Shown here: one piece after another, positions 1 to 64,000 of the stretch | Position numbering within the stretch: the first letter of the stretch is position 1 | Layout: every line of letters begins with the position of its first letter | Source of the DNA: Nitrospira sp. | GTDB taxonomy: Bacteria > Nitrospirota > Nitrospiria > Nitrospirales > Nitrospiraceae | Assembly (NCBI GenBank): GCA_024760545.1 | Contig: CP060501.1 | Span: forward strand, 3,178,036 to 3,242,035 | Direction: 5' to 3' | Length of the DNA: 64,000 nucleotides | The notes under the pieces: generated by a model | Told to the model about the DNA's origin: nothing | Database searches by the model: none | Seen by the model: only the letters and a program-made list of their open reading frames with translations | Position numbers and translations under genes: made by a program

Positions 1-1
1 C

Positions 2-1984
2 TACGATTGGAAAGCCCAAGCTTCTGTGGCAACCATTCCGGCGGAATCGCGGCAGCCTTATAGCGTGCTCGCCTATTCGAACCAGAGCGATCGGATGGTT
101 CTCCGTCACGGCAACGATGCCGTCTCTGTCTGGCAGCTGGGCAAAAAGCTGGTGCCGCTCAAACATATCGCGCTGGATGTCAAGAAGAAGGTTCCTTCGG
201 TGGCCGCCTCGCCAGATCTGAAAATGCTGGCGATCGCACAGGGGCACACCATTCATCTGCACGACCTTGCCGGAACAGCGATCCGCGACTTGACCATTGA
301 AGACGGAGAGCCGCACGATCTCCTCTTTTCACCCAACGGCTCAACTCTGGCTGCGAGTGTCGGGAACACGATCCTTCTCATCGACACCGTAGAGGCGTCC
401 CTGCGTGCGCGCGCCACGCTGACGGTCGCTGATGGAGCTCGCGGGTCGATCACGCCTCGAGTCTTTTCCCGGGACGGTCATCGACTTGTGGCGGGCAATG
501 GGGAATGGAGTTATCCGCTGTTCGATGCCGACACGGGCAAGCAGGTCTCCTTGACCGAATTCACCTATGCCGATCAAGAACGTGGTGTGCGGTCGCATAC
601 CCATCTCTATGCCGTCGATATTTCCGACGACGCAGACTATTTGGTTGGGCAACCGGAGTATCCCTCCACGTTGCAGATGTGGGATCTGCGCACCGGCTCC
701 CTATTGCCGGATCTCTGCGGAAACGACTGCCGGAACATGGGACCGCGCGTTTCGCTGCTCAGATGGTCGCCGACAGGTTCGAAAATTGTGGTTGGAATGC
801 AAGGAGGCCAGAATCCGGACGTAGACGGCAAGATATCGGTGTGGGATGTACAGACCAGGTCCCCGGAACTGGTGCTGGACCCCAGCCAACCGCAAGCGAA
901 AGTGTTGGCGAAGCGCGTCGTGCCGGACGTCGTGGCGGCTGAGCCGTCGGTGAATTCTGGCGGGCCTTCCGCCGCAAGTGCGAGACCGGCCTTCATCCAT
1001 GCGTCGGCGGTGCGTTCGATGGCAAGTTCCCCCAGCGCAAATGTCCTTGCCACCACCGGCGATGACGGCATGCTCAAAATATGGGACCCAGGGCAGGGAA
1101 GGCTCTTGCGTCAACTGGTTCTCGCTTCTCCCGGAAGTGCGTTGGCGTTCAGTGCCGACGGTCTGATCCTAGCGATGGGCACCACCAAGGGAGAAATACG
1201 GCTATGGGAAACTCAAACCTGGCGGGAGTTTCCATCCTATTCAAGCCGGCAAGGCCGGATCAATGCCCTGCAATTTCTACCCGGCAATCGCCTTCTCGTT
1301 GTGGCGGGAGAACAACCGAAAGTGCCTGTGGTGGATGTCTCGACACGCGAAGTGATGAAAGAACTTGTGCATACCGGCTTCTCTCAGGCCTGCGATACGA
1401 AAGGTTGTGTCAAGAAACGGGCGATACAGGGAGAAGTCGTAGAAAGTTTGAGTCTGGTGGATGGAAGCCCTTTTCTCTTAACGGAATCACGGAACGGCCG
1501 TGCCGTCTGGGATACCAGGACCTGGAGGGAAATTGACAAGCCGGTCGGGCTCCCGGATGTGTGGTCCGGTCTTGGATGGAAACGTCCTTTTGTTTCGACG
1601 ACCATTCGTCCTGGTGATCAGAAGGTGTTCACGCTCGCTGTCTGGGATACCAAGCGCAATGGTATCATGGCGAGCCTCGATACCTTCACCAAACGGGACA
1701 CGGAAATAGTCGAGAATGGACCGACGGTGGCATTGGGGACATCGATGGCCGTCGATCCGCTGTATCGATGGGCGGCCACTCGTATTGGTGAACATGTGTC
1801 AGTGTGGGATCTTTCTGTTCAAGCCAAGAAGAAGACCTTCCATGTGAAAACCCCCTCTCATCTCCACTGGACGAGCGATGGAAAATATTTGCTCGTCTCC
1901 ACGCTCGACCGGAAAATGCTTGTCTGGTCCGCGGAAACCATGGAACCGGTCCATTACCTGCGGGATCCTTCCATAAGCCGATAG
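2..1984 (+). CDS. WD40 repeat protein, 5' end outside window
   Basis: The frame is open to the left edge, so the first GTG at 26 is probably internal and the gene begins upstream. The visible 660 residues contain repeated beta-propeller blades ending in W-D or W-E signatures (SVWDVQT, LKIWDPGQG, IRLWETQTW, SVWDLSVQ), typical of WD40 scaffolds. Blades are spread from about residue 30 to the C-terminus, with a less regular Ala/Ser-rich insert near residues 290-330. No catalytic domain is visible in this part; such proteins often carry a kinase, caspase-like or transporter domain at the N-terminus, which cannot be judged here. The role is unknown; a protein-interaction scaffold is the family-level inference. 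Confidence 0.85.
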   Translation, partial: YDWKAQASVATIPAESRQPYSVLAYSNQSDRMVLRHGNDAVSVWQLGKKLVPLKHIALDVKKKVPSVAASPDLKMLAIAQGHTIHLHDLAGTAIRDLTIEDGEPHDLLFSPNGSTLAASVGNTILLIDTVEASLRARATLTVADGARGSITPRVFSRDGHRLVAGNGEWSYPLFDADTGKQVSLTEFTYADQERGVRSHTHLYAVDISDDADYLVGQPEYPSTLQMWDLRTGSLLPDLCGNDCRNMGPRVSLLRWSPTGSKIVVGMQGGQNPDVDGKISVWDVQTRSPELVLDPSQPQAKVLAKRVVPDVVAAEPSVNSGGPSAASARPAFIHASAVRSMASSPSANVLATTGDDGMLKIWDPGQGRLLRQLVLASPGSALAFSADGLILAMGTTKGEIRLWETQTWREFPSYSSRQGRINALQFLPGNRLLVVAGEQPKVPVVDVSTREVMKELVHTGFSQACDTKGCVKKRAIQGEVVESLSLVDGSPFLLTESRNGRAVWDTRTWREIDKPVGLPDVWSGLGWKRPFVSTTIRPGDQKVFTLAVWDTKRNGIMASLDTFTKRDTEIVENGPTVALGTSMAVDPLYRWAATRIGEHVSVWDLSVQAKKKTFHVKTPSHLHWTSDGKYLLVSTLDRKMLVWSAETMEPVHYLRDPSISR

Positions 1985-2326
1985 CTGGGTCTTGACCAGC
2001 GGTTATACCGAGGGGTTAGTCGCGCACGACGATTGACCGAATGCTTGCATGATCAGTTGTTGCCGCATGGTGTAGCCCAATCGTATAAAGCCGGCCCAAG
2101 CACTCTCGGTCCATTTCTCTTTCTAGTAGGCCAACCTAGTAGTCGGATAACTTATTGGTGTATTGGGTGCCGAGCTTTCTATCACTTACTTCGACATGAT
2201 GAAATAATAATGACCGTGGAAAATTCATAAACTAGGTATGGTCTGACAGCCATATCGGAAACATCATATGGATCGAGCCTAGAACAGCGAGATGTACCGG
2301 CAGATGATCATTAAATGGTTTTGAGC
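1985..2326. other. Intergenic region, no gene seen
   Basis: This 342-nt gap separates the WD40 gene from the convergent pentapeptide-repeat gene. A 65-codon open frame at 2033-2230 has no recognisable composition or ribosome site and is not accepted. I see no clear hairpin followed by a T-run on either strand. Confidence 0.5.
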
Positions 2327-3463
2327 CTACCTTGGCTGCGCAGTGCGTTGGTCCTTGGCTTTCTGTTCAGCTGGAACGATCACGGCAGATTCAAGTGACG
2401 TGATCAGGTCATGTTGGTCTTGGTAGAGGAAGGTTTTCAGAACCCAAGGATACCGTTGTAGGTGCTCAAACATCGTATATTCCTGCTTCTGGGATGCAAG
2501 CAGCAACGGTTGGACAGGTACGGAAGGTAGGTCTTTAACGAAGCTCATCAATTCATGGGGGATGCTCTTAGGGTCAGTGAGGTCCGCGATAACGAACCTG
2601 GCCATGCCCGCTAATGTCATCACTGTTTCAGTGAGGTCTCTTGTCGCAGGTCTCTCAAAATCAAAAACAACCGGCGAATAGTTCGTTCTTCGAAGCTTGT
2701 CTCGAATGGCGTCAAGTATTATCTTGCGCTCAGGCGTAAAGCGTCCCAAAATCAAAACGACCTTCGAGGTGATAGTATCGATAACCTGGCGAATGCTTGG
2801 ATTATCAAGAAGTAGGTATATGAACTGCGCTATTTGGAGATTGTCAACGGTAAGATCAGATTGTCCAGATGGGGTAATAATGAGATCGGTCTGCTGGGTC
2901 TCCTTAAGTTCTAAGTCCCAGGCTGCCAGGCCATAGACGCGGCAGCCTGTAAAGATGGCCTTATTGCACGTCGTACGAACAAAGATAGCGCGTTCAAGCG
3001 TAGCGGCGGTCAAGTCGGCTTCGCTGAGGTCCGCCTCGCTGAAGTTCGCTCCCTCAAGGTGTGTGTTGCGGAGGTTCGCCCATCTTAGGTCGGCGAGGCG
3101 GAGGTTTGCCCCCTCGAGGTTTGCCTCGCAGAGGTTCGCTCTGGGGAGGCGCGCCGCCTGGAGAAATGCCTGGACGAGGTTCGCCTTGTTCAGGGTCGCC
3201 TTGCTTAGGTCCACTGCATAGAGGTCCGCCATGCGAAGGTCTGCGCCGGTGAGGTCCGCTCCTGGGAGGTCTGACTTGCGGAGGTTTGCCCCCTCGAGTT
3301 TCGCGTTCCGGAGATCCGCCCTGGGTAGGTCGATTCCGCGGAGATTCGCATTACGGAGGTTCGCTCCGCTTAGGTCTGGTTTGACGTTAGGGTTATCTGC
3401 TATCCAGTTGTTCCACTCCCCCACATTTCTTGTGATGAGGTTAAGGTGTTCAGGGTTCGCCAT
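2327..3463 (-). CDS. Pentapeptide-repeat protein with TIR-like C-terminal domain
   Basis: Of 378 residues, about 28-175 form a run of A(D/N)LxX pentapeptides (GANLRNANLRGIDLPRADLR), which fold as a right-handed quadrilateral beta-helix. A conserved joint (CRVYGLAAWDLELKETQQ) leads to a C-terminal alpha/beta domain from about residue 235: KVVLILGRF, then FDFERPATRDLTET, then MARFVIADLTDP. That order resembles TIR-like/nucleotide-binding Rossmannoid domains; a nucleoside deoxyribosyltransferase-like fold is the alternative. I recall this architecture in many environmental bacteria but know of no settled function. There is no signal peptide, so it should be cytosolic. It stands alone between the WD40 gene and top6B. 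An NAD-related or immune sensing role is inference only. Confidence 0.85.
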   Translation of the reverse strand: MANPEHLNLITRNVGEWNNWIADNPNVKPDLSGANLRNANLRGIDLPRADLRNAKLEGANLRKSDLPGADLTGADLRMADLYAVDLSKATLNKANLVQAFLQAARLPRANLCEANLEGANLRLADLRWANLRNTHLEGANFSEADLSEADLTAATLERAIFVRTTCNKAIFTGCRVYGLAAWDLELKETQQTDLIITPSGQSDLTVDNLQIAQFIYLLLDNPSIRQVIDTITSKVVLILGRFTPERKIILDAIRDKLRRTNYSPVVFDFERPATRDLTETVMTLAGMARFVIADLTDPKSIPHELMSFVKDLPSVPVQPLLLASQKQEYTMFEHLQRYPWVLKTFLYQDQHDLITSLESAVIVPAEQKAKDQRTAQPR

Positions 3464-3783
3464 TTGGACAATGGAGAAGAGGAAAACTATTTTGACATGA
3501 TGACAAATGCAAATATGTCAGTCAATCAACAAGTAGATCACAATGTTCCTAAGGTAGTCTGTTCTTCTTGACTCCGGTGTAAACGCGGGATCCTTCCATC
3601 ACACGATGACAACCTTCCGATACACTCAACCGGCAGTCATCACGGGGTCGTGTTTGCGGTCCATTTCTGAGCGAGGCATGCAATCCCTGAAGATGGCCTT
3701 ACGTGACGGAGCCATTTGGTGCCATTGTTTCCGCAAAAGTTTTGTGGTACCACACAAGGAACGTTTGTTTCATGCGAGGGTGA
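3464..3783. other. Divergent intergenic region upstream of top6B
   Basis: This 320-nt stretch lies between the divergent starts of the pentapeptide-repeat gene and top6B and must hold both promoters. It is AT-richer than its flanks. The only useful site I can point to is the GCGAGGGTGA ribosome-binding sequence just before the top6B ATG at 3784. Open frames crossing it look like chance frames. Confidence 0.45.
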
Positions 3784-5877
3784 ATGGCAAAAAAGAAAGC
3801 ATCCGCATCACATACTGAATCAACACCTTCCGCTCCTCCGCCGATCCCTGAACCATCCGCAAAAAAGAAAGCCCCCAAGCAGGCAGAACGGGTGACTGCG
3901 GTTGAGATGGGGGCGCGGCAGCGGGAGATCTCCGTCTCGGAATTTTTCACGAAGAACCGGCACCTGCTCGGGTTCGACAATCCGCGCAAGGCATTGTTGA
4001 CGTGCGTCAAGGAAGCAGTCGATAACGCGCTCGATGCCTGCGAAGAAGCCGGAATTCTTCCGGACGTGACGGTCAAGTTGGAGGTTGTGCCGAACGGAGA
4101 GCCGGTCGCGCCCAGCCAAGCCAGCAGGTTTCGCGTCACGGTGACCGACAATGGCCCCGGCATTGTTCGCCAGCAGATTCCCAGAATTTTTGCCAAGCTG
4201 CTCTACGGATCCAAGTTTCATCGTTTGCGAATGAGCCGCGGCCAGCAGGGGATCGGCATTTCCGCCGCCGGAATGTATGGGCAGCTCACGACCGGGAAAC
4301 CGGTCAAAATTATTTCCCGTATCGGGCCTAAAGCCGCCGCCCATTTTTTCGAAGTCCAGATCGATACGAAGAAAAACGAGCCGCTGGTTCACGAGAACAA
4401 ACAGATCAACTGGGAGCAGCCGCGGGGCACCCAAGTTGCGCTGGAAGTCGAAGGCAAGTATCAGAAAGGCCGAGCCTCCGTCGATGAATGGCTCGAACAG
4501 ACCTCCATCGCCAACCCCCACGTTAAACTGATCTATCAGACACCTGAAGGAGAGACAAAAGAATACCCCCGCACCTATCACGAGTTGCCCCCGCAACCTC
4601 GCGAGATCAAGCCGCACCCGTACGGCATCGAGTTCGGCATGTTGCTCAAGATGTTGCAGGACACGAAGAGCCATTCGCTGTCCGGCTTTCTCGCGGGTGA
4701 TTTTTGCCGGGTGTCTTCCCCCATGGCGGATGAGATCTGCAAGGCGGCGAAGGTACGTCCGGATCTCAGACCTCGCGACCTCAAAGGGCCTGCGGCAGAG
4801 ACGCTCTACAAGGCATTGCAGGAAACCAAGATCATGGCGCCGCCGACCAATTGCATTTCACCGATCGGCGAAAAGGCGATCCTGGCGGGACTCTACAAGC
4901 AGATCAAAGGCGAGTTTTATACGGCCGTGAGCCGGCCACCGGCGGTGTATCGCGGCAATCCCTTCATCATCGAAGCGGGGCTTGCCTACGGCAATCGGCC
5001 GCAGGATCAGAACAAGCCGCAACAACCGGCCGTGCCGAAAGCCGAGGGAGAACACGAGGAGGAAGACTCGGAACTTGCCCGGGTGATCCGTTACGCCAAT
5101 CGGGTGCCGTTGCTGTATCAGCAATCGGCCTGTGCGACGTTCAAGGCCGTCATGAGCACGACGTGGAAGAACTACGGCTTGACGCAGTCGCGCGGCGCAT
5201 TGCCGGCCGGACCGATGGTCATTTTCGTCCATATGGCTTCGGTGTGGGTGCCGTTTACAAGCGAGTCCAAAGAAGCGATCGCCGATTACGACGAGATCCA
5301 AAAGGAAATCACCCTGGCGCTTCGCGAGTGCGGGAGGCGGTTAGGACTTTTCATTCGTCGGCGTGAGCGGGCGGCCAGTGAATATCGGCGGCGGAATATT
5401 TTCGAGCTGTATATCGAAGAAGTCGTCGAGGCGTGTAACCGGTTGAAAGGCGGCAAGCTGCCGAAGGAAAAACTGAAAGCACAGCTCCAGAAGGTTGCGA
5501 CCTCCCGCACGGGCGGTCAGAAAACCGATGAAGCGCTGGGGAAGACCGGTGCAGGGCCTGAAGGATTGCCTCATTCGATTATCGTCACGGCGGAGGGAGT
5601 CGAGGGCGAGACTGAATTAGCCACTCAGGTCGAGGCCGATCAGGTTGCAGCGGCGCCTGCGACTGAGCCGGATCTTCTGGGTGACACACGGTCGGTAGAC
5701 GAGAGTGCTTCGAAAGAGAAATCCAGCCGACCAAGGACATCGGAGAAGTCGCTAAGAAAAGCGAAAGCGAAACCAGATCAGATGGCGCTCTTTGCCGGCG
5801 GGTCTGGGGCGAAGAAGAAACCAGGTGGGAAGTCTGTCAGGCCGACCAAGGCAGCGGCTCCGCGCAAATCTAAATAG
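3784..5877 (+). CDS. top6B: DNA topoisomerase VI subunit B
   Basis: This is the ATPase subunit of a type IIB topoisomerase, which with subunit A passes one duplex through a double-strand break. The GHKL ATPase motifs are clear: N-box KEAVDNALDACEEAG (Asp80/Asn81), TDNGPGI, and the lid SRGQQGIGISAAGMYGQ. The transducer domain carries the conserved WKNYGLTQ switch-lysine motif. The helix-two-turn-helix region lies between. At 697 residues it is longer than typical archaeal subunits (about 530-620). The extra length is a Glu/Ala- and then Lys-rich tail after about residue 570, ending in a basic stretch that may bind DNA. Subunit A follows after 6 nt. Topo VI is mainly archaeal and eukaryotic and is scattered in bacteria. 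Confidence 0.96.
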   Translation: MAKKKASASHTESTPSAPPPIPEPSAKKKAPKQAERVTAVEMGARQREISVSEFFTKNRHLLGFDNPRKALLTCVKEAVDNALDACEEAGILPDVTVKLEVVPNGEPVAPSQASRFRVTVTDNGPGIVRQQIPRIFAKLLYGSKFHRLRMSRGQQGIGISAAGMYGQLTTGKPVKIISRIGPKAAAHFFEVQIDTKKNEPLVHENKQINWEQPRGTQVALEVEGKYQKGRASVDEWLEQTSIANPHVKLIYQTPEGETKEYPRTYHELPPQPREIKPHPYGIEFGMLLKMLQDTKSHSLSGFLAGDFCRVSSPMADEICKAAKVRPDLRPRDLKGPAAETLYKALQETKIMAPPTNCISPIGEKAILAGLYKQIKGEFYTAVSRPPAVYRGNPFIIEAGLAYGNRPQDQNKPQQPAVPKAEGEHEEEDSELARVIRYANRVPLLYQQSACATFKAVMSTTWKNYGLTQSRGALPAGPMVIFVHMASVWVPFTSESKEAIADYDEIQKEITLALRECGRRLGLFIRRRERAASEYRRRNIFELYIEEVVEACNRLKGGKLPKEKLKAQLQKVATSRTGGQKTDEALGKTGAGPEGLPHSIIVTAEGVEGETELATQVEADQVAAAPATEPDLLGDTRSVDESASKEKSSRPRTSEKSLRKAKAKPDQMALFAGGSGAKKKPGGKSVRPTKAAAPRKSK

Positions 5878-5883
5878 GACATC

Positions 5884-6987
5884 ATGACGACGAAGACGAA
5901 GAAAACGACTCATGTCGAGAAGAAGCTGATCGGCCTGGCCGATATCGTGATCCAGGCAGCCGAACGGTCGAAAGACCCGACGTTTCAGATTCCGATCCGC
6001 GCCCTGTCCAATGTGTCCTTCAACGAGCGCAAGGGCCTGATCGAAATGGGGAGTAAGAAACAGGAGCGGTCGTTTTTCAATGTCGGCATGGCAAAGAAAT
6101 TCATGCAGACGGTGCTGGTGGCGGACGCCCTCTCTGAGTTGCAGCGCGCCGATCTGACGACGTCGCTACGCGAAATCTACTATCGCACGAAACATACGAT
6201 CAAAGACTCACACGAGAACACCTTCGATACCCAGGATGAATCCGATCCAGTTATTGAAGATTTGGAAGTCTCCCTCGCCGCTCTTCGTGAGGAGTTGCAT
6301 GTTCGAGCGGAGAACAGCGGCAGTATCGTCGGGCCGGTGGTTTTCGGAGATGACGGCGACCGCGTTGACTGCTCTAAGCTCGGCAAAGGCGGGTACTCGG
6401 TGCCGTCGATTGTGGAGCCGGAGTATCTGGAGATTCGCCGCTGCACGGCGGATTTCGTGCTACTCGTCGAAAAGGGAACACAGTGGAACCGACTGTCGGA
6501 GGATAAGTTCTGGCGTCGCTATAACTGTGTGTTACTCACTGGCAATGGTCAGCCGCCGCGCGGGGTCAGACGATTAGCGAGACGGCTCCATGAGGAATAT
6601 CGTCTGCCGGTCTATGTCTTGGTCGATAACGATCCATGGGGGTACTACATTTACTCTGTCATCAAGCAGGGCTCGATCAATCTGGCCTTTGAAAGCCAGC
6701 GCATGGCAATTCCGAAGGCCAAGTTCATGGGTTTATCGAGCGCCGACCCGGAGCGGTATGAGTTGCCGCGCAACGTCGGCATCAAGTTGAACGACAAAGA
6801 CATCGCCCGCGCAAAAGAGTTGATGAACTATCAGTGGTTCCAGAAACCGGCCTGGCAGGCGGAGATCAAGCGGATGCTGGCGAGTGGATTGAAGTACGAG
6901 CTTGATGCGTTGGCGAACAAAGACTTTCAGTACCTCACGAAGAAGTACCTGCCGAGGAAACTCAAAGAGAAAGACTGGTTAGACTAG
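5884..6987 (+). CDS. top6A: DNA topoisomerase VI subunit A (Spo11-like)
   Basis: This is the DNA-cleaving subunit, homologous to Spo11. The winged-helix CAP domain carries LREIYYRTKHT, where one of the Tyr99/Tyr100 pair is the nucleophile for the 5'-phosphotyrosyl bond. The Toprim domain follows, with LLTGNGQPPRGVRRL and the metal-binding VLVDNDPWGYYIYS (Asp248, Asp250). Length 367 is normal for the family. The ATG is preceded by AGGACATC, and only 6 nt separate it from top6B, so the two are co-transcribed and probably made in fixed ratio. The downstream helicase gene reads in the same direction. No catalytic residue is missing, so an active enzyme is expected. Confidence 0.96.
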   Translation: MTTKTKKTTHVEKKLIGLADIVIQAAERSKDPTFQIPIRALSNVSFNERKGLIEMGSKKQERSFFNVGMAKKFMQTVLVADALSELQRADLTTSLREIYYRTKHTIKDSHENTFDTQDESDPVIEDLEVSLAALREELHVRAENSGSIVGPVVFGDDGDRVDCSKLGKGGYSVPSIVEPEYLEIRRCTADFVLLVEKGTQWNRLSEDKFWRRYNCVLLTGNGQPPRGVRRLARRLHEEYRLPVYVLVDNDPWGYYIYSVIKQGSINLAFESQRMAIPKAKFMGLSSADPERYELPRNVGIKLNDKDIARAKELMNYQWFQKPAWQAEIKRMLASGLKYELDALANKDFQYLTKKYLPRKLKEKDWLD

Positions 6988-7045
6988 CCAGCACCATTTG
7001 AGTCAGCGTTGCGGCGCTGGCTGTCCTCACGTGCACACACTTGCC

Positions 7046-8605
7046 ATGAAGACTTTGCCTGCCTGGACGGCACTCCTTCGAGATTGGCAGCGCCGCGCTG
7101 TCTCGGCAGTGCGTGCCCATTCAACGACAGACTTTCTCGCGATGGCGACCCCCGCTGCCGGGAAAACGCGATTTGCCCTGGCCGTCGCGCACCATTATCT
7201 GACCCAGCGAGCGGCTGTTCGGGTGGTGGTGGTCTGTCCGACCAATCATTTGCGGGGGCAATGGTCGGATGCGGCGGGTAAGGTCGGCCTGCATCTCGAT
7301 CCGGCTCTGACGAACGACCAGGCCGTTGAGGCGGCGGACTATCACGGCGCCGTGGTCACCTACCAGCAAGTCTGCCTGTCTCCCGCGATCTTTCAACGGG
7401 CGTGCAAGGGCAAAAGGACTTTGCTCATTCTCGACGAGCTGCACCATGCCGGGGACGGTAAGAATTGGGGGAAGGCGCTGCGCACGGCGTTCGATCCGGC
7501 CGTGTTCCGGCTGGTTCTTTCGGGTACGCCGTTTCGTTCAGACAACAATCCGATCCCGTTTATCCGGTACGAACATGGAGAGAGCAGGGCCGATTTCAGT
7601 TACGGCTACACCGACGCAATACGCGACGGTGTCTGCCGGCCGATCGTCTTTCCCAGCTATGAAGGCGAACTCACCTGGTTTTCGGAAGGCCGCGAACATA
7701 CGGCGACGTTCCAAGATGGGCTAACGTTCGACCGGCAGCGGGAACGCTTGAAGACGGCGCTATTACAAGAAACCTGGCTCGGTCCGGTGATCACCGATGC
7801 GCATGCGCAACTCACCCGATTGCGCAAGGACGAACAAAGTGATGCGGGAGGGCTGATCGTAAGTATGGATCAAGATCATGCCCGCTGGGTCGCGGAACTC
7901 GTCGGCCGCATCACCGGCAGCAAAGCAGCGATTGCGGTGTCGGACGACCCGACGGCATCCCGCGTGATCGAGGAATTTGCCGGGCACAAGAAGCAACAGT
8001 GGTTGGTCGCGGTCAATATGGTCAGTGAGGGCGTGGACATTCCGCGTCTTCGTGTCGGCGTGTACGGCACGAATGTGCTGACGGAAATGTACTTCCGGCA
8101 GGTGGTGGGACGGTTCGTCCGAATGCAGGACGGCATGCCCAAACCGCAACGGGCCTGGCTCTATCTGCCTAAAGATCCGGTCCTGGCGCACTATGCGAGA
8201 CAGATCAAGGCGGAGCGCGATCATGTGTTGGAGGACATTGTGCCGGCCGGACAACGGGATCTCTTCGGTCGTGTCGTGGTCTCGACCAACGAATACATGC
8301 CGTTGATGGCCGTGCCCAAGATAGACAGTGTCATCGGAGAAGACGACGCAAGGGACGAGAACGAGGCAGCTGTCGTCGGCGATCCAACAGTCTCACTCCA
8401 CGAACAAAAGAGAGACCTCCGCGATCTTCACCGGTTGCTGGTCAGCGCCGTATCAAGGAACAGCGGAATCGACCATCGGCGCCTGAATGCGGAACTGATC
8501 GCGCGCACCGGGAGCCGTGTCGATCAAGCGACGATGGATCAGCTCCGCCGGCGCATCCAACTCTTGGAACGGTGGCGCGACCGAGGCTACGAAGGCAAGC
8601 GATGA
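7046..8605 (+). CDS. Superfamily II DEAD/DEAH-type helicase (XPB/SSL2-like)
   Basis: About 519 residues with the full SF2 set: motif I ATPAAGKTRFAL, motif II LILDELHHAGD (DELH box), motif III VLSGTPF, motif V MVSEGVDIPRLRVGVY and motif VI QVVGRFVRMQ. The layout resembles short XPB/SSL2 or type III restriction-like translocases without an attached nuclease. The C-terminal 130 residues are charged and have no motif I recognise. I chose ATG 7046 because it begins just before the conserved WTALLRDWQ segment; a TTG at 6998 would add 16 residues, and neither has a good ribosome site. It follows top6A by under 60 nt, which suggests a shared transcript and a DNA-processing role. Confidence 0.88.
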   Translation: MKTLPAWTALLRDWQRRAVSAVRAHSTTDFLAMATPAAGKTRFALAVAHHYLTQRAAVRVVVVCPTNHLRGQWSDAAGKVGLHLDPALTNDQAVEAADYHGAVVTYQQVCLSPAIFQRACKGKRTLLILDELHHAGDGKNWGKALRTAFDPAVFRLVLSGTPFRSDNNPIPFIRYEHGESRADFSYGYTDAIRDGVCRPIVFPSYEGELTWFSEGREHTATFQDGLTFDRQRERLKTALLQETWLGPVITDAHAQLTRLRKDEQSDAGGLIVSMDQDHARWVAELVGRITGSKAAIAVSDDPTASRVIEEFAGHKKQQWLVAVNMVSEGVDIPRLRVGVYGTNVLTEMYFRQVVGRFVRMQDGMPKPQRAWLYLPKDPVLAHYARQIKAERDHVLEDIVPAGQRDLFGRVVVSTNEYMPLMAVPKIDSVIGEDDARDENEAAVVGDPTVSLHEQKRDLRDLHRLLVSAVSRNSGIDHRRLNAELIARTGSRVDQATMDQLRRRIQLLERWRDRGYEGKR

Positions 8606-8759
8606 TGGGATGCATGGTTTGGTGAGTCCTGCCGGCGGGCGTACACAAGCACATGGACATCAGGACCGCACCACACGTGATCGATCTAATCCTTGAAGAC
8701 CTAGCCCCAATGGCCTCGACGAGGCAGTCTTGTTTCTATCGCGCCGTGATCCGATCAGC

Positions 8760-8984
8760 TTAATTCGGCGGCAGCATCCAATACGACCAGACAAGAATAA
8801 CCGGAGCTGCCACATACATGGCCGTTTTCCCGAAGGAATCGTAGACTCCATAAATCAGGATTGTGGCAATGAAGGCGAAATAGATCCACCCGATACCTCG
8901 ATAGCTGGCGTTGTGTTCTACCGCCAAGGCGAGGGCAGGGGATCCAAGGATCAGTCCGGCTGAGAGTGTGGCTAAACGTTTCAT
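8760..8984 (-). CDS. Small exported/membrane protein
   Basis: 74 residues. The N-terminus MKRLATLSAGLILGSPALALA is signal-peptide-like, and two hydrophobic helices follow (about residues 30-47 and 54-70), the second ending in SYWMLPPN. The start is supported by a strong GGAAGGAG site 7-8 nt upstream. No family is recognised. Most likely it is a two- or three-helix inner-membrane microprotein. It is alone on the minus strand and faces the helicase gene tail to tail. Confidence 0.7.
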   Translation of the reverse strand: MKRLATLSAGLILGSPALALAVEHNASYRGIGWIYFAFIATILIYGVYDSFGKTAMYVAAPVILVWSYWMLPPN

Positions 8985-9276
8985 CGCGGGCTCCTTCCAA
9001 GACAGGTAAACGGACAGGACGTGTTGCCGAGGCAGGGTGCGGTTGCGGACACAAGAACGCCCTCATAGTGATGGACACCAGGAGGGCGTGATGGTTGTCG
9101 CGGATAACGCTCTATGGTGGGCTGGGAAAAACCTAGCAAACAGTCACAGAACACCTCTTTGTCTAAATGGAATGAGTTATGCTGGGCCTTTCTGGCTAGG
9201 AAGTCAAATCAGGGACAATCCAAATGCCAACGTCGAGGACATTGCTGCGCGCTAGCTTGAGGTGTCTTGAATGGTG

Positions 9277-10275
9277 CTAGTCGGGTAGCTGGTTCATCCG
9301 TGGGCTGTTGATAGGTACACATGCAATATCAGCTAACACCCCGCGATGGTCGGACGGCCACAGTGCGGTGCCGTCGGGCAGCCGACCCGGGTGCTCAAAT
9401 GCCAGATGACTTGAGCGCACCACCGACCTGTTGCCGGTCTTCCCATCGAGCAAGAAAATAAAATCGACCCGTCGATCGGCGGTCGGCTGTTCCACATGGA
9501 TGTTTTGCCACACCGTACCTCCCGATACCCCTGGATTGGCGACCCGGAAGACATCGATGAATCCCGGCTCCTTCTGCCACCCAGTGAGGACCTGAGATTG
9601 CTCGCCGGTGTTCAAATCACCCATCAAGATTGCTCTCCCGTTCCCTCGATGCTCACGGAATAGCTCCCCGACTCGTTGAAGCTGGCACTCGTCTCCTTTC
9701 GAAGTATGGGCGGAAAAGACCTGGACTGATCCGTCGGGCGTATCGATCTCGGCGCGCAGCAGAATGCGAGGATCCAGCCGATATCGGCAGCGCGGTAGAT
9801 CGTAGATTTCCGAGGCAACGATTGGATATCGGCTCAGGATGGCAGGGCCTTCCTTGAAACCAAGTGCGGAGGTGATCACCCGATCCAAGGATCTGATGCC
9901 GAAAATCCGATCTGTCGCAGGCGCGAAGACCATCTGATACCCAAGCGCATCGGCGATCCGCTGCGCCACATTGCCATGTCTTCGGCTCTGTGAGGCTTCT
10001 TGGAAGGCAATCACATCAGGTTGCACACGTCGCAATTCTTGAATGGTCATCTCGAGCCGTTCCTCGAGATGGGTGCCATTTTCGACGAATCCCGACCACG
10101 GCCCGTCGTGCAGCAGGTTATAGGTCAGGACACGAAGTTGGGCAGGCTCGTTTGAAGCTGCCGCCGATTCATCGGTTAGGCAGGCCACCACAAGACAAAC
10201 GACCGACAAGGCCACCATCAATCTGATCGCGGCGCAGGTAAATTGGTCACCTGCTTTTAAATGTGAGCGGTTCAC
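9277..10275 (-). CDS. Exported endonuclease/exonuclease/phosphatase-family protein
   Basis: The EEP fold is shown by the catalytic set in order: VIAFQEASQSRRHGN (metal Glu), FSAHTSKGDE (His), ILMGDLNTG (Asp/Asn) and WPSDHRGVLAD (Asp-His). Members cleave phosphodiesters in DNA, phosphoinositides or sphingomyelin; the substrate here is not evident. The GTG start at 10275 is preferred because it gives a basic n-region, then LMVALSVVCLVVAC and SAAA, a plausible signal peptide with a possible lipobox. Upstream in-frame ATGs at 10353 and 10416 would bury that segment, and 10353 overlaps the divergent gene's ATG. A secreted or lipid-anchored hydrolase is expected. Confidence 0.82.
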   Translation of the reverse strand: MNRSHLKAGDQFTCAAIRLMVALSVVCLVVACLTDESAAASNEPAQLRVLTYNLLHDGPWSGFVENGTHLEERLEMTIQELRRVQPDVIAFQEASQSRRHGNVAQRIADALGYQMVFAPATDRIFGIRSLDRVITSALGFKEGPAILSRYPIVASEIYDLPRCRYRLDPRILLRAEIDTPDGSVQVFSAHTSKGDECQLQRVGELFREHRGNGRAILMGDLNTGEQSQVLTGWQKEPGFIDVFRVANPGVSGGTVWQNIHVEQPTADRRVDFIFLLDGKTGNRSVVRSSHLAFEHPGRLPDGTALWPSDHRGVLADIACVPINSPRMNQLPD

Positions 10276-10351
10276 GAGACCTACAGAGTTCTTCACCCAA
10301 CCGGGGAATCTCCGAGTAGGCGGAGATGCGTGCTGTCCGGTACCCTTAGTC

Positions 10352-10666
10352 ATGAGACGAGCGTTGTTTATTCTACTCCTGATTTTGTTGAGTTCACCTG
10401 TGCTGGCGGCCGACATGACTCCGCCTTCTCAATCGCCTCCGCCGTCAACGCCACGAGATCCCTCACCCGAGAAATCACAATCGGATAATCCTCCTGGCAC
10501 GCGCGATCACGGGATGGTGAAACAACCGGAGACGGTTCCTCATCCGGATTCTGTCGTGACGCCGCCGGTTATCGATCCCAAGATGGCGATCGATCCCGAA
10601 GCCAAGACCGAAGGGGATCGTCATCCCACGCTACCGCCTGAAGGGACGTCACCGCCGAAACAATAA
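10352..10666 (+). CDS. Small proline-rich exported protein
   Basis: 104 residues: a clear Sec signal peptide (MRRALFILLLILLSSPVLAA) followed by a low-complexity Pro/Ser/Asp-rich chain with no predicted fold. The mature part has repeated PP and DP motifs and no cysteines, which suggests an extended periplasmic or surface polypeptide. Its ATG overlaps, on the opposite strand, an ATG of the divergent EEP-family frame (CATG at 10351-10354), one reason to place that gene's start further in. Function unknown. Confidence 0.72.
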   Translation: MRRALFILLLILLSSPVLAADMTPPSQSPPPSTPRDPSPEKSQSDNPPGTRDHGMVKQPETVPHPDSVVTPPVIDPKMAIDPEAKTEGDRHPTLPPEGTSPPKQ

Positions 10667-10682
10667 CGGGCAAGAGGCGGTC

Positions 10683-11144
10683 ATGCCTGATGTTCCTGCT
10701 AACACGAACGATATCAAGGATATCAGGGTGGCCGGTTGCCGCGTGAAGCTCTCATTTCGATCAATGGAGCATGGGAAATGGATCGTCCAGGGCATTCTAC
10801 AGCTTCTGTGCGGTGATACTGGCGGTGTGTCTGGGTTGCGTACCGAAGGAAACCAAGAATTCTCTCTAGCTCAGCAGACTGGAGAACCAGGGAGCACGAT
10901 TCCAAAGACCGAACCTCCTTACTATCCCAACACCGCCGGTAATATCGTGGCTCCACCGGGAAATCCAGCCGGGAACCCTGCCGGGGCTCTTCCCATCACG
11001 GGCGGGACGGAAAATCAGTCCGGTGGATGGCCTGCCGGGAGATCGTTTCGGATCGATTGTCTGATTTATGAGGACATCAGTGGGCGACGTGCTCCTTGCG
11101 CCGACTTTTCAGCCGGTGCTAAGATCCGAGCATCGGAGTCGTAG
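10683..11144 (+). CDS. Hypothetical Gly/Pro-rich protein, probably the body of a frameshifted lipoprotein
   Basis: This frame encodes 153 residues from an ATG with an upstream GAGGCGG. Residues 1-60 have no protein-like character, while from AQQTGEPG onward the chain is Pro/Gly/Asn-rich (NPAGNPAGALPITGG) like an exported spacer, ending in a segment with two cysteines. The +1 frame over residues 30-62 encodes a textbook lipoprotein signal (separate entry at 10771) that ends in a stop exactly where the good part of this frame begins. The biologically meaningful product is therefore probably the two pieces joined. I do not recognise a family. Confidence 0.5.
   Translation: MPDVPANTNDIKDIRVAGCRVKLSFRSMEHGKWIVQGILQLLCGDTGGVSGLRTEGNQEFSLAQQTGEPGSTIPKTEPPYYPNTAGNIVAPPGNPAGNPAGALPITGGTENQSGGWPAGRSFRIDCLIYEDISGRRAPCADFSAGAKIRASES
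10771..10869 (+). pseudogene. Out-of-frame lipoprotein signal peptide overlapping the preceding frame
   Basis: Read from ATG 10771, 32 codons give a short polar start, then a hydrophobic core and lipobox (FCAVILAVCLGC), then VPKETKNSL and a TAG stop. In the frame of the overlapping 10683-11144 ORF the same bases read on past SL into AQQTGEPG. The switch point lies in a TTCTCTCTAG run, a natural place for a one-base loss. This could be a decaying lipoprotein gene, an assembly error or a slippery site. The ATG itself has a poorly spaced GGAG, which weakens the case. Confidence 0.45.
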
Positions 11145-11164
11145 AGTCCAGTGTCGGGAGTATT

Positions 11165-11431
11165 ATGCCAAACATTACGTTACTCGTGTCGCCTAGTTGT
11201 GGAGCCTGTCCTTCGGCCAAGAGCCTGTGGAAACAGCTGCGAGTCAAATATAGCTTTTCGTACCGAGAGGTGGACATCACCACGAAAGACGGCCAAGAAT
11301 TGGCGGACCGTCATTCGGTCCGTGCCGTTCCCGCGACCATTATCGATGGGCGATTGACGTTCGTTGGCGTTCCCAGTCGGGAAAGTGCGGAAAAAGCCAT
11401 TCAATTGAAGATCAAACAGCGGGAAGGATAG
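11165..11431 (+). CDS. Thioredoxin/glutaredoxin-family protein
   Basis: 88 residues with one thioredoxin-fold domain. The redox motif lies at the end of beta-1 (LLVSPSCGACPSAKSLW, a C-G-A-C pair). The cis-proline is in VRAVPATIIDGR, and the GVPSRESAEKAI ending fits thioredoxin-like proteins that take substrates through a short groove. There is no signal peptide, so it is probably cytosolic. GGGAG sits about 6 nt before the ATG. A zinc-ribbon microprotein follows after 6 nt, so both are likely co-expressed; a small thiol-disulfide or metal-handling pair is possible but unproven. Confidence 0.83.
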   Translation: MPNITLLVSPSCGACPSAKSLWKQLRVKYSFSYREVDITTKDGQELADRHSVRAVPATIIDGRLTFVGVPSRESAEKAIQLKIKQREG

Positions 11432-11437
11432 CGAGTC

Positions 11438-11593
11438 ATGGATGAAGAGGATTTCGAGCTGCCCGATCTTCCCCTCCTCGATAAAGGACCTCCACCCGAC
11501 TGCCCAATCTGTGGTGATCCCATGTCCTTCATTGATGGGGACTGGGCCTGTGTCGACTGTAACGGCGAGCTCTTGGGACCGGAGACAGGATAG
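11438..11593 (+). CDS. Zinc-ribbon microprotein (51 aa)
   Basis: This short gene starts 6 nt after the thioredoxin-like gene. Its product has an acidic N-terminus (MDEEDFELPDLPLLDKG), then DCPICGDPM and ACVDCNGE. Two CxxC knuckles spaced 16 residues apart form a typical rubredoxin-like or zinc-ribbon site. A ribosome site (AAGGATAGCGAGTC) overlaps the end of the previous gene. The compact CxxC pair and the tight linkage argue that it is real. Function unknown; metal binding is the only safe inference. Confidence 0.66.
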   Translation: MDEEDFELPDLPLLDKGPPPDCPICGDPMSFIDGDWACVDCNGELLGPETG

Positions 11594-11658
11594 TCGCGTC
11601 GTTCGTCGCTTGTGAAGCGCAATTCCATGGGAAGGCAAACCATGTCGATATTCGTACG

Positions 11659-11679
11659 CTTCACGCTTCACGTTTCACG
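11659..11679. repeat. Three tandem 7-bp units upstream of addB
   Basis: Three consecutive heptamers CTTCACG, CTTCACG and TTTCACG lie 14 nt before the addB ATG. This is a short tandem repeat in a leader region and may be a recombination relic or a binding site. I see no protein motif that explains it. Confidence 0.4.
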
Positions 11680-11692
11680 AAACCCGAGTTAG

Positions 11693-14600
11693 ATGCTCCG
11701 CGTCGTCACCGGTCGGTTTCATCCGTCTCTCGAATCCTCCCTCGTCGATCATGTCAGGCGTACCAAGGCAGCCGATCCGCTCGCACCAATCGCGATCATC
11801 GTTCCATCCAAACCATTGGCCGATCGCATTCGTACCCTTTTCACCGTCGGACACCGGCTGTCGGTCCTGAACTTATACGTCCTCACCTTCCATCAATTGG
11901 CCCTACGATTGGCTGGAGAGGAATCTGCAAATCGCCAACTGCCGCGAGTGATCGACGAACTGTTCTTCGAACAATTGATACGTCACATTGTTCGCAGCAA
12001 GCTCTCGAGCCAGGCTCCCTTACAGCGAATCGGGCAATCATCCGGTACTTGGGGAGCGCTCTGGGCGACGATGCGCGACCTGAAAGATGCGGATGTCGAT
12101 CCCGTGCAGGTGCTTCAAGGCATCCGTGAAGGCTATTTCGACGAAGACGACCGGGAATGGCTCGGCGCACTCATTTCGCTCTATGCGTCGGTAAAGGAAG
12201 TGGGGAAGACGCTTGAGGTCGGGACGCAAGACGATCTGGCTGCGCAGCTCATCCCCTGTGTTCCGACCGCCCCGTTCCTCCAGTCGCTAAGGGAAGTGCT
12301 CTATTACGGGTTCTATGACCTCACACAGGTGCAGCTGTCTCTCTTTGAAGCCATCAGTCGGGTCAAGGAGACCACACTGTTTTTCCCGCTGGAGGACGAT
12401 CCGGCGTTTGGATTCGCCCGGCGCTTTTTCGATCGCTGCATCCAGCCTCTGGTGATGTCGGACGATGGGATGATCCGATTGGAACCGGAATTGTCCACCG
12501 CAGCGCCCAAGCCCATCCACCTCACCATACGGAGCGTGATCGGTCCCGAAGAAGAACTGGCGGCGGTTTGCCGCACGATTCTCGATCTGGTGGAAACGAA
12601 TGGGTATCGGTTCGACGAGATCGGTGTCACCGCCCGCACGCTGGATCCCTACAGCCTGCATCTGCGATCGATCTTCGATCATCACCGCATCCCTTTTCGC
12701 ACGACAGCCGTGCGGCCGTTGATTCAGGAACCGATCTGCAAACTGGTGTTGCAGTTGGCGGGCCTGACGTTGAACGATTTTTATCGCGCATCGGTCCTCG
12801 ATGTCGTGACGTCACCTCTCTATGCCACCAATCTGTATGACGGCCTGTCGGAGTCCTACCGGCCTGAACAGTGGAAGCTCCTGGTTCAAGTTCTGCACAT
12901 CACCCACGGAGTCGAGGAATGGAAACGGCTGGACCCCGCGAGCCGAGCGGCACTGATTCTTGACGGTGAGGAGAGCATCGTCGGTTCTTTGACCATTGCG
13001 CCGGACGTGATCAGCCTTCTCTGGCAGGTCGTCTCACAACTCATCGAGGACTGTTCAGCCCTTCCAACACGGGGGACGATCGGCCAGATGGTCATAGCGT
13101 GTCGGGCGCTCATCGAGCGGAGCCTGTGTCGGCCTGGTGCGGCGGGATCGACTGCCGAGGATGTTCAGCTTGCCCACAGCGCGCTGACATGGGACGCCAT
13201 CGATCATATTTGGACGACGCTCATGGAATTGGAGCCGCTCAACGATCAGATGACCTGGGCCGAGTTTGTGGAGTTGCTGGCTCATACGTTTGAGCGGACG
13301 ACGAAGCCCCTCCATGATGCATCACCCCATGGGGTGATGGTGTTCGATGTCATGGCGGCTCGCGGGGTGCCCTTCAAAGCCCTGTTCGTCCTCGGCCTGA
13401 ACGAAAAAGTGTTTCCGCGCTATATCCGAGAAGACGCGTTCCTCCGGGATCGCCATCGGCGAGTGCTGGACTCCACGCTCGGATTTAAGATCGACGAGAA
13501 ACTGACGGCGTATGGAGAAGAGGCGTTGCTCTTCCACTTATCCCGTCAGGCAGCCGGCCAGCGGCTCTATTTATCCCATCAACGGGCCGATGAATCAGGG
13601 CGCATGCTGGCCGCGTCTCCTTATCTCGGAGAAGCCCGCCGCTGGCTGGGCCATGATGAGCAGCCGATAGACGTGGTGCCTCGCCGACTGACCGATCGGC
13701 TCTTGCAGCAGCCCGCGACCAAAATGTTCCTGACGCCGGCTGAGCTGACTCAGTGGTTGGCCTTGAACGCGCAGGACCCGACCGAGCTGATGGTAGCGCT
13801 GGGGCGTGACGCGGAGATCTTTCGCCATGCGGCAGCGGCGCTTGATCGAATCGAAGAGGACGGGGCAACGTTGAACCTCTTCGATGGAATGACCGGGGCG
13901 GTCGAGTCTCATTGGACAAGGCTCGTCGAACGAGGTGTCGCTCCGACACCACTCGAACGGTATGCGCGATGCCCCTTCCAATATTTTGCCGCAGATATTC
14001 TGCGGCTCGAACCGAGTCGTGTTTCGGTCGGACAGGAACCGGACGCAGCGCTGGTCGGTACGCTGTGCCATTCGTCGTTGCGTCGTTGTTATGAACAGCT
14101 CGTGCAGGCAGGGTGGCCGACTGAACGGGTAACGGACGAAGCAATCCAGCGGACGATCCGTTCGTCGGTCGAGCTGGCGGCGACAGACTTGGAATCACAG
14201 TATCGGACAGGTCCCTATCTGCTGTGGGAGCTGGCTAAGGAACTGATTGTGACGCTGGCGACCGCGGCGGTGGAAGCGGACGAGAAGGAGCAGGCCGAGC
14301 ATCCCTACACCCCCGTTGCATTTGAAATAGACGGGGAAGGGACGGTACCTGGGATTCTCGAGGAAGGAGCGTTGAAGGTCCGCGGCCGGATCGATCGTCT
14401 CGACCGGAATCGGAACTCCGGCGCGCTACAGGTCCTCGACTACAAGTTCAAAGTCGGTTCGGCCATGAAAGCGGAAGACCGCAACTTGGCTCAGTCGGCG
14501 GTCCGCGGATATCGGTTGCAACCGCCGCTCTATAGCTGCCTCACTGTTCCTGGACAGGCTGCGCCCTCAGCACCGAGCCGTGTGCAGTTCCTATTTCTTG

Positions 14601-14872
14601 CTCCCCGATGGTCCACAGCGATCAGCCGATCGACGTTCAATGCGACTTCGTGGACGTCTGAAACGGGGATACTTATTCAGAAATCGATCAGAACGCTGGT
14701 GGACGGCATCCGTAGCGGACGATTTTTCATTCTTCCGGACGGCTATTGCGACGGATGCGAGTTTCGTGTGATGTGCCGCCGAGAGCATGCTCCGACGTGG
14801 TGGAGGGCCTATCGCGCGGCCGAACCGAAAGTGCTGAAGATGCTTCGTACGCAGAAGATTGCCGATGAGTAA
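11693..14872 (+). CDS. addB: ATP-dependent helicase/nuclease subunit B-like (AddB)
   Basis: At 1059 residues this is the inactive-helicase/nuclease partner of an AddAB complex, which resects double-strand breaks for RecA. The C-terminal PD-(D/E)XK nuclease shows GRIDRLDR followed by LQVLDYKFK. An iron-sulfur staple is formed by Cys760 (RYARCPFQYF) and Cys1019, Cys1022 and Cys1028 (YCDGCEFRVMC), the 1+3 arrangement diagnostic of AddB. The N-terminal part is UvrD-like but lacks a good Walker A motif, as expected for AddB. The stop overlaps the start of addA, so translation is coupled. Together they replace RecBCD, for which I see no genes in the window. Confidence 0.9.
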   Translation: MLRVVTGRFHPSLESSLVDHVRRTKAADPLAPIAIIVPSKPLADRIRTLFTVGHRLSVLNLYVLTFHQLALRLAGEESANRQLPRVIDELFFEQLIRHIVRSKLSSQAPLQRIGQSSGTWGALWATMRDLKDADVDPVQVLQGIREGYFDEDDREWLGALISLYASVKEVGKTLEVGTQDDLAAQLIPCVPTAPFLQSLREVLYYGFYDLTQVQLSLFEAISRVKETTLFFPLEDDPAFGFARRFFDRCIQPLVMSDDGMIRLEPELSTAAPKPIHLTIRSVIGPEEELAAVCRTILDLVETNGYRFDEIGVTARTLDPYSLHLRSIFDHHRIPFRTTAVRPLIQEPICKLVLQLAGLTLNDFYRASVLDVVTSPLYATNLYDGLSESYRPEQWKLLVQVLHITHGVEEWKRLDPASRAALILDGEESIVGSLTIAPDVISLLWQVVSQLIEDCSALPTRGTIGQMVIACRALIERSLCRPGAAGSTAEDVQLAHSALTWDAIDHIWTTLMELEPLNDQMTWAEFVELLAHTFERTTKPLHDASPHGVMVFDVMAARGVPFKALFVLGLNEKVFPRYIREDAFLRDRHRRVLDSTLGFKIDEKLTAYGEEALLFHLSRQAAGQRLYLSHQRADESGRMLAASPYLGEARRWLGHDEQPIDVVPRRLTDRLLQQPATKMFLTPAELTQWLALNAQDPTELMVALGRDAEIFRHAAAALDRIEEDGATLNLFDGMTGAVESHWTRLVERGVAPTPLERYARCPFQYFAADILRLEPSRVSVGQEPDAALVGTLCHSSLRRCYEQLVQAGWPTERVTDEAIQRTIRSSVELAATDLESQYRTGPYLLWELAKELIVTLATAAVEADEKEQAEHPYTPVAFEIDGEGTVPGILEEGALKVRGRIDRLDRNRNSGALQVLDYKFKVGSAMKAEDRNLAQSAVRGYRLQPPLYSCLTVPGQAAPSAPSRVQFLFLAPRWSTAISRSTFNATSWTSETGILIQKSIRTLVDGIRSGRFFILPDGYCDGCEFRVMCRREHAPTWWRAYRAAEPKVLKMLRTQKIADE

Positions 14873-17800
14873 CGACTTTCTGATACCGGATCGCTTGGCC
14901 AGGGAGTCGGCCGAGACGACCTTCGACCGCAATGTCGTTGTCATAGCCGGAGCGGGAACCGGCAAGACGACCTTGCTCGTGAATCGTCTCGTATACCTGC
15001 TGATGAAGGAACCGGCTCCGGTTCCAATCACGCAGATCGTCGCCTTGACGTTCACCAACAAGGCGGCGACAGAAATGAAGGTGCGGCTACGGGAACGGCT
15101 TACTATCCTCGCCCATCCGGAGGCCGGTTCGATGCGATCGACTGACGGAGGGGTCGTTTCGCTCGATGCTCTGCGAGCGCGATACGGGCTCAGCGCCGAT
15201 GCAGTTGCCGCGCGTGCCCAGGCCGGGCTCAACGATCTCGAGAAGGCCCAGATCGGCACCCTTCACAGTTTCGCCGCACACGTGTTGCGCCTCCATCCAC
15301 TGGAAAGCGTGGTCGATCCTGATTTCAAGGAGGACGACGGCTTGCGCTTTGAGGAACAGTTTACGGCCGCGTGGGATTGCTGGCTTGACCAGGAATTGAG
15401 CCTCGCTGGGCAACACCATCGAGTATGGCGATCCGTGTTGTCATCGACCACGCTCGAGGCGGTCAGAACCTTGACCCGGTCCTTGTGCAGTGAATTGGTT
15501 GATCTCGACGCTCTGCAGCATCAACTCGAATCAACGGCAGTGCCGCCGGCGATGTCACGCTGGATACAGCAGATGGATGTTCAGGCGGAGCAGCTCTTGA
15601 AGGCATACGACCGGCCTAAACGCCGTAAAGTCGAGCACATGCTTGCCGCCACGGTGTCATTGATGCACCTCATGACAGAAAAAGGCTTGGCCGGCCGGGA
15701 AGATCTGACGACGGAGGAACGAGAATGGCTCGACAAAGATCTCGGGAATGCCGTCGCCGGATGGGAGAAAGCTGATTTCCGAGAGGCAGGCATCCTCATC
15801 GAGACGGCGCAACAGCTTCTATCGGTCGACCATGAATTCTTAACCAATCTTCTGAAGCTGGTCATCCCGCTGGTGCGGAACATTCGTGACGCCTTTGCTC
15901 GGCAAGGCTGGATTTCGTTTGATGGTCTGCTGGCACGGGCGCGAGCCTTGCTCTTCGAGCATCCGTCCGTCCGCGAGCGGATTAAGCGGGATTATCGAGC
16001 CGTATTGGTCGATGAGTTCCAGGATACGGATCCCGTACAGTACGAGATCATCCTCGCGGTCTCAGAGCGGCAGGGGAACCAGGCGGCGCACTGGCGGGAG
16101 ATGGTCCTGGAGCCGGGAAAGCTCTTCATTGTGGGAGACCCCAAACAATCGATCTATGCCTTTCGACGCGCCGACATTGAAGCCTTTGATCTGGTTGTGG
16201 AGAAAGTGACGGCTGACGGTGGAGTGAGCCAGACGTTGACGACGAACTTCAGGAGCGACGCGGCCGTCTTGGAGCCGGTGAACGAGGTTTTCGACCGGCT
16301 GTTCGAGCGACGGTCACTGGTCCAACCGGCGAATGTTCGATTGGAGGTTCGCCCCCAACGGCGCCCGGCTTCGATAGAGCCGGGTGTTCGCCTCTGCGTG
16401 ACGAGGCCGGATAGTGAAGACGAGACATTCGATGCGGCGGGAGCGACAAGAGCCGAGAGCGAAGTGCTGGTTCGCTGGCTGGCGGAGGAGGTCCTGAGCC
16501 GCGCTTCGATGAAACCAGGCTGCGTGGCGCTGCTGTTCAGGAAGCTCACGCAGGCGGATGCCTATCTCGATGCGTTGCGACGGCACAACATTCCCTATGT
16601 CATCGAGGGAGAAAAGCATTTCTATCGCCGCCAAGAAGTGATCGACTTCGTCAATCTGTTGCGCGTCTTGGATCATCCTCATGACGAGATCGCCATGGCT
16701 GGCCTCCTTCGTTCACCGCTTGGAGGGTTGACCGATCGGGATCTCTACGAGCTCAAGCAGGCGGGGCAGTTCGATTATCTCCACGCGGTGCGTCTTGAAA
16801 CGTGGCCACATGGGTGTGCCTCCGCTGTTCGGAGGCTCTTCGAACACCTAGCTTGGCTCCATCGAGCTATTGCGGTTCTGCCGTTGGTCGAGGCCATCAA
16901 GCTGATATTTGACCGATTACCGGTCCTCGATTTGGCCGCGGCGTCGCTCCATGGCGAACAAGCCGTGGCGAACCTCATGAAGATCAAGCAGACCGCTGCC
17001 GCATTGGCCGACCGCCCTCACATGACCTTGAGCGGATTTGTGGATCTGATGATCGCCCGGCTTGAAGAACAGCCGGATGAGTCGGAGAGTCCCCTTGCCG
17101 AGGAGTCTCTCGAAGCGGTGCATGTGTTGACGATTCATAAGGCCAAGGGGTTGGAATTTCCAATCGTCGTTCTGCCGGGGCTCCACCAGGGGAGCGGTCG
17201 GGAGCGGAGTACGCCGCAGGTCTCGCATGATTGGTCGAGCGGAACCTATGGTCTCTCTCTGGAGCGCTATCAGTCGCTCGGGGCGCTGCTCGTCCACAAC
17301 AAACTACGGTTGAGAGAGGAGGCGGAACGGCGGCGCGTGCTCTATGTGGGGATGACGAGAGCCAAAGAGTTGTTGCTGTTGTCGGGGGGCATCACCGCGC
17401 GTTCGGTCGGCGAAACGGTCTTCGAGCTGTTGCAGAATATCGGGACGGGCGAGATCGGCGCGGTCTCGACTGAGGCATTGAAAATCGGGGGCAGCTCGAT
17501 CCCCCACCGGGTTGTCGCAGCTCCTGAGCGAAAGCGGCCTCGCCGACGTCTGGGCAAAGCAGGCGGCGGGACATTGATCGACCCGCATGAAATTGCCGAA
17601 CTGTGGAAGGCGAGGACAGTCAGATGGAAAGAGGCGTGTGAGACCCCTTCTCATCTGACGCCGACGGTATTGGGCAAACGAGTGGCGCTGATCCGAGGTG
17701 AGACCACTTCTGTTCGACCGGATGCGGCGGTTGGGCGGTTAGCCGGTGTGGTGGCTCACCGCCTGCTCGAGCGGTGGGATTTCTCACAGGACCCCTCCGG

Positions 17801-18215
17801 GTTGCTTGAGCAGGTTGTCACTGCCATTCAAGCGGCTCTTGGACCAGACGACCAGTCCTATGCGGGCGCAGTCGCCGAGTCCGTACACGATCTCCTTGCG
17901 ACGTTCGGCCGATCGGAAGCCTATGCACGTCTCCGTTCCGCCCAGATCCTTGGCCGCGAAGTCCCGTTCGTCATACCGTGGGGAGATAGGCAGGTCATGG
18001 AAGGAATCATAGACCTCATCTACCGGTTGGATGGAGAGCTCTGGGTCGCCGACTATAAAACGGATACTGTATCGCCCGATCAGGCAGCGGGTCGCGCAGA
18101 GCTGTACCGACCTCAGAGTGAGGTATATAAAGTTGCGGTTCGACAAAGCCTCGGAGTCGAAGCGGTTCGATTCCACTGTCTTTTTTTGCGGTGTGCGACG
18201 GTAGTAGAGTTATAG
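14865..18215 (+). CDS. addA: ATP-dependent helicase/nuclease subunit A (AddA)
   Basis: This is the UvrD-family motor and nuclease of AddAB, about 1116 residues. Motif I is AGAGTGKTTLLV, motif Ia LTFTNKAATEMK, motif II VLVDEFQDTDPVQ and motif III VGDPKQSIYAFRRAD. Then come LTIHKAKGLEFP and LYVGMTRAKE. The C-terminal PD-(D/E)XK nuclease has MEGIIDLIYRL and LWVADYKTDT. I prefer ATG 14865, which overlaps the addB stop (ATGAGTAA); a TTG at 14859 would add two residues. All helicase and nuclease residues I can check are present. A Chi-like recognition sequence cannot be predicted here. Confidence 0.94.
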   Translation: MSNDFLIPDRLARESAETTFDRNVVVIAGAGTGKTTLLVNRLVYLLMKEPAPVPITQIVALTFTNKAATEMKVRLRERLTILAHPEAGSMRSTDGGVVSLDALRARYGLSADAVAARAQAGLNDLEKAQIGTLHSFAAHVLRLHPLESVVDPDFKEDDGLRFEEQFTAAWDCWLDQELSLAGQHHRVWRSVLSSTTLEAVRTLTRSLCSELVDLDALQHQLESTAVPPAMSRWIQQMDVQAEQLLKAYDRPKRRKVEHMLAATVSLMHLMTEKGLAGREDLTTEEREWLDKDLGNAVAGWEKADFREAGILIETAQQLLSVDHEFLTNLLKLVIPLVRNIRDAFARQGWISFDGLLARARALLFEHPSVRERIKRDYRAVLVDEFQDTDPVQYEIILAVSERQGNQAAHWREMVLEPGKLFIVGDPKQSIYAFRRADIEAFDLVVEKVTADGGVSQTLTTNFRSDAAVLEPVNEVFDRLFERRSLVQPANVRLEVRPQRRPASIEPGVRLCVTRPDSEDETFDAAGATRAESEVLVRWLAEEVLSRASMKPGCVALLFRKLTQADAYLDALRRHNIPYVIEGEKHFYRRQEVIDFVNLLRVLDHPHDEIAMAGLLRSPLGGLTDRDLYELKQAGQFDYLHAVRLETWPHGCASAVRRLFEHLAWLHRAIAVLPLVEAIKLIFDRLPVLDLAAASLHGEQAVANLMKIKQTAAALADRPHMTLSGFVDLMIARLEEQPDESESPLAEESLEAVHVLTIHKAKGLEFPIVVLPGLHQGSGRERSTPQVSHDWSSGTYGLSLERYQSLGALLVHNKLRLREEAERRRVLYVGMTRAKELLLLSGGITARSVGETVFELLQNIGTGEIGAVSTEALKIGGSSIPHRVVAAPERKRPRRRLGKAGGGTLIDPHEIAELWKARTVRWKEACETPSHLTPTVLGKRVALIRGETTSVRPDAAVGRLAGVVAHRLLERWDFSQDPSGLLEQVVTAIQAALGPDDQSYAGAVAESVHDLLATFGRSEAYARLRSAQILGREVPFVIPWGDRQVMEGIIDLIYRLDGELWVADYKTDTVSPDQAAGRAELYRPQSEVYKVAVRQSLGVEAVRFHCLFLRCATVVEL

Positions 18216-18232
18216 AAGTAGGATCCCGGGAA

Positions 18233-18610
18233 ATGGCTGGGCGCAACCATATCTCATCCGATGCCTTTGCAAAGCTGGTGCAGCAGGCGATCGCTGACTT
18301 GCCCCCTCCCTACGCCAAGCTGATGGAGTCGATCGCCGTGGTTGTCGAAGAGGAGCCGCCGGAAGACGTATTGCGAGACTTGGAGATGGACGACGAGAGC
18401 GATTTGCTGGGCCTTTATCAAGGCCAGTCGCTGGCGGCCGATTCATTCTTTAGGCCCGGTGGTGAAGCACCGCCGCAGATCTCCATCTATCGCGGACCGA
18501 TCCTTCGTCTTTGTGAAACCCCGGAGGACGTAGTGCAGGAAGTCTACGACACGGTGGTCCATGAACTGGGGCATCATGTCGGTTTGGATGATGACGAAAT
18601 GCCGTACTGA
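18233..18610 (+). CDS. Zincin-like metallopeptidase family protein
   Basis: 125 residues from ATG 18233, which is preceded by AGGATCCCGGGAA. A GTG at 18191 would add 14 residues overlapping addA. The C-terminus carries the zinc-protease signature VHELGHHVGLDDDEM (HExxHxxGxxDDE), typical of the small minimal metallopeptidase family often called DUF1025. These are short cytosolic zincins of unknown substrate. It follows addA by 17 nt and is probably on the same transcript. Its TGA stop lies within the terminal repeat of the next element. Confidence 0.82.
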   Translation: MAGRNHISSDAFAKLVQQAIADLPPPYAKLMESIAVVVEEEPPEDVLRDLEMDDESDLLGLYQGQSLAADSFFRPGGEAPPQISIYRGPILRLCETPEDVVQEVYDTVVHELGHHVGLDDDEMPY

Positions 18611-18775
18611 GGATGCTGGAAAAGCTCTCCAGCGTCGTTCTCGCATCGCTCAAGGGTTCAACATACCAACCGCGTATGCCTCACCCTTTCGCTCGCTTCG
18701 GCCTTCCCCGGTGAAAGACGCGTCCCGGCGCGTCGGGGTTGGGAGGGTGAGACGGTGAACATTTTCAGCATCCTC
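18609..18775. repeat. Palindromic intergenic element with terminal inverted repeats
   Basis: The left end GAGGATGCTGGAAAA and the right end TTTTCAGCATCCTC are inverted copies with one extra base. Inside lie further inverted pairs: CTCACCCT against AGGGTGAG, GTTCA against TGAAC, and a GACGCG/CGCGTC hairpin. The 167-bp unit can thus fold end to end and has no coding frame of its own, like a MITE or large REP-type element. Its left end overlaps the metallopeptidase stop codon. I recall similar sequences between genes in Nitrospira genomes but cannot verify that here. Confidence 0.7.
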
Positions 18776-18846
18776 TGAGACCAGCCCATACAGATGAGTT
18801 GAAATGTGCTGAGTTGTAAATTCAGGATCTTCTTCGCTCAGAATCC

Positions 18847-19659
18847 TTAAGAGTGAGCTGCCTGCTGCCGTGCTTTTTGGTAGCCCAAGACGAGCATGAC
18901 TGCCCCAATCAAGACCATGGGTAGGGAAAGAATCTGACCCATGGTGATCGGTCCCAAGATAAAGCCCAAGTGTTGATCCGGTTCACGGAACAGTTCGACG
19001 ATCAGTCGGCTGAGGCCGTAGCCGGCGATGAAGCTCCAAAATATCGTCCCAGGCGGAGTCGGGCGTCGATCGATCCACCACAAGGTTGTGAACAACACGA
19101 GACCTTCCAGTGTTGCCTCATACAATTGCGAAGGGTGGCGACATGCAGGGCCCCCGGTCGGGAAGACCATGCACCAGCTTACGTCGGTTGATCGACCGTA
19201 CAGTTCGCCGTTGATAAAGTTCCCCAACCTGCCGAACCCCAAGCCGATCGGCGTGACGGATGCGGCCAGATCAGCGGCGATATAGGTCGGGATACCCTGT
19301 CGCTTACTGAACCAGATCAGCGCGATGATGGTGCCCAGGAGTCCGCCGTGGAAGGACATCCCTCCTTCCCAGACAGCGAGAAGTTTCAGAGGGTTCTGGC
19401 TGTAATACGAAAAATTATAGAAGAGTGTGTAGCCGATTCGTCCGCCGAGAAAAACCCCGAAGGCTGCATAGACCACCATGTCGTAGATCTGGTCCTTCCG
19501 GATAGGGAGCTCTTTGCGTGCCACCTTGTGTTGAATGAGAAAGTACGCTGCGGCAAGGCCGATCAGGTACATGAGCCCGTACCAGCGCAACTGAATGGGG
19601 CCGAGCGCCACGATGACCGGATCGATATCGGGGTAGGGGATGGCGGCGGGGTGACCCAT
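18847..19659 (-). CDS. lgt: Prolipoprotein diacylglyceryl transferase
   Basis: This integral membrane enzyme transfers diacylglycerol from phosphatidylglycerol to the lipobox cysteine of preprolipoproteins. The 270-residue length is typical. Family signatures are present: MSFHGGLLG (essential His) and the Lgt signature GFGRLGNFINGELYGR. Seven hydrophobic helices are spread along the chain. ATG 19659 is preferred; a TTG codon immediately before it extends the frame by one. Several lipoproteins in this window (21181, 23111, 51517) would be its substrates. The gene is monocistronic as far as can be seen. Confidence 0.96.
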   Translation of the reverse strand: MGHPAAIPYPDIDPVIVALGPIQLRWYGLMYLIGLAAAYFLIQHKVARKELPIRKDQIYDMVVYAAFGVFLGGRIGYTLFYNFSYYSQNPLKLLAVWEGGMSFHGGLLGTIIALIWFSKRQGIPTYIAADLAASVTPIGLGFGRLGNFINGELYGRSTDVSWCMVFPTGGPACRHPSQLYEATLEGLVLFTTLWWIDRRPTPPGTIFWSFIAGYGLSRLIVELFREPDQHLGFILGPITMGQILSLPMVLIGAVMLVLGYQKARQQAAHS

Positions 19660-20085
19660 CAATAGGCTTCCGGGATAGATCTATCTTGGTGGGAATGCGA
19701 ATTTTCCGTCATTTTCAGCAACGTTCATGACCTATGGCATAGGCTTTCCGCTGGATCATACGGGGGCTCACCTGTCAATGCAAGCCACGGATAAAATTAG
19801 AAAAGGTTAAATGTAGACCCTGTAAATCGGCTTCCATGGCCAGCTTACAAGAATGTACGGCGTGCAAGTGTTGGGTTTCTGAAACGACTGTGTCATGCCC
19901 TGTTGAGAAAAAGAGACCCTTTATTAGGCGCTCTTAATCGCTGTGGGCTCGCACCCACGATTTTTCATGGAAATCGCTTTACCTACGGATATTTTCATCT
20001 TGGCACAGAGCATGCTGATAGGCATTGGTCGTAGGAAGAGATATAGGACAGTCTTCAACCATCCATTATCATGAGGGAGGTTGCC
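19660..20085. other. Intergenic region between lgt and the YtxH gene
   Basis: 426 nt between divergent genes. No convincing gene is present. A minus-strand frame spanning 19924-20334 runs antisense through the YtxH gene and is rejected. Promoters for both neighbours must lie here, but I cannot assign -35/-10 boxes with confidence. Confidence 0.4.
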
Positions 20086-20355
20086 ATGTCGGAGCAGGGA
20101 AATCAGGTCGCCAAGGCAGCAGCATTCATTGCCGGTGGGGCGGTCATCGGAGCGGGACTCGGGCTTCTCTTTGCTCCACAGACCGGCGCAGAAACTCGTC
20201 GAAGCATCAGCCGCTATGCGCGTAAGGCGCAGGTCCAAACTACGCGTTGGGGCCGGGCGGTCAAGTCGGGCGTCGAGGAAGCGTTGGATCGAAAGCCCGC
20301 AGCTGAGAAGAAATGTGAAGAAGAGCGGCCGCAACTCACTGCGGTCTTGAACTAG
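20086..20355 (+). CDS. YtxH-domain protein
   Basis: 89 residues from ATG 20086, which has a strong GGGAGG 6 nt upstream; an ATG at 20071 would put that site inside the gene. The N-terminal helix AAAFIAGGAVIGAGLGLLFAP and following TGAETRRSISRYARKA are the YtxH hallmark: a glycine-zipper membrane helix, then an amphipathic basic segment. The tail is charged (AEKKCEEER). The family is linked to general stress responses in Bacillus, but the molecular role is unknown. Confidence 0.85.
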   Translation: MSEQGNQVAKAAAFIAGGAVIGAGLGLLFAPQTGAETRRSISRYARKAQVQTTRWGRAVKSGVEEALDRKPAAEKKCEEERPQLTAVLN

Positions 20356-20417
20356 TCCGAAGATCGTCGGTAGCAGAACAGCCCGTCGCTCTCTCCTCCG
20401 TCGGCACGGGTTGTCTG

Positions 20418-21164
20418 CTACCGATGGTCCACGGAAATCTGAATACTGATGGCCCCGGCCAGTTCCCCTACTTGCGCGCCCTCTCTCGGATAGCCGGAAA
20501 TATCAAGGATCCCTTTTGGGTTCCCGTGGCACGTGAGGCAATCCTCCGAATAGTAGATCGGCATCATGGTTCTAAGGAGCCGCCCACCGTCGAGCCATTC
20601 GACAATCGGTGTCGTCGAGGCCGGTTGGCTGGCAAGCCGCTTCAGCACTCTTACCTCATACTCATCCGGATCATTTTTCAAGTTCCTCGGATTGAGCGTG
20701 GTCTGTTTGATCGTCACTTTCGAGCGCTTTGAGAATTTTCGCGCCGCCTGGCTGCCGAATGAAGCCGGGATAAAGTTTTTATACCCGATGCCTCGTTGGT
20801 TGATCACCAGCTGGGCATCGGCGACTACTTCTTTGCTCGCGAGGAGCAGCATAGTCAGCAGATCTTTAGTCGTGGAAGGGAGTGAGGAAGGAGGGTGTTT
20901 CAAATCAATGCGTGTCTGCTGGAAGAACTCATCGAGGACCAGTCGTTCAAAGACCTCAGGAGTGAATTCCTTATCGGCTTTCGCCGAATCGTTGATCAAC
21001 GTCTGATTTCGCTCGACGACGACGCGCCCTGCGTTGAGGAAGGTCGCAAGGAGCTCCGCAGTCTGTTCAACCTCACTCTGAGAGGTCTGAGCCCAGACGC
21101 TCTGGAAACCTATGAGCGTGAAGACCAGGCCGAGAGAGAGACATGCTTTCGAGAGAACGATCAT
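20418..21164 (-). CDS. Exported Tll0287-like (DUF3365) haem-binding protein
   Basis: 248 residues. ATG 21164 is preferred over 21218 because GGAGG lies 6 nt upstream and it gives the signal peptide MIVLSKACLSLGLVFTLIGF ending WAQ. The mature protein contains a single c-type haem motif SEDCLTCHGNPKG near the C-terminus, followed by AGAISIQI, matching the Tll0287-like domain used as a haem/redox sensor in the periplasm or fused to kinases. Here it is stand-alone and soluble. It is 16 nt downstream of the solute-binding lipoprotein gene and likely co-transcribed, which suggests a shared sensing task. Confidence 0.85.
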   Translation of the reverse strand: MIVLSKACLSLGLVFTLIGFQSVWAQTSQSEVEQTAELLATFLNAGRVVVERNQTLINDSAKADKEFTPEVFERLVLDEFFQQTRIDLKHPPSSLPSTTKDLLTMLLLASKEVVADAQLVINQRGIGYKNFIPASFGSQAARKFSKRSKVTIKQTTLNPRNLKNDPDEYEVRVLKRLASQPASTTPIVEWLDGGRLLRTMMPIYYSEDCLTCHGNPKGILDISGYPREGAQVGELAGAISIQISVDHR

Positions 21165-21180
21165 AAGCACCTCCGTTGTC

Positions 21181-22212
21181 TCATTGTCCCCCCGCAGGAA
21201 GGCACTTCCCTTGATCATAGTGCTGAGGAACTTGCGTGACCTCCAGAGGCAGGCCTTCTGCCGTCGCGCGCCGAGTAGGCGCGTATTCCGCTTCCACCCA
21301 TCTCCGGCGCATGTGATTCAGCCGACCTGATTCTTCCAGACGAAACAGCAGATTATTCAAGAGCCATTGTAACTGTCTGTGCTGCTCGCTTGTCACGATG
21401 GACAGGTCCTCATGAGTCAGAACCAAGGGGGTCCCGTCGATGTGTGTCAAGAGCCGCCAATCCTGCCAGACCCGTTTCGTCACATATTCGAGGATGGAAT
21501 GGTTGGTCAGGATGACATCGATATTCAGATCCTTCGTTTCGATCGAGGCAGGAAGCGAATCGCAGACGACCATGCGAACCCGTTTGAGATTGGCGTTGGC
21601 ATACTGGTGAGAGGATCGTCCCTTCTGAACGGCGACAGTCAAGCCGGCAAACCCTTCCTGGACGGCAGCGAGCGTATCCGGCTTTCCGTTCTGCTTTCGA
21701 AATTGTTCCCGCACGCGTTCCGCTATTTCGGGCTTTTGGATGATGGCTGCGACACCGTCATCATGAAAATAGGGAGGTGAAAACCACAAGCCCTGCGGCC
21801 TTGCGCCGGGAACGGTTCCACTGACGGACGAGACGAACAAATCCAGTTGGCCCTCGTTCATTTTGATGAACAGATCGGGGAAGCGAGTGAGGTGCAGGAT
21901 CGGTACGATGGGCGTGGCTCCGCCGCAATACGAAGTAATCGCATCGGCTATTTCTCGAATCAGCTCGACATCCAGGCCTGTGACACGAATGCCTTCGTCG
22001 GTATACACGGCGGGGAAGACAAACGGGCGAAACGGTTCGATGGAAATGCCGACACGTAGCCGCGCACGAGAACAAATCGACGACAATTCATCGCGCGTCA
22101 ACGGGTGTATGAGCTCGACGGCGTCATAGACAAGACCGCATCCTTGCAGAAGCATGCTGAGCCCCGTCAGGACAAGCGAACCAAGAAATCTGTTGATGGC
22201 GCAGAAGCGCAT
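21181..22212 (-). CDS. Solute-binding lipoprotein (SBP_bac_3-like)
   Basis: 343 residues. A lipoprotein signal ends in LSMLLQGC. Then a bilobed type II periplasmic binding fold begins with LRVGISIEPFRPFVF and continues with TGLDVELIREIADAI and LTVAVQKGRSS, the usual amino-acid-binding-protein layout. No permease or ATPase gene is nearby, so an orphan sensory or enzymatic-partner role is as likely as transport. It sits between an outer-membrane barrel gene (upstream) and the haem-binding protein (downstream), all on the minus strand. Confidence 0.83.
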   Translation of the reverse strand: MRFCAINRFLGSLVLTGLSMLLQGCGLVYDAVELIHPLTRDELSSICSRARLRVGISIEPFRPFVFPAVYTDEGIRVTGLDVELIREIADAITSYCGGATPIVPILHLTRFPDLFIKMNEGQLDLFVSSVSGTVPGARPQGLWFSPPYFHDDGVAAIIQKPEIAERVREQFRKQNGKPDTLAAVQEGFAGLTVAVQKGRSSHQYANANLKRVRMVVCDSLPASIETKDLNIDVILTNHSILEYVTKRVWQDWRLLTHIDGTPLVLTHEDLSIVTSEQHRQLQWLLNNLLFRLEESGRLNHMRRRWVEAEYAPTRRATAEGLPLEVTQVPQHYDQGKCLPAGGQ

Positions 22213-22263
22213 GACCCATCTCCTCCATGTCTTGACATGTCACGAGGATCACGAACCATCGGC

Positions 22264-22869
22264 TTAAAACCGAACGCCGATGGTGAAGAGCCATTGTTTT
22301 GTCAAGTTAGTATTGTTCTGGAAATCAATCTCATACCGCGTGTACTGAAGTCCCATATCGACGGAAATTCCCTGAGCGACAGGAAATCGTACACCGACCT
22401 GTCCTCCATACACATAGCCCGGCGAATGTGCACCTCGCCCCGGCAAGGTACCCCCCAGGATTGCGCCGACATAGGGTACCGCCCGGTGCTCCAGCGGACC
22501 GAACAGAACATGTCGCAGGATGCGGTTGATCGGTTTGCCGCTGGGAAAATCCAACAAGTCGATGAAATTATTCCAGCGCGGGTTCGCATACACGGAATGT
22601 TGGTCGGTAATAAAATTAGGTGTATGGAGACTGAAAAACTGGTAGACGCCTCTCACTTCCAGGGGGCCGTAGCGAAGCGCGGTAATTCCGGCTTGAAGGT
22701 TGATCAGTCTGCGCTTGGGCGCAAAAGATTGATCGATGAAGCCCACGTCGAAACTGAACGGGCGGAGCGGGAGGATATCCAGAACCGCTTCTTGGCTCAG
22801 CGCTTTACTCGGCATTGCCAGTCCGAGTACGAAAAGAGCAGCCAAAAAACATGAAACGTGTGTTCGCAA
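22264..22869 (-). CDS. Predicted outer-membrane beta-barrel protein
   Basis: 201 residues. A signal peptide (SCFLAALFVLGLAMPSKALS) precedes a chain of alternating hydrophobic strands with many aromatic residues, ending TKQWLFTIGVRF with the C-terminal Phe recognised by the BAM machinery. The size suits an 8-stranded barrel. It has some likeness to lipid A deacylase/acyloxyacyl hydrolase-like barrels, but I cannot identify catalytic residues with confidence. It is the first of three minus-strand envelope genes and probably heads their operon. Confidence 0.75.
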   Translation of the reverse strand: MRTHVSCFLAALFVLGLAMPSKALSQEAVLDILPLRPFSFDVGFIDQSFAPKRRLINLQAGITALRYGPLEVRGVYQFFSLHTPNFITDQHSVYANPRWNNFIDLLDFPSGKPINRILRHVLFGPLEHRAVPYVGAILGGTLPGRGAHSPGYVYGGQVGVRFPVAQGISVDMGLQYTRYEIDFQNNTNLTKQWLFTIGVRF

Positions 22870-22993
22870 CAGGCCACCTCCCCATCATGGATCGCTTCAC
22901 GGATACTCGGTCATCCGTCCGTCGCATTGTAGCCCAACCGCGTGATCTTTTGCATGTTGCCGGTAGGGAACAGGCCACGAAAAGGGCTGTGGC

Positions 22994-23021
22994 TTGAGTC
23001 GACGCGACTACATCCTATGAT
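22994..23021 (+). promoter_or_regulatory. Candidate sigma-70 promoter for the 23111 lipoprotein
   Basis: TTGAGT at 22994-22999 and TATGAT at 23016-23021 are separated by 16 nt, close to the consensus boxes. They lie about 90 nt upstream of the lipoprotein ATG. This is a sequence match only. Confidence 0.5.
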
Positions 23022-23110
23022 TATTCCTAGGTGCGGATAACGGAATGATGACATATCGTGAGGATGGTCATTGCGACAGAAGAACTAAGCGATTGATAGG
23101 AGGGTAAATC

Positions 23111-23671
23111 ATGAAGGGTTTCCAATCATATTGGCTAATCTTAGGAGCGCTGATATTCTCTGGCTGCATTACAGATGCCACGGTGGAACTGACTAAAGCT
23201 CCATTCGATGCGACAACGGCGCTCACGAATGGCACCTCGAAAGCCGTGGGCGAATTGCTGGAGCCAACGCAAAAATTCCTCTCGAGCACGACTCCGGGAA
23301 CCGCCGCGATCAACCGCTTCACTCGGGCCAGGGAGAAAACTGAGCTCTTTGTGGGGTATACATACGAGCACTTGCGGGCAGAAACCGCCCAAGGATCCGG
23401 CGAACACATCGCTTCTCTCGCGGTCCTTGCGGGAATTCCTTCAGATCGCCACGCTCAATTTCAGGAGAGCATGCGCGATTCCTATTCCACGATGTTTAAC
23501 GAATCCCTGACTCCTCGCGAATCGAGGCTTCGCCTTGTGAACGCAGCGTGGTCGGAAGGATTTGGCAGGCAGGAATCCGATACCATTAAGCATCAAGAGA
23601 CCGGCATCAGCGATCTTGACTTAACATTTGTAAAGGCTCGGAAATCGACTCCCCTCATGACCCAGCGATGA
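23111..23671 (+). CDS. Lipoprotein, DUF3015-like
   Basis: 186 residues. The short signal ends in the lipobox GALIFSGC. The mature chain is helical and polar, with a conserved-looking core (EHIASLAVLAGIP, FQESMRDSYSTMF) that resembles DUF3015-family proteins of unknown function. The start is well supported by AGGAGGGTAAATC. A candidate promoter lies at 22994. The gene is monocistronic. Lipidation by Lgt is expected; nothing indicates an enzyme activity. Confidence 0.75.
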   Translation: MKGFQSYWLILGALIFSGCITDATVELTKAPFDATTALTNGTSKAVGELLEPTQKFLSSTTPGTAAINRFTRAREKTELFVGYTYEHLRAETAQGSGEHIASLAVLAGIPSDRHAQFQESMRDSYSTMFNESLTPRESRLRLVNAAWSEGFGRQESDTIKHQETGISDLDLTFVKARKSTPLMTQR

Positions 23672-23743
23672 GCACCGTCTGAGATTGTGTGGAACGTAAT
23701 GGATGGATGTGCCCCTGACCCGATTACAGAGGGAGACTCACGT

Positions 23744-23932
23744 TCACTTGGCTTTCGTTAAGAGAGTTTTAAGCTTCTCATAGCCCGGCGCTTCAGGATG
23801 GCAGTAATACTCGGTCAAGGATCCACTGCCGTTCCTGATGGAGATGCGGAAACTCTTGCCGTGGGCCTCGATCTTCACCGTCTCAACAATGTTGAGATAA
23901 AGGTCCTGATTCACCTGGACGATGTTATCCAC
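23744..23932 (-). CDS. Conserved-looking microprotein, 62 aa
   Basis: A GTG start with GGAGGAAGAGAG directly upstream gives a 62-residue soluble protein with two amphipathic beta-like segments (YLNIVETVKIEAHGKSF, RISIRNGSGSLTEYYCH) and a lysine-rich helix. No family is recognised. It is the last of four consecutive minus-strand microprotein genes (23744-24608). The strong ribosome site is the main evidence for translation. Confidence 0.6.
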   Translation of the reverse strand: MDNIVQVNQDLYLNIVETVKIEAHGKSFRISIRNGSGSLTEYYCHPEAPGYEKLKTLLTKAK

Positions 23933-24001
23933 CTCTCTTCCTCCAACCAGTCAGGTCCTCAGCGCGTGTTGCCATGTAGGTCCATCGAGAGTGCCGATAT
24001 C

Positions 24002-24196
24002 TCATACGCGAACCGGTTTGTAGATGGCCCACACCAGGGCGCCGATCCATCCGATCCCCGTCCAGCCCAGAACCAAATTGAGTGCGCTAATCTCAAACCG
24101 GTGATCGTGGTTTCGTACTACGGCGACGAAGCTCGGGATCAGGTAGATGATCAGAGGCCCTGGCCCGTGCAGGTTATAATTTCCAAGTTCCAGCAT
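24002..24196 (-). CDS. Superinfection-immunity-like membrane protein
   Basis: 64 residues from ATG 24196, which has GGGAG 6 nt upstream; a TTG at 24208 would place that site inside the gene. Two hydrophobic helices flank a short polar loop. The second carries the signature ISALNLVLGWTGIGWIGALV, matching the Imm_superinfect family named after the T4 Imm protein. In bacteria such proteins are common, and most have no shown anti-phage role. Expected location is the inner membrane. Confidence 0.75.
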   Translation of the reverse strand: MLELGNYNLHGPGPLIIYLIPSFVAVVRNHDHRFEISALNLVLGWTGIGWIGALVWAIYKPVRV

Positions 24197-24220
24197 GGTT
24201 TCTCCCAACAGATGAAGCGA

Positions 24221-24379
24221 TCAATCCTCTGGGTAGTCCCGCCCATCACCGAACAAGACCGACAGGCGCTTCGCCATGTGCTGCACGGCCCCTACCTCTT
24301 CATCCGTCAGCTCGCTCAGTTCCAACACTCGTCGGCTGGCAAGAATATAGTCTCGAACGCTCTGCCGGTAATCAGACAT
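24221..24379 (-). CDS. Microprotein, 52 aa
   Basis: This short frame begins MSDYRQSVRDYILASRRVLE and ends GDGRDYPED. It is acidic and helical, with a Leu/Val heptad-like spacing around ELSELTDEEVGAV. GAAGGAA lies about 9 nt upstream of the ATG. It fits neatly between two other minus-strand microprotein genes (25-nt and 40-nt gaps). No family is recognised; it could be a small regulator. Confidence 0.58.
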   Translation of the reverse strand: MSDYRQSVRDYILASRRVLELSELTDEEVGAVQHMAKRLSVLFGDGRDYPED

Positions 24380-24419
24380 AGCACGACGTTCCTTCGACAC
24401 GGCCCGAATAAAAGGCTAT

Positions 24420-24608
24420 TTAGTGTGCCTTCGGTTGGAGGATCTGTGCTTTCAGCCCCTCCGCGTAATGTTCTACCAATTCCCGTTCACCACTCGATAA
24501 CGGTGCATTGGCAGAAGGGAGCGCAGAGTAGAGGAGCCGTTCGCAGAAACAGATGTACTCCTGGAGTTCTTTGCGCAAGTTAGAGAAATGAATAGGAGAT
24601 GCCGCCAA
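24420..24608 (-). CDS. Microprotein, up to 62 aa
   Basis: A helical small protein (RKELQEYICFCERLL, SSGERELVEHYAEGLK) of unknown family. The start is unsure: TTG 24608 lies in the end of a GC-rich hairpin whose arm contains the only ribosome-site-like sequence (AAAGGCGG). A second TTG at 24578 would give 52 residues. The CFC motif and conserved-looking C-terminal helix suggest a true protein. Confidence 0.5.
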   Translation of the reverse strand: MAASPIHFSNLRKELQEYICFCERLLYSALPSANAPLSSGERELVEHYAEGLKAQILQPKAH

Positions 24609-24648
24609 GGCCCACCGCCTTTCTCACAAGGTGTCGGCGGTGGGCCTT
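24607..24648 (-). promoter_or_regulatory. 13-bp GC-rich hairpin in the leader of the 24420 microprotein
   Basis: AAGGCCCACCGCC (24607-24619) pairs perfectly with GGCGGTGGGCCTT (24636-24648) across a 16-nt loop. No T-run follows on either strand, so it is not a classic terminator. On the minus strand it would hold the candidate ribosome site and TTG of the next gene, so it could control translation or end the upstream receiver-gene transcript by another route. Confidence 0.45.
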
Positions 24649-24751
24649 CCTCGACCCGACGGCAGGTTGTGGTTGGATTGTAGGGGCAGAGCCTACGCGC
24701 TCTTGTCGGGGGTGTCAACAAGTACACCCTGAGAGAAACTGGAATTTTGTC

Positions 24752-25171
24752 TCATGTCGTGAGCGCCGCACGGATAGTCCGGTATAAGTCTTCCGGCGCA
24801 GTTTCTTTGCTCAGGTAAGCTGAAGCTCCCGCGGCATCCATTTCGTCGGCAACTGCGACGCTCGTATTGACCGACAGCCCTATAATAATGACGTCTGGAA
24901 GGTTCGCTTTGATCCGGCGCGTCGCCTCGATCCCATTCATGTTGGGCATGTGAACATCCATCAGGATGACATCGGGCTGCAACTGTTGCGCAAGCTCGCA
25001 GGCCTGCGTACCATCTTCCGCTTCACCGACGACCGTGAACTCACGATAGAAACTGAGAATGTTCCGCAATTCTTGGCGCAGAAGACGATGGTCATCAACC
25101 ACGAGGACGTGAACGGGTTGTGGTGAGACCTCCCTGCCATTGTCTGAGATTTGTTTTCGTTCCATATTCAT
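24752..25171 (-). CDS. Single-domain response regulator
   Basis: About 139 residues from ATG 25171; an in-frame start at 25198 exists. A single receiver domain is present: HVLVVDDHRLLRQ (acidic pair), VILMDVHMPNMNG (phospho-Asp at about residue 72), IIGLSVNT (Thr switch) and YLSKETAPEDL (Lys). No DNA-binding output follows, so it must act by protein contact. Its sequence, including the unusual GLSVNT, closely resembles the C-terminal receiver of the giant kinase at 25724-30088 on the other side of the tRNA gene. They may share a phosphodonor or descend from one duplication. Confidence 0.9.
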   Translation of the reverse strand: MNMERKQISDNGREVSPQPVHVLVVDDHRLLRQELRNILSFYREFTVVGEAEDGTQACELAQQLQPDVILMDVHMPNMNGIEATRRIKANLPDVIIIGLSVNTSVAVADEMDAAGASAYLSKETAPEDLYRTIRAALTT

Positions 25172-25198
25172 AGAGCTCTGACCAAAACCTGGACACAC

Positions 25199-25542
25199 TG
25201 GTCGCCTTTCCTACACTAGCGCACCCCTAGTGGGGGTTATACTGGGAAAAGTCTTAGGGATGAACAGATAGAAAGGCAACAGGTCTCATCGTCCTTGGTG
25301 GACCAAGATGTTCAATCCCCAATGGGCGGTATACACGAGATACCGTGGTCGAGATGATCACTCCGGTTCGGCCATGGGATGCGCGATCTTGGAAGGAATT
25401 TCCACGCAGGAGTATTCGATCCATCATCTGATCACACCTCAGAAATCTAACATTGACCCGTGCAAAGATATTGGCACAGGGCCATGAACCGACCAAAATT
25501 AGGGTCGCAAGTGCTTGACAATATGTTAAAGTCTCCCCTCTC
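25199..25542. other. Intergenic region between the receiver gene and tRNA-Leu
   Basis: 344 nt. Besides the inverted repeats at 25214-25237 I see no gene. A 132-codon minus frame reads antisense through the tRNA and is rejected. The promoter of the tRNA gene must lie just before 25543. Confidence 0.45.
25214..25237. promoter_or_regulatory. Nested inverted repeats upstream of the orphan receiver gene
   Basis: CACTAG and CTAGTG (25214-25219, 25227-25232) form one inverted pair. Overlapping it, ACCCC-TAGTG-GGGGT (25223-25237) forms another. They lie about 45-65 nt upstream of the receiver start on the minus strand, a plausible operator position. A CTAGG-containing palindrome also precedes the giant kinase gene (30195). 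Confidence 0.4.
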
Positions 25543-25632
25543 GCCGGAGTGGCGGAATAGGCAGACGCAAGGGACTTAAAATCCCTCGGGCTCACAAGGC
25601 CCGTACCGGTTCGATCCCGGTCTCCGGCACCA
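25543..25632 (+). tRNA. tRNA-Leu (anticodon UAA)
   Basis: An intact class II tRNA. Acceptor arms GCCGGAG (25543-25549) and CTCCGGC (25622-25628) pair perfectly, followed by discriminator A and an encoded CCA. The anticodon stem AGGGA/TCCCT encloses the loop CTTAAAA with anticodon TAA. A long variable arm (CGGGCTCACAAGGCCCG) and the T-arm (ACCGG TTCGATC CCGGT) complete it. The 3' 58 bp recurs perfectly at 30342 and imperfectly at 33503, so this gene has served as an integration site. Confidence 0.97.
25575..25632 (+). repeat. Attachment-site core in tRNA-Leu (copy 1 of 3)
   Basis: This 58-bp 3' part of tRNA-Leu, from the anticodon loop to the CCA end, is repeated without a mismatch at 30342-30399 and with four changes at 33503-33557. 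Identity stops exactly at the CCA on the right and at the anticodon loop on the left, the usual extent of a tyrosine-recombinase crossover in tRNA genes. Confidence 0.85.
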
Positions 25633-25723
25633 GATATCAGCGACTTAGCCATGATCCCTCGTACGCACTGCTTCCTCAGCTCTCGATTGGGGTTCAGCCC
25701 AGGGTGGTGTGCTCGCGTTGTGC

Positions 25724-28700
25724 TTATCCTTTTGGCTGACCGACGGATACTTGCATCGATTGCTGGATGACCCCATACAGCCGCTCCACAGCAGCCTCTT
25801 TCGTCAACAACGTCCAGGCTCCCGCAGTCGTGAAAGCATTGAAGGCTTCCCTTCCCGTATTCACCGACAAACCGACGACCTGGACCTGAGCATGGGATGT
25901 TTTGATGAGGCGTGTTGCTTCTATACCATCCATCTTTGGCATGTTGAGATCCATGACCACCACATCTGGAGAGAGCCGATCCACCAACTCGACAGCCTCT
26001 TCTCCATTGGTTGCTTCCCCAACCACCTCGATGTCGGCATATCCGGCAAGAATGGTCCTCAATCCCTGACGCATCATCGTATGATCGTCGACGAGGAGGA
26101 CGCGAATACAGGGCTTCTGAGAGGACTCCTGAATACTAGGCGGTTGCTGCTTGAAAGGTTTGTTATCGTGTCCTGGTGATGCTTTCCCGTTTGCTTCGGC
26201 GTTGAGGTCTTTCCGTGCTTCGGGATCTTGATGCAATAACGGCAGCGCCAGAGTCGCCGTGGTGCCCTGACCGGGGGTTGATTGAATGATGAATGACCCT
26301 CCCAATGCCCGCATACGTTCCTGGATACTGAATAACCCAAATTTAGAAGAAATCCCGCCACTGGGGGTGTCTGCTCCAACGGCTTCAGCAACGTTGAAGC
26401 CTGATCCCTCATCGCGCACCACAATTTCAAGAGCATCATCCAGCTGGGTCATCGTGACCGCTGCCGCTCCCGTCCCGGCATGTTTCGAAGCATTGATGAG
26501 CAGCTCCCGCACGGATTGAAACAACAGAATCGCCTGATCTTCGGGCAACTGGGGTACGGAACTGTCCGGCACTCTCACGCTGACTGTCTGGTCATGTTTC
26601 TTCATATAGTCGGCGAGCCATTTGAGCCCAGCGGCCAACCCATGGTAGCGCAACACGGGCGGGCTGAGTTCCGCCACCAGCGTACGGGTGTAGGTCAATG
26701 CCTCCGAGAAGACATCCTCCACCTTCTTGATCAATTTGAGAGCGGCTGACACATCCCCGACTGAGCGCCTCCCTTGCCCGATGGTCATCTTCCCATAGAC
26801 GAGTACTTGTTGCAGATGATCATGCAGCTCTGTGGCAAGTCGTTTGCGCTCACGCTGTTCGGCCAGATTCAATTCGCTCGTGAGGGCCCGTAGGCGCTCT
26901 TGCGATTGCTGTAATTCCACCGTCTTAAATTTCACCGCTTTTTCCAGCTCCACATTCCAGCGCTGCAGCCGTTCTTGCGCCTCGCGCAGTGCTTGTTCGG
27001 CCTGTTTGCGGTCATGAATGTCGACGCAGTACTCGGCGATCGTACCTTCTCCGAGATCTCGCCCAGCGAAGAGCATCCATCGGCGTGTGCCGTCGGCTAG
27101 GAAATACTCTTTTTCGTACGGACCGATCCGTCCAGTTTCTACAAATTGTTTCATCTGATTTTCACTGGCTTCGACCCATTCCGGCGGCGTCATCGTGCGC
27201 CATGTTATTTCACGCCGCTCAATCCGCTCTCGTTCATAACCAGTCATCCGCAGAAAGACGTCGTTGGCTTGAAGCAATGTTCCGTTGCGGTTGAAGAACA
27301 GTACTCCTACGGCGTCGGTTTCGAGGACACGTTGTAAGCGCTGTTCGCTCTCCCGCAGAGCCGCTTCCGTTTGCCGTAATCTGGTCGAATCATAGTAATA
27401 GCAAATGACGCCAGGCTGCCCATCGGGTAGGGTCAGGCGATGCAGTTCCCATTCATAGCCCTCCACTTGATTCACGTCGGCGCGGAGGTTGATGAAGTCA
27501 CGTGACGAGTAGGGCTGCCCTGTCTCAAGCGTATGACGGAAGGCGGCGATAATGTCCGCGGCAACTGTCTCTGGCCAGAGAATACGCATAGTCTCGGGAA
27601 AGTCCCGGCCAATGACTGGACGCACATTGCGAAATGCGCCCTGCTTGCTGGACTCGTTCATGTGGACGATGCGGAGTTGAGTGTCCACGATATACATGCC
27701 GAATGGCGACCCGTCGAGTAACTCTCGAAAGCGACGTTCGCTGTGTCGCAATGTCTCGGCGGCCTCTTGTCGAATTCGAACCATGTCAAGATGAACTTGT
27801 ACGCGCGCCAGCAATTCGCGGGCGCTGAAGGGCTTGATGAGATAGTCGTCGGCGCCATGCTCCAATCCTTCGACTCGGGATTCCTCACCGGCTCTAGCCG
27901 ACAGCAAAATGATGGGAATGGCCTTTGTCACAGGATCGGCGCGCAACGCACGCAATAGTCCAAACCCATCTAAGCGGGGCATCATGACATCGGAGAGGAT
28001 CAAATCTGGCGGGTTACGCCGCACCGCCTCCAATGCGGCTTGCCCATCGGCAACCGCGATGACTTCGTACCGTTCTTTCAACAAACGGCTCACATACTCC
28101 CGCATGTCGGTATTGTCGTCCGCTAGGAGGACACGAGAACGAGTGGTGAGCGATGGATCGGTTGTGACAACCCGCGATAGATCGTCACTTTCCGACGATG
28201 TTCCATTCACCAATTTCCCTGCTTCGCTGGCGCTTGGCACCAATCTCGTCGCTTCCTCTACGAACGACATGGCGCCTAACGCCGCGGTCTTCCTTTCAGT
28301 TATGCCGATGTGTTTGTGCGGTAGATGATTCTTCCCCAGGGGAATGAATACCCGGAATGTGCTTCCCTTCCCATACATGCTCTCAACGGAGATCGAACCA
28401 CCGTGAAGATGTGCCAGTTCCTGCACAAGGGAGAGTCCAATACCTGTGCCTTCATAGGTGCGGCCTTGCGAGCCGGCAATTCGATGAAACCGCTCAAAGA
28501 TCTTGCCGAGTTGGTCCTCCGGAATTCCCGTCCCGGTATCACGAATGGAGAGTTCCACATGTTTTCCACTGGGGCGCAGCGTCACCTGGATCTCGCCGTC
28601 GAGCGTATATTTGAACGCATTGGACAGCAAATTCAGGACAATCTTTTCCCACATGTCTCGATCTACGAACACGGGCTCAGGCAAGGGAGGACAATCGACA

Positions 28701-30088
28701 ATCAGAGAGAGACCACCTTTTTCCATAGTGGAGCGAAAGACGCTCGCCAGGTCGGCCGTGAACTCAGCGAGGTCCGTCTCTTCATACACCGCCTGTACCC
28801 GGCCTGCTTCGATGCGTGAAAAATCCAGTAGCTGGTTCACCAGTTTGAGCAGCCGCAGCCCATTTCGATGGACCACATCGACCTGCTGATACTGCGAGGC
28901 GTCAAGTGAGGACGTGGAGCGGCCAAACTGCGCTTTCAAATCCTCCAGCGGACCGAGCATCAGCGTGAGGGGGGTGCGCAACTCATGGCTGACATTACTG
29001 AAGAAGGCGGTCTTGGCGCGATCTAATTCCGCCAATGCCTCGGCTCGTTGGCGCTCTTCTTCATACCTCTGTGCGTTGGCGATGCTCGCCGCAATCTGGC
29101 CCACGACCAAATCAACAAACCGTTGAAAACGGTCGTCGAAAAGCCTATACGGATTCAACCCCACGATTAGAACCCCGGCTTTTCCAGTCTTACCGGATGG
29201 GATGATCGGCAAAACTACGGCCTTATGAGGAGGCTGTTTCCAAGCACCCGTCGGCAGATGGTCGAACAGCCGCGGGAGATCCGTAATGACCGAAGGCTTC
29301 TGCGTCCGGATTACCTGTGCCAAAGGCCAAACAGAGGGCGCATCGAGAGCAGGACCCGCAGTCGCTATAGGATTCGGCTCGATGCCGCTCGAGGCGGCGG
29401 GTACAAATCGGTTCCCTTCTGGTTCCGCGAGATAAATCAGCGCGAATGGAAAATCGTGAAGGTCGTTTTGCAAAGAAACCGCACTCAGCCTACATGCGTC
29501 ATCGAATGTCTGTGCATGGGCTGTCCTCGCCGCCAAATCTTTCAGCAGAGTCAATTGCCGTTCTCCGATCATGCGATCAGTATCATCTGTATTGGCGCAA
29601 AAAATGCCGCCCACGCCACCCTGATCGTCGGGGATAGGACTGTAGGAGAAAGTGTAGTATGTTTCTTCCGGGTACCCGTTTCGCTCCATGATGAGGAGTT
29701 GCGATTCCACATAGGTGCCTTCGATACCGCCCATGGCCTTCCGCAGCATCGGTCCAATCTCAGGCCAAATTTCCCTCCACACAACGGAGGCAGGTTGGCC
29801 CAGTGCAGCCGGATGTTTTCCGCAGACGATGGCTTTGTAGGGATCGTTGTAAAGCTTGATGAGTTGTTCACCCCAGCCGAGCCAAATAGGCTGACGAGAG
29901 GTGAGCATGATGCGGACGGCAGTTTTTAGGCTCTGTGGCCATCGATCAGCTGGTCCGAGCGGTGTCTTTGACCAATCTTTCGAACGGATCAGCCCGCCCA
30001 TCTCACCGCCGCCCGAGAGGAAAGCGAGATCGGATGGCAGTCCTTGAAAATTCCCCTTTGGCAGATTGGAGAATGGCGGGTGGGTCAC
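25724..30088 (-). CDS. Giant hybrid sensor kinase with two kinase cores and two receivers
   Basis: 1454 residues, no membrane segments, so cytosolic. Order (approximate residues): PAS-like 50-180; GAF-like 185-340; HisKA with SHELRTPLTLMLGP (His about 367); HATPase with NLLSNAFKYT and GTGIGLSLV; receiver 1 with LILSDVMMPRLDG (Asp about 699); PAS 780-890; PAS 905-1030; coiled coil; HisKA_3-type with RLATELHDHLQQVLV (His about 1086); HATPase with LLINASKHAG; receiver 2 with VVMDLNMPKMDG (Asp about 1381). It thus joins a classical HisKA kinase to a NarL-type kinase in one chain, with no DNA-binding output. Output presumably passes to separate regulators. It is the only gene of islet A. Confidence 0.92.
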   Translation of the reverse strand: MTHPPFSNLPKGNFQGLPSDLAFLSGGGEMGGLIRSKDWSKTPLGPADRWPQSLKTAVRIMLTSRQPIWLGWGEQLIKLYNDPYKAIVCGKHPAALGQPASVVWREIWPEIGPMLRKAMGGIEGTYVESQLLIMERNGYPEETYYTFSYSPIPDDQGGVGGIFCANTDDTDRMIGERQLTLLKDLAARTAHAQTFDDACRLSAVSLQNDLHDFPFALIYLAEPEGNRFVPAASSGIEPNPIATAGPALDAPSVWPLAQVIRTQKPSVITDLPRLFDHLPTGAWKQPPHKAVVLPIIPSGKTGKAGVLIVGLNPYRLFDDRFQRFVDLVVGQIAASIANAQRYEEERQRAEALAELDRAKTAFFSNVSHELRTPLTLMLGPLEDLKAQFGRSTSSLDASQYQQVDVVHRNGLRLLKLVNQLLDFSRIEAGRVQAVYEETDLAEFTADLASVFRSTMEKGGLSLIVDCPPLPEPVFVDRDMWEKIVLNLLSNAFKYTLDGEIQVTLRPSGKHVELSIRDTGTGIPEDQLGKIFERFHRIAGSQGRTYEGTGIGLSLVQELAHLHGGSISVESMYGKGSTFRVFIPLGKNHLPHKHIGITERKTAALGAMSFVEEATRLVPSASEAGKLVNGTSSESDDLSRVVTTDPSLTTRSRVLLADDNTDMREYVSRLLKERYEVIAVADGQAALEAVRRNPPDLILSDVMMPRLDGFGLLRALRADPVTKAIPIILLSARAGEESRVEGLEHGADDYLIKPFSARELLARVQVHLDMVRIRQEAAETLRHSERRFRELLDGSPFGMYIVDTQLRIVHMNESSKQGAFRNVRPVIGRDFPETMRILWPETVAADIIAAFRHTLETGQPYSSRDFINLRADVNQVEGYEWELHRLTLPDGQPGVICYYYDSTRLRQTEAALRESEQRLQRVLETDAVGVLFFNRNGTLLQANDVFLRMTGYERERIERREITWRTMTPPEWVEASENQMKQFVETGRIGPYEKEYFLADGTRRWMLFAGRDLGEGTIAEYCVDIHDRKQAEQALREAQERLQRWNVELEKAVKFKTVELQQSQERLRALTSELNLAEQRERKRLATELHDHLQQVLVYGKMTIGQGRRSVGDVSAALKLIKKVEDVFSEALTYTRTLVAELSPPVLRYHGLAAGLKWLADYMKKHDQTVSVRVPDSSVPQLPEDQAILLFQSVRELLINASKHAGTGAAAVTMTQLDDALEIVVRDEGSGFNVAEAVGADTPSGGISSKFGLFSIQERMRALGGSFIIQSTPGQGTTATLALPLLHQDPEARKDLNAEANGKASPGHDNKPFKQQPPSIQESSQKPCIRVLLVDDHTMMRQGLRTILAGYADIEVVGEATNGEEAVELVDRLSPDVVVMDLNMPKMDGIEATRLIKTSHAQVQVVGLSVNTGREAFNAFTTAGAWTLLTKEAAVERLYGVIQQSMQVSVGQPKG

Positions 30089-30194
30089 GTAACCTCGCTT
30101 ACCTCTGTCCCAACATGTGCTGTAGGCTATCGATCGCTAGAGGCAATTTCAGATCAACGTTGTTACCAGTAAAACATGGCGGCGCCTCTAAAAA

Positions 30195-30210
30195 CTAGGG
30201 ATATTCCTAG
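30195..30210. promoter_or_regulatory. 16-bp palindrome upstream of the giant kinase
   Basis: CTAGGGATATTCCTAG differs from its reverse complement at only two positions. It lies about 107 nt upstream of the kinase start, so it is a candidate operator for a dimeric regulator. The CTAG core recurs in the inverted repeats before the orphan receiver gene (25214). Confidence 0.42.
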
Positions 30211-30341
30211 CGGGCTATCGCTGGTTCCGACACACCTAATGCGCATCAACGTGAAAGCATCTTGCACCTGCCGATAGCGGCACAGTTACGAAACATTAGT
30301 CATGGGCAACACTGTCCGGTGGTTTCGGGGTGTGGTGGGTT

Positions 30342-30399
30342 CTTAAAATCCCTCGGGCTCACAAGGCCCGTACCGGTTCGATCCCGGTCTCCGGCACCA
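30342..30399 (+). repeat. Truncated tRNA-Leu 3' end (attachment copy 2)
   Basis: All 58 bp match the 3' end of the intact tRNA-Leu (25575-25632), including the encoded CCA. The 5' half of the tRNA is absent, so this is not a functional gene. It marks the distal end of islet A and the proximal end of islet B. Confidence 0.85.
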
Positions 30400-30694
30400 T
30401 GTTTTAAGCTGCTAGGGTAACCCTTCCTCGATCGATATTCCGGGTCTTCTCTGAACACTGTGGTTGAACTGCGGCGTACTCCGATCTTATCTCATCCGCG
30501 CACTGTAGCCTCACCGGTTTCTTGAGCCCTCGAAGAGATCCGTTTTCTTCACGGCCGCCTAGCACGAGATCCTCCACTTAGGTAGGAACCAATTAAGAAG
30601 ATCACAGAATAGCCCCCGCCGAGGTTTCTGTCGCAGAATGCCAGGACCTGCAATTTCTATTTCTGCTCTCAAAGGAATGACGAGGTGACACACG

Positions 30695-31510
30695 ATGCCA
30701 CATGTATTCGATCCCGGCTATGGGCAGGAACCCTTCAAGAGTTTGTGCGAGGTCTACCCGGATGCGACCGTGTATCCGGCGACCGACTTCCGTTTTGAGT
30801 GGGGGCCCATCTTTCACCGAGGGCGCCTCGACGGCTCCGCCCGGATTCTCGTGATTGGACAGGATCCCGCGCAGCACGAAACGATCATCCGTCGGATTTT
30901 GGTGGGCGAAGCGGGACGACGCGTCCAGGGTTTTCTGGCCAAGCTCGGCATCACCAGGAGCTACGTCTTCATCAACACCTATCTGTACAGCGTCTACGGC
31001 AGCGTCAAGGCCAAGACTCGCAAGAGCCCGGCCCTGATCGAGTACCGCAATCGGTGGTTCAACGCTTTGCTGGTCGGCAGTCAAGTCAAAGCCGTGCTTG
31101 CCCTCGGGCAGGCCGCGGACGAAGCCTGGCAATTCTGGAAAACAACGCCGGCGGCGCAGTCGGTGCACGTCACCTATGCGGCGGTGTCGCATCCGACACA
31201 ACCGGAAAGCTCGTCGAAGGGGAACAAGACCAAGCTCGTCGCCGCCACCAAGAAGATGCTGCAGAATTGGAATGCGGCCCTCCAGATCCTCTCGCCGAGC
31301 ATGCAAGACGTGGATGTCTCCACTCCGCTGGTGTTGTACGGCGAGAGCTGGGCTGACGGCGACCGTGTGGGCATTCCAGAATTTGACCTGCCGGCCGGCT
31401 TGCCCGCGTGGATGCACGAGCAAGACGGCTGGGCCAAGCGCTCCGGTGCCGATGACCTCGCCAAGCGCCGCAATATTACGATCACCGTACCCAAGGGGAT
31501 CGTGGTATGA
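30695..31510 (+). CDS. Uracil-DNA-glycosylase-superfamily protein
   Basis: 271 residues. The UDG fold is indicated by motif A ILVIGQDPAQHE (GQDP as in family 1, but followed by AQ rather than YH), the core VFINTYLYSVYG, KAVLALGQAADEAW, and a histidine-containing motif B VSHPTQPES. The residue changes argue against a classical Ung and for a divergent family that may act on another damaged or modified base. About 75 C-terminal residues after motif B are extra. GAGGTG precedes the ATG. It overlaps the amidohydrolase gene by 4 nt (ATGA), so both are translated together. Glycosylase activity is inferred, not proven. Confidence 0.82.
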   Translation: MPHVFDPGYGQEPFKSLCEVYPDATVYPATDFRFEWGPIFHRGRLDGSARILVIGQDPAQHETIIRRILVGEAGRRVQGFLAKLGITRSYVFINTYLYSVYGSVKAKTRKSPALIEYRNRWFNALLVGSQVKAVLALGQAADEAWQFWKTTPAAQSVHVTYAAVSHPTQPESSSKGNKTKLVAATKKMLQNWNAALQILSPSMQDVDVSTPLVLYGESWADGDRVGIPEFDLPAGLPAWMHEQDGWAKRSGADDLAKRRNITITVPKGIVV

Positions 31511-33282
31511 GCGAGGTCCCACGCCGTTGGTATCCGCTCGCGGGGACAGCTGACACAGCCCGAGGAGTCACTCCTCGAACAGCGAGAGCGACGAAGCGGC
31601 GTGGGCTGATCGATCCCCTCACAAGTCCCAAGGTCGCGCTGGCGGGGCGGGTCGTCACCATGGACGACGCGTGGACTGTGAAGCCCAACGCTGTCCTGTT
31701 CATCGACAAAGGGACCATTGTTGCGGTGCAAGACCGTGCCCAGCGGCCACCAGCCGACTTCGACGATGTCGCCGTGGTGGAAACCGACGGCACACTCTTC
31801 CCGGGCCTGATCGAACTCCACAACCATCTCAGCTATAACGCGCTGCCGCTCTGGAGCCCGGTCCCGAAGCGATTCCAACACCGTGGCCAGTGGCCCACCC
31901 ACCCCGATTACCGCAAGCTCATCAGCGGTCCCATGACCGTCGTGGGCAAATACCGGGACGCCCATGGGAACCCTTCGCTGTTGGCTCCGCTTATCCGCTA
32001 TGTCGAGTGTAAATGTCTCCTCGGAGGCGTCACGACGAGTCAGGGGATCATGCTGAGCAGTAATGCCGGCGTGCAGCGGTATTATCGGGGAATTGTGCGC
32101 AACGTGGAGAACACCGACGACCCGGTTCTCTCCGAGGCCAAAGCCCGGATCCCAGACCTCGATGCCAAGAGCGCCCGATCATTTCTGGCGCGGCTGAACA
32201 AGGAGGATAGTTGTTTCCTTCTCCACCTGAGCGAAGGGATCACCGCCTCCGGACAGACCAGTTCGATCGCGCGCAACCATTTTCTCGCCCTTCAGGTGGC
32301 GCCAAACGAGTGGGCGCTCAATGACCGGTTCGCGGCGATTCACGCAGCTGGTCTGCTGCCCGAAGACTTCGCGGTGTTGGGAGAACATGGGGGGTCGATG
32401 GTCTGGTCGCCGCTCAGCAACTTGCTGCTCTATGGAGCCACGGCGCGGGTGGAAGACGCGAAGCGAACGGGCGTGCGCATCGGCCTCGGCAGTGACTGGT
32501 CCCCGTCGGGAAGCAAGAACTTACTCGGCGAGCTCAAAGTCGCCTGGCTCTATTCTCAACATCTCTTGGGGGGACTGTTCAGTGCGCGCGAGCTGATCGC
32601 GATGGCGACACGGGAGGCGGCCAAAATTCTCAAATGGCATGAAGCGCTCGGGTCGCTCGAAGCAGGCAAACGCGCCGATGTGGTCGTCATCGCCGGCCAG
32701 GAGGGGGATCCCTATGACGCATTGATCCAGGCGAAGGAAACCTCGATGAGTTTGGTCATGATCAACGGGGTCGCGCGCTATGGACTATCTGAGTTGATGA
32801 GTGCGCTCGGTTCGAAGGGGGAGACGGTGCGGGTGGGCGGAAAAGCGAGACGCCTGTTTCTACAACAAGAGACCGGCGATCCTGACGTTGCCCAAATCTC
32901 CCTCCGTGCGGCGAGGACCGCGTTGCAAAAGGCCTTCCGTGACCTCCCAAAGCTCGCCAGAGCGCTGGAGACGCCGCGATCACGAGCTACCAGGCGGGCC
33001 GTATTGGATAGGCAAGAGCCGGTGGTATGGACCTTGGCCCTCGATGAGATTCAAGCGACAGGAACCGATCTGCGGCCGCGGTTGCCGTTGAATGGGCCTC
33101 GGGACTTCACGGGCCCTGACCGGATCGCCCAGCGAGCCGCCGCCATGCCGCTCTCGCAGCTGCTCCAGCCGATCACGCTCGATCCGCTCACTGTGGCGGA
33201 CGATTCCAATTTTCTGGCGGAGATTTCGAATCAGCCCAACCTGCCTGAGCCGATCCGCACGGGCCTCGCGGAACTCTACTGA
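31507..33282 (+). CDS. Amidohydrolase-superfamily protein
   Basis: 591 residues. After a 40-residue basic N-terminus comes the amidohydrolase barrel: metal-binding ELHNHLSYNA (HxH) after TLFPGLI, then LLHLSEG, VLGEHGGSMVWSPLSN and GLGSDWSPSGSKN (catalytic Asp). The order fits the SAH/guanine/chlorohydrolase-like deaminase branch. The last 150 residues have no clear domain. The 4-nt overlap with the upstream glycosylase-like gene suggests a joint pathway, for example handling a released base or nucleoside, but the substrate cannot be told from sequence. The start codon is fixed by the ATGA overlap, though a later start near 31580 is possible. Confidence 0.86.
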   Translation: MSEVPRRWYPLAGTADTARGVTPRTARATKRRGLIDPLTSPKVALAGRVVTMDDAWTVKPNAVLFIDKGTIVAVQDRAQRPPADFDDVAVVETDGTLFPGLIELHNHLSYNALPLWSPVPKRFQHRGQWPTHPDYRKLISGPMTVVGKYRDAHGNPSLLAPLIRYVECKCLLGGVTTSQGIMLSSNAGVQRYYRGIVRNVENTDDPVLSEAKARIPDLDAKSARSFLARLNKEDSCFLLHLSEGITASGQTSSIARNHFLALQVAPNEWALNDRFAAIHAAGLLPEDFAVLGEHGGSMVWSPLSNLLLYGATARVEDAKRTGVRIGLGSDWSPSGSKNLLGELKVAWLYSQHLLGGLFSARELIAMATREAAKILKWHEALGSLEAGKRADVVVIAGQEGDPYDALIQAKETSMSLVMINGVARYGLSELMSALGSKGETVRVGGKARRLFLQQETGDPDVAQISLRAARTALQKAFRDLPKLARALETPRSRATRRAVLDRQEPVVWTLALDEIQATGTDLRPRLPLNGPRDFTGPDRIAQRAAAMPLSQLLQPITLDPLTVADDSNFLAEISNQPNLPEPIRTGLAELY

Positions 33283-33502
33283 CACAGTTCGCAATGGGTC
33301 TTCCCTCCGCCGCGATGAGTACACACATGCCGGCTGCAAAATTGTGACAGAACTGCGAAGAACCCTATTCAATCGGAAGTGAGCAAAGCGGTTCTTGGCA
33401 CCAGTCGAGTCTATCCTCCAAGCCATTTTTTTAGTCGGTTCAGCCTGAATTTCTTCGGATAAATTTTGACGAGTCTCTATAGACTCTGACGGGACTTCAG
33501 TT

Positions 33503-33557
33503 TTAAAATCCTCGGGCTCCAAGGCCCGCACCGGTTCGATCCCGGTCTCCGGCGCCA
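33503..33557 (+). repeat. Decayed tRNA-Leu 3' end (attachment copy 3)
   Basis: 55 bp aligned to the 57-bp tRNA segment starting TTAAAATCC, with two single-base deletions and two substitutions (T to C in the T-stem side, A to G before the terminal CCA). The base changes would disturb the anticodon and variable arms, so it is a relic and not a tRNA gene. Confidence 0.8.
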
Positions 33558-33605
33558 GTCATGCGAGAATCGTGCGTCAGTCGACCACAAATTTCTAGAG
33601 GAATC

Positions 33606-33839
33606 ATGAATACAAAAGGAATCGTGATGTTCATTGCCGGTGTCATGCTCTTTCTTTGTGTCATAGGGATTGGGGCCTGGGTGATGACTGCCCCACTGGA
33701 AGCCGGAGAGGTGGAAACGAAGCGTTGTAATGAATACGTGGGTGAGTTGGATCAGGTGAATAAGTACAAGTGGTTTTGGACACCCTATCATCAGCGCATG
33801 GCGTTCAATACCTGCATCACCAAGAAAATAGGGCAGTAG
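33606..33839 (+). CDS. Small single-pass membrane protein
   Basis: 77 residues from ATG 33606 (AGAGGAATC upstream; the frame extends to 33561 without a ribosome site). One N-terminal transmembrane helix (IVMFIAGVMLFLCVIGIGAW) is followed by a polar periplasmic-side domain with two cysteines (TKRCNEYVG, FNTCITK), which could form a disulfide. The family is unknown. It lies just beyond the outermost tRNA repeat and so may be the first gene of the ancestral chromosome. Confidence 0.65.
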   Translation: MNTKGIVMFIAGVMLFLCVIGIGAWVMTAPLEAGEVETKRCNEYVGELDQVNKYKWFWTPYHQRMAFNTCITKKIGQ

Positions 33840-33897
33840 AAGTAGTCGTCACCAAGTCTCTTCCGTTAAAACCAGTCGTCAGGAGTTCTGTTTCAAC

Positions 33898-34344
33898 ATG
33901 CGCATGGTGTGGTGGTGGATGCCTTGTGCTCGTGCAGGTCTCCAGGGAGCGTCGAGACTTCTCCTTGGGTTTACGCTCCTACAGCTATGGAACGCTGCCC
34001 CACTGCGCGCGGAATGGTCTCTTGTCGATAGGAACGACAAGGCCAAAATCTATGTTGATTCGGAAAGCATCATCCGGAATGGTGAGTTGGTGAGCGTATG
34101 GGTCTTGGATGATCTGAAGATTGCTCAAATGCGTGGGTTCAGGAAATACTTGTCCTCACGCGCCCAGGAAGAACACGACTGTATCAAAGAACGCTTTCGG
34201 CTGCTGGCCTTAGAATATTTCTCGGGAAATATGGCATCCGGAGAAGCGCTCTATAAAACATCAGGCGAATCGGACTGGACGCCCATTCCACGCGGAACCT
34301 TGGCGCAATCGGTCTGGAGGCATGTGTGTAAGAGGTTGAGGTAA
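33898..34344 (+). CDS. Exported surface-adhesin-E-like protein
   Basis: 148 residues. An N-terminal hydrophobic stretch (LLLGFTLLQLWNAAPLRA) acts as the signal. The mature part has the surface-adhesin protein E pattern: AEWSLVDRNDKAKIYVDSES, VSVWVLDDLK, KYLSSRAQEEHDC, RLLALEYFS and IPRGTLAQSVWRHVC. The two conserved cysteines fit the family's disulfide. Despite the name, most environmental members have no shown adhesin role. The gene is tail to tail with the 34345 gene, with no gap. Confidence 0.77.
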   Translation: MRMVWWWMPCARAGLQGASRLLLGFTLLQLWNAAPLRAEWSLVDRNDKAKIYVDSESIIRNGELVSVWVLDDLKIAQMRGFRKYLSSRAQEEHDCIKERFRLLALEYFSGNMASGEALYKTSGESDWTPIPRGTLAQSVWRHVCKRLR

Positions 34345-34656
34345 TCAGCCTCTTTCCTGCCCACACTTCCAACACTCCGCAAATTGACTCCCGTGACGCT
34401 CGCCGCATCCTATGCATACCCAAGAGTCTTGGTCCGATCCTGACAACACCAAACCTTCGTCCAGTAATTGCCGCGCCCGATCATAATCCTCATCCTGAAT
34501 AACCCACACTTCCTGGAAAACTTCGGTAAATGGAATCTCTCCGGCCAAGCCCGAGGAACGCTGGTTCTTGATCATGCACTGGATACCGGCCTGCTCCAGA
34601 CGCTCCTTGCGCATCTCAACCTCGAACAAGTTCTGCGACACGAAGACCTTTTTCAT
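34345..34656 (-). CDS. DUF2007-like protein with zinc-ribbon tail
   Basis: 103 residues from ATG 34656; a TTG nine bases earlier is in frame. The N-terminal half, MKKVFVSQNLFEVEMRKERL with IQCMIKN and EVWVIQDEDYDRA, matches the DUF2007 signal-transducing-like ferredoxin-type fold. The C-terminus carries WVCIGCGERH and CWKCGQERG, a four-cysteine zinc ribbon of RanBP2/ribbon type. Such proteins are cytosolic and of unknown function. The gene is followed closely by the convergent adhesin-E-like gene. Confidence 0.77.
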   Translation of the reverse strand: MKKVFVSQNLFEVEMRKERLEQAGIQCMIKNQRSSGLAGEIPFTEVFQEVWVIQDEDYDRARQLLDEGLVLSGSDQDSWVCIGCGERHGSQFAECWKCGQERG

Positions 34657-34693
34657 CGAGTCCAAATCTTCGCGAGGTTTCTTATGCGCCCTA

Positions 34694-34951
34694 TCACTTC
34701 TTAAAAACCAATCGTGGTTCGGTCATACTGCCCATCGATACTGCCACCAGCTCCCATCCGTCTGCCCCAAACTCGTTCAGCTTGGTTTGCATATTCTGCG
34801 TATCCGGGAGTACTTCGATGATTTGGTATTGATAGCGTTTGTGCTCCTGAGCCTTTGCTGTGAGCGGTTGGCCGAAGAGGAGCACAAGCCCCAGGGCCCC
34901 AAGGCTGATGAGTGCGATCGTCCACGCAACGGAAATGCGTATGGTCAGCAT
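34694..34951 (-). CDS. Small membrane-anchored DUF4177-like protein
   Basis: 85 residues: one N-terminal membrane helix or signal (SVAWTIALISLGALGLVLLF), then a small alpha/beta domain with YQYQIIEVLPDTQN, KLNEFGADGWELVAVS and PRLVFKK, the pattern of DUF4177 proteins. GCGAGGTGACAT precedes the ATG. It is 38 nt upstream of the DUF2007-like gene and is probably co-transcribed with it. Confidence 0.72.
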   Translation of the reverse strand: MLTIRISVAWTIALISLGALGLVLLFGQPLTAKAQEHKRYQYQIIEVLPDTQNMQTKLNEFGADGWELVAVSMGSMTEPRLVFKK

Positions 34952-35201
34952 ATGTCACCTCGCATGTGTGTGAGTTAGGAATTCGTCACGCGTCAGTTGT
35001 TGCCGGCACTGACACCATTCAAGCGGGCCTGACGCTCGGTTGCTTGCCGATACTTCTATTTCTGTTTTTACCTGCTGCTGGATCTTGTTGCAAGCATCAG
35101 GGATGGGAATGAGGTTCGAGTCCTGGGTAAGGGCGCTCCGGCCCATTAGTCGGTGTCACGTCTGCAGGGAGAACTTCAGAAATAACGATCGTCATTGGCG
35201 T

Positions 35202-37859
35202 CTATGGATGCGCAGCGCGCCAGTTTTTGCCGACGCCGAGATCTACTTTGAGCGGTACCGATAAACCCAACTGTGTTCCGACAGCTTCCATCTCCTGTTT
35301 CACTAATCGCTTCGCTTCCTCCAGGTTATGATCCGGCACTTCGAAGATCAATTCGTCGTGGACTTGAAGGATCATTTTCACGTGCGGCAGTTCTTCGCGA
35401 AGCGTTTTATGCACGTTGATCATAGCCAGCTTGATCAAGTCAGCGGCTGAGCCTTGAATGGGGCTATTCACCGCCATGCGTTCGCCGAAACCACGTTGAA
35501 CCGGATCACCACTTTGAAGCTCGGGAATCGGCCGGCGGCGGCCGAGGATCGTCGTGGTGTAGCCCTTCTCTCGTCCTTCGGCGATATTCCGATCCATGAG
35601 AGCCCGCACCGCGGCAAACCGCTCAAAGAAGGTCTCGATGTATTTCTTGGCCTCGGATTGCGGTACACCCAAATTCTGAGAGAGACCGAATGGACTGATG
35701 CCGTAGACGATCCCAAAGACGACGGTCTTGGCCGTTCGGCGCATGTCTCTGGTGATCTGACTGGAGGGAAGATTAAAGATTTCCATGGCCGTCGCCATGT
35801 GGATGTCTTCGCCCTTGGTAAAGACGGACACCAAACGGGGATCTTGTGAAAGATGGGCGAGTATGCGCGGTTCGATCTGGCTGTAGTCGGCACAGAGAAG
35901 GTCGTGGCCTTTCGGGACGATGAAAGCCTCGCGAATACGTAAACCATAGTCACCCTTGACCGGGATGTTTTGAAGATTCGGGTCGGTGGATGAGAGGCGT
36001 CCGGTCGCCGCGACCGTTTGGTTCAGCGACGTGTGGAGCCGTTTCGTCTCCGGATGCACCAGCTGCGGCAGCGCGTCCACGTAGGTCGATTTGAGTTTGC
36101 TGAGACTTCGGTAGTTGAGGATCTGGGCGGGCAGCTCGTGTTGCGTCGCGAGTTGTGTGAGGGTGTCTTCGTCGGTCGAGTAGCCGGTCTTGGTTTTTCG
36201 CATGGGCTTGAGGCCGAGTTTCTCAAACAGCACTGCGGCGAGCTGCTTCGGTGAATTAATGTTGAATTCGCTCCCGGCTAATCCCGCGATGGTTTCCATC
36301 ATGCGGCCGAGCTCTCGCTCCAATTCGTTGCTCAAGGACTGAAGCCCTTCGACATCGAGTAAGAACCCGTTCCGTTCGATATCGGCCAATACCGGGACGA
36401 GCGGCATTTCGACGTCAGTGAAGAGCTTCAGGCTCCCTTGGGCCGTCAACCGTTCTGTCAGAATCGGCTCCAATTTCGCCAGGACGGCGGCGGCTTCCGC
36501 TGCCGTCTCACGTGAACCGGTGTCGACTTCGAAGAGCGATTGTGGTTGGGCCTTTTCCTGTTGGCCCGATCCGAGCCGTTCACCCAACAGCTCCAACGCG
36601 ATCGTTTCGAGGCCATGGTCGCGGCGGTTGGGGTTGAGTAAATAGTCCGCGATCATCACGTCCAGGTACGGAGGTGCCAAGGTGACACCGAGGCGATGGA
36701 AGACCAGGAGAGTGGCTTTGAGATCATGCACGATTTTTGGCCTGTCCACTTCATGCAGCAGGTGCGTGATAGGCCGCATGAAGGTGTGGACATCGACCGG
36801 AATGAAGGTGGTCTGCTCGCCCGTGGAAAGAGCCAGACCGAGGACATCGGCGTGAGCGCTTGATTGACCGGCCAATAAGCAATGCAGCCCGAGCGGCGCA
36901 CCGTTCTGCAAACTGCCGACAAAACGTTGCGCGGCGGCTTCATCTTCGATGATGGCGGTGGCATGAGTCTTTGTCTCCGGCTGTTTCGACGAGGGCTGGA
37001 GGCTCTTGAGGAGCGAGGTGAACTCCAACTCGCGCAGAAGCTCGGCCAGCTGTTCGTCATGCGGCGGTTTGACTCGGTAGGAGTCGGGATGGAACTCCAC
37101 CGGACTCTGTGTGTCGATGGTGGCCAACTTCCGGCTGAGTCGCGCATTCTCAGACTGTTCGGCGAGGAGTGTCTTGATACGGGCAGGTGTGACCTCATCG
37201 AGGCGGCGCAGCAGCTCATCGATCGTCCCGAACTGCGCGATCAATTTCATTGCCGTTTTCTCGCCGATCCCTTTCACGCCGGGAATGTTGTCCGTGCTGT
37301 CGCCCATGAGACCCATGACTTCCACGACCCGCGCCGGCTCGACCCCGAACCGTTCACGACACTCGGCCTCGCCCGACCATTTGTTTTTCACCGGATCGTA
37401 GATGCGGACGTGTGACGTGAGCAGTTGCAACATATCCTTGTCGCCTGTGACGATCACCACATCGTAGCCCGCTGTTTCGGCCTGCCGCGACAACGTGCCG
37501 ATGAGATCGTCGGCTTCGTATCCGGCCTGCCTGACGGCGGGGATATTCAGCGCTTCCACCACGCGATGAATGTAGGGGATCTGTACCGACATCCCGTCCG
37601 GCATCGGCGGGCGCTGGGCCTTATACTCTTTGAATTCCTCGTGCCGAAGGGTCGGGCCCTTTTCGTCAAAAGCCACCGCCAGACCATCCGGCTTGTGCTC
37701 CCGGATGATCTTGAGGAGCGTGGTCATGAATCCATAGACCGCGTTGGTCTGGAGACCTTTCGAATTATTCAGCGCCGGCAGGGCAAAGAAAGCCCGATAA
37801 ATGTAGGCGCTGCCGTCGATGAGATAGAGAACCTTGCGGGTGGATGTAGGGATCGACAT
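35202..37859 (-). CDS. polA: DNA polymerase I, proofreading domain probably inactive
   Basis: About 885 residues. The 5'-3' exonuclease spans residues 10-290 (LYLIDGSAYIYRAFFA, GVKGIGEKTA). The middle domain keeps the fold but not the proofreading residues: where active enzymes have DTE this one has LGLHCLLAG, and the NLKYD motif reads HDLKAT, so it resembles Taq-type Pol I. The polymerase domain is intact: LLCADYSQIEPRILAH (motif A), RRTAKTVVFGIVYG (motif B) and LQVHDELIFEVP (motif C). ATG 37859 is preferred; a GTG at 37865 adds two residues. It fills gaps in repair and removes Okazaki primers. Confidence 0.97.
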   Translation of the reverse strand: MSIPTSTRKVLYLIDGSAYIYRAFFALPALNNSKGLQTNAVYGFMTTLLKIIREHKPDGLAVAFDEKGPTLRHEEFKEYKAQRPPMPDGMSVQIPYIHRVVEALNIPAVRQAGYEADDLIGTLSRQAETAGYDVVIVTGDKDMLQLLTSHVRIYDPVKNKWSGEAECRERFGVEPARVVEVMGLMGDSTDNIPGVKGIGEKTAMKLIAQFGTIDELLRRLDEVTPARIKTLLAEQSENARLSRKLATIDTQSPVEFHPDSYRVKPPHDEQLAELLRELEFTSLLKSLQPSSKQPETKTHATAIIEDEAAAQRFVGSLQNGAPLGLHCLLAGQSSAHADVLGLALSTGEQTTFIPVDVHTFMRPITHLLHEVDRPKIVHDLKATLLVFHRLGVTLAPPYLDVMIADYLLNPNRRDHGLETIALELLGERLGSGQQEKAQPQSLFEVDTGSRETAAEAAAVLAKLEPILTERLTAQGSLKLFTDVEMPLVPVLADIERNGFLLDVEGLQSLSNELERELGRMMETIAGLAGSEFNINSPKQLAAVLFEKLGLKPMRKTKTGYSTDEDTLTQLATQHELPAQILNYRSLSKLKSTYVDALPQLVHPETKRLHTSLNQTVAATGRLSSTDPNLQNIPVKGDYGLRIREAFIVPKGHDLLCADYSQIEPRILAHLSQDPRLVSVFTKGEDIHMATAMEIFNLPSSQITRDMRRTAKTVVFGIVYGISPFGLSQNLGVPQSEAKKYIETFFERFAAVRALMDRNIAEGREKGYTTTILGRRRPIPELQSGDPVQRGFGERMAVNSPIQGSAADLIKLAMINVHKTLREELPHVKMILQVHDELIFEVPDHNLEEAKRLVKQEMEAVGTQLGLSVPLKVDLGVGKNWRAAHP

Positions 37860-37943
37860 AGCCACAGCTTACCGCGTTGAACCTTCAGCGGTCAGCAGTT
37901 GATTTTTATCCATGGCGATTGTCGATTGCTGTCGACTCATCTA

Positions 37944-38393
37944 TTACGGTTCCGGCGCAATAACCAACGGCGGCTTTCCGAATTTCTTACGCATGTTGTT
38001 GATCGTGTTCAGGACAGCGGGTTGACCGATCATTTTTGCTTCCAGCTTGCGCTTGCCGGGAAAGTCCAGCATGGTCACTCCGATCAACATCGTGAGAATG
38101 CCCTGTCCCGGCAAGAACAACATCAAGAAGCCGGCGAACAGAAAGATCGCGCCGACCACGTTCTTCGCAAGGTGGCCGAGCACCCGAAGCACCGGGTGGT
38201 GGTTTTCCATCCAGCGTCGCGGTACACGGGTGTCGAAGAAATCCGTCGGAAGCCGGACGAGGATGAACGGGATGGCAATCAGCGATCCCACAAAGAAAAC
38301 AATCGAGAGCGCCGTCAGTGTAACGAGGGTTTCGGTCGAGACGTATTGCTGAACTGCGGACAGGAGCCCATCCATCGGAGGGCATCCTAGCAT
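37944..38393 (-). CDS. PGPGW-family transmembrane protein
   Basis: 149 residues (143 from the alternative ATG 38375). Two hydrophobic regions are visible: LVTLTALSIVFFVGSLIAIP and a reentrant-looking helical hairpin that contains GAIFLFAGFLMLFLPGQGIL. The latter carries the LPGQG core of the PGPGW putative transmembrane family. A basic cytosolic tail (FPGKRKLEAKMIG) follows. Function unknown. It sits upstream of polA with an 80-nt gap on the same strand. Confidence 0.78.
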   Translation of the reverse strand: MLGCPPMDGLLSAVQQYVSTETLVTLTALSIVFFVGSLIAIPFILVRLPTDFFDTRVPRRWMENHHPVLRVLGHLAKNVVGAIFLFAGFLMLFLPGQGILTMLIGVTMLDFPGKRKLEAKMIGQPAVLNTINNMRKKFGKPPLVIAPEP

Positions 38394-38485
38394 GGGCTCC
38401 GGTGCCCCTCAAGACAGATTGGTCTCGAGCTCGTGTTTACGCAGTCGTACGCGATCGATATAATCATCCTTCGTGGAGCATCGGC

Positions 38486-38848
38486 ATGAATCTTCTCAAG
38501 CCGCGCGCAATGGTCGTATGGCTCATACTCATCATGACCTCGGTAGCCTGGCATTTTTCTCTTGTATGTACGGCATGGGCATCTGCTTATGCGGGTGACG
38601 ATCTCCGGATCGAGATCACTAAAAGAGGCGCGGGCAAACAAGTCGTGATTTCACAAGGGGCTCAAGAGTGGTTCATGCTGATCGATGTGACCCCCGAAAA
38701 TGCGGTGGTTCTCCGGCAGGAGAAAGAGCATGATCGATACCTTGTCGATGAAAGCGAAACACATGACCGCCCGATGACCTCCGACGAGGTCGATGCCGCC
38801 ATCACAGACTACGTGAACAGTGTGAAAGCCCGCGCACAGAAGAAATAG
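38486..38848 (+). CDS. Small exported or membrane-anchored protein
   Basis: 120 residues from ATG 38486, supported by GGAGCATCGGC; earlier starts in frame lack a site. The N-terminal hydrophobic segment (MVVWLILIMTSVAWHF) ends near AYA, consistent with a signal peptide or anchor. The mature domain alternates charged and hydrophobic residues and ends with a helix (SDEVDAAITDYVNSVKARA). I recognise no family. Confidence 0.62.
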   Translation: MNLLKPRAMVVWLILIMTSVAWHFSLVCTAWASAYAGDDLRIEITKRGAGKQVVISQGAQEWFMLIDVTPENAVVLRQEKEHDRYLVDESETHDRPMTSDEVDAAITDYVNSVKARAQKK

Positions 38849-38923
38849 ATACGGCCCGCGGGTCGAAGTCTTGCGCGTATTCCGCTGGTTGTTTGTCAGC
38901 CTGTAAGATTCACTCGTCGACCC

Positions 38924-39583
38924 CTAACGAGATCGTGTGACCCCGGTTCGGTCGCATAAGTCTGCCAACTTGCAGGTGCTGCACAACGGGGAGACCGGAA
39001 GGCAAAGGTTCTGACCGTAGGGGACCAGGAGATCGTTATAGGTAATCCAGTACTGTTTGGGCAGCTTATGCCGCAAGGCGTTTTCCGTCTCTTCCGGTGT
39101 CTTTGTGTTGATATACCCCCAGCGGTTGCTGATGCGATGCACGTGCACATCGACGCAAATACCGGGCTTCTGAAAACCGACGGTGACGACGAGATTCGCC
39201 GTCTTTCTTCCCACCCCCGGTAGAGTCACCAGTTCATCGATCGAGTCCGGTACTACTCCATCATACTCATCGAGGAGTCGGCGGCAGATTTGGTGAATCG
39301 ATTTGGCCTTCATCCGGTAGAACCCGACCGGGTAAATCGCCTGTTCGATCCTCTTCAGAGGGAGCTTCACCATCGACGCCGGTGTGCGCGCCATGGCGAA
39401 GAGTCGATCGCTGGCTTCTCTGGTGGTCTTGTCCTTGGTCCGGAGGCTTAAGAGACAGGAAATCAGGATGAGAAAGGGATCACGACCGGATTGTTTCGCG
39501 ACGATGCCGAGGACAGGTTCCTGCCATCGGCGTACCTCCTCCTTCACAAGTCGGATAGCCGTATGAATTTGACCCGGGCGCAT
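38924..39583 (-). CDS. nth: Endonuclease III
   Basis: A bifunctional DNA glycosylase/AP lyase of base-excision repair, 219 residues. The helix-hairpin-helix LPGVGRKTANLVV includes the catalytic Lys, and the conserved Asp lies in CVDVHVHRISNRWG. The C-terminal [4Fe-4S] loop shows Cys-x6-Cys-x2-Cys-x5-Cys (CLPVSPLCSTCKLADLC). Length and order match E. coli Nth closely. It is expected to remove oxidised pyrimidines. It is on the same strand as rpsU upstream (61-nt gap). Confidence 0.95.
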   Translation of the reverse strand: MRPGQIHTAIRLVKEEVRRWQEPVLGIVAKQSGRDPFLILISCLLSLRTKDKTTREASDRLFAMARTPASMVKLPLKRIEQAIYPVGFYRMKAKSIHQICRRLLDEYDGVVPDSIDELVTLPGVGRKTANLVVTVGFQKPGICVDVHVHRISNRWGYINTKTPEETENALRHKLPKQYWITYNDLLVPYGQNLCLPVSPLCSTCKLADLCDRTGVTRSR

Positions 39584-39644
39584 CGGACTTGGATGAAAAC
39601 GGGGGAAGGAATGGACGAGGGCGGTGTCTAACCCAGAACGACGT

Positions 39645-39839
39645 CTAGTCAGGCTTCCGCTTCGATAGCCACTTCTGCCGGCGTCGCTGAGCTTCGCGTT
39701 GCTTGGCTTTCTTTCTCACGCTGGGCTTCTCATAGAAGCGGCGACGCTTTAACTCACGGAACAGACCCTCGCCTGCCAGCTTCTTTTTGGCGACCTTGAG
39801 TGCTTTTTCAACGTTGTTGTTAAAAACCTTGATTTCCAT
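39645..39839 (-). CDS. rpsU: 30S ribosomal protein S21
   Basis: 64 residues, strongly basic. The N-terminus MEIKVFNNNVEKALKVAKKK and the RRRFYEKPSVRKK block are diagnostic of S21. It binds the 30S platform near the anti-Shine-Dalgarno region and helps initiation. The size is normal. It lies between ftcD (upstream, same strand, 51 nt) and nth. Confidence 0.97.
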   Translation of the reverse strand: MEIKVFNNNVEKALKVAKKKLAGEGLFRELKRRRFYEKPSVRKKAKQREAQRRRQKWLSKRKPD

Positions 39840-39890
39840 CCGGTTGGCTTTCGACTTTCTCAGGCCAAGTGAGCCTGCTACTTCTGGTTT

Positions 39891-41378
39891 TTAAGAATTC
39901 GGCGCCGGAGTGTAACATAACCTCTGCAGTTCCTCAAGATTCTCGGCGGCCTTTGCAATCCTGGTTTGAATGGTATCGGTAAGTTGCTGATTTTGTTGTG
40001 AAGTTATGTTGGTGTTGACGGTGACAAGGCCTGCCTGAGCAGCAGCAATAGCCATGGTCATGCCGACGGTGAGATCTGAACGAACTGCCGGCTTGACGAG
40101 CTCGCGTATCGAGTGAAGATACCGGCCGACCTCACAGGCCGCCTCCGAGATTTCCAGAGGCACTGCAGTAGCCTTCTGCAGAGCCATTGAAACTGCCCTG
40201 GGGCGGTCTAAGTGATGCTTGGGGATTTTGTAGGCATCTGTCAGGTCGTTGTAGGCCTCTGTATCTTCTTGAACGAGGAGATGGAGCCGCCGGCTCAACT
40301 CCAGTAGACGTTGTTCTTTGTCCGGTTGTCGGGCAAGACGTGCGCCCATCACTCCCAAAGCGGCCGCCAAGGCTCCCACGAATGCCGCCACGCCACCACC
40401 GGCTGGTGTCGGTTTGGCATCAGCGACTGCGGTGATAAAGTCCGACAACGTGTGCTCCGTTTCCTTCTTCCCGAGCATTGTCTCGGCTATTCTCGTTTCG
40501 AGTACCTGGCCCGAATCGAATCGGTCGAGCTGCACCGCAGCCGCCGCGGCTTGGTCCAATGCCGCCTGCGGCACTAATCCGATCAGTTCACTTCCCGCCA
40601 CCTCAATTCCCCGGTTTGCGGCTTCGGTTTTGACCATCTGAAATGCCGTCAGGATCGGCGTTGCCAGGTGGTCGGTCAGATTCATCGCCACTTGCACCAT
40701 GCCGCGGCTGGCCAACTCTACGCCGATCGCTTTCAGATGGGGCAATCCTCCGGTTGATTGGCGAACGGCCCTCGCGATGGACTGGGCCACGTCGACGTCC
40801 TTGCATCGGAGGTTCACGTTGTAGGCAATCAGGGGGGGGCGGGCGCCGATCGCAATCGCTCCGGCGCTCTCATGGAGTCGAGGCGGTCCAAAGTCCGGTG
40901 TCCAATCCGGATCGTTGGCCATCCGGAAGGCCAAGCCTTCAAGCCCCCCACGTCTCACTGCCTCCAACGGTATGTGGTCGGCATGACTTGCGGCCCGTTC
41001 GTATAAGAAAACGGGAATCTCCAGCTCACGCGCGACTTTTTCTCCCAGTCGCTTGGCGAGCTGCACACAGTCCTGCATGGTTGTACCTCTGATCGGAATA
41101 AACGGCACCACGTCGGTCGCCCCCACACGAGGATGTCCGCCGACATGTTTGCGCAGGTCGATAAGGTCTGTCGCGATCCGAATGGCACGAAAGGCCGCCT
41201 CGACGATCGCGTCAGGGTTTCCACAGAACGTCAGGACCGACCGGTGGTGGTCCGTATCCATGGAGTGGTCTAAGAGCGCCACGCCGGTGGTCGATGTCAC
41301 CGCATCGATCAGAGCTTGAATCGTCGCTCGATCCCGACCTTCGCTGAAATTGGGGACGCACTCGACAATTCCGTCCAT
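39891..41378 (-). CDS. ftcD: Bifunctional glutamate formimidoyltransferase / formimido-THF cyclodeaminase
   Basis: 495 residues. Residues 1-300 are the formiminotransferase (VECVPNFSEGRD, LDHSMDTDHHRSVLTFCG, HVGGHPRVGATDVVPFIP). Residues 310-495 are the cyclodeaminase (DFITAVADAKPTPAGGGVAAF). The fused form is the mammalian-type FTCD; in bacteria the two are often separate. It transfers a formimino group from formiminoglutamate to tetrahydrofolate and releases ammonia to give methenyl-THF. No histidine-degradation genes are visible in the window, so the fused enzyme may serve one-carbon supply. AGAGGCCT precedes the ATG. A terminator for the upstream pair lies just before it. Confidence 0.95.
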   Translation of the reverse strand: MDGIVECVPNFSEGRDRATIQALIDAVTSTTGVALLDHSMDTDHHRSVLTFCGNPDAIVEAAFRAIRIATDLIDLRKHVGGHPRVGATDVVPFIPIRGTTMQDCVQLAKRLGEKVARELEIPVFLYERAASHADHIPLEAVRRGGLEGLAFRMANDPDWTPDFGPPRLHESAGAIAIGARPPLIAYNVNLRCKDVDVAQSIARAVRQSTGGLPHLKAIGVELASRGMVQVAMNLTDHLATPILTAFQMVKTEAANRGIEVAGSELIGLVPQAALDQAAAAAVQLDRFDSGQVLETRIAETMLGKKETEHTLSDFITAVADAKPTPAGGGVAAFVGALAAALGVMGARLARQPDKEQRLLELSRRLHLLVQEDTEAYNDLTDAYKIPKHHLDRPRAVSMALQKATAVPLEISEAACEVGRYLHSIRELVKPAVRSDLTVGMTMAIAAAQAGLVTVNTNITSQQNQQLTDTIQTRIAKAAENLEELQRLCYTPAPNS

Positions 41379-41397
41379 AGGCCTCTCGTAAACGAAA

Positions 41398-41430
41398 AAG
41401 CCGGAGGACTGAGCATCGTCCCTCCGGCTT
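41398..41430 (-). terminator. Intrinsic terminator after the tusA-dsrE2 pair
   Basis: On the minus strand AAGCCGGAGG and CCTCCGGCTT form a perfect 10-bp stem with a 13-nt loop, followed by TTTTTCGTTT. This is a standard Rho-independent terminator 30 nt after the TusA-family stop, separating that operon from ftcD. Confidence 0.85.
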
Positions 41431-41459
41431 CTTGCCTTGCTGTCTCCAAGAAGGTGTGA

Positions 41460-41705
41460 TTATTTCGTTTTCTTGACGAAGGCCTTATAGATCCGGCCGG
41501 ACTTTGCCTGTTCCTCTTCCAAGCCCATCATTTCATGGCCCGTGGATTCGCACCACGCCGGCATGTCCTTCTTGATGCCCTCATCATCGGAGATGACCTC
41601 CAGCACTTGTCCCAAAGCCAGCTCTTTGATTTTCTTCGACGTCAAAATAATCGGCATCGGGCAAAAGTACCCCAAGGTATCCAGCTTGATATCGGCTTGC
41701 ACCAT
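41460..41705 (-). CDS. TusA-family sulfur-carrier protein
   Basis: 81 residues from ATG 41705 (GAGGTG upstream; a TTG just before it is in frame). The hallmark GYFCPMPIILTSKKI carries the persulfide-forming Cys in CPxP, followed by LEVISDDEG. TusA-like proteins pass sulfane sulfur to partners for thiolation or dissimilatory sulfur metabolism. It follows the DsrE2-like gene by about 25 nt in one operon, a pairing seen in sulfur-trafficking loci. Confidence 0.92.
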   Translation of the reverse strand: MVQADIKLDTLGYFCPMPIILTSKKIKELALGQVLEVISDDEGIKKDMPAWCESTGHEMMGLEEEQAKSGRIYKAFVKKTK

Positions 41706-41730
41706 CAAGGCACCTCACTCGGTTGGCGGT

Positions 41731-42264
41731 TCAAATGAACAAGTTGACGCTGCCATGTTTTGCTTCCGCCAGATATGTGGTCACACCCGCGAACTGATCA
41801 ATCCCGTCGATCAATGTATCTTTGGAAATGCCCATGAGGCCCATCGTCGTGGTACAGGCGATAAATCGCACATCCAGGTCAATGGCTGTTTGCATCAGCT
41901 CAGGAACACCGGGCATCCGATTTTGCTTCATCACCTGTTGCATCATTTTGGTGCCCAGCCCGCCGAAATGGAAGCGGGATAATGGCAACGTGTCGGCTCC
42001 GCCTTTGTTGAGGAACCCAAACATACGTCGAAGCCAATCCTTCGCTGAGCTTGCCGCGCCCTTCCTTCGAATCGTATTCAACCCCCAAAATGTGAAGAAC
42101 ATGGTCACACGCATACCCATCGCGGCGGCACCAGTCGCGATGATAAAGGCGGCCATGGCTCGATCAAGATCCCCGCTCAATAATACAATCGTCACTCGCT
42201 CGGGCTTGGATTCTTGCAGCTGTGCCAGTGTTGTCGTCGGCTCTACGTGAGAGGCAATCATCAT
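41731..42264 (-). CDS. DsrE/DsrF-like (DsrE2) sulfurtransferase protein
   Basis: 177 residues. The DsrE fold is seen in VTIVLLSGDLDRAMAAF and GMRVTMFFTFWG; the conserved Cys lies in VRFIACTTTMGLMGI. A longer N-terminus and a membrane-associating basic insert fit the DsrE2 branch (membrane-associated peroxiredoxin-like sulfur carriers). It is the first gene of an operon with the TusA-like gene. GAGGTGAC precedes its start. A palindrome at 42290 lies 26 nt upstream and may be a repressor site. Confidence 0.88.
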   Translation of the reverse strand: MMIASHVEPTTTLAQLQESKPERVTIVLLSGDLDRAMAAFIIATGAAAMGMRVTMFFTFWGLNTIRRKGAASSAKDWLRRMFGFLNKGGADTLPLSRFHFGGLGTKMMQQVMKQNRMPGVPELMQTAIDLDVRFIACTTTMGLMGISKDTLIDGIDQFAGVTTYLAEAKHGSVNLFI

Positions 42265-42289
42265 GTCACCTCTTCATGCTTGTACGATT

Positions 42290-42304
42290 TGCATATTCTA
42301 TGCA
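42290..42304. promoter_or_regulatory. Candidate operator upstream of the dsrE2-tusA operon
   Basis: TGCATA-TTC-TATGCA is a perfect 6-bp inverted repeat placed 26 nt before the DsrE2 start. It is embedded in an AT-rich stretch that also contains ATTCT/AGAAT arms (42295-42299, 42310-42314). Size and AT-richness resemble ArsR-type (BigR/SqrR) operators that control sulfur genes, but no such regulator is in the window. Confidence 0.48.
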
Positions 42305-42449
42305 TAAACAGAATAGTATGTGATCCTTTGGGGTGTCAAGAAACCGGGCGACCACGCTCCTCTGATCATTGCTTGACCTATTAGCCATCCCCTCGCTATA
42401 GTCGGGTCCCATTGTCCGATGCCCTTCTTGTGAGCTTCCTGCCTATCTC

Positions 42450-43532
42450 ATGACCGAGCAACCGTCACCCGAGGTCGTATTTTCCAAGAGTGCTCCACTC
42501 TTTGGGTTCTGGTACCCTGCCGTGCCCAGCCATACCCTACCCCCTGGTACCATGAAGGGATTGCAGATGTTGGGGTTGCCGATCGTCCTCTGCCGGGATC
42601 GAGCGGGTAGCCTCGCGGCAATGCGTGACATCTGTCCCCACCGTGGCATGCCTCTGTCGTTCGGACGGTTCAACGGCGAGCGGGTGGAATGCTCGTATCA
42701 TGGCTGGCAGTTCGACATGAAGGGTCGCTGCCGGTGTATTCCTGCCTTACCCGGAGAAGCGGAGCTACAAACCGATAAAATCGGTGTCACGACTTATCCG
42801 GCCGAAGAAACGGACGGCATGATTTGGCTGTATCTGGCCGATGAGCGAGGGAATATGAATCCGCTGCCGGCTGCTCCGCGTATGCCGCTTCCATCGGAAC
42901 CTCGGCAATCGTTCCATATTTCGTTGACCTATACCTGTACTGCGGATGACGGCATCATTGGTCTCATCGATCCGGTCCACGGACCGTACGTGCATTCCTG
43001 GTGGCGCAGCGATGCGCGTATGCACGAGAAGACCAAGATCTTTGAACCGATTCCTAACGGTTTTCGAATGACCGCCCACCGGCCGGCGAAGAACAGCGGG
43101 CCGTTTCATTGGATTGAGCGTATCTATGGGGGACCGCTGACCACCACGATCGACTTCCTCTTGCCGAACCAACGAGTGGAACTCATGCAGTGCGGGAGCG
43201 TGTGGCTCGCCAATCGATTGATGGCCACACCCGTATCCGATATGGAATGCCGTATCGATTTCTCCGCCTATTGGCGCGGACTGCACTGGCTCCCGTTCGG
43301 CAATTTGATTTTTCGCACCCTGACGAAAATGTTTCTCGGCCAGGATGAGCGGGCGATGAAGCATCTGGCAGTCGGTCTTCGTCACAAACCCTCATCGATG
43401 TTTCTCGGCGATGCCGACATGCCGGCCAAATGGTATTACAAATTGAAGGCGGCCCATGTGGCCTCCGTCCATACCGGCCAGCCGTTCGATCACCCCCTCA
43501 AAGAGCGAGTGACGCTGCGGTGGCGAAGCTGA
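42450..43532 (+). CDS. Rieske [2Fe-2S] oxygenase, large-subunit type
   Basis: 360 residues. The N-terminal Rieske domain ligates the cluster through CPHRG and CSYHGW (Cys-x-His ... Cys-x2-His, about residues 60-85). The C-terminal domain has IGLIDPVHGPYVHSWW, which matches the Asp/His-rich mononuclear iron site of ring-hydroxylating and demethylating oxygenases (vanillate demethylase or pheophorbide oxygenase type). No reductase partner is adjacent. The substrate is unknown. It is divergent from the sulfur-carrier operon. Confidence 0.88.
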   Translation: MTEQPSPEVVFSKSAPLFGFWYPAVPSHTLPPGTMKGLQMLGLPIVLCRDRAGSLAAMRDICPHRGMPLSFGRFNGERVECSYHGWQFDMKGRCRCIPALPGEAELQTDKIGVTTYPAEETDGMIWLYLADERGNMNPLPAAPRMPLPSEPRQSFHISLTYTCTADDGIIGLIDPVHGPYVHSWWRSDARMHEKTKIFEPIPNGFRMTAHRPAKNSGPFHWIERIYGGPLTTTIDFLLPNQRVELMQCGSVWLANRLMATPVSDMECRIDFSAYWRGLHWLPFGNLIFRTLTKMFLGQDERAMKHLAVGLRHKPSSMFLGDADMPAKWYYKLKAAHVASVHTGQPFDHPLKERVTLRWRS

Positions 43533-43650
43533 CCGCACTCGTTCGATCGGTATGCCTATCGGTGCGTGCCGACTTGCATAAGCTCGACGTTCCTTCGGGA
43601 TTTATCGCGGCGATGCATCAGGCGTGAGGCGTCTCAATCCAGACTGTACG

Positions 43651-45660
43651 CTAGCTTTCAGGCTCGTTCGCCAGAATAAAGCTCATGGCCCGCCTGATCT
43701 CAGGTCGCGATCCGAGCAGCACGACGATATCGCCGGCGAGGAGTGTGGTCTTCTCCGACGGGTTGGATTCCGTAACGCCGCTTCTGGTCAATGCAATGAT
43801 GGAGGCCCCTGTCCGTGGCCGCAGCGCCAATTGGGCGATTGTCTTTCCGTCGGCCGGTGAATCTTCCTCAATTCGGCACGTCTCCACTTCGACATCTGTG
43901 AGGGTGCCCCCGCGAAGGTGATGAGCCAACTCGGGGAGCTCGCTGCGGCGTAGGAGCGCATAGCCCTCACGGCGTACCTGTTCAGCCTTTCGCACGACGA
44001 AGTCTTGCGGCATGTTGTACGTGCGGAGTACGAGCGCGAAGATTTCGATCGATGTTTCAAATTCTTCAGGCACCACATCGTCCGCGCCCAGTTGGTGGAG
44101 TTCCTCTAACTCCCGCAAATAGCGGGTTCTTACGACGATATGGATCTTTGGGCTCAAGCCTCGGGCGACCTGCACGGTCCGACGGGCCATGAACGGATCA
44201 GAGATCGCGACGACCAAGACCCGTGCGTCTTCGATCTTCACGTGCCTCAGCACAGTCGGGTTTGTCGCATCTCCATAATAGAGGGGCAAGCCATGGGCGG
44301 CCTCGCGGCGCACTCTGTCACCGTCTAAATCCAATGCGATGTACGGCACTTCCGTCTCACTCAATACGCGGGCCAGATTGCGCCCATTCAACCCATACCC
44401 CACGATAATGACGTGGTCCTTGATGCGTAGGTGCCGCCCCTCCGCTTCCAGTACATGGGCTTCTGTTTGTCCAGGAAGCCAATGGTGGAGTCGTTGCACA
44501 GCTTCGACTCTTCGACCGAGATGCGGCGACAGCTGCATGAGGAACGGTGTGATGATCATGGAACAGACCGAGACCGCCAGGAAGATCTGATACGGCGCTC
44601 CCGACAACAGCCCCTTCTCCTGTCCTACTTGTGCCAGCACAAAACTGAACTCACCCACCTGCGCAAGGGCAATGCCGGTCATGACGGCCGAGCGCGGAGG
44701 GACAGGGATGGTCAAGACGGCTCCAGCGCCGGTGACGAACTTTACAAGCAGGACCACGAGCAAGACGCCGGTCACCACGGCCGGATACTCCGACAAAATG
44801 CGCCAGTCCATCAGCATGCCGATGGAGACAAAAAACAGACTGTTGAAGCTGTCTCGAAACGGCAACACTTCGGCAATGGCCTGGTGACTGTACTCCGATT
44901 CGGAAATCACGAGTCCGGCGATGAAGGCGCCTAAGGCGAGCGACAGTCCACCCAGAGCAGTCAACCACGCGATGCCGAGGCACATCACGATGATCGTCAA
45001 GAGAAAGAGTTCCCGGCTTCGACTGCGAACGATGTGATCGAGCAGTTTCGGGACCACATACCATGCGGCTGCGACGATACAGACGACCACCACCATAGAC
45101 TTGCCTAACGAGAGCAACACCGAGGTGACCGCACCCTCATTGGGACTGGCAAGAATGGGCGTCAACAAGATCATGGGAACGACGGCCAAGTCCTGAAAGA
45201 CCAGAATGCCGACGGTGGCTCGCCCATGCGGCGTATCATTGTCTCCACTGGCCGCCAACGCTTTCAACACAATGGCGGTGCTGCTGAGTGAGAGCAGAAA
45301 GCCCCAGAAGATCGCCTGAGATGTCGGCAATCCTGTCAGGGTGCCGCCAAGCCATGCGATGGCAATGACTCCTCCCACTTGAATGGGAGCGGCAACCAGG
45401 AGCAGCCGCCGGAGTGATGCGAGTTGTACCAGTGAGAATTCGATGCCGATCGTGAATAGGAGCAGCGCAATTCCGATTTCCGCCAATAAGTGAACCGTCT
45501 CGATATCGGAAACAATATTGAGTCCGTGTGGACCGATCAACGCACCGGCCACGAGGAATCCCGCGATAGACGGCAGTCGGAATTGATGAAAGAGAAACAC
45601 CACCGCGATGGAAACGGTGTAAATGAGCAGTAAGTTTCCGAGCACACCGTGGTCAGTCAT
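43651..45660 (-). CDS. CPA2-family cation:proton antiporter with TrkA domains
   Basis: 669 residues. About 12 N-terminal membrane helices form the Na+/H+ exchanger fold (FLVAGALIGPHG, IGIALLLFTIGIEFSL, LGAFIAGLVISES). A RCK/TrkA-N domain follows (VIIVGYGLNGRNLARVL, LYYGDATNPTVL), then a TrkA-C domain (ETCRIEEDSPADGKTI). This is the KefB/RosB architecture. It moves K+ or Na+ out in exchange for protons and may be gated by NAD(H) or nucleotides. There is no nearby KefF/G ancillary subunit. Confidence 0.94.
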   Translation of the reverse strand: MTDHGVLGNLLLIYTVSIAVVFLFHQFRLPSIAGFLVAGALIGPHGLNIVSDIETVHLLAEIGIALLLFTIGIEFSLVQLASLRRLLLVAAPIQVGGVIAIAWLGGTLTGLPTSQAIFWGFLLSLSSTAIVLKALAASGDNDTPHGRATVGILVFQDLAVVPMILLTPILASPNEGAVTSVLLSLGKSMVVVVCIVAAAWYVVPKLLDHIVRSRSRELFLLTIIVMCLGIAWLTALGGLSLALGAFIAGLVISESEYSHQAIAEVLPFRDSFNSLFFVSIGMLMDWRILSEYPAVVTGVLLVVLLVKFVTGAGAVLTIPVPPRSAVMTGIALAQVGEFSFVLAQVGQEKGLLSGAPYQIFLAVSVCSMIITPFLMQLSPHLGRRVEAVQRLHHWLPGQTEAHVLEAEGRHLRIKDHVIIVGYGLNGRNLARVLSETEVPYIALDLDGDRVRREAAHGLPLYYGDATNPTVLRHVKIEDARVLVVAISDPFMARRTVQVARGLSPKIHIVVRTRYLRELEELHQLGADDVVPEEFETSIEIFALVLRTYNMPQDFVVRKAEQVRREGYALLRRSELPELAHHLRGGTLTDVEVETCRIEEDSPADGKTIAQLALRPRTGASIIALTRSGVTESNPSEKTTLLAGDIVVLLGSRPEIRRAMSFILANEPES

Positions 45661-46081
45661 GTCGTACGTTTATCGCATCGGCTGTCATGCGTAGAACATC
45701 CTCGTCGTCTGTGGTCCGACGATTTGTTGCTGAAGCAACATTATCCCTCGTCCAGAGGCCGTCACGAGAGATACGAAGGATACCTGAGGTCCATGCAAGG
45801 GACAAGGCAAAGCGGCAACCCCACACAAAGATTGTTCAGAGACTTTTCCGATCCTTGCATGGGTTCCAGAGGTCGCAGGGAGAGGTGCGTGCGAAGCGAG
45901 TACAGATTAAAGATGGAGGATAGGAGCGTCACCGATTGGTCTTTCGCGGCCACAGTCTTGGCTTTGCCCCCTCCAAAGAGGCATAGACCGAACAATAAAG
46001 TATTGCGTAGGGTGTGGGCACCTTAACGTGACACGGCGACCAGGCACCGAGTGCCTCCGCCATATGATCTGGAGGTGCCCC
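45661..46081. other. Intergenic region, no gene seen
   Basis: 421 nt between divergent genes. Open frames on both strands (45649-46026 plus, 45762-45995 minus) overlap one another and show no ribosome site, signal peptide or family motif. The GGAGGTGCCCC site for the next gene lies at its end. I see no hairpin or repeat of note. Confidence 0.45.
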
Positions 46082-46645
46082 ATGCGGCTGATCAGAACGG
46101 CGTTCTTCTCATCGGCAATCCTGGCGGTTATGTCTGCTGGGCCGGCTTTCGGCGACTCCTCACCCGGGTCTGCGGCGACGTGGGAATGCCCCCAAGCCGA
46201 TGGTAGCTCTGTGTACACCAATAAGGAGAGAGCCGGTTGCCATGCCATGGCGCTCAAGCCGCTGTCTGTGGTACCCGATTTGGAAAATATGCCGACGGCT
46301 CCTCGAACCATGACCACCGCCGCACCGCGATATGAGGTGCCTCCTTATCAGGGGCGCTCATCCGGGACGGAAGGTCGTCAGGTGCCGGATTGGGCGCGCG
46401 ACTGGTATGCGAGCAACACGTCCACCGGTTCTGTACAAGCCGAGGTGTGCAGTTTGTATATGGAATGGATGCAACTTGTGCAGAAGACCCGGGGCGGCGT
46501 ATTTTTCGGAACGGATCCGTCCTATGGGGGCGATATCAGCGGGCGTGCTCAAAGAGGGGCAAGCCACTCCTTTTACGACAACTCACGCTATATTGCACTG
46601 TCGAGGCTCTTCGGCCCAGGGTTCGTGCCTGTGGGGTGTTTCTAG
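46082..46645 (+). CDS. Exported DUF4124-like protein
   Basis: 187 residues from ATG 46082, with GGAGGTG upstream; an earlier in-frame start at 46028 lacks a site. The signal peptide is MRLIRTAFFSSAILAVMSAG ending AFG. The mature N-terminus TWECPQADGSSVYTNKERAGC follows the DUF4124 pattern (cysteine pair around a YTN core). The remainder is Thr/Ser/Tyr-rich with no motif. A periplasmic protein of unknown function. Confidence 0.72.
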   Translation: MRLIRTAFFSSAILAVMSAGPAFGDSSPGSAATWECPQADGSSVYTNKERAGCHAMALKPLSVVPDLENMPTAPRTMTTAAPRYEVPPYQGRSSGTEGRQVPDWARDWYASNTSTGSVQAEVCSLYMEWMQLVQKTRGGVFFGTDPSYGGDISGRAQRGASHSFYDNSRYIALSRLFGPGFVPVGCF

Positions 46646-46664
46646 CGCGAGGCACCCCAACGCG

Positions 46665-47687
46665 TCACACTCTATAGAATTCACGATACCACTTCACAAA
46701 ACGAGGAATGCCCTCTTCGATCGGGGTGGTCGGCTTGAAGCCGATATCGCTGGTGAGATCGTCGATGTCGGCATAGGTAGCAGGGACATCTCCTGGTTGT
46801 ATCGGCATCAATCTCTTTTCTGCCTTTTTCCCCACCGCGCTTTCCAGAACCTCGATGAAGTGCAAGAGTTCCACCGGCTGATGGTTACCGATATTATAGA
46901 TACGCGCCGGAGCCGAACTGGTCCCTGGGTCCGGCTTGTCTCCTGACCACGATGGATTGGCCGTAGCCGGATGATCAAGAGTCCGGATGACCCCTTCGAC
47001 GATGTCGTCCACGTAAGTGAAATCGCGTCTCATCCTGCCTTGGTTGAAGACCTCGATGGGTTTCCCCTCCAGGATTGCCTTCGTAAAGATGAAGAGGGCC
47101 ATATCGGGGCGTCCCCAGGGCCCATACACGGTAAAGAATCGGAGACCCGTGCAGGGCAGCCGATACAGGTGGGCATAACAATGGGCCATCAATTCGTTGG
47201 CTTTCTTGCTGGCGGCATAGAGCGAGACCGGATGGTCCACATTGTCGTGAATAGAGAATGGCATGTGGGTATTGCCGCCATACACGGAACTGGAGGATGC
47301 ATAGACGAGATGCTCGATGTGACTGTGCCGGCAGCCTTCCAAGATATTCATGAATCCTTCGATGTTGCTCTCCGTATACGCATGGGGATTGACGAGGGAG
47401 TAACGCACGCCTGCTTGCGCCGCAAGATGAACCACACGTCGTATTGGCTCATCGGTAAAGAGATCGCGGATGCCTTGTCGATTGGCCAGGTCGAGCTTGA
47501 CGAATCTGAACCCTTCGCGGGATTTCAATTGCGCGAGTCGAGCTTCTTTTATCCGGACGTCGTAGTAGTCATTGATATTGTCGAGGCCGATGACAAGGTC
47601 GCCTCGGTCCAACAGACGCGTAGCCACATGGAATCCGATGAACCCCGCGGCACCTGTGACAAGAATCGGCGACTGTGATCCACTCAT
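46665..47687 (-). CDS. NAD-dependent sugar-nucleotide epimerase (UDP-glucuronate 4-epimerase-like)
   Basis: 340 residues, extended SDR family. The NAD-binding [17 protein letters not shown] is followed by [18 protein letters not shown], typical of the UDP-glucuronate epimerase group. The catalytic [11 protein letters not shown] supplies Tyr and Lys. The product is expected to convert UDP-glucuronate to UDP-galacturonate for lipopolysaccharide or capsule. AGGAGA precedes the ATG. It is downstream of the MBL/VOC pair on the same strand, with no glycosyltransferase nearby. Confidence 0.9.
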
Positions 47688-47714
47688 GTCTTCTCCTCAA
47701 TCAAAGAAAATGGT

Positions 47715-49346
47715 TCATCCTCGTGTGGCGGCTTTTATAAACGGCGGATCCTGGTGGTCCAACCGGTACAGAGTCAGCGGAGCCAACGCATGTCCCCCTG
47801 AAACGATTTCGATCCTGTCCCTGCCGGCTGTTCGATAGAGGTCCAGGGCGTGGGCACAATGATATCGACATCCGTGCGGGGTGAGAAGGTCTTTTAATTT
47901 TTCAGGCGGCTCCCAGTGAGCCGTCAACAGCGCGGTCCTGGCGGGGTTGCGACGGCTGAACATAAAGGAAAGATGATCGGGATACCAGTCGGCTCCGCCG
48001 GTGGCGTATGAAACAAACACCCGTGCCTGGGCGGCCGCGCAGACCTCGGCAAGATAGCTGTTGGTGAGATAGCCGTTTTCACCGACATCCAGCCATTCGC
48101 CGGGATGGGAGAGAGGGGCGTGGGTGGCATGGCTCCGGATTTCGAGCAGCTGCTGCTGCGACGCCAGCACCAAAGGTATCGGCCCATACTTCACCACCAA
48201 TTGCTGAATGATATTGTCCTTGAGAGCCGATCGTCCGTCGTTGGTCGGGCCGCTGTCCGCATGGATCAACACGTTGTGCCCACGATCCGAGATCAAATAG
48301 CAATTCCTCGGCATTTCGAGGTCGCAAGGGTCTTCTCCATAGAAGGGAACGGAGAGCACCGCGCCGCCTTCAAACGGCCAACTTTCGCCGTGGGCAAGTT
48401 CGATGATTCGATCGAACCCCAGTTCTGTAAGAAGCGACCGATAGTCAAAGAACAGCTGCTTTCGGTTTCGTCGGCTGGGAACGATGATCGGCGTGTCTTT
48501 CGGCAAATGGAGCAAGGTGCGGGGATCGACATGATCATCGTGATCGTGGGTGAGGAACACCGCGGCGGGTCTAGGGAGAAGTGCACCCCAGAGCGACGGC
48601 ATCGGTGATTCGGCAAACCACGGCAGAAGCCATGGGTCGAAGAGTAATACCGTCTCACGTTGTCGGTAGAGCAGGGCCGCATGTCCCAGGTGGACTGTGT
48701 CTTGATCCTGTACGGTTTCGAACCAATGCCGCCGGACTGATGCCGTTGGCGAAGCGGCCAAGCACCCGTGCAGTTGCAGTAATTCCATCAACTTCGCCAG
48801 TACTCCCTGTGCGTCACGAGGCAGTGCGGACACTGCGGATCTGAGATCGTTCACCGTATGAGTTCCATCGAGCAGACCGAGTAACCTTCCGACGATAGGA
48901 CCCAGAGGCCGATCATTGAATCCGATGGGGACCACTTGGTGGTTGACCGCATCAAAAATGCGAAGACCGCCATTGGTCACGGTTGCGGATGCGGTCGGAT
49001 CGATCGGAAACTCCCAATGGAACGTTCCATCCGGTCGGCGGCCGCAGCGAATGTGCTGCTTGAGGTATGGTCGCGCGTTGACCAGCTCTGCATAGGCATC
49101 CTCCAGCCGTCGCTGGCGGTCGAAATCATCGAGCGGTGCCCGTTTCGCGAAGACATCGCTGATTGCCGTATCAATTGCACTGGACAGAAGACCATGCGCC
49201 TCGTGGAGACTGGCAACGACCTCAGGGGCCACACCGCATACGAACGGGAAAGGCCCCGGCGGCTCCGCGCTTTCCAGTTGGATCCAGCACCAGGGGGCGA
49301 GGCTAAGATAATGATTTGGGGGGAGGCTGGTCCAAGTCCGGCTCAT
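47715..49346 (-). CDS. MBL-fold metallohydrolase with PqqD-like insert
   Basis: 543 residues. The N-terminal 140 residues are unassigned. About 145-198 (LLGLLDGTHTVNDLRSAV ... LLQLHGCL) resembles the PqqD/winged-helix peptide-binding fold. The MBL domain follows, with the zinc motif VFLTHDHDDHVDP (HxHxDH) and later LIHADSGPT. The combination is unusual. Its ATG overlaps the VOC-family stop (ATGA), so both are co-translated. It could act on a peptide- or cofactor-linked substrate, but that is conjecture. Confidence 0.78.
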   Translation of the reverse strand: MSRTWTSLPPNHYLSLAPWCWIQLESAEPPGPFPFVCGVAPEVVASLHEAHGLLSSAIDTAISDVFAKRAPLDDFDRQRRLEDAYAELVNARPYLKQHIRCGRRPDGTFHWEFPIDPTASATVTNGGLRIFDAVNHQVVPIGFNDRPLGPIVGRLLGLLDGTHTVNDLRSAVSALPRDAQGVLAKLMELLQLHGCLAASPTASVRRHWFETVQDQDTVHLGHAALLYRQRETVLLFDPWLLPWFAESPMPSLWGALLPRPAAVFLTHDHDDHVDPRTLLHLPKDTPIIVPSRRNRKQLFFDYRSLLTELGFDRIIELAHGESWPFEGGAVLSVPFYGEDPCDLEMPRNCYLISDRGHNVLIHADSGPTNDGRSALKDNIIQQLVVKYGPIPLVLASQQQLLEIRSHATHAPLSHPGEWLDVGENGYLTNSYLAEVCAAAQARVFVSYATGGADWYPDHLSFMFSRRNPARTALLTAHWEPPEKLKDLLTPHGCRYHCAHALDLYRTAGRDRIEIVSGGHALAPLTLYRLDHQDPPFIKAATRG

Positions 49347-49780
49347 ATATCGGCTCTGAACTTCAGCTTGCTGATCGTCGGCTCATACAGAGCCTGAATC
49401 AGATTGCCGTCAGGATCTGAAAAATAGAACGAATAGCTGCCGTCTCGGTGTTGCTTGGGCTCCTTGGTGATTCGTCCTCCCAGAGATTCGATCTTCAGCA
49501 TGACCGCTTGATACATCTGATCGACGGCCTGTGGACTGTCGAGAATCACCCCGATATGATCGAGCAGTTGAGCCGTTGGGGGTTGGTAAGCGGACAGCTC
49601 ATCCTTTGGAATTTGGTGGAGCGCCAGATTGTCGGTCCCGGAGCTAAAATATACATTCTCTTGGTCCGGTTCCCAAACGGTCTGCATACCAAGCAGCTGT
49701 TCATAGAACCGCCGCGAGCGAGGAAGGTCCAGGACACGTAGCGCCAGATGGCGAAGACCTTGATGGAATGGAGCCGTCAT
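49343..49780 (-). CDS. VOC (glyoxalase/dioxygenase-like) family protein
   Basis: 145 residues from ATG 49780; the frame extends upstream to 49894 but the extra 38 residues look non-coding. Two beta-alpha-beta-beta-beta repeats are present: GLRHLALRVLDLPRSRRFYE and LDHIGVILDSPQ, with NLALHQIP, YSFYFSDPDGNLIQALYE (metal Glu) closing the fold. Such proteins bind metals and small molecules (glyoxalase I, extradiol dioxygenase, bleomycin resistance). The gene heads the pair with the MBL-fold protein. The substrate is unknown. Confidence 0.82.
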   Translation of the reverse strand: MTAPFHQGLRHLALRVLDLPRSRRFYEQLLGMQTVWEPDQENVYFSSGTDNLALHQIPKDELSAYQPPTAQLLDHIGVILDSPQAVDQMYQAVMLKIESLGGRITKEPKQHRDGSYSFYFSDPDGNLIQALYEPTISKLKFRADI

Positions 49781-49922
49781 ACGATCGCAATGCAAGTTGA
49801 TCAAACTGGAATTGGTATAGTAGGGAGACCAACGACCAGCCGTCAACGGAAAATCGGCTCCTGCCCCAAATCGTCGACTGTAGGATGATCGCATACTTGA
49901 TGACTTCAGGGTGCTCAGGTCA

Positions 49923-50750
49923 ATGACATTGAACGGAATGACAGTTGTGACATTCGAAAGCCGGATGGCAACGGAGATGGCCCGCCTGATCGAGCGTTAT
50001 AGCGGACGGCCACTCGTCGCTCCCGCCCTGCGCGAAATTCCACAGGAGAAGAACCCGGCGGCAGAGGAGTTTGGGGCTCGGCTGATGGCTGGACGGATCG
50101 ACCTGCTTATCTTGCTGACTGGTGTCGGCACCACCACGCTGTTTGACCTCCTCAAAAGGCACTATCCGTGGACGGCAATCTCGGAGGCGCTGACACGGAC
50201 TATTCTTATTAGCCGGGGGCCGAAGCCGGTCGCGGCTCTTAAAGCCTTGGGTCTCAAGGCGACGGCAACTGTCCCCGAACCAAACACCTGGGTCGATCTG
50301 ATTTCCACCTTGGATCAGTCTTACCCTGTGAAGGGATTGCGGGTGGCTGTGCAAGAGTATGGGGTTTCGAACCCCGATCTGCTGAAGGCACTCGAGCGGC
50401 GAGGCGCAGAAGTCCTTCCTGTTCCGATTTACAAATGGGCTTTACCGGAGGATCTTAGTCCAATTCGTCATGCAATCGATGAAATCATCGCGGGGCGCGT
50501 CAACGTGATGCTGATTACCAACGCGGCTCAGGTGGACCATCTCATGCATGTGTTGGAGCAGGATGGAACCACGCAACCCTTCCGCATGGCACTAGGAAAG
50601 ATGGTCGTTGCCTCCATAGGCCCGACGGCCAGTGAACGGCTGCGACACTATAGTTGGCCGATCGATTTCGAGCCGTCACACCCCAAGATGGGGGTTTTGG
50701 TGAAGGAAGTGTCGGAACAAGGTTCCAAAATTCTCGATAGAAAGCGATAA
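49923..50750 (+). CDS. hemD: Uroporphyrinogen-III synthase-like protein
   Basis: 275 residues from ATG 49923; a GTG at 49911 would add four residues and an ATG at 49938 would drop five. The HemD pattern is visible as two alpha/beta lobes: VVTFESRMATEMARLI with LLILLTGVGTTTLFDLL, and LRVAVQEYGVSNPDLLKALERRG with VNVMLITNAAQVDHLM, ending ASIGPTASERLRHY. HemD closes the tetrapyrrole ring for haem. It is isolated from other hem genes, so a second HemD copy elsewhere is possible. The gene is divergent from the VOC gene. Confidence 0.85.
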   Translation: MTLNGMTVVTFESRMATEMARLIERYSGRPLVAPALREIPQEKNPAAEEFGARLMAGRIDLLILLTGVGTTTLFDLLKRHYPWTAISEALTRTILISRGPKPVAALKALGLKATATVPEPNTWVDLISTLDQSYPVKGLRVAVQEYGVSNPDLLKALERRGAEVLPVPIYKWALPEDLSPIRHAIDEIIAGRVNVMLITNAAQVDHLMHVLEQDGTTQPFRMALGKMVVASIGPTASERLRHYSWPIDFEPSHPKMGVLVKEVSEQGSKILDRKR

Positions 50751-50995
50751 ATTCAGGTGCATGCCTAGGTCGGACGCTGCAAGAATTCTGACCGAGTATT
50801 CCAAAGTTGCTGGTTGTTCATGGCCCGATTGTGTAACGACTGACCGGTCGTTGCACAGGCCTAGGGCCCTCCAGCCGTTTCTCATACTACTTCATAGTTG
50901 ACGCTCCATTTGCCGGCTTAAGTTCTGAATCACAGTCCTTTGTGCGTATGGTATCAATAGCATCTCGCGCAGCATTTCCTTTAACCGTCAGTTTT

Positions 50996-51241
50996 TTACA
51001 TCATTAGCCATGTCGGCATATTCACCAGCATCACCAAAACCAAAAAGAGATCCCAGCCAAGTTCTTTCACCTTTACGAGCTTTTGTTCGTCTGTTAAGCA
51101 AAGTGGGTCATTACTTGGAGCCTCCGCTTGACCGACACTCCCTCCTCCAGGCGCTACCGGCCTGGAGCTGCTGTCACGTCCACTGCTACACCCTGCAATC
51201 ATCGTCGTCATACACAGTGAAAGGGCGATCTTCATGGCCAT
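50996..51241 (-). CDS. Small lipoprotein with C-terminal membrane helix
   Basis: 81 residues from ATG 51241. The signal peptide ends with MTTMIAGC, a good lipobox, and the mature part is Gly/Ser/Pro-rich, then KVKELGWDLFLVLVMLVNMP forms a hydrophobic C-terminal helix. Reading frame and composition are protein-like, though the ribosome site is weak. No family is recognised. Confidence 0.5.
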   Translation of the reverse strand: MAMKIALSLCMTTMIAGCSSGRDSSSRPVAPGGGSVGQAEAPSNDPLCLTDEQKLVKVKELGWDLFLVLVMLVNMPTWLMM

Positions 51242-51429
51242 CGGGGGAATAACGTCGCTCTTGCCTACAATTAGCAGAGTCATAATGTTTCTCCACTAGA
51301 ATAGTACTGGCCGCTGGTGGGACATATAAGTTGTTGAAAGTAATAGAAGTTGTCGACCGAAGTGGTGGCTCATCTTCAGGGCTTCGGATGCCAGCAGGTT
51401 GCTCTTATTCGGCGCAACATTCTTTCTTT

Positions 51430-51461
51430 GGAGAGGCCTATCCAACTGGATAGGCCTCTCC
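51430..51461. repeat. Perfect 14-bp inverted repeat (stem-loop)
   Basis: GGAGAGGCCTATCC and GGATAGGCCTCTCC pair perfectly around the loop AACT. It is 56 nt beyond the stop of the 51517 lipoprotein gene, but a T-run is missing on both strands. It is a strong transcript-end or protection structure, or a protein-binding palindrome. Confidence 0.6.
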
Positions 51462-51516
51462 CCCATGTATTCTTGTGCCAATACTAGATAGACCGCTAAT
51501 TGAGACCCCGCTTCGC

Positions 51517-53112
51517 CTAGTTCACGATGCAGAATGTCGGAGTTCCACCGGGTGACGACGCAGGTTGTTGATCCAACCAGGCATTTATTGGAGTCACTGA
51601 CACATTGCATTGCGCATCCACGATAATATTGAAGATATGCCACCAAAGCTTGGACCCTTCACCAGGGGGTGGGGCAAAGACGCTGGTATTCCCGTTCTGG
51701 CTGAGCTCCACGCGACCGGGCGACCCTGTCATGCCGGGAGTCAGGGTCCCACTGAAATTATGCACGGCATAGGCGTAAGTTCCTTGCATTAACTTGCTGA
51801 TTGTCACAACTTCGGGGCCGAAGCTGGTGGTGTCATCCACGTCAAGACTTACAAAAGGCAGAGCGGTCAAGGAACCTGGCGCGCCAAAAAACACGTGGCT
51901 ACCGTTGGGTGTGAACAAATGGGAGTCGAGATCGAGAGGGTTTGCGCCCCAGGTCAGTTTGATGTTCAAACCTCTCAGGTCAGTAGTTATGGCGAGGCAC
52001 GGGTCTAAAACAATGTTTGTCCCTGCAGGCCCGGCTGTCACAGTGTTGGTTAATTGTGTACCGACAAGGGCTGTGAGCGTCGCTTTACCGTTTTTACTGA
52101 TAGGTATCTGGAATGAGCCGTCTGTTGCGGTATAGACTCGTGAGGAGCCGGAGTAGTCAATGCCGTCGCTTTCGACGAGGGCATTCCCTGCAGGCTGGCC
52201 TGAGTCGTTTCTCACACATCCCGTTATAAAGATGGTCTCTGTTACTAGATCAGCGTTCCAATAGATCAGCCGAGTCACGCTAGCCTCGTAATAGCGATTG
52301 GGACCAGTACCAGCCAACGTTGCTTGACCTTCTTGGATCCATCGCCCGGTCGAGTCATCAAAATAGAAGAGCGGAATTGTCGCGGGAATATTAGCGGATC
52401 TTGTACTGACAGGAATACGAATCGTGGAGATGCTCCCCGGAGATAAGTTGTACCGCACGTCATTGCTGTCACGGACATCGATTGCCATTGCACCAAAGCT
52501 CTCGATCTGTCTGATAGCACTACCAACAGAAGCGGTAAAATCTCCGGGCATGTCGTTCGTAGTAATTGCTACGTTAATAGGAGTGACCGAGACCGCGACA
52601 TTGGCTGCCAGGGATCCACCCGTTTGTGGAACAAGTCCGTTCGCTGGAAGGACAATCTGGGCCGTAGAGTTTGGTACGGTTATCGTGCCTCCGGTCGCAA
52701 TGGCGACATTCTGCGTAATGCCGACCCTGACAAGTTGTACGGTGAGCGGCGTGCTCTCCCCAGCCGTCACACGAGCAATGCGAAAGTTCTCTGCAAAGCC
52801 GGCAGCTTCGACTCGCACCACTGCCCGGCCAGTTGCAGGTACAGAGAGTGTATAGCTGCCATCAGATCCTGATGAGGACCGCACGGACCCCACTTCAATT
52901 GTTGCATTGGCAATTCCTCCCGTACCGTCAGAAGAAATAACACGGCCAGTGATAGTTCCATTGGCTCCAGGATTTGAAGACGGCTCGGGAGTGCTATCTC
53001 CACATCCTGTAAGGGTCACGAGAAGTAGGAGTGCAAGGGGTCGTATCCAGCATGAAAGTGCAGACTTGGACTGATACCGGAAACACAATATCCAGGAAAC
53101 ATTTCTTCTCAT
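51517..53112 (-). CDS. Surface lipoprotein with carboxypeptidase-regulatory-like repeats
   Basis: 531 residues. The signal ends LLLVTLTGC. Next are Ig-like/CarboxypepD_reg-type domains: ITGRVISSDGTGGIANATIEV with GSYTLSVPATGRAVVRVEA; a FAM171-like centre (IPLFYFDDSTGRWIQEG); another regulatory-like repeat (GSFQIPISKNGKATLTA); and a C-terminal YfaP/DUF2135-type domain (LTWGANPLDLDSHLFTP). No catalytic site is present, so it is structural or adhesive on the cell surface. AAGGAGAATTTC precedes the ATG. A strong hairpin lies beyond the stop. Confidence 0.88.
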   Translation of the reverse strand: MRRNVSWILCFRYQSKSALSCWIRPLALLLLVTLTGCGDSTPEPSSNPGANGTITGRVISSDGTGGIANATIEVGSVRSSSGSDGSYTLSVPATGRAVVRVEAAGFAENFRIARVTAGESTPLTVQLVRVGITQNVAIATGGTITVPNSTAQIVLPANGLVPQTGGSLAANVAVSVTPINVAITTNDMPGDFTASVGSAIRQIESFGAMAIDVRDSNDVRYNLSPGSISTIRIPVSTRSANIPATIPLFYFDDSTGRWIQEGQATLAGTGPNRYYEASVTRLIYWNADLVTETIFITGCVRNDSGQPAGNALVESDGIDYSGSSRVYTATDGSFQIPISKNGKATLTALVGTQLTNTVTAGPAGTNIVLDPCLAITTDLRGLNIKLTWGANPLDLDSHLFTPNGSHVFFGAPGSLTALPFVSLDVDDTTSFGPEVVTISKLMQGTYAYAVHNFSGTLTPGMTGSPGRVELSQNGNTSVFAPPPGEGSKLWWHIFNIIVDAQCNVSVTPINAWLDQQPASSPGGTPTFCIVN

Positions 53113-54107
53113 GAAATTCTCCTTCTGGTTTAACGTGAGGCTCTTGCAAGCTCAGCTCCATATGATGTGTGGAGAGGTGGACGGCGGGGGGGCTATGTTT
53201 CAGGCATGTGGCCTATTCGTCCACTCGCTCGCAGATTGCAAAGTCGTTAGCCGCGAACGATAGCAATTCTGTACGACTGCACTTACTCCACTTTGAAACA
53301 AGGACGACTTTGCTTGTTCGGCAGAGCTGTATGGCTCCAGCGTTATATTTTTAAGTAACTATCATAAAGTAAGGATAATAAGCTAGTAAGAAATTGTGCT
53401 GATATCCGATGGGCGTAGTATCTCGGGTCGGTTATTTAGTGCCTTGCCAGCCTGTGTAAGATGCCGCACGGTAATCGTCTATAAACGCGTCTATACATCC
53501 CATCATCGACCGTGAGCGGGCGACGCATGTCCGTATAAGTCAAAAACGCGAGATTGTCCGGAAAGAGAGTAGTTGATATTGGTGTATCCGAAGTGGATGT
53601 TGATGTACGGGACCAGGCAATTGAGGAGTTCGAGAAATGGTCGAGGGAAGGAGATTAAGGGGGGATAGACAGAGTCTACGGCGAGACACTAATCAAAGTG
53701 AAGGCTGCGTGAATCTGAACTCCTTTCACCCCTCTTGTTTTTGAAGCTGCCAGAGATGCGGAAGGTAAAGGATGGCGTGGCATTATCGAAAGTGAACTAC
53801 TTGGGGACTGTAAAGAAATCCAATTCGGAAGTGAACAGGGCTTCACTACAGAGAAATTGCCTCCCATTACTGGCCCAGCCGCGTTAGCAAGGGCTGCCTC
53901 CAAGGACCGATATATACCAGCGTCAAGAACCCAAGCCTATTAGTTGCACATCGCTGAACAGCAAGCGGGTGAGAGAGATTGTGCTCTTCTAGGTCAGTTC
54001 TTTATGGTCTGCTGATCTCGCAGTCAATTAATAGACTTGGTTAAATACTTAGGAAGGGCTGACCAGATTACCTTGAAAGAGCAGTTTTAAGATCACTTCC
54101 AGTTCCG
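53113..54107. other. AT-richer, gene-poor kilobase
   Basis: About 1 kb without an intact gene. It is AT-richer than the flanks. A plus-strand frame with three stops (53521-53943) may be a relic; otherwise nothing is recognised. This stretch ends at the duplicated alcohol-dehydrogenase tail. Confidence 0.5.
53719..53943 (+). pseudogene. Possible remnant of a protein-coding gene
   Basis: A 74-codon open stretch beginning TPFTPLVFEAARDAEG and ending PASRTQAY has protein-like composition. The same frame continues upstream (VRDQAIEEFEKWSREGD) through stops at 53656, 53710 and 53716. No family is identified. It is a low-confidence relic; the antisense frame over the same bases is the alternative. 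Confidence 0.35.
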
Positions 54108-54238
54108 CACGATCACATGGTGAGGACCGCGGCTCCCTGGAAGGTCCCGGCCTTGAGCTCCTGCAACGCGTGGTTGGCTTGTTCAAGAGGGAAGCGGATC
54201 GTGTGTGGTTTGATAGGAATGGCGGCTGCTTCGCGCAG
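54108..54238 (-). pseudogene. Detached copy of the alcohol-dehydrogenase 3' end
   Basis: 131 bp align without gaps to the end of the intact gene (54986-55116) with 12 differences. Translated on the minus strand (54113-54238), it reads LREAAAIPIKPHTIRF and ends AAVLTM, with one amino-acid change (Arg to His); the other 11 changes are silent. The copy was therefore under selection as part of a real gene. It has no start or body here. It abuts the toxin stop at 54241. Confidence 0.88.
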
Positions 54239-54240
54239 CA

Positions 54241-54534
54241 TTAAATGCGATCCAGCTCTCGATAATCCCGGTCGCGGTGCAGGACCCTGGCCACTTTCAC
54301 CACCTTAGCCTTTTCATCGATTGCATAGATGATGCGATATTCTCCCTGTGTCACCCGAAATCCAGTAAAACCCCGGTAGGTGAAATGCGCGAGTTGTTCG
54401 GAGTCAGGAGGACGGGGGGTACGGCGGAGAGTAAGAATCTTGAGAAAGACCTGGCGGAGCCGTTTGGCATCGGAATGTCCAAGATCTTCAAGCGTCGCGA
54501 AAACGGCCTCTGAGAACTCGAGCGAATAACTCAC
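54241..54534 (-). CDS. RelE/ParE-family toxin
   Basis: 97 residues. The compact ParE/RelE fold is shown by LEFSEAVFATLEDLG, FRVTQGEYRIIYAID and the ending VARVLHRDRDYREL. These are mRNA interferases or gyrase poisons. It overlaps the antitoxin gene by 4 nt (ATGA), with the antitoxin upstream, the usual order. Its stop is immediately next to the detached dehydrogenase tail. Confidence 0.92.
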   Translation of the reverse strand: MSYSLEFSEAVFATLEDLGHSDAKRLRQVFLKILTLRRTPRPPDSEQLAHFTYRGFTGFRVTQGEYRIIYAIDEKAKVVKVARVLHRDRDYRELDRI

Positions 54535-54803
54535 AGGCCTAGACGCTTGGTCATATCATCGAGGGTCAGGAATCGATCGTCCTTGAGGCTTTTGGTGAGG
54601 AGGGCGGACTCGTAACGATCTTCTAAATCAACCAATCGCTGATAGTCATCATAACCAAGGATTACGGCGGTCGGGCGCGCCCCTTTCTTAATCACGATCC
54701 GCTGCCCCTGATAGCCGGCTTTGGCTAAGACGGCTGAGAAACTCGCCTTGGCCTTAGTCGCCGTCACCGTGTTTTCTGCGTGGACAGTGTTCGACTTCTT
54801 CAT
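54531..54803 (-). CDS. Phd/YefM-family antitoxin
   Basis: 90 residues. An N-terminal Phd/YefM-type DNA-binding half is shown by TATKAKASFSAVLAKA and RIVIKKGARPTAVILGYDDY. A C-terminal acidic-basic tail (DRFLTLDDMTKRLGL) would bind and neutralise the toxin. The ATG has no Shine-Dalgarno; a promoter -10 box lies only 7 nt before it, so the mRNA may be leaderless. Autorepression with the toxin is expected. Confidence 0.92.
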   Translation of the reverse strand: MKKSNTVHAENTVTATKAKASFSAVLAKAGYQGQRIVIKKGARPTAVILGYDDYQRLVDLEDRYESALLTKSLKDDRFLTLDDMTKRLGL

Positions 54804-54809
54804 GGGCGC

Positions 54810-54838
54810 ATTCTACTCAATCAGGCTAAAATAGTCAA
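54810..54838 (-). promoter_or_regulatory. Promoter of the toxin-antitoxin operon
   Basis: On the minus strand TTGACT (54838-54833) and TAGAAT (54815-54810) are 17 nt apart, close to the sigma-70 consensus. The start of transcription would fall at or next to the antitoxin ATG (54803). Confidence 0.65.
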
Positions 54839-54968
54839 ATAGGTCATTAACATCTGACGTGGAAACCCCTACGCTTTCGACTATTACTGTTTCAATGCGA
54901 GTGATGCGTTCTCTCGAGCGCTTGCCGGCAGGCTCTTGCGGTAGCTTCCGACGAAGAACCAGCAGCAT
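54813..54968 (-). CDS. Uncertain 51-codon frame upstream of the antitoxin
   Basis: This minus-strand frame starts MLLVLRRKLPQEPAGKR and ends VNDLFDYFSLIE. It could be a small protein of the inserted segment or the end of a gene cut by the junction at 54986, because the frame continues upstream into the dehydrogenase copy. The toxin-antitoxin promoter lies in its last codons. No family is recognised. Confidence 0.3.
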   Translation of the reverse strand: MLLVLRRKLPQEPAGKRSRERITRIETVIVESVGVSTSDVNDLFDYFSLIE

Positions 54969-54985
54969 TGGTAATTCAGTCACGT

Positions 54986-55116
54986 CACGATCACATGGTG
55001 AGAACCGCCGCTCCCTGGAAGGTCCCCGCCTTAAGCTCTTGCAACGCGCGGTTGGCTTGCTCAAGAGGAAAACGGATCGTATGCGGTTTGATAGGGATGG
55101 CGGCTGCTTCGCGCAG
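54986..55116 (-). repeat. Intact-gene copy of the 131-bp dehydrogenase-tail repeat
   Basis: This is the second member of the direct duplication, here forming the true 3' end of the alcohol dehydrogenase gene (91% identical to 54108-54238). The 747 bp between the copies (54239-54985) carry the toxin-antitoxin pair. Confidence 0.88.
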
Positions 55117-55995
55117 GAGATCGAGCCCGTCCTGTCTTGTGTTGGCGGTGACACTGCGGATCACCCGCTCGCCGAACACTTCACGATCATAGTCCAGCGA
55201 GGGAATCGGCGACATATGAATGCCCGCCAAGGCTAAGGTCCCCCCTCGGTCGAGCGCTCGTAATGCCCGAGGAACGAGCTCCCCGGCGGGCGCGAAGATG
55301 ATCGACCCGTGCAGTGTATCGGGCGGCGAATCCGTTGCCCCGCCCACCCAGACTGCTCCAAGTTGTCTTGCCAGAGCCTGATGCTCCGGCTTGAGGGAAC
55401 TGACGTAGACCTGGCAGTTCCAGTGGCGCGCGATCTGGATGGCGATATGCGCTGATGCGCCGAATCCATAAAGTCCCAAACGCTGGCCTGGCTGAATGCC
55501 GCTGAGACGCAAGGCGCGATATCCGATGATCCCAGCACAGAGCAAGGGCGCCGCTTCATCATCCGAGAAGGTCGACGGGATTGGGTAGGCAAATCGTGCG
55601 GGTACGGCCACATACTCGGCATAGCCCCCGTCGACCTGATAGCCGGTAAACTTCGCCTGTACGCAGAGATTTTCCCGCCCGCTTGTGCAGAATGCGCAAT
55701 GTCCACATGTGCCCTGAAGCCAGGCAATCCCCACACGGTCCCCCTCCTTGACCTCAGAGATCTCGGAGCCAACTTGTATCACCGTACCAACGGCTTGATG
55801 GCCGGGGATCAGGGGCAATGCAATGTCGGGAAGTTCTCCCTCGACCACGTGAAGGTCTGTCCGACAGACTCCACAGGTATGAACTTTGACGAGAACCTGA
55901 TCAGGCTTCGGAACAGGAATCGGCCGATCTTGAAGTTGCAAGGGACTGCTGGAGACATCGCTCGTATGGTTGAGCACCATCGCTTTCATCGTCAT
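54991..55995 (-). CDS. Zinc-dependent alcohol dehydrogenase
   Basis: 334 residues, MDR family. Catalytic zinc: CGVCRTDLHVVEG and PGHQAVGTV. Structural zinc: CGHCAFCTSGRENLC. The Rossmann segment LGLYGFGASAHIAIQIAR binds NAD(P). The order and length match the AdhA/AdhP type that oxidises short alcohols or reduces aldehydes. The last 42 codons exist a second time at 54113-54238, beyond the toxin-antitoxin pair, so the 3' end of this gene was involved in a recombination event. The gene itself looks complete. Confidence 0.92.
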   Translation of the reverse strand: MTMKAMVLNHTSDVSSSPLQLQDRPIPVPKPDQVLVKVHTCGVCRTDLHVVEGELPDIALPLIPGHQAVGTVIQVGSEISEVKEGDRVGIAWLQGTCGHCAFCTSGRENLCVQAKFTGYQVDGGYAEYVAVPARFAYPIPSTFSDDEAAPLLCAGIIGYRALRLSGIQPGQRLGLYGFGASAHIAIQIARHWNCQVYVSSLKPEHQALARQLGAVWVGGATDSPPDTLHGSIIFAPAGELVPRALRALDRGGTLALAGIHMSPIPSLDYDREVFGERVIRSVTANTRQDGLDLLREAAAIPIKPHTIRFPLEQANRALQELKAGTFQGAAVLTM

Positions 55996-56039
55996 TCAGG
56001 GTTATCAGTTTCGAGTTGCGGGCTTCCGGTTCGTAACAC

Positions 56040-56651
56040 TTACGGATTGTTCGCTTGGATGCACTCGATATCAAGCCGGATTTCCACTTCTTCTCCGACG
56101 ACGAGTCCGCCGCTGTCGAGCGTTTTGTTCCAAATCATGCCGAACTCTTTGCGGTTCAGCTTTCCCTGAGCGGTGAATCCGGCTCGGGTGTTGCCCCAGG
56201 GATCTTTGGTCACACCATTGAAGGTTCCAACGAGCGTGACCTCTTTGGTCACGCCACGCAGGGTGAAGTGACCGATTACCGTGTAGGTGTCTCCCTGTTT
56301 CTGGTACTGCTTCATCTTGTACGTTATCGTCGGAAACTGTTTGACGTCCAAGAAATCGGCAGTGCGGAGATGCGCGTCGCGTTTTTCGTGGTTTGTGTTG
56401 ATCGACTCGGCGGTGATCGTGGCTTCAATGGCTTTGAAGGTTTTGGCGTCCGTGTCCATCTCGACAAATCCACGGTAGTTCATGAACCGCCCCGATGTCC
56501 TTGACACCACCATATGGGCGACACGGAACTCAATCGCCGAATGATCCGGGTCGATATCCCAGTGAGTCGTTTCCGCCTCGACGCCTAGCGGGAGGAGCGT
56601 CAACAATCCCGTGATCACGACTCCCCGCATCCATCTCTCACCGATCTTCAT
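56040..56651 (-). CDS. Exported YceI-family protein
   Basis: 203 residues. A signal peptide (VVITGLLTLLPLGVEA) precedes the lipocalin-like YceI barrel: HWDIDPDHSAIEFRVAHM, SGRFMNYRGFVEMD, ADFLDVKQFPTITYK and GHFTLRGVTKEVTL. YceI proteins bind isoprenoid or quinone-like lipids in the periplasm. AAAGGGGCAGAT precedes the ATG. It is 40 nt upstream of the dehydrogenase gene on the same strand. Confidence 0.93.
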   Translation of the reverse strand: MKIGERWMRGVVITGLLTLLPLGVEAETTHWDIDPDHSAIEFRVAHMVVSRTSGRFMNYRGFVEMDTDAKTFKAIEATITAESINTNHEKRDAHLRTADFLDVKQFPTITYKMKQYQKQGDTYTVIGHFTLRGVTKEVTLVGTFNGVTKDPWGNTRAGFTAQGKLNRKEFGMIWNKTLDSGGLVVGEEVEIRLDIECIQANNP

Positions 56652-56691
56652 ATCTGCCCCTTTCGGTATCGCAGCCTCTGTGAACGATGGG

Positions 56692-57690
56692 TCATTTCTT
56701 CAGCAATCTCGAAGTTGGGCGAGGTTTCTCAGGGTTGATGACCGCACGAGATCCCTGTCCTCCCTTCGCCTCTGTCTTCATCAGCACGTGGACATCGATG
56801 GGCTCCGATCCCAAATCCTGGGGAAACACCGGAAATGGTTGCGCGTGGAGGATGGCATGGATACCGGCTTCATCAATCTCACGAGCCCCGGATCCTTTTT
56901 CAATCTGGATCAACTGGGCTCGTCCACCGGGATAGAGCCGAAATCGTACATGCACGGTCTCGCTGGACGGGGAGTGGCGGACTCGGCGCACGGTATGACT
57001 CCAGCTTCGGCTGACGAGGTGGCTCACTCGGTGCCAATAGGATTGCGGCTGTTCCGCTGAGGGGGGCGGCAGGAGATCTTCTTCAATCACCGGCCCGCTG
57101 GCCAATGGAATAGCGGCCGGCAGTGGTTCAGCTTGGTCCGTGGCCAAATCGCTTGCGCTCGATTCATCTTGATCGAGCGGCGACGGCTCCTTGGCGCGAC
57201 TAGGTAGTTCCGGTGGTTCCAACGTGACGTACACGATGCGTGTCATGATCCGTTCGAACTTCTTTTCATTGGATCTGGCGAATGTGAATTGTATCCGTGA
57301 AATGTTCGGGTTCACCGACAGTTGGGTTGGTGGAACGGGTTCAAGGGTCGTAGTTGCCTTCATCACCATGGATGAAGGATCGGGTGTAAATGTCACGACC
57401 TGTAACTGGAAATGGCTTGATTCACAGATGGCGACCAACGGCGCATGGCCCTGGGCGACTCCGCCGAGTGTAATCGACAATTCGAGCGGTTGGCCGAGTT
57501 GGATATCCCCGGAGTGATTCGAACCGGCGAAATCGAACGTGACCCATCGTTTTCCGGAAGAAAATGCCTGAGACGCCACAGGCTGAGAGTCTGCTCGCGC
57601 GTCGTCCTGAAGAAGCGCGAGGCTCAATACAACGATCGGAACGCCGGAAGCCAAGATCAGACGGGTAATAGCCGGATGAACCATGGTCAT
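56692..57690 (-). CDS. Exported protein with TonB-C-like domain
   Basis: 332 residues. An N-terminal signal or anchor (LILASGVPIVVLSLALL) is followed by a beta-rich domain (residues 45-170), a Pro/Ala/Ser-rich linker, and a C-terminal region VHVRFRLYPGGRAQLIQI with EAGIHAILHAQPFP and IDVHVLMK, the TonB C-terminal pattern. It is not a classical TonB because the N-terminal half holds a folded domain, and no ExbBD genes are nearby. AGGATGCC precedes the ATG. It may link an envelope protein to TonB-like force transfer. Confidence 0.72.
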   Translation of the reverse strand: MTMVHPAITRLILASGVPIVVLSLALLQDDARADSQPVASQAFSSGKRWVTFDFAGSNHSGDIQLGQPLELSITLGGVAQGHAPLVAICESSHFQLQVVTFTPDPSSMVMKATTTLEPVPPTQLSVNPNISRIQFTFARSNEKKFERIMTRIVYVTLEPPELPSRAKEPSPLDQDESSASDLATDQAEPLPAAIPLASGPVIEEDLLPPPSAEQPQSYWHRVSHLVSRSWSHTVRRVRHSPSSETVHVRFRLYPGGRAQLIQIEKGSGAREIDEAGIHAILHAQPFPVFPQDLGSEPIDVHVLMKTEAKGGQGSRAVINPEKPRPTSRLLKK

Positions 57691-57780
57691 GGCATCCTAC
57701 TCATCGTCGGGAGGTCCGCGCAACCCGTTCTTTCCCTAAACCTATGTGTCGAACCGATGGAGTTAGTATAGAATAGGTTC

Positions 57781-58815
57781 GTGCAAGCACTCGTCAAGAT
57801 TGCCGCAGGACCGGGTTTAACTCTGAGGGATTGGGCTGATCCGACCCCTGGTCCACATGATGCTGTCGTGAAAGTAGCCGCCACGTCATTGTGTGGAACC
57901 GATGCGCATATCTACCGGTGGGACGAATGGGCGCAGAAGCGTATCCAGCCTCCACGCATCATCGGCCATGAATTGTGCGGCCACGTCGTGGAGGTTGGGC
58001 GTGAGGTTTCTCTCGTCAAGGTCGGTGATTACGTCGCGGCCGAGTCGCACCTGACCTGTGGAGCGTGCTTCCAGTGCCGGACGGGACAGGCGCACGTGTG
58101 CAAGAATTATAAGATTCTCGGGGTCGACCGAGACGGGTCCTACGCAGAGTATGTCGTCTTGCCTGAGGGTGTTCTGTGGCACACGGATTCGGGAATCCCT
58201 CCGGAATTGGCTTGTGTGCAGGAACCTCTCGGGAATGCGGTTGACGCGGCGCTTGCTGAAGATCTCACCGGTCATACGGTGTTGATCACGGGATGTGGTC
58301 CGACGGGCCTCTTTGCCGCTGCGGTCGCGCGAACCGCCGGCGCCGCCACAATTATTGCGTCCGATGTCAGCGACTATCGCCTTGGGTTGGCGAAGCAAGT
58401 CGGCGTGGATCATGTTCTCAATGCGAAGACGGAGTCAGCGGAACGAGTGGAGGCAGCGATCCTCGATATGACGGGCGGTGAAGGGGTGGATGCGGCGCTG
58501 GAAATGTCAGGGAATCCCACGGCCTTGCACCAGGCCTTCCGCGCAGTGAAGAACGGGGGGCGAGTGACTCTGTTCGGCATTCCGACCGGTTCGGTGTGCT
58601 TCGATCTGCCGAACGAAATTATTTTCAAGGGCATCCGCGTCTATGGAATCACCGGCCGTCGTCTTTTCGGCACGTGGTACCGGTTGGCAGGACTGTTTAA
58701 AGCGGGTCTCGATATTCGTCCGGTCGTCACCCATTCATTTCCATTGCGCGAGTTTGCGACCGGCTTTGAATTGATCCAGTCCGGCCAGTGCGGCAAAGTC
58801 GTCTTGTTCCCTTAA
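57781..58815 (+). CDS. tdh: L-threonine 3-dehydrogenase
   Basis: 344 residues, NAD-dependent MDR enzyme: L-threonine to 2-amino-3-ketobutyrate. Catalytic zinc ligands Cys38 (SLCGTDAH), His63 and Glu64 (IGHELCGH), and structural cysteines 93, 96, 99 and 107, fall at the same numbers as in E. coli Tdh. The GxGPxG motif is ITGCGPTGLFAA. The GTG start has AGG upstream. kbl follows after 63 nt and completes the pathway to glycine and acetyl-CoA. Confidence 0.95.
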   Translation: MQALVKIAAGPGLTLRDWADPTPGPHDAVVKVAATSLCGTDAHIYRWDEWAQKRIQPPRIIGHELCGHVVEVGREVSLVKVGDYVAAESHLTCGACFQCRTGQAHVCKNYKILGVDRDGSYAEYVVLPEGVLWHTDSGIPPELACVQEPLGNAVDAALAEDLTGHTVLITGCGPTGLFAAAVARTAGAATIIASDVSDYRLGLAKQVGVDHVLNAKTESAERVEAAILDMTGGEGVDAALEMSGNPTALHQAFRAVKNGGRVTLFGIPTGSVCFDLPNEIIFKGIRVYGITGRRLFGTWYRLAGLFKAGLDIRPVVTHSFPLREFATGFELIQSGQCGKVVLFP

Positions 58816-58878
58816 CCGGTCAGCCGGCAGGCCTTCCGGATCTTTCGCGTAGCGTCTACTCCATGTCGGCAACGGACC

Positions 58879-60069
58879 ATGGCGTATAGCTCACTTAAAG
58901 CGTCTCTCCAAACTCAACTAACCGATATCAGAGCCCGCGGTCTCTATAAGGTCGAACGTCGATTGTTGAGTCCGCAGGGTGCCGACATCAGAGTGGCGCA
59001 AGGCCACGTGCTGAATCTCTGCGCGAATAATTATCTGGGATTGGCCAATCACCCCGCCATTGTGCAAGCCGCCCGCAAAGGGCTGGAAACGTATGGTTAT
59101 GGTATGGCTTCAGTGCGGTTCATCTGCGGCACGCAAGATCTGCACAAACAGCTGGAACAGGCCATCAGTGAATTTCTCGGCACCGAGGACTCGATCCTAT
59201 ACAGTTCGTGCTTTGATGCGAATGGAGGATTGTTCGAAGTCTTGTTGGATGAGCAGGATGCCGTCATCAGTGATGCGTTGAATCATGCCAGCCTCATCGA
59301 CGGCATCAGACTGTGCAAGGCCAAACGTTTCCGGTATGCCCATTCCAACATGGCAGAACTTGAAGCTCGGCTGCAGGAATCGAGTGACTGCCGCCTGCGG
59401 CTGATCGCAACCGATGGCGTGTTCTCGATGGATGGCGATCTGGCCAAATTGGATCAGATCGTGGAGCTTGCGGAACGGTACGATGCGGCGGTGGTGGTCG
59501 ATGACAGTCATGCGACCGGGGTCCTCGGCCCCAAGGGACGGGGCACACCGGCTCATTTCGGGGTCGCCGACAGAATCGAGATCGTCACCAGCACATTGGG
59601 GAAGACACTCGGCGGCGCGACCGGCGGATTTACATCCGGGAAGGCCGAGGTGGTCGAGCTGCTGCGCCAACGGTCGAGGCCCTATCTGTTTTCGAATGCG
59701 CTTCCCCCTCCCGTCGCGGCGGGTGCATTGTGTGCCCTGGATCTGGTGAAGCAAGGCGACCATCTCAGGGAAAGCATTTGCGCCAATGCCGCCCTTTTCC
59801 GGGAACAGCTGGCTTCCCTTGGTTTCAGGCTCGTTCCTGGGGAGCATCCGATCATCCCCGTTATGTTAGGTGATGCCATCCTGGCCGCGTCTATGGCGGA
59901 AGCGTTACTGAAAGAAGGAGTCTATGTCGTCGGGTTCAGTTATCCGGTGGTGCCGCTAGGGCAGGCAAGGATCAGGACTCAAATGTCGGCTGCCCATACG
60001 ACCGATCAGCTCAAGCAAGCCGTGGAGGCGTTTGCGCGGGTGGGACGATCGCTCAGTGTGATCCGCTAG
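58879..60069 (+). CDS. kbl: Glycine C-acetyltransferase (2-amino-3-ketobutyrate CoA ligase)
   Basis: 396 residues, PLP-dependent alpha-oxoamine synthase. The Schiff-base Lys242 lies in [14 protein letters not shown]; other signatures are [24 protein letters not shown] and [17 protein letters not shown]. With CoA it cleaves 2-amino-3-ketobutyrate into glycine and acetyl-CoA. It is on the same strand as tdh and upstream of glyA, which uses glycine. Confidence 0.96.
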
Positions 60070-60092
60070 CTCCTTCAAGGATTACCCAAGAA

Positions 60093-60121
60093 TTGACATT
60101 TCACAATCAGGTCAGTATCCT
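60093..60121 (+). promoter_or_regulatory. Promoter of rplI
   Basis: TTGACA (60093-60098, perfect -35) and TATCCT (60116-60121) are 17 nt apart, about 30 nt upstream of the rplI ATG. This would give rplI-glyA-nrdR its own transcription start independent of tdh-kbl. Confidence 0.65.
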
Positions 60122-60152
60122 CGCACTCTTTATCATGTGAAGGAGTAGGGGT

Positions 60153-60620
60153 ATGAAAGTCATTCTTCAAGAGACCATGGACGGGGTGGGACATCTCGGG
60201 GATCTCATCAACGTCGCTGATGGGTTTGCACGAAATTATCTGTTACCGCGCCGCAAGGCGGTTGAGGCCGATGGCCGTAGCATTAAGGCGTTCGAACACG
60301 TCAAGCGAGTGGCCGCTGAGAAGGCCAAGAAGGAAAAGCTGGAGATCGAGTCCTATGCCAAGAAGGTGTCGGCGGTTGAGCTGACGATTGAGGCGCAAGT
60401 CGGCAAAGACGACAAGATGTTCGGTTCCGTCACGGGCAAAGACATCGCTGAAGGATTGGCCGCCCAAGGCGTGACGGTGGATCGCCGCAAGATTCAGCTG
60501 GCGCATCCGATCAAGGAACTCGGCACGGTGGCGGTGCCGATCAAGATGCCCAGAGATGTGACGGCGACAGTGACGGTTCGCGTGGTGAAGAAACAAGAGC
60601 CTGAAGAGCCTTCGGCGTAG
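60153..60620 (+). CDS. rplI: 50S ribosomal protein L9
   Basis: 155 residues. The N-terminal domain [36 protein letters not shown] contains the L9 signature for 23S binding, shown here in parts: [19 protein letters not shown], then [11 protein letters not shown] long connecting helix rich in Lys/Ala and the C-terminal domain ([17 protein letters not shown]) follow. GGAGTAGGGGT precedes the ATG. It is usually next to rpsF/rpsR but here is paired with glyA. Confidence 0.97.
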
Positions 60621-60630
60621 GTATTTGAAC

Positions 60631-61905
60631 ATGGAAAAGATGGTCGGCGATGCAATCGGTTCATGGGATGCGCTGAAAACCGCAGATCCTGAAGTCTGTG
60701 CTGCGATCGAGGCGGAGGAAGTTCGGCAGCGTGAGAAGCTGCTGTTGATTGCGTCGGAAAATTTTGCCAGCCCCGCCGTCCTGGCGGCGCAAGGGTCCTT
60801 GCTCACCAACAAGTATGCCGAAGGGTATCCCGGCAAGCGATACTACGGTGGATGTCAGCATGCCGACACAGTGGAAGATCTGGCGATTCAGCGGTGTAAA
60901 GACATTTTCGGGGCCGAACACGTCAATGTGCAGCCGCATTCCGGTTCGCAGGCCAACATGGCGGCATATCTGTCGGTTCTGAAGGCGGGGGATACCATTC
61001 TTGGAATGGACCTTGCCCAGGGTGGACACCTTACGCATGGGAGCAAAGTCAACTTCTCCGGTCTTCTTTTCCGTGTCTTCTCGTATGGTGTTGATCGCCA
61101 GACCGAAACCATCGACTATGATGCCGTCCAAAAGATCGCGGAAGAATGCCGCCCCAGGATGATCGTGGTCGGAGCCAGTGCCTATGCCCGTGTGCTGGAT
61201 TTTCCAAGATTCCAACAGATCGCCAAATCGGTGGGAGCCTATCTGCTGGTCGATATCGCCCATATCGCCGGGCTCATTGCGGCAGGGCTTCATCCGAATC
61301 CCGTTCCCTATGCAGACTTTGTCACGACGACGACCCATAAGACATTGCGCGGTCCGCGCGGGGGCGTCACGATGTGTAAGACCGAGCATGCGAAGGCTGT
61401 CGATAAACTGGTGTTTCCGGGTCTACAGGGCGGACCATTGATGCATGTGATCGCCGCCAAGGCGGTCGCCTTCAAGGAGGCGTTGTCGCCGGCATTCAAG
61501 CGCTATCAGCAGCAAGTACTCACCAATGCGAAAGCCCTGGCGAGAGAATTCGTCGATCGCGGCTACAAGATCGTCTCCGGCGGAACGGATACGCACCTGA
61601 TGCTGCTGAACCTCACGAACAAGGGGATCACCGGGAAAGAGGCGGATGCCGCCCTCGATACGGCAGGGATTATCGTCAATAAGAACGCCGTTCCGTACGA
61701 TGAGAAGCCACCCGCCGTAGCCAGCGGTATCCGCTTGGGGTCGCCGATCGTGTCGACGCGCGGGATGCGTGAATCGGAAATGAAGCAGATCGTCGACTTA
61801 GTCGACCGCGTCCTTCAACACCGGCAGGACCCGGCGGTGCTCGAAGAAGTTCGCACACAGGCCAAAGCGTTGTGCGCCAAGTTTCCCATCTTTCATCCCT
61901 ACTAG
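60631..61905 (+). CDS. glyA: Serine hydroxymethyltransferase
   Basis: 424 residues from ATG 60631 (a TTG at 60625 is in frame). PLP enzyme that interconverts serine and glycine with tetrahydrofolate. The Schiff-base Lys237 is in [13 protein letters not shown]; other signatures are [26 protein letters not shown] and [12 protein letters not shown]. It lies 10 nt after rplI, so they are co-transcribed. With tdh/kbl upstream it forms a threonine-glycine-serine-one-carbon cluster. Confidence 0.97.
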
Positions 61906-61937
61906 TCAGCCGATAACGAGAGAGCAGGTCGCCCCCG

Positions 61938-62402
61938 GTGAAATGTCCGTTCTGCGATGAACTCGAAGACAAAGTAGTCGATTCTCGTATGGCCAAGGAA
62001 GGCGAGGTCATCCGCCGCCGGCGCGAGTGTCTTGGTTGTAAACGCCGCTACACCACCTACGAACGCGTCGAGGAAATTCTGCCCGTCGTCGTGAAAAAAG
62101 ACGGCCGTCGCGAATCGTTCGACCGCACCAAGATTCTCGCCGGAATGAAGAAAGCGTGCGAAAAACGGCCGATCAGCACCGGGACTATCGAAACCGTCAC
62201 CGATCGGATAGAAAAACGGATTCAGGAGATGGGCGAAACGGAGATTGAAAGTCGAGTCGTGGGGGAAGAAGTCATGAAGGAGTTGCACCAGCTGGACCAG
62301 GTCGCTTATGTTCGATTTGCCTCCGTCTATCGGGAGTTCAAGGACATCGAGCAATTTATGGACGAATTGAAAACGCTGGCTCAGCAACGCCGCGAACGGT
62401 AA
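61938..62402 (+). CDS. nrdR: Transcriptional repressor NrdR
   Basis: 154 residues from GTG 61938. The zinc ribbon [10 protein letters not shown] and [17 protein letters not shown] is followed by the ATP-cone domain ([32 protein letters not shown]). NrdR senses ATP/dATP and represses ribonucleotide reductase genes through NrdR boxes. No nrd genes are in the window, so it acts in trans. It follows glyA by 32 nt, a common neighbour pair. Confidence 0.96.
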
Positions 62403-62514
62403 CACGGTACTCCTGGCGCCATGGTCCGTCTTCTCCGGACTCGTTCTTTCCTCTCCGATTCGACAACCAGCCACATTTGATCCTGACGGACTCTGTGCAG
62501 GAAGTTCTGAACCG

Positions 62515-63618
62515 ATGAGCAAACCGCTTCCCAAGCGAGTCAGACGGAATACGCCGAGTTCAGGCGCGACGAGCGTCGCCATCATCGGCGCCGGTCGTGG
62601 TGGTACGGCATTGATGGAGATTTTTGCGAATGACCCGCTGGTGCAGATTGTGGGCGTCGCGGAACGCGATCCGGAAGCGCCGGGACTGGGATTGGCCAAA
62701 CAGCTCAGAATCCCGATCACCCGCGATTATCGACAGTTGTTGGCAATGGAGCGAGTCGATCTGGTCATCGATGTGTCGGGCGACGCGGATGTCTGGGTGT
62801 TTCTCCAGGATTTTCATCGCATGGGGGTGACGATCATCGGCGGTGCCAGCGCCAAGTTCATGTGGGAATTGATCGAAGCTCGGATTCGCGCAACGGCCGA
62901 GATTGAGAAGACCTTGAACAAATATCAATCCCTGTACCGGCTCTACGTGAAAGAGAGCGGAGCAGCGGTGACGGAGGAGCGGACCAGAATAGCCTGCGAG
63001 ATGCACGATGGACTGGTGCAAAGCCTGGCGGGAGTGAATTTCAAACTGGATCTCTGCCAACAACTGTTCCGGAAGAATCCAAGAGCCAGTTTGACCACCA
63101 TCAAAGAGAGTAAGGCCCAACTCAAGTTGGCCATTCAGGAGGCCCGGCAGGTCATTTTCAACCTCCGGCCCTTGCACTATGACAAGATGGAATTGATTCC
63201 CGCCCTGACAAACTATTTCAAATCCTACGAGATCCAGACCCACATCAACACGAAGTTTACGGTGGCCGGGGATGAGCAAATCCTCTTTCCACGAACGAAG
63301 ATATTCCTTTTCCGGATCATCCAGGAAGCCTTGAGCAACGTTCAGAAACATGCGAAAGCCGACCGCGTCTCGATCAAACTGGACATCGCGATCGATATGT
63401 TGCGCGTCACCATCACCGACAACGGGGTAGGCTTCGACCTGGAAACTGTTTTGCGTGACCCTGAAAAGTGGGATCATTTCGGGATTAAGGGCATCTTGGA
63501 ACGAGCGCGCTTAGTCGGAGGAGAGGGACGCGTCCAATCCAAACCGGGGAAGGGCACAAAAATTATCGTCGAGGTGCCGCTGGGTTATAAGGAGGAGAGG
63601 GGCAATGGAGAAAATTAA
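62515..63618 (+). CDS. NarL-type sensor kinase with N-terminal Rossmann domain
   Basis: 367 residues, no membrane segment. Residues 18-125 form a dinucleotide-binding-like Rossmann domain: SVAIIGAGRGGTALMEIF (GxGxxG), VGVAERDPEAPG and RVDLVIDVSG. A coiled coil follows (about 125-160), then HisKA_3 with ARIACEMHDGLVQSLAG (His164), and HATPase with IIQEALSNVQKHA, ITDNGVGFD and GIKGILERARLVGG. The sensor part suggests the kinase reads NAD(H) or a related ligand in the cytosol. It overlaps the response regulator gene by 14 nt. Confidence 0.9.
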   Translation: MSKPLPKRVRRNTPSSGATSVAIIGAGRGGTALMEIFANDPLVQIVGVAERDPEAPGLGLAKQLRIPITRDYRQLLAMERVDLVIDVSGDADVWVFLQDFHRMGVTIIGGASAKFMWELIEARIRATAEIEKTLNKYQSLYRLYVKESGAAVTEERTRIACEMHDGLVQSLAGVNFKLDLCQQLFRKNPRASLTTIKESKAQLKLAIQEARQVIFNLRPLHYDKMELIPALTNYFKSYEIQTHINTKFTVAGDEQILFPRTKIFLFRIIQEALSNVQKHAKADRVSIKLDIAIDMLRVTITDNGVGFDLETVLRDPEKWDHFGIKGILERARLVGGEGRVQSKPGKGTKIIVEVPLGYKEERGNGEN

Positions 63619-64000
63619 GGTTCTGATTTCCGATGATCACCGAGTCGTCCGGGAAGGCTTGGCCGCCATTCTCAAGACCAAAGAGGACATTCAAGTCATC
63701 GGTGAAGCGCAGGACGGTGTTGAGGCGGTGGAGAAAGCTCGTGCCCTGCTTCCGGACGTCATTTTGATGGATGTGAGCATGCCGCGAATGGGGGGCGTGG
63801 AGGCAACGAGACAGATCAAACGCGAATTTCCCCACATCGGCATCGTGGCCTTGACCATGTATGAGGAACAGCAATACATCTTCGATCTCGTCCGTGCCGG
63901 AGCGACGGGGTATTTGCTGAAAGACTCCGAATCGTCGCAGATCGTTGCGGCCATACGCGCCATCTATCGAGGCGAATCACTGATCCACCCCTCCGTCGCC
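63605..64000 (+). CDS. NarL/FixJ-type response regulator, 3' end outside window
   Basis: 132 residues are visible: receiver KVLISDDHRVVREGL, VILMDVSMPRMGG (phospho-Asp56), VALTMYEEQQYIF and TGYLLKDSESSQIV. The receiver ends near residue 120 and the frame is open at the window edge, so a LuxR-type helix-turn-helix output is expected but not seen. ATG 63605 overlaps the kinase gene by 14 nt, so the pair is co-translated. It is the cognate partner of the Rossmann-domain kinase. Confidence 0.9.
   Translation, partial: MEKIKVLISDDHRVVREGLAAILKTKEDIQVIGEAQDGVEAVEKARALLPDVILMDVSMPRMGGVEATRQIKREFPHIGIVALTMYEEQQYIFDLVRAGATGYLLKDSESSQIVAAIRAIYRGESLIHPSVA

Follow-up and report, generated by a model that had tools for sequence, protein, structure and literature searches.

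Two tRNA-bordered islets and an upstream insert at a tRNA-Leu(UAA) gene of Nitrospira sp.

CIMEs (cis-mobilizable elements) are elements that have kept their att sites and lost their genes for integration and transfer. The available text of PMC5704250 describes them in tandem with ICEs and IMEs. In Dehalococcoides, 15 islands at ssrA are without an integration module and have been named possible CIMEs; these islands lie in tandem downstream of one RNA gene and are delimited by repeats of its 3′ end (PMC3146451, available part of the text). The Islander collection of tDNA islands, in which a tRNA gene and a displaced fragment of it mark an island, includes 3′ fragments (3760) and, more rarely, 5′ fragments (159), and tandem islands are known there as well (PMC4383910, available part). 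Tycheposons are cargo elements that are bordered by a tRNA and carry a tyrosine recombinase (PMC10872708, available part).

The locus described here is a tRNA-Leu(UAA) gene of Nitrospira sp. followed by two islets, each ending in a displaced fragment of the tRNA. Like the CIMEs of PMC5704250, as far as its available text goes, the islets stand in tandem at one site and may have arisen by decay and later integration; unlike them, they are known from sequence alone, and their relatives resemble phage-satellite-type rather than conjugative elements. The tandem position downstream of one RNA gene and the 3′-end repeats are as in Dehalococcoides, where, by the same partial account, the target is a tmRNA and the enzyme a serine recombinase, whereas here the target is a tRNA-Leu, the enzyme a tyrosine integrase and the array much smaller. 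The likeness to the Islander islands lies in the tRNA with its displaced fragment, that to the Tycheposons in cargo bordered by a tRNA; judged by the available description of the latter, the islets are not Tycheposons, as they have no intact recombinase. A literature search for such elements in Nitrospira yielded none named among the matches listed.

The window, i.e. the whole stretch of DNA that was analysed, comprises 64,000 bp (contig 1, positions 3178036-3242035). The genome has 4.81 Mb and consists of two contigs. Table 1 gives an overview of the features discussed. Genomes of relatives are designated by G numbers and single loci by L numbers.

Table 1 Features at the tRNA-Leu(UAA) locus (window coordinates)
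Feature	Position	Strand	Basis or remark
Upstream insert, 2.5 kb	22993..25521		between gene D and -10 region of the tRNA promoter
DUF3015 protein in upstream insert	23111-23671	+	
Single-domain response regulator in upstream insert	24752-25198	-	
Right end of insert with new -35 (TTGACA)	25478..25521	+	common to the G061 upstream insert
tRNA-Leu(UAA), target gene	25543..25632	+	ARAGORN, BLASTN
Islet 1, 4709 bp	25633..30341		empty sites in 51/72; ends like the G004 element
Probable integrase C-terminus remnant	25645..25701	-	WAEPQSRAEEAVRTRDHG then stop
Hybrid histidine kinase, 1454 aa, sole cargo gene of islet 1	25724..30088	-	domain search
Far end of islet 1 beside the repeat	30313..30341	+	common to the G004 element: 26/29 bp, E 1e-6
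First displaced 3′ tRNA copy	30342..30399	+	58/58 identical to tRNA positions 33-90, E 1.9e-23
Islet 2, 3103 bp	30400..33502		empty sites in 51/72 relatives
BdiUNG-type uracil-DNA glycosylase	30695..31510	+	profile and Foldseek
Amidohydrolase, nearest guanine/8-oxoguanine deaminases and TRZ/ATZ hydrolases	31507..33282	+	NCBIfam
Second, decayed 3′ tRNA copy	33503..33558	+	93% identity, E 4.2e-16; two deletions and substitutions
Gene J, marker of empty sites	33603..33839	+	first post-islet gene common to relatives

The tRNA gene, its displaced copies and the site in relatives

ARAGORN found a single tRNA in the window, tRNA-Leu(TAA). With this gene as query against the own genome (BLASTN, E ≤ 0.001) three matches were obtained, the gene and its two displaced copies; no further full-length match exists in the genome, thus the gene appears to be single-copy. 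The original prediction had described an intact tRNA-Leu with a perfect 58-bp and a decayed copy of its 3′ end, and this was borne out, including the greater decay of the far repeat that serial accretion predicts. The deletions and substitutions of the far copy are unmatched by any 3′ half among 75 tRNA-Leu(UAA) calls, a set in which a few loci were entered twice and one call is the copy in G080. A second strain, Nitrospira sp. BO4 (L034 = G082), has the same arrangement and is 99.5% identical across 20.8 kb. Of the 94 alignment columns in which the two strains differ over this length, 52 fall within 0.8 kb just beyond the islets (33939-34715); gene K is 92.8% identical to its BO4 counterpart and eight other genes compared at least 99.47%. 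This stretch is a recombination tract.

The tRNA was matched in 73 of 79 same-genus genomes, the own one included, and the other 72 loci, two of them without a complete tRNA, were compared by the distance from the tRNA to gene J. The site is empty in 51 of the 72, with J beginning 40-87 bp past the tRNA; the spacing between the second copy and J in the window is 45 bp, and many of these loci carry the gene series of the window onward (K, L, M, polA). According to this, positions 25633-33557 are inserted DNA. Five loci are occupied, namely those of G082, which belongs to the same species, G017, G004, G080 and G093. The tRNA and J are 7971 bp apart in G082, where the islets are present, and 10,512 bp apart in G017, where 10.4 kb separates the tRNA from a 62-bp tRNA copy that is followed by J. 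The tRNA and J of G004, G080 and G093 are on separate contigs, with J behind a tRNA fragment. G093 (L140, reverse strand) has a 2.3-kb islet at this tRNA with only a 15-bp remnant as far repeat and no integrase match on its contigs. Sixteen loci were uninformative (J not found, contig end or divergent tRNA). The comparison across relatives, which had been expected to uncover empty sites or other cargo if the DNA was inserted, uncovered both: other cargo sits between repeats of the same kind.

Units bounded by tRNA fragments at one tRNA, with 51 empty sites among 72, correspond to tandem accretion. Two successive insertions, as originally proposed, fit the decay gradient of the repeats; as two events they are not directly evident, since none of the 72 same-genus loci has islet 1 alone or islet 2 alone. 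That no locus holds only one islet and that the sister strain holds both would also be expected if islets 1 and 2 had entered as a single element with an internal tRNA copy. We regard such a composite insertion as unlikely, because islet 1 is bounded by ends of its own and the decay of the two repeats is unequal.

Islet 1 and the integrase-carrying elements of relatives

Tyrosine integrase genes directed at the tRNA and ending at most 60 bp from it are present in G017 and G004 (67% identity between the two integrases). G080 has a truncated integrase, a 194-codon open frame directed into the tRNA copy and 94% identical to the G017 integrase over 146 residues, and another, different integrase after the tRNA in the opposite orientation. 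Since the G080 piece is truncated, just two intact integrases of the G004/G017 family were seen at the site; the truncation also demonstrates that integrase genes at tRNA-Leu(UAA) do get truncated, which supports decay in place. Relatives of these integrases occur at other tRNAs, for example in G063 (62% identity) at tRNA-Ser(TGA) and in G081 (49%) at tRNA-Leu(CAA).

Phage satellites carry an integrase, a regulator, a replication gene and a terminase small subunit. The element of G017, which encodes HTH_17 (weak), DUF3631, a CHC2 zinc finger (weak) and a terminase-small-subunit-like protein, matches all four items, three of them weakly or below the Pfam cut-off. For the G004 element, as far as it is visible, integrase, regulator and replication gene are matched, with HTH_17 and a DUF3987 protein ('DNA helicase' in PHROGs), and G080 gave a match to internal-virion-protein. 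The three elements are satellite-like or phage-derived. None of the four satellite genes was found in the islets of the window, which are thus not assigned to the phage satellites. Possible defence cargo is encoded in the elements of G080: a TIR-domain protein and a further protein that matches TIR weakly (L135 7110-7919, 15857-16930).

Each islet of the window was described as carrying one or two genes and no integrase. The gene numbers hold, with the kinase in islet 1 and the glycosylase and amidohydrolase in islet 2. A profile search of the own genome yielded 25 matches to PF00589, all outside the window, and thus neither islet has an intact recombinase, but islet 1 retains a short, probable integrase remnant. 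Beside the tRNA, the reverse strand of islet 1 reads WAEPQSRAEEAVRTRDHG followed by a stop, and the G004 integrase ends with WAQNREVDGVRETRKHG and a stop, both stops lying at nearly equal distance from the tRNA. The stub of about 18 codons had a local score of 40 compared to 20.7 ± 4.1 for random window DNA (0/3000 controls as high), and the kinase gene ends about 20 bp beyond it. At the DNA level, the near end aligned with the G004 element better than all 5000 controls over 60, 75 and 90 bp each, and over 40 bp with a control fraction of 0.0004. Compared with the G004 ends, those of islet 1 reached z values of 7.0 (far end) and 4.2 (near end), no piece as good being among 2000 random window pieces; this comparison and that of the stub refer to one reference element whose two ends are on different contigs and are assumed to belong together. 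A 22-letter motif of the far end occurs with at most two mismatches in 4 of 79 genomes, namely the own one, G082, G004 and G086, the last with a single two-mismatch occurrence and no tRNA in the 3 kb read.

Islet 1 thus has, as attL and attR flanks of a CIME, the 58-bp repeats and, inside them, ends that resemble those of the integrase-bearing G004 element, and of integration or transfer genes only the integrase-like stub; its single gene encodes a histidine kinase. In view of the stub and the G004-like ends, the most plausible interpretation is that islet 1 is an island that once had an integrase and lost it, a CIME whose att sites may still function, rather than cargo that was trans-mobilised from the outset. 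Most simply, the rest of the integrase would have been removed by a deletion.

The original prediction had suggested that the islets, as recombinase-free cargo units, may be mobilised in trans by elements elsewhere; they would then move as they are, by means of integrases of other elements recognising the same tRNA half. Both ends of islet 1 do resemble an att pair, and the 2.3-kb islet of G093 at the same tRNA has no integrase match on its contigs either. Nevertheless, mobilisation in trans is quite improbable as the origin of the islets: islet 1 contains the stub, the 72 loci compared show islet 1 at this site in the sister strain alone, and the nearest of the 25 resident integrases are 37-40% identical to that of G004, while an integrase with 62% identity already uses tRNA-Ser(TGA). 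One of these nearest resident integrases is located beside tRNA-Ser(TGA); for another, the 20 kb examined contained no tRNA. With no suitable integrase found in the genome, present-day movement is unlikely, although islet 1 could be mobilised by an incoming one.

The kinase has the domain order GAF, HisKA, HATPase, REC, PAS, HisKA_3, HATPase, REC. Between BO4 and this strain its gene differs by 4 synonymous and 4 nonsynonymous changes, too small a number for a judgement on selection, and the G+C content of islet 1 (0.55, window 0.56) does not mark it. A second hybrid kinase with much the same domain order is encoded in the own chromosome (L250 4956-8810; C1 ~61955-65810), its identity to the kinase of islet 1 being 84% for the first kinase core, 74% for the last receiver and 45% for the N-terminus. 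Such a close paralogue, together with the recombination tract just downstream of the islets, could indicate that host duplication or recombination between tRNA copies placed host genes at this tRNA without an integrase. This is very improbable, since the anticodon loop is where the repeats start, just like those of the relatives with integrases, and islet 1 shares the ends of an element.

Two further ideas on the cargo were examined and set aside. The kinase gene and that of the response regulator upstream of the tRNA might once have formed a single operon that the tRNA divided. In seven loci with relatives of the kinase, one from the own genome and six from other genomes, the regulator gave matches with 31-53% identity, mostly to receiver domains that also match the receivers of the kinase itself; with no clear separate partner gene the idea was dropped, though not disproved. 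A defence system as cargo was rejected, since PADLOC matches were confined to the receiver/ATPase regions of kinase and regulator, with none in the glycosylase, the amidohydrolase or the protein encoded at 23111-23671.

Islet 2 and its glycosylase/amidohydrolase pair

The glycosylase matched BdiUNG of Bradyrhizobium (5gn2) with a profile E value of 2.9e-133 and by Foldseek with an E value of 1.2e-32 and 55% identity (model pLDDT 84.7). The NCBIfam matches of the amidohydrolase are far below the curated cut-offs. BdiUNG-like enzymes may act also on hypoxanthine and xanthine (PMC8307549, available part), and the glycosylase and its deaminase-like partner might constitute a pair for base damage or base salvage. 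An amidohydrolase adjoins the glycosylase in 60 of 65 loci, which by their record titles come from several phyla; at least two loci were counted twice (L036/L217, L051/L216), and L089, among the five exceptions, matched only in part. No title on such a pair was among the matches listed in a literature search. Neither gene differs between this strain and BO4, again too little to judge selection.

The inner ends of islet 2 are not significantly like those of the elements compared (best p = 0.0115 among many comparisons), and the search for an integrase stub gave a score of 21, equal to the null. Its G+C content of 0.60 is at the upper edge of the range for 3.1-kb pieces of the window. In nine loci with the gene pair in other genomes of the Nitrospira lineage no tRNA-Leu(UAA) is found beside the pair; one tRNA-His and one undetermined tRNA call were obtained there, each more than 6 kb away. 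The assignment of islet 2 as an insertion is based on its tRNA repeat and on the empty sites, and islet 2 is either older or derived from a different type of element. Islet 1 is well evidenced, islet 2 less so, and both CIME formation and tandem accretion are ordinary in kind.

The upstream insert and the tRNA promoter

Besides the islets, we observed an insert on the other side of the tRNA, outside the region covered by the original prediction. The equivalents of window positions 22992 and 25522 are just 12 bp apart in G013, G020 and G039, and the gap from gene D to the tRNA is 2673 bp in G082 compared to 151-501 bp in 29 other genomes with D. At the place of the -35 box, TTGAC[A/T] is present in 3 of 69 loci only, those of the window, G082 and G061. 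The right end of the insert aligned with that of G061 with a score of 20 (controls -4.3 ± 3.0; 0/3000 as high). G061 has an empty 3′ site and a 4.4-kb upstream insert, the left border of which is a copy of tRNA positions 1-39; PF00589 gave no match on its contig, which begins just before this left tRNA copy. At the left end of the window insert a decayed 5′ tRNA copy was not found (p = 0.21), so that it is called a 5′-side insert only by the right end common to G061.

With a new -35 from the upstream insert, which gives a TTGACA/TATGTT promoter, and with the islets on the 3′ side, this tRNA gene, apparently a single copy, has been changed on both of its sides. We tentatively suggest, at somewhat less than an even chance, that a 5′-side element replaced part of the promoter and, as the repeat in G061 suggests, the 5′ half of the gene, and that 3′-side elements replaced the 3′ half, with the anticodon loop as the meeting point of the two. 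In the own genome a tRNA-Ser(TGA) lies between two convergent integrase genes (C1:4298330-4300207, L213), and in G039 the same holds for a tRNA-Thr(TGT) (L211). On account of these two tRNAs, two-sided use may be a habit of the genus.

For the locus as a whole we consider the following history probable. The tRNA-Leu(UAA) gene would be an integration hotspot in the genus, used by a single family of tyrosine integrases; the start of the repeats at the anticodon loop suggests that recombination takes place there or close by. Each arriving element would bring a new 3′ half and displace the old half downstream. Islet 2, whose repeat is decayed, would have arrived first and islet 1 second, the latter derived from an element whose integrase was of the G004 type. 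By a deletion it would then have lost its integrase gene except for the stub, together with any other mobility genes, and have kept the two ends and the histidine kinase gene, so that islet 1 would now be a CIME-type remnant in a tandem array, probably immobile unless an integrase of the G004 family arrives. On the 5′ side, a third insert has exchanged the -35 box of the promoter. Islet 2 and the upstream insert would likewise have entered in a site-specific way.

The evidence for islet 1, from empty sites and integrase-carrying relatives to shared ends and the stub, suggests how integrase-less islets arise. Islander, according to the available part of PMC4383910, rejects islands without an integrase and therefore would miss an array like that at tRNA-Leu(UAA); minimal islets of this kind at tRNA genes escape such integrase-demanding island finders. 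The change of one tRNA gene from two sides, its promoter included, bears on how mobile elements reshape essential genes.
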